Assembly: GCF_019649055.1 (NCBI RefSeq) | Contig: NW_026570226.1 | Location: forward strand, 1,860,001-1,924,000 | DNA: 64,000 nucleotides | Reading direction: 5' to 3' | DNA from: Paramacrobiotus metropolitanus | Taxonomy: Eukaryota; Tardigrada; Eutardigrada; Parachela; Macrobiotidae | Shown: one piece after another, positions 1-64,000 of the stretch | How positions within the stretch are numbered: position 1 is the stretch's first letter | How the letters are laid out: the number at the start of each line of letters is the position of its first letter | Notes under the pieces: generated by a model | What the model was told of the DNA's origin: nothing | What the model saw: only the letters and a program-made list of their open reading frames with translations | The model's database searches: none | Translations under genes and position numbers: made by a program

Positions 1-2742
1 TTCTGGGTTAAGGTTACTGTAAGTACCGCATTATGATCTACTTAATTTGATAATACTTGTGTAATTTTCGATATGTGCACCTCATAAAAGTGTGTCGTTC
101 ACGTCGGTTTTTTATGGTATTAAACGAACGAATGGCATTTTTCGAATGGCAACGCAAACAATTCATTTCAGTAAACAAACTTTGTGTAGTATACTAGAAA
201 TATAACATAAATCGAGAGTGTTATTAGAATCTCATAATTTCTCTGCACGCAAGTAATGAAGTTGACGTAATCAATAATTAATTATAATGCAGTCTATAAG
301 GTGTGGTAACGTTTTAACACGCTCTTACCTGGGTACATCGTAATTTTTGGCTATAATAGTCTGTCGATTTGCAATATCTAACCTAAAATCAACTGTCGGC
401 AACACCTGGTGTGATTTTACAAATTGTTCTCTGTCATGCAATAATCGCTGATCTGCTATATAGCGCCTGTGCTATTATTAATATGCGAATTATCTATCGC
501 TTGTGACGTTAAAAAAAGCACATTTGCCGTCGAGTATATCAGCTGTGATTTACAGTAATAAGTAATTATTGAAATATCATAATTAGACCAATTATAGTAA
601 ATATAAATACCATTGTATGATTTTTTCTATGTAAATATTGGTTGGTTTTTTGTCTAAAAACATGGAACTTATGCCTTAAATAGAACTCAGATCCTGTAGG
701 CATCTTACTTTTCCAATTGAAAAATAAAGCCTACTGTAGTTGAACACAGCATTTAATGCACAAGACGACTTTGTGGTTTAACCGTAATACATTTTAGGGT
801 GTTTTGTAATTTTATGGTGCTTTAAATTAATTGTGACATTTATCATATGACTGATTCTAACTAGACAGTTTCATCACAATATTATGTCATTTTCGATCCC
901 GTTTGTTGCATTACGTGATTAATTTTCCAGTTTACTCTTTTGAGTCATTATATTTCTTTACAAACTTATCCTGTACTTCTGTGATAGTTATTTTGCATCA
1001 CATTTGTTTCATTACTTACGTAAGGTGAACTTGACAACCCAAAACGTTCAGACAGTTAGACGCTAGACATTTTTTTCGTGCCGACGAGGAATGGTTTCGA
1101 CATCGTTGGCCTGTGTGACAAATTCTGATGCGAGTGTGAGAGTCGGAGTGGGCTCCGTTAAATATTTTCCCTTGCGTGAGAGGACGATGTTGCTCTAAAT
1201 TTAACAGACCTTCGTAATCGATAAAACGATAACCCGCGCCAAAACAAAAGACCTGTTACGTGAATAACCGATGTCGATCATGTGTGAAGGTCAGGTTATG
1301 TAAGGACAGAAGGCGTATTTGCGACTGCCTTCCTTTTTGCTTTACTCTTAGTGGCATTTTGCAGTTTTTGGCATTTTCTGTTGGATGCCTTCGGTAGGTT
1401 TTTTATCTTCATGTACGAGTACAGTGCCCGTATACAAAGCTCGTTCACTTGGTTCAGTGGTGTGATATTATAATTATTATTCAATCGTTACTGATAAGTT
1501 TAGTACTGATAAGTTTATTTTGGTGATTTTTGAAGATTTTTGTAGTCTTTCGGTTTGACTGTAAAAGTGCAACACGAAAGTAAGGGCGAAAGCATTTCGA
1601 AAAACGTAGTGCTTACCGTGTACAATATGTTGCCAATTGCCGCCAAACATGCCGCCACACTGTACCGCTGGATCATTTTGAATGTGATACTGTACTGAGT
1701 AAGCGTATACGAAGCTACTCCTGTGATTACGCTGCTATTCATGTAGGCAAATAAATGTTTTGTCTATGTTAAAGCATTATACAAATGGTAACTTAAATTG
1801 GATTTGAAGATTCTTCAACTTCTTGTAACCGGAGACAGGAATTTATTTGGCTTTTCCCGCCCAAAATAGATCCGTCAACATTGTTTTTGACGTCAATAAG
1901 TATTGCCGTTTATTGGTAATAGGTTGCACTTATAACTTGCGAAAACGAGAAGGGAAAACGGTTTTGCGCGAATGGAGATTTTTTCATATGTAAATGGATA
2001 AGTTGTAGATGACAGGGCACATGTTGTCTGCATTTGAGATTTACTGCTGCATAAGTGAATGGTTCCAGTTTTGGCTCATATATTTTTTCCATTTTCCAAC
2101 GCTAGCATTGTTTGTCAGGTAAATGTTGTCATACAAGCATATTCTTCTTGTCTTTGACAGTTCACCTTCGTGAGATATTTGAGGAAATTTTGGCAAGCAT
2201 CAGCATTATTTTAGCACAAGCATAATACTAATCACATTATGTTTGAAAAGTAGTCATTTCTTTCAAGGTGATTGAACCTGTTTGTTAACATTTACCGGCC
2301 GGTGCGCAGTGCTTGGGGCGATATTATTCAGAAGTTTTTCTGGAGTCTTCAGCAATCTGCTGGCTAAGTCAACAGTGAGCCAAGGATAAACGTTTACCTT
2401 ATACTGTGTGCTATGGCAGTTCCGTTCGTACGTGCTGACTCCTAACTTTCACAACGCGAGCCAACGACATTTTGATGAATATGGTTTGATCGCGAACATA
2501 GGGTGAAAAGTTTCAACTGTACCTGCTGACTGTCAGGGTTGAGCTCCATCTCAACAAACATTAGTAATATGGAGAGCATTACAAGTGTTCTTGGAACTGC
2601 AGTTTTTCTGAATCAGCCCAATAGAATGCTAGGGCATGAACTTTAAAAAAGTGCACTCGTACTGCAAGTGTGTTCACACTAATGCAAAACCATAAAACCA
2701 TTGTTGCAACCAAGTCTGCTCGTTATTATATATACTACAGCA
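1..2742. other. Non-coding stretch upstream of EcR
   Basis: I see no gene here. Open frames are short, lack paired splice signals and resemble no family I know. The sequence is AT-rich with scattered homopolymer runs. It may hold distal regulatory DNA or untranslated first exons of the downstream receptor gene, but nothing in the sequence proves this. Confidence 0.5.
2735..2742. repeat. Left target-site duplication of the hAT-like element
   Basis: CTACAGCA, identical to 3305-3312 on the other side of the element. Eight bases is the length produced by hAT transposases. Confidence 0.9.
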
Positions 2743-3304
2743 TAGAGATGGCAACGGCTGGCTTAATGGCTTATCGGCTGGCTGCGGCTGGCTAAAATAG
2801 CGAGCCGGCTCGAAAGTATCGGCTCACCTACCTGAGCCGGCTCTAACGGCTCGGCTCTGAGCGCGAGCTGGCTAAGCCGGCTCCGAGCCGGCTTAGCCGA
2901 TAGTTTTTTAGCGCCGGAAAACACAAGTTCTTTTTCACTGAAAAGCACTTTTTCCTGTTCTCTTTTAAGCAAAAACTGTTTTTAATCAGTTTTTATTGGA
3001 AAAAAAGGTCTCCGAAACAAAAATTCAGAACTTTTTTGTAAGATCATCGACTTTTCAAGTCTCCAAATCGGCTTTGAACGGGCCAAAAGAGCTAAAATTG
3101 AACTTCCCAACACATTTTCGCGCACAATGCGCAAGCCGTTAGCCGACATCGGCTTACGGCTGGCTCGCGGCTGGCTGAGACTCCGAGCCGGCTCAATCGG
3201 CTCGGCTAGCATCGGCTACGGCTTCAATTTTGGGTCGAGCCGGCTCAGCCGAAGCCGGCTTAGCCGCGGCTCAAACGGCTTCGGCTGAGCCGTTGCCATC
3301 TCTA
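2743..3304. mobile_element. Non-autonomous hAT-like element (MITE), 562 bp
   Basis: The element has perfect 17-bp terminal inverted repeats: TAGAGATGGCAACGGCT at 2743-2759 and its reverse complement at 3288-3304. It is flanked by an identical 8-bp direct duplication, CTACAGCA, at 2735-2742 and 3305-3312. An 8-bp target duplication and termini of the form (C/T)AGRGATGGCAA are typical of the hAT superfamily. The subterminal regions are packed with short GGCTCGGCT/AGCCGGCTC motifs in both orientations, as often seen in hAT ends where transposase binds. There is no transposase; the open frames inside arise from the repeats and are not genes. The element therefore depended on an autonomous copy elsewhere. 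Perfect inverted repeats and an intact duplication suggest a fairly recent insertion. Confidence 0.9.
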
Positions 3305-3312
3305 CTACAGCA
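3305..3312. repeat. Right target-site duplication of the hAT-like element
   Basis: CTACAGCA, the second copy of the 8-bp duplication that brackets the 562-bp element. Confidence 0.9.
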
Positions 3313-6300
3313 TATCAAAGCAGCGATCAACCCGACATTAAATCGTTATCAGTCATTATAACCGCAACTTCATACGTTTTATAAGGTATCTGTAAACTGA
3401 TCATCATGGATCTGGTGATCAGCCCTAAATATAACCAGGGCTTCCATATCCGATTCAGAAAATGCGCTCAGCCCGTTTTCGACCACTATCATACTTTCTC
3501 GCATTGTGCAACAGTAGCAAATCGCTATTAGCGCGTGGCTCGCCCATTTCTTAAATTGGGAACTATGCTCCAGTAGATACTAGTTACTATATAAGTACGT
3601 AATTTTGTAGGAAATATTATTAAACACCCGTGGTTTCTAGAATAATATTGATTATTGAGCATATTAGGGCACACAGTGTGCCTACTTATACAAGCACTGT
3701 ACCCATTATGTTAAGTTTAATTTTTGTTGTAAGGTGTTTTTATTTTTATCTGTGTTTTAATCATGATAATATGCACATGATTATAACTTGTATTTATACA
3801 CAGGGCACCCATTTATTCATTTTGCCTTATACAGATGCAGACTCGCGAATTCACAAGTCAGTTGCAGTCGAATATGATAGGGGTTTTTCATTTTTTTAAT
3901 TCTGAGTGGTGTATGTGCTGCATGCATTGCCGGGATAATGCGCAGTCTGTGCGGTAGTACGCAGTTCCGGTCTGGTCGCATGCACAGATGCGTAGAAAGG
4001 AAAAGTTGTCAGGGCACCCACCTCTCAATAATATTAAATGCCTCCAGTACTATAGTGTGCTTAAAACAGAATTTCGATGAAAACAGGTTCAGAAAACTGC
4101 TTTTTGGACGCATGTTTCCGTGCGTCGATTGTGCCTTTCACCTTGGTTTTTTGGCACTGTCTTGGGTGTTTTAGTGCAGCTACTGCTGCATTCAGAACGG
4201 TAATGATCGGTCAACCGATACGAATAACATTATGGTTGGTTACGTAAAGATTTGGGTGCAAAGTCGACGAAAGGTCGATCGAAGCTTTTTAAAGGAAGCA
4301 GATAGTGAAGCTTTGAAGCATGCATTCGTATGTAGTTTGTACATACATAAGAACTGTATACGCCACACGGAAATGAATATCGCCGCAACTGAATTATCAT
4401 GGCAGAACTTTATGGCGAAGAGCTTTTCGATGAAACAAAAGTGCTAATGCAAAACAGGAAGATCAGCAAACTTATCTGAAGAAAAACCCCGATAACGTGT
4501 ACTGTACGGGTTGGTATGAGAAATAGTGAAAATTTATCGCGGAATATGTACGATTGTTTCTGTGTATCTCTCTTCCTTGTTATTCGTTAACAATCATATT
4601 ATCGAGATATTAAAATGCAAATATGAAACTTACGGTCATATGGTTACGATTGCGAATACTCTGTGCCTTAAAGTATGTTCAGTGCTTTTGGGGTGCGTGC
4701 TGTATGTGCATTACCCTAGGTTTTAATGAGAAAATTCCTACGTGTCGTTACTTCTCGCACGTAAAAATTAAATCACACACCGTAACGAGCTGTATGGTAG
4801 TGAGTGCTGCAAGCGTAGTAGTGAGATTTAGGTTCGATAAATATTACGCTCTGACCATGTGGCTTGTTGCTTTGAAAGTTTTTTGGCAAGCTCTGCAAAA
4901 AATTCATTGTCTTTGGTGCGGCGTCGACGTTGACCTTGAAAACTAATTCTCTAAACGTAGGGTAGGCTGGTTACTTTTTATCTTACCGGCACATTACGTG
5001 GCGGCGTGCTCTGTCACCATTTTCGTTTTGTGTATGAATTAGCATAATGGTGTGAGTTATCAGTGGATAAAATCAATTAAATAACGCATAGGTAGATTTT
5101 GAAATAAATCACTTTGATACGCAGATCCAGGTGGAGCATCGGTGCAGTTCTATAAATAAGGTGTTGTGTTGGGACTATTCGATATCACTATCATTGGTAA
5201 TTTTCGCGTTAACTAGTAGTATTGTAGTTATTCATATACAATAATTCGTTACTCCAGTGTAAAAAAAAATCAAAACTAACGCAAAATTACCGTTTCAATA
5301 GGTTTGTGCTTTTGAATCTGATTAAGTAAGCCATTTGGCCCATTCAGTATTTACTCGCGAATTAGGTTGTACCTTTTCCTTGTCACAACCGTTTTTAATT
5401 TTTGTGGTCATCTTGACTCTGGAAACAAAGTCTCCACAGGTGCGTGAATTATTAATTGTATTAATATTATGAGAGTTATTATTTAACACTTACTGTAGCT
5501 GAGTGTAGCAGTTGTCTGTCGGAAATATGGATTAAAGTTATCGGACGGCATTTTTGTCGGCCGTTGCCCGTAGCTTGATTCAACACGGTTTCTCTATCTT
5601 TACGTAACAGTAGAACGACCTGTGAACTTGACTGCGTTCAATGGATACTACGGCGTTTGTTGTGCTAAATTATGATAACTGCAGCCACGAATCAATCGAT
5701 GCAGTATGTGTATTGTCTCGTAGAGAACCTGATAAGCGGCGCTGTTAAATTGAGGAAAACAGATTCTAATTTCGTTATAGGTAGTGAATGTAATGTTTAA
5801 TATTCATATTTAGTAAAAACTTCGCACCAAACCGTGAAAGGTTTTGTCAGGAGGTGTGTTCAATTTTTTTTTGTTGCGCAATTTTCTGGTTTCGATAAAG
5901 TTGTGTTCTGCAATCTGCATTTGTAAAGTTTAAAGAGAACCACCCTGATATTACCATTTTATAATTTTTATCAGCCGTATTAGCCTTAATTGCTGTTTCG
6001 TTTATAGCAGAATAAAGACTTTTGTTGCAGTTAATAGAAAATCACATGCTGCGTTGCTGTACTTCTATCAAATTACGCATTTTATGCTTGTTGTGCTTTT
6101 TTATATCTTCGTGCATCCTGCTTTTATAATGGATCTGTAATGAAAAAGCGAAAACATGACATTATAGGTGCGGATGTTTAATACAATATAATTGATGAGG
6201 GCCGTGCATGACGTCGGTGTAGTTAATCTCGATGGCATAATCGGCAGCGAATCCCAGAGAAACACCGCCGGTCGCATCCCCTATCAGATGTTACCTAATA

Positions 6301-9300
6301 TTTTACCTCGAAAGCGAGAATCTGATTCCCCAAGGCTCTAGGCGTACTAATGCTGAACATTCGGTGCACATGACGTCTCGACGTAGACGATGTGGGCTCG
6401 CTGATAAGGCCTTACGGAAGCGGAAAGGTTATGTCATGGGAAAAGGATTAGAGGCTCTTCTTTCCATTGATTATTGCTGGTTACATTGGGTGAACAGGTC
6501 TATAGTAGCCGGGAACTGTATCAAATCATTATAATTCACAGTCGACCTTCTCAGATGAATTATCTAACTCTTACGGCGTCTCTGTGGCGTTTATATTATG
6601 TAACTGGCTTTTTGTGTTACATAATTTTGCACGAAGAAAGGAAGATTCACGTGGAGGGCTTGTAATGAAATGCGTGACCTTGAAACGACCGCAACCAGCC
6701 ACGGTTATTCGATTCCTGAATGGGATCAAGCTTCCGCGTGCCGGTACAGATACGCTGCGTAAGGCAGTTATAGGCTGCGGCGGAAATTCCTGTTTGCGGG
6801 GATCGTGATGTAATCATCATGTAATAATGTTTATGGATCAGGCTTCCGTTGTCAGGGTATTGACATTTTGCTTTAATCAAGCCATTATGGTCTGTTTGGT
6901 AGAGCCTTTGTGATGCGCTACGCCCTTCATAGGTGGTTGTGCGCATGATGACCTTTTAGGTCTCCGCGTTAAGCTAATTGTATCAATTGAATAATTACCT
7001 TTGCATCCATATGACTTGCAGATGATGCGTGTTGAATAACGGTAGCTGGTTTTGATTTAGGAATTAATGGATAGAAAACTAACCATTTTCATACTGCGTT
7101 ACAAGAGTTGCACGAAGAAATTAACAAACGTATAAAATACAATTTAGAATTATTTTGGTGCTTTTGAATGAAAAAAATCAAGAGTCAGAAAAGATAATTA
7201 AAAAAATCAAGAGTCAGATATAATTTAAGCAACTAATGTGTATAAATTTATTTTGGAATTCCTGCTTACCCGAGTAAAACGGCTTGTAGGAAAAACATTA
7301 GTTTAACGTGTACCGCTAGGTGAACGGATGTGTCTCAGTTTTGGCCCTTAGCTAACGTTTTCTTTGCAAGTTGTTTTACTCGTAATTACGCGTTAGCACA
7401 TCTTGCACTATGACTATTTATTAATGATTTTCACATTTAATTTATTAATGCGTCGGCCCCCTTAACCTTTTAACAGTGTTTCGCAAAATTTCTGAAAGTT
7501 GTAAAGTGTTTTCCTTTTTTGCTCCTGCGAGAACGTTTCACTCCAAGATTTGTTGCATTCCATATATAGCACTAAGTTTTTACATTATTAGGCTAATGTT
7601 TTTATAACTTCGGAGCCGACTGGCAGCTGATAACACTACATGCTTGCTACTGCATTTATATTTAACTGCTTTTAATGTCCGACACGGCAATTTAGTGCGC
7701 GTACGATTATTTGCCGAATTGTGGATGTCGTTCGCGGCAGCTGGTTTGTGTTGGCGGCCAGCATATTACATAACCGAGACGAGTTCGGAGAAGTGTTTGA
7801 ATGGTTCGTGGAATCGGCAATATTGAGCCATGTCTCATTATGTTGCCGTTTCCAGTGCACGTCCATATGTTTTTCGGGATGTATAGCATGTTCGCATCTT
7901 ATGTTAAATTAAATATCACAATACTGGAAGGCTTTTAATGCAAAGCGCTACCGGTAGATATCTCCCTTAACCACTGGCTGTTGTGGTTCTGCTTGTTTTG
8001 TTTACTTGCCGGAGTTTCTTGTAGCAATAAATGTTTTTTTTTATCGGGATCAATGATCAAGGGACTGCAAATTTGCAAGAACTTCACATATAAAGATAAT
8101 GCAATTTGCTTTTGCAATATCGACATGTGGACGACCGGAGTGGTCACAATCAGCGATCGATACGAGCTAGCAAAAGCGCTATACGTAACCGAACGTACCA
8201 GTATGTTTGTGAAAAACTTTTATTTTCCAGTTGAATTGAAAATTCTCACAGCTGAATCTCCGGGAAACGAGGTGCAAACCATATGCAGCATATTCTGCAC
8301 CAGTACATACAGTCTATTGGTCGAAAGTGGATTGAGGCCACGTTTGGTCAGCTTTGCTCTAATGCCCTCGTGACTCTCTGGCTTGTTTGCAATGAAATAG
8401 CCATTGAACAGACCCCGTTGTACTGTATGCCGTCCATGTGAGAATGCAATGCCGTTCAGCTTCTTTGATCTGTACTTGGTCCAGGGCGCTGTTTCAGTGT
8501 AGTACGATTTGAAATCGCCATTGAATTAACGCCAGCCACAGATCTAGACAGACAGAGAGAGACCGGCAGTGAGTCAGCTACTCCAGCGCAGAAATAGCTA
8601 GCGTACAGTATTCATGTATTGGCCGAATTTGATAGCATTGATAGCAAGCGCGCAGTGCACCCACAGCGAGGGTTGGCGCAACAGAGATCCGATTCAGCGT
8701 TTAACACTGCAGCACCAAAGTGTTTTGCGAGCTCCTTGAACAGGTGTAAATAGACGGGTTTAACAAATTTTTATGGCTTGGATATCTGGATGGTATCTAA
8801 TGATTCTTCCGGTTACCGCATCGTTAGGATTTGCATGATTGCGAAAGCGGTCTGAGTTTGGTAAGTTGTCCGTACATTTTCCCCGTAGCAATACATCGAT
8901 GCTGTTTGCTTGCGTATCCTGTCGTCAGTCGGACTGTGTGTGCGCGATAAAGTGGTAGGGCGAGTGTGTTTGTTGTCCAGACATGCGCGGCACGATATCG
9001 TCACTGTAGGTCAGCGACTTTGGCCGATTATAATCCTGGCTGATCGGTGCACACTTCCGGTTGAATCGATACAGAATGCTCCTTGAGCAATTTCCCACTG
9101 CATTAAGTCGATCAAATGAGCGCTTCCTTTTTTCCAGCAGCATGTTTGTGTGACCGATCTGGCACACGATGCAATGGCATCGCAGAAAGAGATAGATCAT
9201 TGAAGTAGCTTCAACCTTGACCGAAATTTTGTCTCGATTGATGTAAAGAAACGGTTCTTCGATCAGAGTATGTAAGTACCCGTTTGTTTGATCGTTCGAT

Positions 9301-12300
9301 CGATATCGTTGATAGGTGTTGTTTTCAACGAGTTTTTCTTTTGAAAGTACAGCGTTTAATGATTAAATTTTTGCGTTGTTTAAAGAAATGATCTTGGCTG
9401 AATTTTTACATGAATATCAGTAGACATGATGATCAGTAAAGCAATCTAAAATTAAGATGCCGTAAATTCATAAATGGTGTCTCGGATACGTAAGTACGGA
9501 AATAATGGTGGTCACTAGTCACGTTCAGTTTCATCAATAATTGTGTAAGTGCGACTAATTTTCTGAATTTTGTCTGGCTTTAAACGATGTAAGTTTGTGA
9601 TTGTATTGTTTTTATCAAATTTTCGGCATTGAAAAATTATTCACAAAATTAAAGTTGGATTTTAAACGAGATAAGTTTATAATATTGAGCCTATCGAGTG
9701 CTTTGCGTCTGGACTTTTCAGAGTGTCAACAGTCTGATTTGAATCCGTTCGTTGATCTTGAATCGAGTAGGCGCAGATCGCGTGCCTGGTTGGCAAAAAT
9801 CCATACGTGTAGTTTTTCCAAATCCTTTATCAGTATGACTGGATCAGCTATGCAGTAGCCACATCTTCCGGTATTATCGCCGGCAGCTGGGCGCGATACG
9901 GCGCGCATGATAATTCGCTGTTTGTTGACCCGATTCTTCTCTCCCAGACTTGTTTTTACGGGAGCCGATTACTACCGCGGTTGTAACCGCGCGTACGTTG
10001 TCCTCTTTTTTATGATGAAGAGCATGATTAGAGAAATTTGTAATAATTCCCTTTACATTACTGTACTGCATCGCTTACTTTTTGATCAGTCGCACAGATT
10101 AAACCCGCGTCGTAATATGAGTATGTGCAGAGTACAGTGGCTTGATGGGGTTCCGCATTGTTAATACGCTGCATTCATTGTGCAGCGGTGTGCTTCTGGC
10201 TGGCTGCGTCGGAACTCCGTGTTGTTTTTGACCGGTCTGGAACTTTTTGGCAGTGAACGTGAAGATTCATACATTTTTTACGCGTTCCATGCGAAGGAAT
10301 TCATTGTGTGTGAACTGGTTGAAAGACACTGATGTCTGTTTCCAGTGAATAATAAGCAGTCGGTGCAGGTATTGCACTGTACTGGTGCTCCTTTACGGTT
10401 TACAGTCAGCGACTTGATGGCTGGTACCGGTTTTATAATGTACGGTACATTGTGAAAATGTAATCAAACTTCGTGGCGGTGATCAAACTTCGCGCGATCA
10501 AGTGTGTCCAACACACGTGAGCTGCATTCCGTATTAGGTTTTGGAAAGTTGGATGTGTTGCAGTGGGCAATAGGCAGTTTGCGCTGCTGAGTGGTTTTAC
10601 CGGTTTCCGTTCAGACTTTCCGCATAGTTACTAGATGGACGTGTGTGTGTGGTGTATTTCAGCACGGCGATTGCAGTTCTGTTTGCTCTTCTTTAGATGA
10701 AAGTGGTGCTCTTTGAAACTGCATAGGTAAGATAATTTTCGGTCGAAATGCGCCGGAAGTCTGGATGTGAGCTACTTATTTTTGCAATGGGAGAAATCGT
10801 TGAAGTGTAGTATGTGTTTGGCCTAAAATTCGGAAGATTTAAGAAAGCTGGGATTTTTTGCTGGCATTGTCTGGTCCTCACGTCATGTATGGCGAATACG
10901 GATTTACTATTTTGAAAAGACATTTTAGGAAAAGGAAGAAGAATTTAAAGAGTATTTTTTTGCGATTCTCGACTCGTTATCAAAATTTTTATTTTAATTA
11001 GTGTTTAACCGTTATGAACATAGGTTTCTCTCGTATTGAAATATTGAAGTAAGACGTATTACAACAGTAGAGTATTTATACTTTCTTTATGGCAGGCGTA
11101 AAAGAGTTTCCTTCTTAGCAAGTTTTTTAATCTAGTCTCAATGGAGCTGGTCAACTGTTGCCTGTGGAAAAATTCAGTTGCCTTTTTTTCTTTTTTTCGT
11201 TAGCCTATCTATGTATAGCTTTGTGCAGGATTGGCCACGTCGAACAGTACGCTTCGGCTGCATTAATTGTTGGGTATGTCCTTGAAAACTGCCAACCAAC
11301 CGATTTCAGGATGGAGCGGAACGAGTTCTTTAGTAGAAATCGTATACGCGCAGCTGACAAAGTGAAAGGGTTGTTTTCAGTTGCTGTAGGGCACGGCTGA
11401 TGTTACGAGCAGAAAGGTTGTAAATTATGATGGTTTGCTATAATTTTTACGTAAATTCTGCTCAAGTTTTAGAATATTCGTAATGTTCGTAAATTTTTGT
11501 GAAAGTAAAATTAATCTTTTTGACATCTCGCAGTATTTGTTCATGCGGTTTAGAAATGAGAATCCACCGCGATTTTTTAACATGTGTGATACTGCATCTT
11601 GTTTGCAGAGCTTACGATTGTAACATTAACAATGCCTAGCGGTTCATAATATTTAATTATATTTAGATTTAATTTATTAGCATTAGGTTGGTAATGCGGA
11701 AAAAGCTTCAGTGCACGGCCTGTTACTGCATAGAGAAAAAGTACATAAGTATTTTGAAAACGAAAAATTATTGCCCTTGCAACGTACTGTTGTAACCGTA
11801 CTGTTCTGACCAGGATTATGTCACCGTGACTTGGGGTAAACGTTTTTGCTCGTCGTCCTATTTATCGGTTCTTCACATTGGTGTTTGTACTGCGGTCGAA
11901 TAGTGTGGCGCGGTTCACAGGCAGACAACATAGGAAGTGATTAATGCTTTTTTCTTGATCTGCCTGATAAACATTTTGTTTGGTATGGCTGTTCAGCTCG
12001 TGCTGCTTGATTTCATTTCCTGTTGGGAAGAAGTCGAATGTGCAAGGTGGTAAATGCAAATTTTAATTGTTACCGAATCGATTTGCATGTGGTGTGGTAG
12101 ATGTTGTTATACCTACTGAGTAAGTACAGTGTAGTTGTTTTCTTATTGTTGGATATTATAGTAAATTATACGGGTGTTTATATCGTTGAACCCTCATAAC
12201 ATTACATGTTATTAACGTTAGTGTGACTAACTGTTAACTTCCAAGAAAATGTTAAGCCCTATTGAAAAGTAGCAAGATTTCCAGGTCAAGGTTGACGCGA

Positions 12301-12938
12301 CTGTCTGGTGAGATATCAGTTGGCATTTCTTGTGCGGAAGAATTTAACCGATTATCAGTCAGTCGCTATCAGTTAGGCTGTGTTTGTTTTTGCCAGTTTG
12401 GAATATTAGCGATTGTTTGAAGTGTGTTCCGTGTGTGCGTTAGTTACGTGTGGCATCGATATCGAATGTTGCAGCATTTTCTGATAGCTTATCGTTCATG
12501 ACATTGTACGTTATTGCAGGACTGGACAATAGACAATTCCCGTCCAATGCTACAACGCTTGTGAAGCATTTCCTTCGACGGACACAGAAATTACAATACG
12601 GTGACTTTGGTAAGCAAGAAATTACGACAGAAGTTACATTATTAAATCTTCGTTTTGCTGAAGTTTTGTAGACATTGTTAATACGCTTGTCGTATTAGGT
12701 GTATACTGTATAGATGTGAGCTTGTTGGTTTCCGGTTTCGTCATTTGTCTAATGATTATAACAATTGTAAGACTCTAAGTAAGAATTTTTATTATAGCTT
12801 TTCGAGTCAGTTTTGTTTTTTCGCTGTTATTAGATCAAACAAAAACGGCTGCCCTGTGGATAAGTTTGGCCCTTGTCACCGTCGGCCACTACCGTCGTTC
12901 CCGGAAGTGCTAGCTTCTGGGATAGATTGGGATTTTCT
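3313..12938. other. Long stretch upstream of the EcR coding region without recognised genes
   Basis: No open frame here shows a recognisable domain or links to neighbours through compatible splice sites. The longest on the plus strand (7981-8373, about 130 codons) opens with TTG, has its first ATG only at 8053 and resembles nothing known to me. A small direct duplication, AAAAAATCAAGAGTCAGA, occurs twice around 7167-7217. A possible splice acceptor (TTATTAG, ending at 12833) lies 105 bases before the first EcR ATG. The 5' untranslated exons and enhancers of the receptor may lie here; this is inferred from position only. Confidence 0.45.
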
Positions 12939-24677
<11,739 letters not shown>

Positions 24678-27600
24678 GAAAAAAGGCTGTTATAGGAGTG
24701 CTCCTCTTGCAGTTTGAAACTGGAAAGTGTCAGTCATCGCCGAATATTGTTCCGATAAGAAAAATGGCAAACTGCAAGATGAATCTCGATTAACCGGTGA
24801 TTTGCTCGCTACTGTGGATTGATGTTATTGTGCGTAATTCTTCTGGTGGAGCTTGGGGATGTTTACTCACAGACATGGGAATTTGTGGCCTTTCCTTTTT
24901 CCTCTTATTATTCTGCTCGTTGGCGGATACAGATGCGCGTTCGTTTTTGGTTCTACGTCTTGGTTTTTTATTGGATTTATCGTGTAGCTTGTTTGTTGAT
25001 GCTTTGACGACCGAATTCCGGCGGACAGCTCGAGGGAACGGTTGGACGGAGCGACTGTAGTTATTTTGTAGTGATCTTAGCGTTTTCATCTTGTTTTTTC
25101 TTGCATTGATTCTCGCCGCTGCTGCCTGCCTCGCCTAGTTGCGCTACCGCCGATCTTAATTACCGTTCTGCTTTCCTAATTGACTTTTTGCTTCCGCATT
25201 TCTCATTCAACGAAAACCGTTCTTTTTTGTAGTCGTACATATTTTGTTGACAAAAAATTCCTAGCATCTGTCGCTAATTCTTAATATATTTTAATTGCTT
25301 TTAGTATGGATTTTATTAACGTTTTAACGGTTTTAGTACAGACTATAATGATGTGTTTTTATCCTTTCTAACCCCCCGTTTTTGTGGATGGCAGCACTCA
25401 TAGATAAGCCAGATTTTTTATGATGCATACTCGTTTGGGGATTGATGATTTCGCTGTAGTGTTGCTCGTCCGTTTGTACAGAGGAATTATTTTATGTGTA
25501 TTTTCATGTCTTGCATTTTTTCATGCTGTTAATGTCATCAATTTTATCCACTTTTATCTGTCTGTGGAAGTCTAATACAGAAATTGCTGCTTAACCAGGA
25601 AGCGGATTTTTTCCTCTGTCAGTATTTGGATGGATTTACATGAATTAAGCCTCATTTAATTGGAATTTGAGGGACGGTCTATGTTTTCGTATCATGGTTT
25701 TAGCGAATTCTATTTCCTGGTTATGGTTTGACATTAAAATATTGCAAAAACAATACGACTTGGTTTTTTTGCATTTATTAGTTAGAATGTGTTCTTCCAC
25801 CTAGGAATAGTATAGAAGTATCAAAACTTTTATCCACAAGTTTTACACTAAACATATTCAGCTTCAAAGTTGTACAAGTACAAGCAATACCATTATTAAG
25901 TAGACTGACTCACGTCAAATAGCCAGTATAACTATTTGTACTAAAGTAGCTAGAATTTTCGAGTTCGTTTTAAATGCCATGACGTGTGTGTGGTCATCCA
26001 TGATCCTATAGTTTCGTATGATTGTGTGTTCGTACGAGTTGTTGACTATTTTAAATTAATAGTTTGTTCTCCCCTTTTGTCAGTATGGAGAAAAAGTAAT
26101 TATTAACGAATGCAAGCAGTAAGTCCGGTGACCAAGGGGATACCGAATTAAGGTCTTCGTGCACAGGGCATTCGTACAAACTACAGAGTACAAGCAGGAA
26201 ACAAGTTAAGCAACACCTTACCAGTCGTGCCGCGAGATGCAATAATGAGGAGAAGGAAGGGGCTATTTGGGTAATGTGTGTTTTGGAAACGCACTGCACT
26301 GGATGCCAGCGTCAGTAATTATTACCATAGATTACCAAAGAGAAATAATTTCGCTGGAATTCATAGCCATTGTTCTCTCATAAGATTAGCCATATACAGA
26401 TATACAGTTACTAGTATAAGGTCTCATACGCCCTTAGGGCAAGCGGGCGGCGGTTTTTAATTTTGAGTGTATAAGGCAGCAAATGTATAAAGTACTGTCT
26501 TAAAAAACGTAAGCGCTGAAGCTGCAGAATTGGCCAGGAAATTGATATATAAGTTTAAGGGAAGTGATGGTACTTGATACTATTCTTACGTTTTACTACA
26601 AGAAAACTTTTGCGTTCGCGTACTTCCAGTCTTTCACATACTTTTACATTCTTTTATGACATTTTGTCGATTGCATACACCCCAAAAAAAGCGGTTGGTA
26701 GGCGCATCATCCAGTTGGAGAATTATAGGCCGTAAAATTTCAATAAGTTTTAAAGTAAACTGGTACATCAAAGGGCTCATTATAAAATGTAATCCACCTT
26801 TCCACCTTTTTCAAAACTAAGTACATGTAAATGCGCATGAACAATTACATTATTTTTATACACAACAACGGCGCAGCTATTTTTCAATCTTAAAATAGTT
26901 TCCAGAAATTATAAAAAAACATTTGAAAGCTTGGAAAAAATAGCGATACTGTGTTTCTTTCACTTCCGTGTGAAATCTCCTCAATCGAGTGTTGCGGTAA
27001 GTTTTTAAGCCCAAACAGTGTTCATGCTTACGTGTCACCTGCAGAATAGAAAAAAACTGCCGAATAAATTTAGGGAAAATTCAATGTTTCAAGCATCCGA
27101 AGCTGTTTTTGTAAGGGTTTATTTTTCCACTGCATTCTCAGAAAGCAAATAAATAATACAATATTAAAAATGAAATCAAAATATAATATGGATTTTCGAG
27201 AAGCAAACAAAGACTTGCGGTAACCATTAAAATTATTCGAAAGTGGTGTTCGGATTTACCGCTATTGCAACATAAAGAAAAGTAATTTAATAAATTATAA
27301 TCCGTTAGGATTTTGGAATCATACCTGAAACTAAGACTGTCTCGAAAATTTTGTGCGAATTCTAAAAATTGATAGTAATTCAGATATAGAACGAAAAAAA
27401 AATAAAAAAATCAGATTTTGATTCGAAAATTGACTGTACACTTAACGAATCAGGAAAAAAAATGTCGAACTTAAGTTTAAAAATCGTGGCACGTAAATTT
27501 ATTTCTCTTATAATACCTTGGAATTTAGTTATAGGTAAAACGATTTCAAAATAAATTCGGGAAAAAATTTGAACGGTGAGAGCAATAATTTGGTTTCCAC

Positions 27601-28383
27601 TACAAAATTCATAAAATATTATATAATTATGGATTTTGAATTAGAGAATTTTATTACTTATTTTCTAATTTCTTGAATATTCTTGTATTTTAATTCCCAT
27701 TAGTGTCTCGTTACATTTGAATTCTGCATTTTACAGCGGCACACGAAATGTGAGAAAATGGTTTTTCTGCATTGGATTTCAAAGGCAACTATCAGTTTCT
27801 TCGAAGATAATTATTTAAATATATATTTATCTAAGGTATTCTAACGTCCGATATTCCCCAAATGAGTGATTTGAAAAATAAGCAAATTTAGTAATTAAAC
27901 ATCATCGCACCTAGCTGCCGAAGTTTTTCATGATCTACTTATCCGGCTATTTATTTAGTTATTTTTTTCTCTAAATTTTTAACTGATTTAACCAATGTAA
28001 ATATTTTAAAATGGAGAGCTTGTAGACTCGAAAGTTAGTTAATTTTTTGAAGGTGATTACTTAAGTTTTGAGTGCGTAGATATTTGCAATTGGTTGTTTA
28101 ATTTTTCAGAGGTGATCAAGATTCCGGTATTGTAATCATATTATTTAAAATTATTTAGAATAATTCTAAATAATTTCAAATATGAATTATTTCGAATTAT
28201 TTCGAATTATTTAGAATTATTTAAAACTATATTTTGGATTCAGATCTGGATCAGGTCTTACGGTTCAGTAACGGTTGGTACTCACACCTAGAGATTTTGA
28301 AACATTTTTAAAGTTCATAACATAATAGCTCTTTTGGGAAACTGGGTTTGCGACTTAGAAGTGCCCGTCGTCGTCACTGCCCA
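24678..28383. other. Intergenic stretch, AT-rich toward the end
   Basis: No coding feature is supported. From about 26,700 the sequence becomes strongly AT-rich with many A and T runs. It includes a 25-bp perfect palindrome at 28150-28174 (ATTATTTAGAAT, one base, ATTCTAAATAAT) followed by reiterated GAATTATTTC motifs up to about 28230. This could be decayed repeat DNA; no terminal repeats were found that would define an element. Confidence 0.6.
28150..28174. repeat. 25-bp AT palindrome
   Basis: Twelve-base arms ATTATTTAGAAT and ATTCTAAATAAT around a single central A, followed by several degenerate copies of GAATTATTT. It lies just upstream of the tandem array. Confidence 0.8.
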
Positions 28384-28862
28384 AACATTTTAGTTTGACT
28401 CATCACGTCAAACTGTGCATATGTTGCACATATCGTTGTGGCGACCTCGGGGACCCGGATTCGAGGTCTCCAAGCACTTCAGTTCGATTCAGCACGTCCA
28501 ACTGTGCAATATAGTACATATCGTTGTGGCGACCTCGGGGACCCGGGTTCGAGGTCCCCAAGTACTTCAGTTCGACTTAGCGCGTCAAACTGTACAAATA
28601 CAGTACATATCGTTGTGGCGACCTCGGGGACCCGGGTTCGAGGTCTTCGAGTACTTCAGTTCGACTCAGCACGTCAAACTGTACATATATGGTACATATC
28701 GTGGTGGCGACCTCGGGGACCCGGGTTCGAGGTCCCCGAGTACTTCAGTTCGACTCAGCACGTCAAACTATACATATATGGTACATATCGTGGTGGCGAC
28801 CTCGGGGACCCGGGTTCGAGGTCCCCGAGTACTTCAGATCGACTCAGCACATCAAACTGTAT
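28384..28862. repeat. Tandem array, about five copies of an 88-89 bp unit
   Basis: The motif GCGACCTCGGGGACCCGG recurs at 28441, 28529, 28618, 28707 and 28796, giving spacings of 88, 89, 89 and 89 bases. Each unit also carries a TTCAGTTCGACTCAGCACGTC-like stretch and TACATATATGGTACATATCG-like sequence. In the last two copies CTCGGGGACC and GGTCCCCGAG form a perfect 10-bp hairpin around a 9-base loop; earlier copies differ in the right arm. The long open frames in all three forward frames are a by-product of the repeat, whose period is not a multiple of three. I regard this as a minisatellite, not a gene. Confidence 0.9.
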
Positions 28863-28884
28863 AGGAATCACGATGAAAATCGGT

Positions 28885-28921
28885 GGCGACCCAAAGGTCA
28901 CTCGGCGACCCAAAGGTCACT
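28885..28921. repeat. Two tandem copies of an 18-bp motif
   Basis: GGCGACCCAAAGGTCACT occurs at 28885-28902 and again at 28904-28921, directly after the 89-bp array and sharing its GGCGACC start. A GC-rich hairpin (GCGGGC at 28968-28973 and GCCCGC at 28985-28990) follows. Confidence 0.85.
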
Positions 28922-29061
28922 GTCACTTCCGTTTCATCGAACCCTCAACATGTCTTGAATTAGAAACGCGGGCTCGCTTCGCTCGCCCGCTTGATTACAG
29001 AACATATGACCATTACGAGCCATATTTTGCACTGTAATCACAAGGCATAAACGCAATGCAT

Positions 29062-29164
29062 ATATCACTACAAGCGATAGTAATCATCTTATAGGTGTAA
29101 TTGCACGAGTACAAAACAGATCTGAATACGGCATATCAGCCATCACTATCGCTTGCAATGATAT
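29062..29164. repeat. Imperfect 20-bp inverted repeat
   Basis: The 20 bases at 29062-29081 match the reverse complement of 29145-29164 at 18 of 20 positions, with 63 bases between. It could form a stem-loop or be the remains of a small mobile element; no target duplication is evident. Confidence 0.6.
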
Positions 29165-29901
29165 TAAAATTGTTAACTTGCTATCAGGTATTGCACATAT
29201 CGTCGTTACTAATTATTCCTACTCCGGTATACATTTTTTATGTGGTATTCAGAATCAATTTCCACATGGAAAATTGGAAATAAATAGGGCAACTTAGCAC
29301 CGAGTCGGTTTACGGAAGCGCAGATCAGTGTATGACAAATTTATTGATCTTCTCGAATATTCTGTGAAACGCCTGACGAATTGTGTAGTACAAGGCGTAA
29401 GCTAAAAACATTGAAAACAAATTTTACCAGATACCGTGCGGTACGGAAAGTGACGTCCTATCCAGTTAAGAACCTTTTGATATCTTCAGTCCAAGATAAC
29501 GGTACTGCGAGATCTTTGAAACAGGAGATAAGATATAGGCCTAATTTTTAGGTAGAGCGGTAAATAACAAGTACTTGCCGACGTTATGGTTCCGCCTTGA
29601 TCGATGTTCCACAATTCTTCTGGGAATGGTGACCTTTACCACTGCAAATGTGATACCACGATACATTGCGCATGATGTATTTGTGTCGATAGCCAAATAT
29701 TTCACCGTGATAGCGGCTGCGTTATCAATTTCTTTCGATTGGCACGCATTGTTCTGGAATGAAAAACCGATAAGAAAAACCGTTAATCAAATATGGAACA
29801 ATCCACCTACATCCTTTATAACCGGCTTACAAATAGCGTAAATGTAGCACTAATATCCCGCATCAACTTGCTGCCTTCCGCTCACAGAAAACCGCTCTAC
29901 C
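29165..29901. other. Upstream region of serine protease 1
   Basis: No gene is supported. A TTTATAACC sequence around 29816-29824, about 80 bases before the protease ATG, could be a TATA-like element, but this is weak evidence. Confidence 0.4.
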
Positions 29902-31534
29902 ATGGTTCGCTCCCTTTTCGTTGTTGCCGCCGTCCTCGTTGCCGGTTTGGCCGCCGTATCCAACGGTCAAGAGGTCACCTCGTGCGGTGTACCGGTGGTA
30001 GATCCGGTGCTGACCAGTGTCACCAAAGTGCGTGGTGGGGAAACGGCCAAGAAGGGTTCATGGCCGTGGCAAGTGCGCCTGGGAATGCGCGACTTCCTGG
30101 GAAGGACACAGTTCTTCTGCGGCGGAAGCATCATCGACAAAGACCACATCCTGACCGCAAGCCATTGCTTTGCTCAAGGGTAAGAACTGACAATTCCCCA
30201 AAAATAATTTTATTTTGCAGAATGTATGAATTATATATAATTCCGGTGTCATACTCAGCACTCACATATTTCCCATGTACAGTCTGTATATTTCTTTCAC
30301 CGGCTTTGAATCATATAATTAAGGAATTTTTTAAAAAACGTTGCCGATTACGGGTTCTTGTAAAACAGGCACTCAATCGTGCCTAGTAGTTATTCTATAG
30401 GGCTATCAACGGAAATCTTGTACCGGTACTTCTAATAAACCGAAGTTGTAAACCCTGGATAATTCTCATGAATAATTATATAATATTATTGTTGCTTATT
30501 ATAATTGCGCTTTCAAATCCTTAGCACTTTGTTCTTTTCATTAATGTTTGTAAATTTTTGCAGTACTCCGTTCGGTGCGACCTTTTTCGTTCGGGTTGGT
30601 GACCACCAAGACAACACTGTGGAAGTTGGCCAGAAAGACTATAACATCAAGACCATCCGCAAACATGCCCAGTTCGGTATGACCGCCACCGGTGTCAGCA
30701 ACGACATTGCCCTGCTGAAACTGTCCAGCTCCATTGCCTTCTCCGACAGCGTGTCGCCGGTGTGCCTGCCGGAAAAGAATTCAGACACTCTGCCTGGCCG
30801 CACCTGTGTGGTGACCGGGTGGGGCAGCACCGTCAACCAGTCCACGGGGATCTTCCGGGCGCCGGCCCAGCCCATCCTTCGACCCAGCACGGTCTTGAAA
30901 CAAGCCAAAATGTCTATTCTGGATCGTGACACCTGCAAGCAGGCCTGGAGACCGATTGTCATTCGGGATTACATGACCTGCACCTATGATGATGCCGATG
31001 AATGGGTGGCCAACGTTCATGGTGAACCGTGCCAGGTATGCTTATATACAAAGCGCTTATGATTAGCAGGATGCTTTTTAAGCAATATTCCATCATTTAG
31101 TAATTCTTGCATATGTTGTAATAGTAGAGCAGGAACTTTTGCAAAGTTAATTTATTATTATTACGATTCAAAAATTTAGATGTTTTATAAATATCTTTAT
31201 CGGTTATAGGGTGACAGTGGTGGCCCTATGGCTTGCAAAGTGGACGGAAGCTCTACTTGGAATGTCGAAGGTGTCGTCAGTTTTGGCGCTGGGTAAGAGA
31301 CGCTAAACAGTTTCAATTTTTAATTATATATAGATATACAGTATGTACCTAACGATAAGCTACCAAAGCTGTTTGTGAATTGTGATATATAGCGAATTAT
31401 ACCGTTATTGCTGGAGACAACTACTGTATAGCGGCGGTTTTTTTGTTGACAGGTGCGGTCAGCGAGGCCCGGCTGTTTTTACCAGAGTAGCCAGCTTCAT
31501 CGACTGGATCGACCAGCAAAAACTGACCCTTTAA
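29902..31534 (+). CDS. Secreted chymotrypsin-fold serine protease (protease 1)
   Basis: Exons: 29902-30179, 30564-31035, 31210-31292, 31453-31534 (304 aa). A signal peptide (MVRSLFVVAAVLVAGLAAVS) is followed by a short propeptide with Cys, an activation region KVRGG and GSWPWQV. The catalytic triad is present: His in LTASHCF, Asp in NDIALLKL and Ser in GDSGGP. Paired cysteines correspond to chymotrypsin 1-122, 42-58, 136-201, 168-182 and 191-220. The S1 pocket is odd: the residues before the catalytic Ser read GEPCQGDSGGP, placing Glu at 189 and Pro at 190 where trypsins have Asp and Ser or Ala, with Gly at 216 and Ala near 226. Substrate preference cannot be predicted safely. It should be secreted as a zymogen. 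It shares three intron positions with the protease at 39544, so the two are paralogues. Confidence 0.93.
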
Positions 31535-31655
31535 AGCATTTTCTCCAATTCTTACACCGGTTTATGGCTGCCGGGACTTTGTACAAGAATTTGTATCACA
31601 AAATTACCATCAATGGCCGTTCAAATAACGGTGGTCACTGTACGCTCATTAAAAC

Positions 31656-31661
31656 AATAAA
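31656..31661 (+). terminator. Polyadenylation signal of serine protease 1
   Basis: AATAAA lies 122 bases after the protease 1 stop codon and about 330 bases before the end of the oppositely oriented RRM-RING gene, so the two transcripts converge. Confidence 0.6.
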
Positions 31662-31989
31662 ATCTCATTCAGTTTGAACTTTATTCCGTTCGAAATAATC
31701 TATTCGTTTCCGCTAATCGAAAACCATAATTCCATATAACAAAGCGCATTCCACGTTTACTCAAGAATCAGACAGAAGATAAATAATTGTTCTACAATCA
31801 ACAATCAACAATCGACACGCAAAAACCTGCAGAACGTATAAAGCAGTTGTACAATACACAGCAAGTACTGCATAATCAATAGTGTGCAGTGCGTTCATAT
31901 AAAAACGAACCCCGAAAAAAAGTTATTGGTCATTCATTGTGCAGTTTTGTTATCATTATTTTTATATTAAAAAGGAACTCCTAAGAATA

Positions 31990-34604
31990 CTATCGATCGT
32001 CCAGTTTGGTGATCTTCTCGATTTCCTTGCCACATCCGAATACGGGACAATTTTGCATTTGGCTAGCACAGTGCAAGCACACGTTGACATGGCCACACCA
32101 GAGTATAATGCAGTCCACTTGTGCGGTTTTACATGTTATGCATCTATCGGTAAAGTGATTGGCATTGCCCAGCGTTTCCATGACGTCGTTTCCGGTGGCC
32201 GACCCTACGGATTCCGCTGGCGTTACGATAGACGCTTGGGTTTGAGGTTTATTGGGCGACTTTGGTTTTTTCGCAGCTGCGTTTCCAAGGACTTGGTTAA
32301 TCTAACAAAGCAAAACAGAATTAAACCGTTAGCACGACAACGTCCAAAGCACTTATAATCAGCTGATATAAAAACACCGTATGTCTCAACATAAACCAAT
32401 TATTAATATGCGAAATTTTGCACAGCCACACGTCAAATCGCAAGCAGACATATCAAAACCTGCAAACAGACCCAAAAATGAAATTGCAAGCAACAAGGTT
32501 AGTCAGGAAAGCGCATTCGATTTTTGCGGGAACTGCATGACCAAAGCGTAGCAGTATTACTTGATAAACGTAGACTGGTTTAGTTTTCTATAAAAGAGCA
32601 TAAAACCTCTGAAATGGATGTTATCAAGTAAAGCATTCACATATAACCGTCCAGATGAATGAACAACTTCTTTTCTACATCTGTTCCAGTGTCCTCTATA
32701 CCAGAAACTTGTTACAACACTGCAAGGATGTCCCACATGCCAATATACGTACACGTGATGACATTTCGGCAATAATATGCCATATCATTTAAAAGGTACT
32801 GTAATTACATTATTTTTCAGTAATGATAGTTTTGTTTACAAAAGACTAGCGTAGTACGTTCAAAGTTACCTGAAACGGTGTCACTCGAAGATTGTGGCCG
32901 TGCACGAAGAACGTCTTATTCACAACGTACAGCGCTGCTTCCTTTGCGGCGAATTGAATGGTTCCAACCTTTTTCGTGCTATTGGCTCGAGAAAAAATGG
33001 ATACGTTCACCACCAATCCATATAGCATAAAAAAGGAACGCAGATGCTCTTCTGTTATGGTCGCAGGAATTTCCGGAAAATAAGCTTTGCTATAACAAAC
33101 AAACAAGATGTTCTAATGTAAGCCATTTAGTCACAGACGCTGACTGTATTTAAAAAATCTGCATCACATACAATTCCCAGTCGGCCTTCTTATGCGTAGC
33201 TTTATGAATTACGGGCTGCTTCGCAACTTTCGCCTGGAAGACTTTCGATTTATGGCCTGGCGCTGTTACTACAAAGCAATTAGCAATTCAAGAACAAAAC
33301 GCCGAGTGAGACGAATAATCCCAGTTAATTAACGTATGAACACCTATCATGTACAATGGCTCCAATTTGAGCGCATTTATTTTGCCTAACCTTGTGCAAA
33401 CTGTTGTGCACGCAGTTGCTTTTTGGACAACACAGGCGCCGGTGCGTTTTGCGGTTTCGGGGCTTTCGGCGGAGATATTTTTGGCGGTGGAGGCGGTGTC
33501 GGAGAGGCTGTCTTTTGGGGTTTCGGCACTGGCGCCGGAATGGATTTAATACTGCTAGCTGCATCTCCAGCTCCTCCGTTCAGTGTTATTTTCGTTGCGA
33601 AATCGGCACACAACCTCGCAGTGGTCGGCAACTGTGTTGCTGAAAGGGTGTCCTGTCTGCAATTAAGATTAAAAAACCAGTGAATATGCAATATAAATAA
33701 CGTTCATCGTGTTACGCTGCATAAATAACTCAAATGTACGGTAACCCAAATAGTCGATAAAGGAGCATAAACGTATCGTTCACTTTATCTTACCACACCT
33801 GTAACTGCACGATTTGTAGCTCGTAAACACTGATTTCAAAACATACCGCTTTTGTAAATTTAACAGGCATCCATTCAGCATCTCAGACGACTGAGTCTGT
33901 AAAAAACGAAAATAAAATTGAAAAAAATAATATTCTGTTTCGATGCTAAAGGACCATACGCGTGTGCGGCTTACCTGCACTGGCTGCACATGCAAAAAAA
34001 CAGCCTTTTTTATAACACACAATTCAACCACGCAGCAACGCCCAAGGGGCAAAGACAGGGGAGGGGGCAAGGAGAAAAACGCAAGCATTTATCGAAGTTA
34101 AAGACTGTTGAATGTTAATTTGCTGCAGACGGTTCATTTGTTAATTTAATTTGTTAAATGTTAATGCAAGTCCTCATGCAACTAAAGTAGCACGTATCGA
34201 ACAACTAGACTGTATCTGGATGCTGCGGACTTTTTGCTGTTCAGAGTAACTTCTGCACGGCCAAGAGTACCCAGCGTCCAGTTCGGCAGATCGCAGCTCT
34301 ATGCGTTTTCTCATTCTGCGATGCTGTCGGAGTGATTACTTTTGCAAGTCGAAAAAGTGCAACGCATGCTCACCATGCAAACTCGAGGAGACCAAAAACG
34401 ACTGCCAGTTACACTCTGCTCAGTAGTATATCCTGCTTTTACGATACATTATACAAAACTTACGATAATTTTTCGAACTTGTTCAATCTCCGGAAGACTG
34501 GCATCAGTAATGATGTCGTGCAGCGCGGATTCAAACTCAAATTTCAAGCAGACCACCTGCGCGATTCTCTCCGAAATTCCGCGCTGGTTTCCTGTGGTAG
34601 CCAT
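31990..34604 (-). CDS. RRM plus C-terminal RING-finger protein
   Basis: Exons in transcript order: 34604-34464, 33896-33799, 33656-33391, 33268-33172, 33089-32870, 32301-31990 (377 aa). The ATG begins MATTGNQRGISERIAQ. Residues 1 to about 100 look helical and match nothing I recognise. A proline-rich stretch (about 115-150) follows, then one RRM (about 197-274, from DWEFKAYFPEIP to NLRVTPFQ) with weak RNP1 (KKVGTIQF), a low-complexity linker, and a RING-like module (about 328-363: CITC, WCGHVNVCLHC, NCPVFGC). RRMs usually bind RNA and RINGs recruit E2 enzymes, so an RNA-linked ubiquitin ligase is plausible but inferred. The first splice rests on phase 0 at both ends and a good acceptor; without it a shorter 325-aa start at 33881 is possible. 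I do not know an established family with this order. Confidence 0.78.
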
Positions 34605-35185
34605 ATTGGCATCAGAGTTCCACGTACGCGCAGAAGGCAACACAAAAATCCGCCAGAAATACTCTGAAAAGCATCAGCAAACCTGGTATCTGAAGACTGA
34701 AAACTCGAAAACAAAAAGCTCTGAAAAAATTCCAAATACTGTATTTTGTTACTGCAGTCGTCGCTTGTGAGCCAAAATTCAACACATCAGAACTGCAATC
34801 GAGCCACTACTGTCGCTCTCACAAACGGAACCCTGGGGCGGTAGACACACTCACACAACACATGTCTTTGAGTCTTTCTAAACCATCTAAAAGTTTTATC
34901 TTTTTGCGGATACGTAAAATCATGGCGAATTCCCTTTTAGAAAGTTGCTTTCCTATGTTGTGATTGTTCTCTTTTCTTTTTGTTGCTGTGCGTTCTCGGT
35001 AATTGTTTGGCCTCACTCTTTTCGTCTACATCGTTTTTGGTATTGGCAGCGAGTTAACAGCTGTCCAGGTCTTTGGGTCTTTGTCTAGGACTCTAGTTCT
35101 ATAAATTCTATAATCTTATTGAACGGGAGCCGGAATTCGACTGCGGATTGGTGCCGGACTGGTAAAGTTTGGAAGGTTGGGAATC
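34605..35185. other. Shared upstream region of the divergent RRM-RING and mL41 genes
   Basis: These 581 bases separate two divergently transcribed genes and probably contain both promoters. I see no gene here. Open frames crossing it are antisense or untranslated sequence. Confidence 0.5.
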
Positions 35186-35752
35186 ATGAATTGCATGCGC
35201 ATTACCGCCATCAAGGCATCGCCTTCCTTGTCGCACTGTGCAAAAGCTACATCTTCTGGTGCAAGATGCTTGAGCACCACTTGCCCTGCGCAGAGCCGTA
35301 ACAATCCCCGTTCTCGTCCCATCACTGTTCTGGATTTACCTAAGCATCTACAGAAATTATTTAAAGGCGTTCCGGAGTACGAGTATCCCTTTGGGTTGTA
35401 CGGTTATGATGTGCGACCGACGGGCGTACTTGATGCCAGCACGGGCAAGTTTCGTGAGATTCCCGAAATGATTCCCGAGTTGGTTATTCCGGATTTAACG
35501 GATTTTCCGCTGAAAGCGTACGTTTCCTACCGAGCACAGGATACGGTGGAACCGGAGCATTCGGCGCGGGATCTGTACGATGCCATCTACGGGGTGAAAT
35601 TGGCCAAAGACTTCGGGGAGGGCAAAATAGAAGATCTTGTTTCGGAAACGATGGAGCGAGCTGAATTGGGTTTACTTAGGAAACACACATATGATTTGGA
35701 GCCACCTCGAATGTTGGATACATCTGTCGTTCCCGTTACAGAAAAAATATAA
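35186..35752 (+). CDS. MRPL41: Mitochondrial large-subunit ribosomal protein mL41
   Basis: A single-exon frame of 188 aa. The start (MNCMRITAIKASPSL) opens a basic, Ser/Ala-rich segment of about 50 residues without acidic residues, fitting a mitochondrial targeting sequence. The family core follows: FGLYGYDVRPTGV, then EMIPELVIPDLTDFPLKAYV and SYRAQ, which are the most conserved parts of mL41. The C-terminal part (KDFGEGKIEDL) also fits. mL41 is a structural component of the mitochondrial 39S subunit. A TTG and an ATC codon precede the ATG in frame, so the ATG at 35186 is the natural start. The gene is intronless, unlike its neighbours, which is common for small ribosomal proteins but could also reflect retroposition. 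Confidence 0.88.
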   Translation: MNCMRITAIKASPSLSHCAKATSSGARCLSTTCPAQSRNNPRSRPITVLDLPKHLQKLFKGVPEYEYPFGLYGYDVRPTGVLDASTGKFREIPEMIPELVIPDLTDFPLKAYVSYRAQDTVEPEHSARDLYDAIYGVKLAKDFGEGKIEDLVSETMERAELGLLRKHTYDLEPPRMLDTSVVPVTEKI

Positions 35753-35855
35753 TCGGGAAGCTGTTTCGATATTTCTTTATTGATTTTGCATGTTTTATTG
35801 GAGCAACCACTGCTCTGCTGTATATCATGATGTACTCATGGTTGTTTTATTTTGA

Positions 35856-35861
35856 AATAAA
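35856..35861 (+). terminator. Polyadenylation signal of mL41
   Basis: AATAAA lies 104 bases after the mL41 stop codon, in the expected orientation and range. Confidence 0.6.
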
Positions 35862-36249
35862 AAGTTAAAAGAATGAAAACGTTTGTTGCACCGACGTGTA
35901 CAAACAGTGTTGACAGCCTGACAAGTGACAGCTAAGTGCACTCACAACAGGAAGCTCGGAATCGTTATCTTGATACGACTAATTTTATAGTAACCTTCCG
36001 CTTCTTAATTACTGAACATTGCTGCTGTTGCAATATGCAACCACCATAGATGAGCAAAACATTTTTGGCATGAAGATGATAATCAGCAGAAGAAACAGGT
36101 AAAATTTAAAAACAAAGAAGCAGTTTGCATTAACGAAAGTAAAACCGCTATAAACTTTTCCACCAAGGAACTTTTCACCGGAAACAGCTCATCGTCAATT
36201 CAGTTTGACGCGCACTCCGCTGTGTTATCATGACTATTTTACACACTCA
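35862..36249. other. Intergenic region between convergent mL41 and fucosyltransferase genes
   Basis: No gene is supported. It should contain the 3' untranslated parts of both converging transcripts. Confidence 0.5.
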
Positions 36250-38388
36250 TCACCACTTTCCTTCTCGACAGTGTCCGCCTTCCATATACCACTGTTTAGC
36301 GTTAGGATACTCTTTGGCTTCAAATGCCGGGTCATGCAGTTTCTCGCATAACTCACACCAACCACTATTGGCGGCAGAATAACGTCCATGGGAAGATACC
36401 AGAACAGGATCGAAACGCCATTTCATGTACTCGTTATAGGCTGTGTCATTATTGTTCAGGTACTGCAGATAGTCCGCTAGCGCCTTCACGGAAGGGAAGT
36501 CATCAACATGGATGTACGAATTAGGTGGGTAAATTGTCATGTTGCCTCCTCCTAGCGCAACTGGGACGACGTAATTGGATAGGGCGTTGGTGAACTTCTC
36601 CGTTACATAATCCTGGCATATGCTGCAATTAATAGAGGAACGAAAACTAATTTGTGATATCATGCGCTTACCCGAATACTTAATGAAGTTATCAATTTAA
36701 TGCTCGTGAAACTGAAAAAATCAAACATGTGCCACAGTGTCACACACAATTTGACACAAATGTTACAAATGCGTATTTTACAATTGTACATCACTAACGT
36801 TTTGCTACACACTTGTGAGCAAGTTCAAGCATTTAACATTATACTCGTAATTCCTAAAAACACTTTCCAAAAGCCTTTCGTAAAGCAGTTTCAACGTAGT
36901 CTTGACAAGAAATCGTTTAATACGATAGGGGATTATAAAGAAAACAAAAATGCAAAACAAACATGCAGCTCTTATGCTGTAACCAACACCCAGTCGCAAT
37001 GTAATGTCAAACGCACCTGTTTTCAAAAGCAAGGTAAAATTTGTATTCCTTCTTCAGCAGTTGATTGCATGCCTGCTCATCGTTGCGCGAGCACTTTAAT
37101 GATCCACATTTTCCATACACATCCACATTCACATACTTTTGCAGTTGCTTGACGTAGTTTTCTCGCTTACTGTGCGTATGGCAATTACTAACATACCAAG
37201 CTACCAATTTATTTTTCCCTTCGGCAAAATTTTTTGGTGCCTGCTCCAGTGGAGCACTGTACATGTAATGTCCCAGGATATCAGAGTTCAGTCGGTATGT
37301 GTGTGTCATGTCGAAAAATCCCAGTGGAGTATCCGGGACACGGTTGTTTGGCAAGTTGGCTGGAGATTCGCCAATCAGGAAAACGTAATGTTGCTTGGAC
37401 CCACGAGGTCCAGGAAGAGCTTTCGGATCAACGTCCAAAGCGTGGAATATCACAGCATCAGCCTTATTGAGATTTCCTGCAAGTTCAAACAAATACCATT
37501 ACTTGCCAGTTCCCTGCTTATATCGACCGGAACATTCCTGAGCTTCCACATAATTCAATCAATACTAATTCAAATACAAATCATTGTCTCAAATATGTAC
37601 ATCGTAAAACAAAAATTTAAAACCAAATGAAAGCAAACATATCACGCCAGAGACTATAGCTTGTACGTAGAAAACTGTACGATAATGGAGTTTGAGCGTC
37701 GCATTGCGAAATGTTTTGCTACATACAAAACTTCAAAGCAGAACAAACTGTCGCGAGTGTCACCAGCCATAAAAACAAAGCTGTTTAAAGTAAAACTGAT
37801 TTTATCGTGCCATAAAAACAAAACAGATCTTAAAAATTTCATAAAATTCATGAAGCCTAAAGGCTTCAGTCAAAAATCAGTCAAAAATTTATTAATCTAC
37901 TGCAATTACGAGAATTATTCGTCAATGCCTTTTAATAAATTATAACTCTCAGTAAAAAATTAGCGCACACCTTTATCATTTGTAGCAGTACACTGTTTGA
38001 CAGGGCATCCGTCAAACAACTTGGATCCCATCGTCCCCCTGGAATCCGGAACACCAAAAAACTGCGTCCAAAACAACACTGTCTTTATGGCATCTGGATC
38101 AACGGGGAAGAGATTACTGGCTTGCGCCGCACTTTGTTTGCGACTGTTAATCTGCTGCTGAATATCCAGTACAAGAGGATCCACAGTACCTCCGGATATG
38201 AAAGTAGTAATGATTTTCCCCTGATCAAACCGGGAAGGGATATCCAGGAAATATATTAATGCAGCACACAGACAGATGGCTAATATTGTCCATCGCGTGA
38301 GGAACCGCGAACCCATCTTTCGCCGTGTGACAATGCTGGCATTATTGTTATGCTGCAGCGGTGCCATTGGAAGAACTTCAACAGTCAT
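36250..38388 (-). CDS. GT10 alpha-1,3-fucosyltransferase
   Basis: Exons in transcript order: 38388-37971, 37476-37017, 36622-36250 (416 aa). The N-terminus has a short basic cytoplasmic tail and one membrane segment (WTILAICLCAALIYFLDI, about residues 33-50), the type II signal anchor of Golgi glycosyltransferases. The GT10 catalytic region is clear: GESPANLP, THTYRLNSDI, GKCGS, YKFYLAFENS-ICQDYVTEKF across the second splice junction, VVPVALGG and PPNSYIHVDDFPS. These enzymes move fucose from GDP-fucose to GlcNAc in alpha-1,3 linkage, either on the N-glycan core or on Lewis-type antennae; the sequence does not tell me which. The usual FNWTMSYR motif reads FFDMTHTYR here. It ends CREGKW and stop, without a retention signal. 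Confidence 0.92.
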
Positions 38389-39543
38389 GATGATGATGGC
38401 CCGTCAAAACGTTCGGTAGCTTGGAAAACGGCGCTGCCAATCAGCGGAGCCGCATGTTGATAACCAGTCAGCTGTTATCGGTGATATTAGCACTTCGCAC
38501 CACATTAGATACGCATCAAACGTAGTGATAGCCGCGGGGAACACTTAACAGTACAGAAATACGAAGTAAACACTGTAAATGAAGAAGCTACGCCATCGCA
38601 GTGAGACACTTTCTGAACTTTCAGTTTTTCTGGAATGCTTCAGTGGATATGTACGTATTCACAAGCTGTAGTTTTAAACGTTTGGAGTTTTGCAATCCTC
38701 TAAACTTCAAGAATCTTTTGCAGGTATAAAGAAATGACAAAATCTGACTTTGAACAGCGCAGCAAAAAAACCAAGGCAAGCTTACGGTGCTGCTGACTGC
38801 CTGCTGCGGGCGAAAGACCAGAGTGTACTACTGTAATCAAAAGTTTAGCGATTTTCCGTTTTCGATACTTCGTATTTCTTCCTTGCTTGTGAACCCTTCT
38901 AGAAACAATTTGAGGCGTCACTCCTGGAAGCGTCAAATGTAAACCATTCTTCAAAAATACGGATTTTAGTTTGAGTAAATTCGTTAATTTGACAAATGCC
39001 ACCAACACGTACAACTCCAGTGAATTTTTGTGCTGTTCCAGTTTTTGTGCTGTGCTGCTTTTTGCGTTTTCCACATAAACTGTCGGCACAGCGGCCATGA
39101 ACATCGAATTTGTACGACGTACGATCAACTGGTACTTTAATCTGGTTGCTTTGAGGCTGACCTGAAGAACTCACCTGAAGAACTCGTTATTATACAATTA
39201 ATAGTACTCTAAGGTATTCGTACAATAAAATTAAATACCATTGCAACGAACACTGAAATTTCGCGCGCCGATACTTCGAATTTTAGTATGAAAATGCAGT
39301 TGATGCAAATTGGGAAATGTTCACTGCCCTCAGTGACCTGTTTGTCAGCATTTCGTGCCGCACCCGACGAGATAATCCAGCTGGCGCGGCACTTTTACAC
39401 TACAGGCAAGCAGTCCTTCGAATGCAAGCATGGCTTTTTGTTTATCCTCCTGTGTGGCAGTAAGGAAAGATCTGTGCGGTCATCCAGACTCCTCCTAATA
39501 CGTACATCACTTGCTGCACAAGATTTATAAGCCAGGGAATTCA
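38389..39543. other. Divergent intergenic region between fucosyltransferase and serine protease 2
   Basis: I support no gene here. Open frames on both strands (minus 38899-39174, about 91 codons; plus 39288-39530, 80 codons) match no family known to me and have no coherent exon partners. The region probably carries the promoters of both flanking genes. Confidence 0.45.
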
Positions 39544-42482
39544 ATGCCCCGCTGCGTCATGTGGCCGTACGGAAATCTTCTCTTCGTTGTGGCATTCGTT
39601 TATCTAGCTATTACCGGTACTAGCAAGCCTGCAATCAATCGAAATCCGCCAACTGGTGTAATTTTTATTTTATGGACGATTGTGTTATATGTAGATTTAT
39701 TCGTTTTGCAGTTTTCGGTCAATCCACCGAACTTCCGGTGACCCATCCTAACTGTGGCAAACAAGCCATTGCTCCGTCGGTACTTTCGGATAGCCGCATT
39801 CTTGGTAAAATTACATTTTTAAACATTTTGTGTTAATTAACATTGACGTAATTATTAATCTGATTTAGGAGGTGATGATGCTGTGCCTGGTAGTTGGCCG
39901 TGGCAGGTGAGAATTGGAGAAAGAGTGACCGGCGGTGTTTCATTTTTCTGTGGAGGAGCTATTTACAATAAACAGTTTATTCTGACTGCTGGACACTGCT
40001 TCCCTGGGAGGTTGGTTAATACACTGGCTACACTGCTGCATGTTCCTTATGAGTTATGAGCGATTGCGGTATTGCTCCAAATGAAAATCCTTTTTATCGC
40101 AATTTTTGTAAATTTGCAGTAGCCCATCATATCCGAAAAAGTATGTCGTACGTGTGGGAGAGCACAACATGTCGGTGTTTGAATCTTTCGAAAGAGACTA
40201 CGGTGTGCAGCAAATCTATCGTCATCCGAATTATACATATCGCGGTGCGCCCGCCAATGACCTGGCGCTGGTGCGCCTGACGTATCCGTTGGTGTTCAAC
40301 GAGAGAATCTCCAGTGTCTGCCTTCCGACGCCCATGAATGATCCAGAGCCAGGAGAGGAATGTGTTGTAACAGGTTAAATTTAAAATTGCTTACGCGTAA
40401 GTCATTCAAATTTTTGCTTTGGAATACATTTAAGGATGGGGACGATTTTTGGATCAATATTCGTATTCTACATCTGCGCCCTCTACAACCACGGAAACAA
40501 CTGTAAAGACCACAGCGGATGATGGTTTTGATCCCGAGGATGATCCCACTCCACCTTCGGCAGCGGCAAACAACGGTGCCGCTGGTGCAAATGAAATCCA
40601 GAATCCTAACTTGCAAGCCTCGCTTTCGAATCAGCATTCTGTTATCACTCCGACAACAATGACTACTACAAGAAGCACGACCGCCTCTCCGACTACCACC
40701 ACTGTAAAGACAAGCACAACAACAACCAGGTGACCACTGTTGGCACACTAACTGTAGATGCAGTGCATGGAAAGTCAATGCAACAATGGTTTCATTGATG
40801 TAGTAGGTGAAATATACTTAAACTTTGCTAATTCAGGCTTGCAGTCATGGAATTTCATTCTTACTAGTACTGACCATGAGTAAATTTTAAAACTGACGCG
40901 CTAATGCTAATGAGGTTTTGCTTTAATTTAAGCACTTTGCCAACCTCGCCGCCAAAGACAACTACCACTACGACCGCCATAAAAACAACTCCTACAACGT
41001 CCAAACCACCAACTACCCATCCGACAACCAAGCCAGCCGGTGGGGTCCGCGATATAATGACGACCACAATCTCTACAAAACCGTCCACCACTTCCACAGC
41101 TGCGGTGACCTCTACCATATCCGTGACCCCACCCGCTTCTACAACCACTGCCACTCTTCCCACGACAACTCCGACGACTACAACAACCTCAACTGCAACG
41201 ACAACAACTACTACCACCACGCGGTCCACGCCCACCACTACCACCACCACGCCCACGACGACAACAACTGCAACTACGACTTCTACGACCACAGCCTCCA
41301 CGAGTACTACAACGGAAACCACTAGCACACCGACAACGCAAACGGCAACAAACGCAGCGGAATCCGCCTCGCAGACCCAAACGGCAGCGCCGGCAAAAGA
41401 CGAACCAGCAACTACGGAAACCACAATAACTACTACAACGCACACGAGTACTACGAAACGAACGACGAGAAGGGCACCGTCGTTAAGCGATTTGCTATTG
41501 CCGTTCCTTGAGGCGGTAATAACGTCGGATCTGGATGAAAAGGAAGTTTACTCCGTGGTTACGTCACCCTCAGCAGAGCATTCGGTAAAACCCGTGAAAC
41601 CGGCGCATCATGTTGTACCACATGGACACCGCATGGTTGTCAATCCCCGGCAAGCCGCTACCGTGCCACCGTACCAGTATAGCTCGGTTAATGTCCACAG
41701 TGAAGCGTTGAAACAGGGTTTGGTCAACATTTTCGACCGGTGAGCGACAAATATGGTTACATATAAGTTTCGAAATGACAAGCAGAGAGAATTTGCGATA
41801 TTAAAATTTATGTTGGAAAATATCAAAGTTGTGCCGACTGAGCCAGACAGTGTTTTTTTCCTATAATGGTTGCTATTGCAGAACAAACTGTTCGGTGTAC
41901 TGGAAAAGCCTAATCCGGGAAACGATGCTATGCAGTATGCCTCCTGCTGCGGATATAGAGCCTTGCAAAGTAAAGGAATCACATTTCAGTTTAAATTTGA
42001 ATTCCGTTAGTTTTGTTCGAAATAATTTAATAACCGTACTAAACAACTTTTTTTTGCCAAAACTATCATGTAGTATAATTTACTTTGTGTTTCGTAGGGT
42101 GACAGCGGTGGCCCGTTGGTATGTCGAAGGGGAGATGGATCGGAAAGGGTCTGGTCAGTTGAAGGCATTGTCAGTTTTGGAGCGGGGTAAGAATTGAATA
42201 CGTATTAAATAAATATCATTTTTTTTCGGATAACTGCTTTGTTTTGCATACAGGTGTGGAGCTAAAAGACCATCGGTGTACACTCGAGTATCCAACTACG
42301 TTCACTGGATAGAGCGGGTCACAAGAAGTGCTGCAAAACCTCAATATTCGCTCAACAATCTCTTGAGCGACCTGTTTGGCTACTCCAAAGCAGCTATACA
42401 CGACGCACCGGAACCAATCCGGGAACCAAATACCATTCAGCCAGATCTTTTGCTAACGAACTCGACAATGCGCCGACGTTGA
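39544..42482 (+). CDS. Secreted serine protease with mucin-like insert in the catalytic domain (protease 2)
   Basis: Exons: 39544-39655, 39712-39804, 39869-40010, 40120-40373, 40435-40729, 40933-41739, 41882-41969, 42098-42186, 42254-42482 (702 aa). A hydrophobic signal segment follows the start MPRCVMWPYG. The activation site reads RILGG, then SWPWQV. Triad residues are His in LTAGHCF, Asp in NDLALVRL and Ser in GDSGGP. After VVTGWG, at the position of the autolysis loop, two exons insert more than 300 residues, mostly Thr with Ser, Pro and Ala, before the fold resumes with ALKQGLVNIFDRTNC. The insert is likely heavily O-glycosylated. S1 residue 189 is Glu and 190 is Pro (IEPCKGDSGG), as in protease 1. 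A tail of about 50 residues follows the last helix. The total is roughly double that of a simple trypsin. All phases agree across the nine exons. Confidence 0.92.
40435..41739 (+). other. Mucin-like Thr-rich domain within protease 2
   Basis: Two exons (40435-40729 and 40933-41739) encode runs of Thr interspersed with Ser, Pro, Ala and Val, plus less repetitive segments with acidic residues. On the reverse strand the same DNA opens long Val/Gly/Arg-rich frames, which are artefacts of the ACN-rich codons. A mixture of ACA, ACC, ACG and ACT codons argues against simple recent slippage of one triplet. Confidence 0.9.
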
Positions 42483-43410
42483 AGGGAGCTTTTTAATCTG
42501 TGATGTTTTGACTAAGTGATTTGCACTAAAATGGGGCAGTGTGTGTTGGTCACCGGTCAGGGTGTGGCGGTCACCGAATGTTGTTGGTCCAGATTTTGGG
42601 TTTGATTTGCCTTATGTGAAATGTGTGGTAAATATAATGTTGCTGATGGTTTAAATATAATTAGGCCATATTTCTGACGCATGACTGGACACTGGACAGT
42701 GGGCATATGGATGTTTTGTTAATTGAATTTTTGTTTCTGAACACACGAAATATGTCTACTAGCAGTCTAGCAGTACAAGCAGCATTTGTTCGTAGCTAAA
42801 AATTTTTCACGATTTTTAATCTCAAAATTTTCAGTAACTTTTGCCAAAAGTTTTGCCGTCTTTTGGTAATAATGACGTGCACCACTTGCTAACTTTTCGA
42901 CTTGCCGATGCGGACGCTCTACAATTGCAAAATGTAATTATGCAGTTTGGAACTGACTGCTAATCGCGGTAACCGCCGACTCAGCGAAAGTTTGCAGTCT
43001 GCCACGACGATGCCGAGCCGGTGGTTAGGTTAATTTTGAAACTCCAGTAAGTGCGACGTAGCCAGTTTTACGAAGTCCTTTTGGAATATTCAGAATGAAA
43101 AGAAATTTGTCGTTGTTTTTGTTTAGTGGTTGTGTGAACTAATTTCAATTTTTTTGTTCGCGGTTTGGTGACAGCTTTGTTCTGAACTCTGGCCTACAAC
43201 GAGTTACAAAATTGTTTTATTCTGGTATTCCGACATTAGCGTAGTTATAGACTCTTATTATCTTATAGTTACTTAGTTGTGCTGGTCGACCGCGTCTTCG
43301 ACCGTGCTCTACGTGACAGTTATCCGCACAAAAGTGATCGAAGAGCTGCAGCGGAACGGATTGCAAATTTGGTATTGACTAGAAGAAGACAATTTTCTAT
43401 ACCTGCAGCG
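42483..43410. other. Intergenic region before GALE
   Basis: No gene is supported. The 132 bases just before the GALE ATG are open in frame but contain no upstream ATG, so I treat them as 5' untranslated sequence. Confidence 0.5.
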
Positions 43411-46364
<2,954 letters not shown>

Positions 46365-47091
46365 ACGAGAGTGGAAAGAGAAAGTGACCACTTGAGCCGT
46401 GTCTCGTGTCTTTTAGTGCCCTGACTGGGTTAAATCAACAGCTCATTCTCTCACAATGAAGGGGAAATATTCAAGGCTGGCCAGCATTGTTCTTCTGCAA
46501 ACCGGATGATTAACTTGCCTTTTTCACACTCCGATGAGAGATCAAATTTAATCAGCATTCCCTGTTGTCGTCGTCTCCATAATTTATGTGTTCCTTCCAG
46601 AAATTATCTTCCTTGTTGATAACGAAGTTTTTTATCGCGAATATTGTTAATGATTGATTATACTGAACTTTGTGCCCTGATGTTCTATATTTTTCTAAAT
46701 TGCTTCGGCCTTCCCGGTGTTTGCCTTTTTGTGTAGTGCACTGTATAACCATTTGGAAAAGTGTTGTTTTTGCTGAACTCGGCAAGTCTCCATCGTTTCT
46801 GGCTGTCTAACTCGGCGCAGTCAATGCGCCAGCGCAAGCTGTGTTGACTTTTACTGGGGCGTGGAGAAAAGTGCAGTAAAACGATTAAAGTCCATACTCG
46901 CTGCATCTTATCGCGATCTTGCATGCTAACCATCTTGAATTTCTCTCTGCTTTCATTAATGATTTTCCACTCATCGTCGATACACTTGGACATCGTGCAG
47001 AAAGATAGAAAGTATCAGGTTATTGGCACGGGCCAGAAGATAATTGCATGTTTCATATTCGCATCTTCTGATTAAGGCGGCAAGCCGAAAT
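46365..47091. other. Intergenic region between GALE and the laminin gene
   Basis: No gene is supported. It must contain the GALE 3' end and the start of the laminin transcript, but I see no clear AATAAA or TATA element. Confidence 0.5.
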
Positions 47092-49395
47092 ATGCCGGCA
47101 AGGATGGCCGGGCTGCTGTCGGTGTATTCCCTGGTAATTATGGGGATGTTTTTTGCTGGAAGTAATGGCCAGTCGGGTGGATTGGTGCCGGCTGAATTGC
47201 GCCTGAATTTGGCGCGTGGTCGCCAGATCACGGCGACGGCCACCTGTGGGGAGGGAACAGCGCAACCGGAAATGTTCTGTAAATTAATCGGCGCCAGTTT
47301 GGAACGCGGTGACCAGCAACATGTGCAGCGCGTCGGGCGGGAAAAATATTTTATTGTCCAGGGACAGATCTGCGACTATTGTGATCCCAGTGATCCGGAT
47401 CGCGCCCATCCGGCGTCACATGCCCTTGATGGCTCGGAGAATTGGTGGCAGAGCCCGCCACTGTCTCGCGGCAGCCAGTTTATGGAAGTCAATCTCACAG
47501 TGGATTTCAATCAGGTATCCTCTCCCAGTTTTCCATTTTTTTTGCAAATATTACCGGTAAAAATGCAGACAAAATTGATAAAGCTAATAATAATTCTGTG
47601 TCTTCAATGTCCCACACTTTTATATACCCGACAAGCAATTCGGCGCGTCGGTTTTGCTTAAAGTTTTTAGGCAGTCGGCTATTTTCTGATTATATTTTGT
47701 GGTTAAAATGCACGACATGGCGGTTACAACTGTTATGCAACAGCTTGTAAATTCTACTTGTAAGTTGCCGGTTTCCTTGTTGACATTTAATTGGTTTGTT
47801 CACGTTTATCTGAATGTTTATGTATTTAAGTGCACTGACATTTGCGGTGACATAAACAACTGTCTGGCTTGTGAGAAAAATGCAGCAAATCTTATACCAC
47901 TTATACTATACAAAGCACCTGCATATCGTGCCGCTATGCATTCGGAAAATGTAGTTCCGATAGTCTTAAATGGTGCAGCATACAGATTCCAAAGTGTAAC
48001 CTGGCATAATTTCCAAAATTTACATTTTAGTACGTAGTAATTTGTCACAGATTAACTATACCCTTGGAAATAGTTGGAAATAAAATGCATTGCTTGAAAA
48101 TATTACAATACAAAATGGCGTAAGAATTCAGTTATTAAAGGAACATTGACCTGTCGGGTATTGTAAAACGCAAAAAGTGCAGCAAAGGCACAACAAAATA
48201 TACAGCATAATTATGATCTGAAAATTTGAAATGTAATTGTTATTCGATAATCATATGCTCGGCATGGTAGGAATTCTATATCGCCTATGTTGTCCTGAAA
48301 ATGGGTAATGCGCCGCGACCGGAAGTGTGGGTGCTGGAACGGTCAAGCGACTACGGGAAAACGTTCCAGCCATGGCAGTACTTTGCTGATCCACCCAGCG
48401 ACTGCCCACTACTTTTCGGCGTTGAACCGGACCAGCCGATTAACGGCGACGATGATGTGCTGTGCACTTCCAAGTTCAGCCGGATTGTACCGTTGGAAGG
48501 CGGCGAGGTACAATTTAGCAGTAGGAAAGCGTAATCTTGATCAAAATCGTAAACACAGTCGGCATGGAAATTGAGAGCGATTCAGCGTGATGATAATTGC
48601 AACCGTGGAATGTATGCAATGGAAGATATTCTCACCCGATTGCCGGTGTCATTTACAGATTCTTGTCTCCCTGGTTAATGATCGACCGGGCTCATCTAAT
48701 TTCCTAGCGTCGCCGGTACTGCAGAACTGGCTGAGAGCGACCAATATCCGCTTCAGCTTCCGCCGGATGAAAACACTGATGGGGCACAGTAGCGGTGTCG
48801 CACGACAGGATCAAACGGTCACGCGCCGGGTAAAACAATCAGAATTTTCCAAAAAAAAAATTTGAAAAAACAACTATAAAATTTGATAGTACACTAAAAA
48901 ATCTAGCACACTAAGAAAGTCTAGAACAAACAAAGTCTACTGAATTATAATTTACTAAGCTCACTTTGGCTTTGTCTGAAATTTATTACCAGAAATTTAT
49001 TAAGTACAATTTACCAATATTATGTATAAGGATTTTACTTTGTTTAAAACAGAAAAAAATTACAGACTAATTAATACGTAAGCGTATTCGAGCACAATAT
49101 TCAGATTTTTGTTTCTTTTTATTTTGAAAAATTGCTACCAATTATTTCTAGCAACAAATATTTACCGATATTGTGTAGAATTTCCTGTTGATAGTTTCAA
49201 TAATTTCGCATTTTTCTTCTTCCGCAGTATTACTACAGCGTACGGGACATTAGTATCGGCGGTATGTGTGTGTGCAACGGACACGCCAGCGCCTGCGAAC
49301 CGTTCGATCCGCATGACCCTGCCCGTTGGTTATGTCGTTGTGCCCACAATACTTGCGGAACATACTGTGACCATTGCTGTCCCGGATTCGTGCAG
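47092..49395 (+). other. LanA: Laminin signal peptide, LN domain and first LE motif
   Basis: Exons: 47092-47514, 48271-48507, 48659-48829, 49228-49395. The start [20 protein letters not shown] is a signal peptide, with an alternative Met at 47107. The LN domain polymerises laminin networks; it runs from [19 protein letters not shown] to [20 protein letters not shown]. The fourth exon enters the first LE repeat ([12 protein letters not shown]). Confidence 0.93.
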
Positions 49396-52300
49396 GTAGA
49401 ATATTCATGTCGACTTCCCTAAAATTCCTGTTAGATAAAATTTTGTTGTTTGTAGAAAAAATGGCAACCGGCATTCGCTAATGCCTCCAACGAATGTGAA
49501 CGTGGGTGGCTTACTGTAATTCTTTAGCGTGTAATTCTTTAGGGTAAAGATTGATCGAGCCTAGTATTGATTTGTTTGTTGTGGTAATCTTGAAAATTCT
49601 TTAGCGTGTAACTGCCACGGTCACTCCAGCGAATGCCAGTATGACCCAGAAATAGACGAGAAACATCTAAGTTTAGACATCCATGGGAACTACGAGGGCG
49701 GTGGAGTGTGTCGTAACTGCCATGTATGGATTTTCTCAATATATCGGATGTGCGATTAATTAATGTCCAGTTGAATATTTTGTTTGTGCCTTCATGTAGG
49801 ATAATACCGAGGGAATAAACTGCGAGAAATGTCGTTCGGGCTTTTTCCGTCCGTATGGAAAGGATAAATCGGACCGCGACGCGTGCCAGGGTATGTGGGT
49901 GCCGATAACGATGTGGTCAATGTAGTGTAGTGTTGTGCCAGATCCATTTTTCCGGAATTCTGAAACCGCTGAATTTCCGCATTTCATCAAAAGAATACGC
50001 TTCTAAAGCAATCACAAAAGTAGAATCTGATACAATTTTTGTAAATAAAGGGGTTTTATTAATACTTTTCTTTTGAAATCAAAAGTGGTTAATGTTAATT
50101 TGCCTTGAAAATTTTGTAGTTTGTCGCTGCAATCCCCGGTTCACAACCGGAAACTGCGCGGAAGGCACCGGTATCTGCGAGTGCAAGCCGAATTACACGG
50201 GCACCAACTGTGATCGCTGCAATCTGGGCTACTACGATCCTCCGGAATGCAAACCCTGCGACTGCAACTACAACGGAACGATGAACCAAGTGTGTAATGT
50301 GGGACGCGGCGCGTGTCCGTGCAAACCGAACTACACCGGTCCCAAGTGTGATCAGTGTGCTGACACTTACTACGACTTCCCCAACTGCACGTGTACGTAT
50401 ACATTGTTTCGTCGATATATACAGTAGATTAATCGTTGATCCTAGTACGTCTGGCTTTACTGTTTGTTTACTTTCCACTGGCTTTCTGAGTTTTACTTGT
50501 TTGTATTTTCATGTACAGAATATACCAAAAATAAAATTATTACATATTCTATAAAATTATTCCCACTTTCCGGCATAGTTGTTTCTCCATTTGAGAGGTT
50601 AATTTTTTTTCAAAACTTCAGCCTGCGATTGTGATGCCCGGGGATCCCCTAATCCCGTCTGCGACAAAACAACCGGACAGTGTGCCTGTGAAAACAGTTT
50701 TGGCGGGCTCCGTTGTGATCAATGCGGTGATGGATATTACGGTCATCCGCGGTGCAGCTGTAAGTACAAGTTCTGCTGGCCGGTGTTTTTCAGCGTGATT
50801 GCGTCACCGTAATATTATGTTTATTACCAGTGTGCGACTGTGATCCGGCTGGAACGGTGAAAGAAATCTGCCAAAAGGACACCGGTGTGTGCATCTGCAA
50901 ACCGGGGTACGATGGTGTTCGGTGTGATCGTGCTGCGCCAGGTTTCTATGGCTATCCGGAAGTCAAAAGTAAATCATTTCGAACGATAAATTTTACAAGC
51001 GAATAATTATGCCAATGATTTAACTTATCTTTCGTTAGAATGCGACTGTCATGCCGCCGGATCGATCAACGATATCTGCGACAGCAGCACGGGACGGTGC
51101 CCGTGCAAAAATAATTTTTCTGGACGCGAGTGTGACCTTTGCGCTACCGGCTACTACAAATTTCCCGAATGTTTAGGTAGGTTATTTGAACAAAAAAACC
51201 ACACTTTCATTTGACAGTTGCTAACCAAGTGGTGCAGCTAAAGTTCGACTTATGAAAAACACTAATTAAATTTGCAGACTGCAAATGTGATCCCTACGGC
51301 ACCATCGGAACCACCTGCGACAATCGTGGCCAGTGTCAGTGCAAGAAAAACTTTGTCGGCAAAACCTGCAATCAATGCAATGAAGGATTCTACAATTATC
51401 CACTGTGCGAAGGCTGCAACTGTAATCCAGCCGGATTAATCACGTCATTTGGTGGATGCGGAAAAGTCCAGGGTGAATTTTACTCAAAGGTCACATAGAA
51501 ATACATGCTGTAAGGAAACGGTATTGTAGGAGAACTGTGCCAGTGTAAAGAGCGCGTTACCGGTCGCATCTGCGACCAGTGCAAACCCGGCTACTGGGGC
51601 CTGGACATCTATAATCCCTTAGCCTGCGACGAATGCACTTGTCACGCCGCCGGTACCATCTCGGCGTTAGGCGTGTGTAATCCGCGCAATGGTCGTTGTC
51701 CCTGCAAAACCAATGTGGAATCGCGCACGTGCGACAAATGCCGCGACGGCTTTTACAGTCTGGACGCTCACCATCTGCACGGCTGTGTGGCGTGTGGATG
51801 TGACGTGGGCGGGGCTACTACGGGCATCTGCGAAAAGAACACCGGACAGTGTCAGTGCCGACCGCGTATTAACGGGAAAACTTGCAGTCAGGTGTTAAAG
51901 ATGCATTATTTCCCCACGTTACATCATTTGAAATTCGAAGCGGAAGACGGACACGCCAAGGAAAACGCTCCGGTGCAGTACGAATTCAACGTAAATGATT
52001 ATCCTGGATACTCGTGGCGAGGATACGCGGTGATGTCGACCAAACAGCCGGAGATTTATGTGCCCATTCAGATACGGAAACCATCACTGTATCGCTTGCT
52101 GATTCAGTATGTCAACCTGGCTAATGCGTCGGCTAAGGCGGAGGTTATCGTCTCGCCGGAAATGAGCGGGGAGATTGATCAGAAGAGCACGGTGGAGTTT
52201 CTGCCGACTAAAGAAGGGAAGTATGTGGGTGTGGGCGAAGGGACAAGTGTCAATACGTTCGTTCTGCATCCGGGACACTGGGAGGTGGTGCTGAAAACGG

Positions 52301-55300
52301 CGCAACCGGTGCTGATTGACTACATTGTGCTTCTACCGCAGGCGTACTATGAAGCCACCATTCTGCAGCAGAATACACACGCTCCGTGTTTGTACGAGGG
52401 GAATCAGTCGTCGTGCCAGAACTATACGTATCCGGATTTCGATAATTTTGTGCAAATAGATCCATTGGATCCAACCCATCCGGTATAGCAAACCAAACTG
52501 ATATTTCTTAGCAATTTGTTTAATAACTACATGCATCTGTAAAATAACTTGTAACTAATTTTCATAAACTGAAAGTATTTAAAATAAAGTGGCAACAGCT
52601 AACCGTAAATACGTACTCGTAGTTGAGTAAAAACTCGTACGCACAGTTTCTTACGTATACATACTGCATTAATTAAGTACCTTTAGCCTGGTTACCAACT
52701 TACCGGTGACTTATAGTTTTGGTTTATTATTTACAGTTTCTGTTTATTTTCTATGGTTATATTATCTATTCGCCGGTTTTTAAGGTGTATTACAAGAAAA
52801 ACGGAGATAATCGCAAACCACAAGTGGATGAATCGCGGCCGGGAATGCGTGGAGTGTTGATCGACGAAAGCCAGCCCCAGCTAACCTTAGAACCGGAAAT
52901 TCTCCCCAAAGAACGCCATCACCTGATCCTGTCGTACTTCACCGCCGACACCAACGCGGCTGACCGCTTAAACGTATCCATTCAGATGCGCAACGATGTA
53001 GCCCCCGGAGAGTACCGGGTGGAGATCTACGACTGCCCATATGCACAGGGCTGCCGCAGCGTCGTAGTGGATGAACGGGGTCACATGGCCACCTTCGCCC
53101 CGACGGATGGCTATGGGAAAATAGTCCTGGTGCCGGTTAGTCGCCGCGACGGTGCCCATCCGGATTTCGTCCTAACCGGGATTACTGCGGTACCGCGTGA
53201 CCAGTGGAGTGTGGATTATGTACGCCCGAAGAGTGCGTGTGTCGTGGTGGGTGATAAGTGCGAAGTGATGGAATATATGCCGATTCCCGAGTCGGAAATG
53301 GTTGAAGCCGAGACGGATTTGCAGGTTGGTCATTGTTTATATGTGTAGTTAATTTTAAAGAAACCAGTGGTGAGCATTGGTGCAATTGTGGAGGTTAATT
53401 TGTCTTAACGAAGTAATGGGTTTATTTAAATTTTTAATGCATAACAACAAATTAATATCAGCAGATTTGGACTAACTGAATATAAATTTAATTAAATGAA
53501 TTTAAATTTAACGTTACACGAGATGTTTTCATAGGCAAATTTTCAAGTAGGTAATTTATAGATAGAACGTGAAACGCACTGCTGCCGTTCTAATGATGAC
53601 TCTAAGTTCTTATAATGAGTAATAACTTGCTCAGCTGAGATATTATAATTAACCGACAACACCTGATCTCTGAACAGTAACATTGAAATTCTGAATATAT
53701 ATATATCGTAGTGTGATGGCGAATACCTCTACCAGCTTATAATTGTAGATTTGCGTCGTGCAATAGAAGTGCGTTTACAGTAATTAAACAATTTTTCATA
53801 TCTCGTAGTGAGTTTTTGTGGATTTTCTTTTCTTATCCATATAACATTGTTGAAAAAGCTTGCAAATAGCATGATTCGAGTGTTCCAATAAAATTTACTC
53901 CCCTAGTGGTGCGAAATATGAAAGTGCGTTCACGAGTGTGATCCTTAAGAATAAGAACTTATTTACAAAGTAATAGCCACTCTGCAATCATACTGTTTTC
54001 ATTGCTATGCAGGCCAACCTGATGCGGCCGGAAATCCCGGCATTACCAGCCAAAGTACAGACGGCCCTGTTATACCAATCCAACCAGTCCCTCTACCTGC
54101 GCGGCAGCAGTGCGCGATCCGGTAACCACGTTTTCTTGGTACACTACTACCAGCCCCACGGAGCCGGCGCCCAGCTAGAGGCGGCGGTCCAGGGTGTGGA
54201 AGCCACGCCGGCTGTTCTGGAGACCAGTTTCTGTCCGTCCATTAGTGGATGCCGGGCAGTGCTGCGTCCCGCCGAAGGGCAGCAAAACAGTTTCCGATTG
54301 GGAAAAGATTACTCGGTAACCATTAAGGGTAGCGACGGTCATGAAGTGTACATTGACTACGTCGTGGCACTGCCGGCGGATAAGTACCGGGAGCAGCTTT
54401 TACAAGAACCGTCGCGTGACCTTTCGGCACGCTTCATCGGGGAATGCGCGGATCGTTACTTTGATATTGACCCCAAGACGCAGGGATTTTGCCGGCAAGC
54501 GACATTTTCCCTGGTGTCGGGATTTAACAGCGAGGCGGTTTCGTGCGATTGTAATTTGGATGGGTCGGTGTCCATGCAGTGTGAAGAAATGGGTGGACAG
54601 TGTCAGTGTCGAGCGAATGTTATCGGGAGAAAAGTGAGTGCGATGTATGTTTAAACACAAGAATCGTAGTCGAGTGGCTAATGCAGACACCGGAAGCTGG
54701 GTAAATGCTTTATCTGGCTTTATGGTAAATGAATAACTGGATATTCTTATTAATTTTTTTGTTTTTTAAGTGCACGAGATGTAAATCGGGATTCTGGGGT
54801 TTTCCGGCGTGCAAGCAGTGCAATTGCCCTTTCAACTCCATATGTGACCCGGTTAGTGGGGCCTGCATTTGTCCACCGAAAGTGCAGGGAGACCGGTGCG
54901 ATACATGTATGCCAAGAACCTTCGGCTTCCATGCGATCACCGGATGTCAGGATTGTAATTGTAATCCTTACGGAAGTAACGGCTCTTTAAGCTGTGACCA
55001 GGACAACGGAAATTGCTACTGCAAGAAAAATGTTGCCGGCCGGAAATGCGACCACTGTCTCACTGGGTAGCTAAAACTTTTACCAGAAGAAGTTGCACAT
55101 TAAAACTATGCTTAAAACTTTAAACAAGGGTATTTAACTATTTTATGCCAATTATATATAATTTATTTTATATCTTTATATAATTTATAATTTGTTTTAT
55201 ATAGTTTATTTTATTTTATATCAGGTATTCCGTTTTGTTCCTTTGCTTCGCACGACGCAACCTGCATATCATTTTATAGGTATTATTCGTTTCCACAATG

Positions 55301-58300
55301 CCAAGCTTGCCATTACTGTGACATACGTGGCGCCACCGACGCCGTTTGCGATCAGACTAGCGGTCAGTGTCTGTGCAAGGAAAACGTCGCCGGTCCCCGT
55401 TGTGACGTGTGCAAAGCGTCCACATTCCTTCTGGACACCAAAAATCCCCAAGGTTGCACCAAATGCTTCTGTTTCGGTATTACACATCAATGCCACAGTT
55501 CATCCTACCTGCGCTATCTCATCACCAGCATTGGTCAGGCCAATTGGACCACCGTCCCATCGCTGCCCATCGCCGTGACCAGCACCGGCGTGGAAGCTAC
55601 GCCCACCGCCAACATCACCGGCGAGATCTATTGGGTGGCACCGGAAGAATTCCTGGGCAACCGCGTGACATCATATGGCGGGAATCTGACATATTCTGTT
55701 ATTGTCAGTGCGGATGATAGTACTGGGTCCATGTCGCCGGATGTTGTGTTAAAGGGGAAGAATATGACGCTGGTGCATTTTCATGACACTCAACCGTCGG
55801 TAGGGGTGCATCACGAAGTGGACGTGGAGATTGTGGAGAAGAATTTCGAGCATGAGTCGGGGAATAAACCCACGCGTGATCAGTTTATGATGCTGTTAGC
55901 CGGTTTGGAGGAGATCAGAATTAAGGCCGGCTATTTCAGCAAACCGAAATTACTGACACTGAATTATGCTTCGATTCACGGTATGTTATCATATGTATGA
56001 AAAATTGTTAAAATCTTGTTCGACGTATTGTATTCGATATTTTATTTATTCTATCTGTAGTTAATTTTTTGTGTACATACAAGTACGTTAATTAAAAGCT
56101 TTAAGAAAGCTGCTATATCTTGCCCTTTCTTCAGATTGGTACGTTATTGACAAATAAGTGATTTTAAAAAACGATTTGAAATACGTGAAATTGTTGGGAA
56201 AAAAAGCCGGAATTATAAGTTTCCATAACAGGTGCCCTTTCCCCTTCGGCTGCTTTTGCCGCTGGACTGGTTCTGAACGAGACCGCGCAACAAGTTGAAG
56301 AATGCCGCTGCCCTCCGGGTTATGCGGGGCCCTCCTGTGAGGAATGCGCGCCCCAACATTTCCGCAGTAAGATCGGTCCGTATCTCGGTATGTGTCTGCC
56401 GTGTGACTGTAATAATCACGCTGAGCGTTGTGACGTGGAGACCGGTCAGTGTATCAACTGCCTGCACAATACCACCGGCGAGCGCTGTGAACGCTGTGCG
56501 GAAGGATACCATGGGGATGCCACGCGCGGTAGTCCGTATGATTGTATGATTTGTGCATGCCCCTTGCCAATCGAAGGCAACAATTTCGCGACGACTTGCG
56601 AGGTTGCGCCGGATGGACTGGATATTTACTGTACATGTCGCGAGGGATATGTGGGCGAACGGTGTCAGCATTGTGCGCCGGGATATTTTGGACGGCCGGA
56701 TGCGCCAGGTGAGACTCGCACAGCCGTAAAAAATATAAATAATTTATAGTTTCAGTATAAAATTATTTTTTCAGAAAGCTGTATAATTTGCTACTTACAA
56801 TAACCCAAATAACTCAATTACAAATAAAAGTATTAGGGAAGATTTATTTGACATGACCGTTTTTAACGCAGGTGGATACTGTCAGCCCTGCCAGTGTCAC
56901 GATAACATTGATCCACTGGATCCCGAGAGTTGTGATCGTGTGACCGGAGAGTGCCGAAAATGTTTGAAAAACACCACTGGTGACCAGTGCCAGACATGTG
57001 CCACTGATTTTTATGGAGATCCCACCAAAGGACTATGTCAGGTGTGCGACTGTGAGCCGTATGGAACGGAAGAATGCAACACGACGGATGGATCGTGCAA
57101 GTGTTGGCCCAATGTGGTCGGTCCACGTTGTGACAAATGCGCACCCAACCACTGGAATTTTGAGTCTGGAAAGGGTTGTTCATCCTGTTATTGCGGAGTT
57201 GGCAGCAAGATGCAGCAGTGCAACCTGGAAACCGGACAGTGCTTGTGCCAACCGGGAGCCGCTGGACAACGGTAAACAAAAACGCACATTATCAGAAAAA
57301 TGAAAGTATTTTTTTGTAACTCAAGATTATCCTTTTTTTTTGGTAATTTGGTGATGGCTAAGTAACGTCGTTGTCCAGGATAATTTGGATGCATAAAACA
57401 ATTTATCTCTTTTGCAAAATAAGTGGCCGCCAAAGTTTATCATGCATGACCTTTCTTTTATACTTAGATGTGATCAATGCGCGCACGGATATTGGAATCT
57501 CACTGCTGCCGGCTGTCAGCGCTGTGCTTGTGCCACCAAATATTCCGTTGGTGAGATGTGCGACCAGCAGACCGGGCACTGCTCTTGTCTTCCGGGAGTG
57601 ACCGGAAGTGACTGCGATCGTTGCAAAGCGCGCCACGTCCTCAAAGAAAACTATGGCTGTATTAGCTGCGAAGATCAGTACTGTGTCGTCACTCTGCTCG
57701 ACGATTTCGACACCCTGCACAACCAAGTGGGCGTGGCCAGCAGCGACTTCGAGCGCGTCTCGGCCACCCATTTTGCCATACGCCGACAGAACCACATCAA
57801 CGAGACCATCGGGAATCTGACGCAAGCCGTGAATTTCTTGCAACTGAGTGGCACACCCAGTCTTCTCAATGCCGTGCGGGCCGATCTCGAGAAGTATGAA
57901 AAGGTCATCGATCGTCAGTCGAAGACAGGTGGCGACCATAATAAGAACGCACAGGAGCGACTAAATGGAGCGGATAAGGCGCGGGAGGATTTGGTGGACA
58001 TCTGGCGGCAGCTGGTGCAAGCCAAGATCAATGCGTCAGAATTTCGGACACAGATGATCGCGCTGGAGGATTATCTGCGACTGGGACCGGGAAGGGTCAC
58101 GGAAAGCGCGCATATCGCCGAGCCGATTCTGAATCAGCTGAAAAATAGGAAATTTGATGATTATTTGACCAACACCACGAAAGAGAAAGAAGCAGCAGAG
58201 GCCTTGAGAGATAACGTCAAAACGTTCCAGGTAAGATATGGACGGACAAATATGCACATAAAATATATTTCCGAAGGGCGCGTACAATGTACAATATAAT

Positions 58301-61300
58301 GCGAAATCACTTGATTTCTCAGTCCCAGTGCATACAGTTACAGAAAATATAAAGTAGTATGGAGGTTGCAACCCTCTCGAAATATCCGTTATTAATTCGT
58401 TATTAATTTGGATTCGTTATTAATTTGAACTAATTTTCGTTCTAGACGAAATTCAATGAAACCGATAAAAAGACGCAAACAGTGCTGGCCAATGTGACGC
58501 AGTATCAATCGAAAATGCGCGATCTGGAGAAATTATCTATCAACGCTACCGAGACCGCCGCTACCACCCAGGACAAGCTTGACCGGATCAAAGAAAACAT
58601 TACCGACAACATCAACGCCTTGACCCAGTTGGAAATTCTCATCCGCGATACCATCACCAATTCGTCCACGAAGAAGACCGGCGCCCAGATGTTCTTAACG
58701 GAAGCGGAAACGGCCTTTGCCGGCTTGGATGGACTAAGCACCCGCGTCAAAACACAAGCCGATGACCTCGAACAACAAAACCGGCAGATGCGTCTGGATC
58801 ATCAAGAAGCTCGGCGCACACTGTCCGACACCCGAGGACATGTGTACATGCTGGAAAACGAAGCTAACCGCGTGGATAATTTGTTTAATCCGACACGCAA
58901 CGCCGCAGCCGACGGCAAGAAAGCGGCGAATGTGTACGACGATATTGTGGACGATGTGGAAGAGGGTAAAGCCGCGCTGGCCAATGCGACCATCTTCGCC
59001 ACGGAGATCACCGGCATCACCAGTACACTGGAAGTAGCTGTGCCGGAATCGAAGAGTGCGAGTGAGACCCTGAATCGCCAGGCGGATCAGGCTAAAATAG
59101 ATGCGCTGAAACTACGCGGACAAGTAAGATAAAAAATAATAATATAGGTACTCGATAGATGCTTTAACGATACTTTAAAGGTCACCATCTTGTATTTATC
59201 CTGTTTTTAAAATTTTCGAGATAACTATCTTTTATATATGTTTTCGAGTTTTGCCGATGAAAAATTGAGTAATTGTTTTTTGGCACATATTTTGTTGTTA
59301 ACTTCAAATTTTTTGCCAGGTGGAGAGTAATCAAAACAAAGGTGCGGCCATTCGCGAAGACCATGTAAAAACCGAGCAGGTCATTGCGGCTGTTCGATTG
59401 GGGATGGGGCAATTACCGAAAGGTGACAGTCGTGGTCAGGCGAATACAATCAAAGCCAGCGCGGTTGCGGGCATCGACAAGGCCAATGAGGCGATGCGGC
59501 GAGCCGACGAGATTATCGCGAATCTGGCCGGGACGGCGGTGGGACAGCAAAATAAGCCCAGCGGTTCGGCACAGGATGTGGTCATTGTCCAGAGTGCAGC
59601 GGTCCAGATTCCCCAGGATATTAATCGGATCACGCAGCAGATCGGGTCAGTGGAGACGATGGTGAACCAGAATGATGCAAAGGTCAACGCGCTGGGCAAC
59701 AAATTGGCTGAATTAAAGGAGAAGATTGAACTGACACGAAGTCTCGCCAGCAGAGTACGTTGCAAATGTGAAACGTTACACAAAAATCGTATCTGTACAT
59801 AGTTACATATTACGCATATAATTTTTGTGCGGGGTACTGGTTCGCTCTTGCCAGCGCATTAAGCTACATCGGACAGATTCCAACGCATTTAGCCACTACT
59901 ACCGATTCCTTTAGGTTTATCGGTATTTCGAAATTTTGAAAATTTAATAGAGTCATTTATGTATTTTACGATAGATTAAAGTTGGATCGCAGTTTACTCG
60001 GGAAAACATTCTGCAAGTGAAGAATCCGCGCGATTTATCATCGCGCGCTGCCACCTACACTCATGCCAGCTTGTTCTTCAAAACTGTGGAAAGGGACGGT
60101 TTGCTCTTCTATCTCGGCAACGAAATGGGCACATCGCGACGCGTTAAACGCGACTTCACTTTTGTCACCGTAAGAAACGCAAATGTATTAATTAGGTGGA
60201 CTTATTATGTTAAATCATTTCAGCGAGATCACATTTTGCATGTGCTTCATGGTATGATGGAAATACGTACGTTATGTTGACGCTTTGTGTAGGATGACTA
60301 CATGGCCTTGCAAATCATGGAGGGCTTTGTGGAGTTAGTTTACGATCTGGGATCAGGTGCAGCAACAATCCGCGTGGACGATCGCTACGTGGCCGATAAC
60401 CAGTGGTACCAGGCCATTGTGGAGAGGTACGTAATCAAAGTAAAAAGAGTAAGTAATAAAGAAAAATAAGGTAATTAATAATAATAAACGTCATGGATGT
60501 TGGTTCCGAAAAAAAAGACATTTGGTGAACTGGCAAACATTAGCAGGAAAAAGTGAAATTACATGTCAAAATGCTTGTAGTTCGGATGGCACAAAAACTT
60601 CCAGTTTTCACTGTTTTCGCAAAATTTATTTTTTACAGAATTGGTAAAACAGCCACGGTTCTCGTGCGCTACCCGCGACAGCAGAACGGTAAACCGGAAG
60701 GGTACGCGCGCAAGAGCGGCACTTCGCCGGGTGCCAACAGTGTATTCAATCTGAACCAGGCCAACTCCACGTTCTTCGTGGGCGGTGTGCCACTGAACTA
60801 CCGCTTACAAATTCCGGTACGGAATAAACGCTTTGCCGGCTACATCGAGCAGGTGGCGTTCGATGAGGATCCGGTGGGGCTGTGGAATATGGGCAATATG
60901 ACCTTTGACACAGAGCGGCCCACCACAGTACCGCAGTTGGCGGGCGGGCGGAATCAGCTGATTGAATCGAAGGGCCAGGTGGAGGGTGGCATCAAATTAG
61001 ACGGGACGGGTTACGCCGTCTACGCCATGGAAGCCCGCACCGACGTGGCCAGCCAGACGTCTTGTATTGTAGCGATGAAGACGTTCGCTAAGGATGGGCT
61101 TTTGTTTTATTTAGCGGGCGATGGAAATGTAAGGAATTTTTCTGGTGCAAATATTGCATTTGCTCTATTATTAACGCTTTGTTTTTTAATTTGTTTTTTT
61201 TAATAAATCTAAGTAAATTTTTCAGGAGGATTTTCTGGCTCTGGAACTGCGAGATGGCTTCGTGGTTTTCAAATATAATCTCGGATCTGGTGTTGTGGAG

Positions 61301-64000
61301 TTGAAATCGCAACAGCAGTATAATGACGGAAATTACCACAATATTCAAGCACAGCGGTATAACCTTAAACGGTGGACCGTTTCTTCTGTGTTATTGTCAA
61401 GATGTTGTATTTTGCAGGTTTGGTAAGCGTGGTGGTTTGATGATTGATGGTGCCTCCGTGGCGGATGGTATGTCGCCCGGTCATGAGGATAAACTGGAAG
61501 TGACGCGATTTATGTATTTGGGTGGCACATCGTTCACGAGACAAGAGTATGTTTGTTTCTGCTTTTAGCAGTTTCTAAATGTACTCGAAAGTTTTTGCAA
61601 CAGTGCAACTGGGTCTTGTGACGTCAAATGTTTTGTTTTTTGCAGTGAAACAACAGCTACTGGGTTTGAAGGATGTGTGAACAGTTTGGAATTCATGGCT
61701 AAGCAAGTGAAGTTAGACGAACTGAAAGAATCGAAGGGCAGCATTCTGGGATGCCCAGAAACGGTAGGAAGTGAAATTTATTTAAACCCTACTTATAAAC
61801 AAAATAAGTGTTTAGAAGAAATTTATTTTAACTAATTTAAAACCTACACAGAAAGAAAGTATTGAAGGTTTTTAGATGTAATTCATTTTGCTTAGATCCG
61901 CCGTGGCGTCAGCTTCGAAGGCGGGGCTCCCGGTTATTTGGCCATGCCATCGGTTAGCGTCAAGGATCACTTCCACATCACCCTGAAATTCCGTACCGCC
62001 CAACCAGACGGACTCCTCTTTTTCACATCCAACGAGGATGTTTCGCAGATTCTTAGTTTATCCTTGCGGGAAGGTCGCATCGTTTTTGCCTCCGACGACG
62101 GCAAAGGTCAAACCACTTCCGTTGAAACTGAACTAACCGGCTACTGGAATGGCGAGTGGCATTACGTATCGGCCATGAAAGAAACCAATCGGTTGAAGCT
62201 GATGATTGATGATTTTGAGTCCGTGCAGAGCAATGTCGGTCGCGTGGACAATCTGGCCACATCGAAACCGTTGTTCTTCGGCGGTATCCCAGCCGGGATT
62301 GTCAAAGAGAGCGACGCTATGCCGAAAACGCGAAGCTTTGATGGATGTATTGGGGATGTCGTGATTAATGATGTAGTGCAGAATTTCGCTATCAGTCAGG
62401 ATAAACCGGGAGCGTCATTCGCTAGCTGCATGGTGGATTTCAAGCCAGGAGTGACACCACCAACGCTGCCACCACAACCTACCCAAGCAACACTGGGTAA
62501 GTGAAGAACGTTCGAAAAGCTATTATCTGAATTAAAAAGTGAAAAGGTTAGAGTTGTTATAAAACTGAAAATTTAGAGAAATTTGCAATATAAATTTTTG
62601 TAACTCAAATTCTGGTTGCATTTTATGCACGTTACATACAACATGGTTTCCAGTGGTCGTGTTCCACGATGTTGCAGTAACCTTACAGAATACGTTCGGT
62701 TTCTACAACTTAGTTCACTGAGTGCAGGAACTGTAACATATTAATTTTATGTAACATAATGTAAAATATGTCACATATTTGTAATAACTGAACATATTTC
62801 TTCAGTAACCGACTTTGATTGTTTATTAAACTGCTACCGAGAGGAATATGTAAAAAGACTATTTTTTTCATGACGCGCTTTTGCTTTTAATACCCGGTGG
62901 GTTATGTTAGGACCTTTCCATAATCAACTAGAAACCTCATCGACAACTACGACAACGATGTCAACGTCAACGGCGCTAACATCTGCTTCTACTACGCCGG
63001 TCGGCATGCCGGTGGTTATAACCGATGCTCCAGTCCATCCTCATCCTGTCACCGTTGTCACCGTCACAGCACCGGCAGTTACAGCTCCCGAGCCGGAAAC
63101 CACACCGGCTTACGCCGGTCCGGTCCTAGAACGATGTGTTTTGCCCGAAATTCCAGATGGTAACTTAGTAATTAAGCTGAACTGTACTGCATTGGACACA
63201 GTGAAAAAGATGCATCTTTTTCACTGATTTATCTGAATAACCGCACTCTGAATTTTAAGTAACGGTGCAACCATTTTTGTGTGTACTTTAGTTGGTTCCG
63301 TCACTTCTGCTGCGCTACAGTTTGGCAGTCGACCAGAATCACGACAGGAATTCTCCTCGACACCGTCCAAGTTTATGGAAGATAGCGAATTTTCTGTTGA
63401 ACTGATGACGAGGGGCTCGGATGGTGTTATTCTGTATGTTGACGATCAGAAAGCCAACCCGATTGATTTCTTAGCGCTGTACATGAAGGACGGATATCTG
63501 GTATATTCATTCAATCCGGGAGCGGGCTCGGCCATAGCTCGCAGTCGAAAAAGGTACCTTATAATACCGTGCAAAAGCATAATTATACGTTTAAAAAAAG
63601 GTCATGAACTACATTTCGTTACGCAGAATAGTTTTCTGGGGTGGTGCATATACCGGGTTATTTTCAGGTATAACGATGGTAAATGGCACAGTGTTAAAGC
63701 CGTCAAACAGAACAAAGCCGCACGACTCCTCGTGGATGATGAGGAAGTGGCATCCAGTGAGAGTCCCGGCACAACTGTATTCCTGAACACCAAGTTCCCC
63801 CTGTACTTTGGTGGAATGAATGGCAAGCGAAATGCATCGAAGAATTTGGAAAGTGTCTTGCTGCCGTTCAATGGGTGCCTGCGAAATTTACGCATGAACG
63901 GTGTACCCTTGTCGGCGCCTTCCGCCACGGTGGCTGTGACTCCTTGCAGCGAGCGCACAGAACCAGGAGCATTCTTTCCAGCCAGCGGTGGCTATATTGC
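47092..64000 (+). CDS. LanA: Laminin alpha chain, alpha-3/5 (LanA) type, 3' end outside window
   Basis: Thirty-two exons, all phase-consistent, give about 3,547 codons before the window ends inside LG5. The order is: signal peptide, LN domain, LE repeats, a large domain-IV-like segment, more LE repeats, a laminin IV type A (L4) domain, LE repeats, an alpha-helical coiled coil, three LG domains, a Thr-rich linker, LG4 and the start of LG5. LN motifs such as [23 protein letters not shown] and RIVPLEGGE, and the long domain-IV segment, place it with the alpha-3/5 class that includes insect LanA. Laminin alpha chains pair with beta and gamma chains and organise basement membranes; LG domains bind integrin, dystroglycan and heparan sulfate. 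Exon coordinates are given in the domain entries. About 150-250 residues should remain beyond the window. Confidence 0.96.
49456..51898 (+). other. LanA: First block of laminin EGF-like (LE) repeats
   Basis: Exons: 49456-49501, 49605-49723, 49800-49890, 50120-50392, 50622-50759, 50831-50968, 51039-51176, 51278-51472 and the 5' part of 51530-52482. Roughly eleven eight-cysteine repeats with CDC or CNC starts and CDQC..GYY..P.C ends. Several exons are exactly 138 nt with phase 1 at both ends, so single-repeat exons could be gained or lost without breaking the frame. One repeat (50831-50968) lacks its last cysteine pair. Confidence 0.9.
51899..54540 (+). other. LanA: Laminin alpha-3/5-type domain IV segment
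   Basis: Exons: the rest of 51530-52482, then 52785-53324 and 54013-54633. It begins [19 protein letters not shown] and WRGYAVM, and includes [49 protein letters not shown] and CADRYFDID. These match the long domain between LE blocks of alpha-5 and insect alpha chains. It is probably a globular beta-sandwich region; its function is less clear than that of LN or LG. Confidence 0.85.
54541..55500 (+). other. LanA: Second block of LE repeats
   Basis: Exons: the end of 54013-54633, then 54771-55066 and the 5' part of 55280-55980. Repeats run from [14 protein letters not shown] to [14 protein letters not shown], where the L4 domain is inserted into the last LE motif, as in other alpha chains. Confidence 0.88.
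55501..55980 (+). other. LanA: Laminin IV type A (L4) domain
   Basis: The 3' part of exon 55280-55980. Motifs include [53 protein letters not shown] and LLTLNYASI, the usual L4 pattern between two halves of an LE repeat. Confidence 0.92.
56232..57670 (+). other. LanA: Third block of LE repeats before the coiled coil
   Basis: Exons: 56232-56708, 56872-57271 and the 5' part of 57468-58230. The block opens with [18 protein letters not shown] after L4 and ends with [17 protein letters not shown], next to the start of the helical domain. Confidence 0.9.
57671..59974 (+). other. LanA: Coiled-coil (domains I/II) of the laminin alpha chain
   Basis: Exons: the rest of 57468-58230, then 58446-59123 and 59320-59754. 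The sequence is cysteine-poor after the initial pair (CEDQYC), rich in Ala, Leu, Lys, Glu, Gln and Asn, and helical in character. This is where alpha, beta and gamma chains wind together. The coil ends before the LG domains at 59975. Confidence 0.88.
59975..62496 (+). other. LanA: Laminin LG1-LG3 domains
   Basis: Exons: 59975-60169, 60293-60426, 60639-61128, 61226-61356, 61418-61546, 61646-61763, 61896-62496. Motifs such as [41 protein letters not shown] and FAGYIEQV mark LG folds. An RRVKR sequence (60137-60151) in LG1 fits a furin site. LG3 ends with [12 protein letters not shown] and passes into a proline-rich tail. Confidence 0.9.
62911..64000 (+). other. LanA: Thr-rich LG3-LG4 linker, LG4 and start of LG5 (truncated by window)
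   Basis: Exons: 62911-63159, 63292-63553, 63668 onward. The linker is Thr/Ser/Pro-rich. The first exon could also start at 62932, since TTAG and CTAG acceptors keep the same frame. LG4 begins near [10 protein letters not shown] and includes FFGG-like YFGGMNGK and [12 protein letters not shown]5 starts around [12 protein letters not shown] when the sequence stops at 64000, in the middle of a codon. Confidence 0.85.

What the first reader, a model, noticed from the sequence alone, without database searches (positions are those of the whole stretch)
40435..41739. Mucin-like domain inserted in the autolysis loop of a serine protease
In protease 2 the chymotrypsin fold is split after VVTGWG by more than 300 residues of Thr-rich sequence carried on two dedicated exons, and it resumes with ALKQGLVNIFDRTNC and an intact GDSGGP. 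Mucin-like regions in extracellular proteases normally sit outside the catalytic domain. An O-glycosylated brush emerging from the autolysis loop, next to the active site, could restrict substrates or inhibitors, or anchor the enzyme in mucus or cuticle. The neighbouring paralogue has only a modestly enlarged loop here.
Basis: partly seen in the sequence, partly recalled or inferred. Interest (0 to 1): 0.75.

Follow-up and report, generated by a model that had tools for sequence, protein, structure and literature searches.

The report
Protease with mucin-like autolysis loop
A chymotrypsin-like protease gene carries about 350 extra amino acids, many of them threonine and perhaps sugar-coated, in a surface loop near its active site where related enzymes have a short loop, which could act as a built-in shield or tether.

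Summary
A nine-exon gene (39544-42482, +) reads as an intact 702-residue S1 (chymotrypsin-fold) protease with GT-AG introns, the catalytic triad and all ten chymotrypsin cysteines. Between WG (141-142) and ALKQG it carries 353 residues (T120, S39, P35, no Cys). Alignment to bovine chymotrypsinogen stops at residue 144 and resumes at 146: the autolysis loop. WG-to-Cys168 spacing is 367, against 24-36 in 24 of 25 loops read in one exon elsewhere in this genome, 92 in the other, and 36 in the window paralogue. Equal use of Thr codons, near-absence of tandem repeats and one open frame argue for long-kept coding sequence. Corrections: the exons are not 'dedicated' (they also carry W141-G142 and strand 155-167; skipping both shifts the frame), and only about 203 residues are mucin-like; a 78-residue non-mucin segment follows a KRTTRR site. 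In two other protease-like genes here Thr tracts lie outside the fold. Most likely role: an O-glycosylated spacer at an inhibitor-contacting loop that shields or localises the enzyme, perhaps after cleavage. No RNA, orthologue, glycan or structure data were available.

The parts
39544..39655 (+). exon 1: start codon, hydrophobic leader (signal peptide by eye), aa 1-37
   Evidence: gene model
39712..39804 (+). exon 2: propeptide with the Cys1 equivalent (C52) and activation site R66|ILGG
39869..40010 (+). exon 3: start of the catalytic domain to AGHC (H111 = His57)
40120..40373 (+). exon 4: D163 = Asp102, C183 (122), C197 (136), ends in VVTG
40435..40729 (+). exon 5: W141-G142, linker, acidic spacer and first part of the Thr-rich core
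40933..41739 (+). exon 6: most of the Thr-rich core, KRTTRR basic site, 78-residue non-mucin segment, strand ALKQGLVNIFDR
41882..41969 (+). exon 7: C571 (168), C585 (182), EPCK (Glu594 at position 189, C596 = 191 by alignment)
42098..42186 (+). exon 8: GDSGGP (S600 = Ser195), C606 (201)
42254..42482 (+). exon 9: C628 (220), end of the catalytic domain, C-terminal tail, stop
29902..31534 (+). paralogous S1 protease (exons 29902-30179, 30564-31035, 31210-31292, 31453-31534; 304 aa) with a 36-residue WG-to-C168 loop and no intron in it

Best explanation
The gene encodes a secreted S1A (chymotrypsin-fold) zymogen whose autolysis loop (between residues 144 and 146) holds about 342 more residues than chymotrypsin: an acidic spacer, a Thr-rich core of about 203 residues that would be densely O-glycosylated, a basic site and a 78-residue non-mucin segment. 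The fold tolerates it because this loop lies on the surface and its two ends are held by the C136-C201 and C168-C182 bonds. The extended brush then keeps bulky partners (serpin-type inhibitors, large substrates) off and/or holds the enzyme in mucus or matrix while small substrates still enter. Shown: gene structure by sequence, placement by alignment, composition, intact catalytic and cysteine residues. Inferred: expression, secretion, glycosylation, shielding or tethering.
For: Intact frame with eight GT-AG introns; retention of intron 4, 5 or 6 gives an immediate stop. Two-piece alignment to chymotrypsinogen at 144/146 and all ten of its cysteines. Thr codons used equally, neighbouring identical Thr codons 15 of 65 against 16.3 expected, one short tandem array in the insert. 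xCN:AxN 98:44 in the insert, 39:38 and 28:34 elsewhere. Loop as an inhibitor contact: Arg150 region of FXa/FIXa with antithrombin; glycans engineered into the factor X loop alter activation, procoagulant activity and antithrombin inhibition (PMC10216295, passages, citing Bonde et al., not read); streptokinase gamma-domain at the plasmin autolysis region blocks alpha2-antiplasmin (PMC7374754, passages, citing other work not read).
Against: No transcript, protein or glycan evidence. No orthologue could be sought (no eukaryote collection at hand), so conservation of the insert is unknown. PMC7374754 (passages) classes the autolysis loop of plasmin as distant from the active site and reports loop mutants as not active in one passage and as strongly raising the inhibitor's IC50 in another, so tolerance is not assured. 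The codon test assumes that P, A and S codons derive from Thr codons. Glu at position 189 is unusual (recalled), so activity itself is uncertain.
Confidence: 0.45

Rival explanations
1. The insert is a processing module: the enzyme is cut after the basic KRTTRR site (aa 474-479) or by autolysis in the loop, as alpha-chymotrypsin is cut at 146-149. The product is a disulphide-linked enzyme whose B chain ends in a mucin-like tail that tethers it, while the 78-residue segment becomes the N-terminus of the C chain.
For: KR and RR pairs at 474 and 478 sit at the end of the Thr core; C136 and C201 equivalents are present, so the halves would stay joined. Another gene of this genome (L024/L081) has an enlarged loop with basic runs, RRHRRNKRGAPRNKR. 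Cleavage of alpha-chymotrypsin in this loop is recalled textbook knowledge.
Against: No processing data; the site is short and may be covered by glycans. Partly compatible with the best explanation.
Confidence: 0.3
2. Neutral growth: a permissive surface loop accumulated low-complexity Thr-rich sequence with introns and no special function.
For: The loop is also enlarged in another gene here (92 residues, L024). Introns 4, 5 and 6 of this gene surround or lie in the insert; the window paralogue, which shares three other introns in place and phase, has none there.
Against: Thr codons show random third bases with first and second bases kept, and non-Thr positions lean to P/A/S, which a neutrally decaying tract would not; no sign of recent slippage.
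Confidence: 0.2
3. The gene model is wrong: alternative splice sites within exons 5-6 normally remove most of the insert, or the gene is not expressed.
For: No RNA evidence exists here; skipping exon 6 alone would keep the frame.
Against: Skipping exon 6 loses strand 155-167; skipping exon 5 or 5+6 shifts the frame. Codon evidence for coding.
Confidence: 0.05

Closest known systems
Bovine chymotrypsinogen A / alpha-chymotrypsin (S1A)
   Same: Best match among solved structures (E 4.6e-42); same cysteine set and triad; the same loop can be cut without loss of the fold (recalled)
   Different: Loop of ordinary length; no mucin-like insert
Factor Xa/IXa and plasmin autolysis loops
   Same: The loop is an inhibitor contact (passages); glycans put into it by design change function (second-hand)
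   Different: Short loops; glycans engineered, not a natural mucin-like insert
Protease-like genes with Thr-rich tracts outside the catalytic fold, in this genome L032 (C-terminal tail; its motif reads GDGGGP, so possibly inactive) and L045 (N-terminal, exons not spliced)
   Same: S1 fold joined to a Thr-rich tract
   Different: Tract lies outside the fold
L024/L081 modular protease of the same genome (MAM, LDL-receptor-A, Trypsin)
   Same: Large autolysis-loop insertion, 92 residues WG to C168; groups with this gene in one tree, support 94/84, on a very long branch
   Different: Insert is Arg/Lys-rich, not Thr-rich, and lies in one exon

Membership tests
S1A chymotrypsin-fold protease (PF00089) | Profile match over curated cut-off | tested here: met
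   176.3 bits against 20.6, two stretches
S1A chymotrypsin-fold protease (PF00089) | His57/Asp102/Ser195, IxGG start and GDSGGP | tested here: met
   H111, D163, S600, R66|ILGG, GDSGGP
S1A chymotrypsin-fold protease (PF00089) | Chymotrypsin disulphides 1-122, 42-58, 136-201, 168-182, 191-220 | tested here: met
   All ten cysteines at matching places (positions, alignment); the bonds themselves are inferred
S1A chymotrypsin-fold protease (PF00089) | Proteolytic activity | not testable with these tools
   Glu at 189 by alignment, specificity unknown
Mucin-like (PTS) domain | High Thr/Ser/Pro, no Cys | tested here: met
   T+S+P 194 of 353; core 145 of 203; Cys 0
Mucin-like (PTS) domain | Dense O-glycosylation | not testable with these tools
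   No predictor or glycan data
Classical mucin | Tandem repeats (VNTR) | tested here: not met
   At score 50 only one array in the insert, two copies of 21 bases
CLIP-domain protease | Six-cysteine CLIP domain before the catalytic domain | tested here: not met
   Before the activation site only C4 (leader) and C52; no Pfam match but Trypsin

The most novel reading that the evidence does not exclude
A natural protease that carries its own glycan shield: a mucin brush grown out of the autolysis loop acts as a steric gate that admits small substrates but keeps serpin-type inhibitors out, a genetically encoded counterpart of glyco-engineered coagulation factors.
Probability: 0.2. Interest if true: 0.75.

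Novelty: new variant of a known kind. Interest (0 to 1): 0.5.

Why it matters
If expressed as read, it shows that one of the most studied protein folds can take a mucin-sized insert in a loop that governs inhibitor recognition. If the insert acts as a shield or tether, it is a natural model for glyco-engineering of protease loops and a testable case of how new segments enter folds through tolerant loops.

Tried and rejected
Reading the two halves as separate genes was rejected: together they make one complete domain with each cysteine once, and there is no stop between them. An origin of the non-mucin part of the insert from another gene found no support: a 79-residue piece matched only itself in the genome at E up to 1 and nothing among solved structures at E up to 1. 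Reading the Thr tract as an antisense or non-coding repeat was rejected.

A shared origin of this loop and that of L024 was left open: the tree joined them at 94/84, but L024 is a very long branch and the inserts cannot be aligned. Whether introns at the loop are special to this gene was also left open: in other genes the matches break near the loop, and those exon ends were not compared.

Literature: searched open-licence PMC papers; two searches returned none, and in the listings of the rest no title or abstract start described a mucin-like insert in an autolysis loop. Only two papers were opened, passages only (PMC10216295, PMC7374754).

No structure was predicted: by its stated rule the tool takes proteins read letter for letter from the DNA, and this one is spliced.

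Full report
What is there. The region holds a nine-exon gene on the + strand, 39544-42482, whose exons join to a 702-residue protein with every intron GT-AG and no stop. It has a hydrophobic leader (by eye), a short propeptide with one cysteine, an activation site R66|ILGG, and a catalytic domain that matches Pfam Trypsin in two stretches (E 1.1e-51). Against solved structures the best match is bovine chymotrypsinogen (E 4.6e-42): residues 52-207 align to chymotrypsinogen 1-144 and residues 548-649 to 146-241. By that alignment H111, D163 and S600 are the triad, and the ten cysteines from C52 to C628 stand at the places of the five chymotrypsin bonds.

The insert. Between WG and ALKQG lie 353 residues, T 120, S 39, P 35, A 33, no cysteine, no N-glycan sequon. 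It is not uniform: a Thr-containing linker, an acidic low-Thr stretch (about 229-270), a Thr-rich core (276-478, 105 Thr of 203, T+S+P 145 of 203), basic pairs KR at 474 and RR at 478, and then a 78-residue non-mucin segment with a hydrophobic run and a His/Pro-rich part. A 79-residue piece covering that segment matched only itself in the genome and nothing among solved structures, both at E up to 1.

Is it real coding sequence? Openness alone is weak, as Thr-rich DNA has few stops, but in exon 6 the Thr frame has 0 stops, the other two + frames 6 and 12 and the three - frames 2, 24 and 5. The four Thr codons are used 33/30/29/28; neighbouring Thr pairs share a codon in 15 of 65, 16.3 expected; the only tandem array found in the insert is two copies of 21 bases. 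Codons one base from ACN are xCN (P, A or S) 98 times and AxN 44 times in the insert (p 7e-6; core alone 52:24, p 0.002), against 39:38 and 28:34 in the parts before and after it. This fits a protein long kept Thr/Pro/Ser/Ala-rich rather than a young repeat or a decaying one, with the caveat that P, A and S codons need not derive from Thr codons. Retention of intron 4, 5 or 6 gives a stop at once.

Correction on exons. The two exons are not dedicated to the mucin part: exon 5 starts with the G-W-G of VTGWG and exon 6 ends with the strand ALKQGLVNIFDR. Skipping exon 5, or 5 and 6, shifts the frame; skipping exon 6 alone keeps the frame but loses that strand. Simple exon skipping therefore cannot yield a normal-loop protease, though alternative splice sites inside the exons could.

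How unusual is it in this genome? Pfam Trypsin gave 162 matches, 150 listed, and only 150 of 449 candidates were scored, so counts are lower bounds. In 42 of the 150 listed matches the match runs across the loop (profile 120 to 165), and the surplus over the profile length is at most 63 residues, introns included. For loops read in one exon, 25 of the 81 fetched loci were given to the count; 24 of these 25 gave 25 loops (L058 gave none): WG-to-C168 spacing 24-27 in 22, 33 and 36 in one each, and 92 in one, L024. The window paralogue has 36 and this gene 367. The 60 loci were scanned on the gene strand for Ser/Thr/Pro-rich segments: 16 of 60 passed a loose threshold. I followed the two with the longest Thr runs, L032 and L045, and in both the tract lies outside the fold, C-terminal and N-terminal respectively, L045 without splicing the gene. 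The other 14 were read as off-frame translations by eye, not each checked. Of the 21 loci L061-L081, 4 gave such a segment, all in a frame other than the protease frame. So this is the only Thr-rich autolysis-loop insert among those examined, and loop enlargement occurred in at least one other gene. Many other genes have matches that break near the loop; these loops were not spliced, so a further case could have been missed.

Ancestry. The window paralogue, 304 residues, has introns of phase 2, 0 and 2 at the places of introns 3, 7 and 8 of this gene, which have the same phases: after His57, before GDSGGP and before Cys220. It has none in the loop. A tree of 26 rows puts this gene with L024 (94/84), but L024 is a very long branch in a gene with MAM and LDL-receptor-A modules, so a common origin of the two enlarged loops is unproven.

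How it most likely works. Passages of PMC10216295 say that the autolysis loop contacts the antithrombin exosite in factors Xa and IXa, and report that glycans engineered into the factor X loop change activation, procoagulant activity and antithrombin inhibition (the original, Bonde et al., was not read). Passages of PMC7374754 say that streptokinase at this region of plasmin blocks alpha2-antiplasmin; they also class the loop as distant from the active site, and describe loop mutants as inactive in one place and as raising the inhibitor's IC50 in another. A long glycosylated brush at this point would by the same logic keep inhibitors or large substrates off, or tether the enzyme. Cleavage at the basic site would give a disulphide-held enzyme like alpha-chymotrypsin (recalled). 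All functional steps are inferred.

Novelty. The parts are ordinary, an S1 protease and a PTS-rich stretch; their topology is not. In the listings I saw no described case, within open-licence PMC papers only and by titles and abstract starts. I rate it a new variant of a known kind.

Noticed in passing
36253-38403 (-) and 43411-44765 (+): Both neighbours of the protease look like sugar-pathway genes: a GT10 fucosyltransferase (Pfam E 3.1e-35) and an NAD-dependent epimerase (E 2.6e-10; UDP-galactose-4-epimerase-like by eye). Probably coincidence.
   Followed up: partly
41882-42186 (aa 594-600) and paralogue 31010-31230: Both window proteases have Glu-Pro at positions 189-190 (EPCK and EPCQ before GDSGGP) where trypsin has Asp-Ser (recalled): an unusual specificity pocket.
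   Followed up: no
L081 (G000:C208:114800-119800), loop in L024: A modular protease (MAM, LDL-receptor-A and Trypsin matches) with an Arg/Lys-rich autolysis loop, 92 residues WG to Cys168, holding several basic runs.
   Followed up: partly
28392-28861: Tandem array of an 89-base unit, 5.3 copies.
   Followed up: no
51514-61200 (+): Laminin-type gene: laminin EGF and B domain matches, and laminin G matches below the curated cut-off.
   Followed up: no
aa 482-493 (about 41480-41520) and C-terminal tail (about 42340-42390) of the protease: The non-mucin segment (SLSDLLLPFLEA) and the C-terminal tail (SLNNLLSDLFGY) look alike by eye; may be similar amphipathic helices or chance.
   Followed up: no
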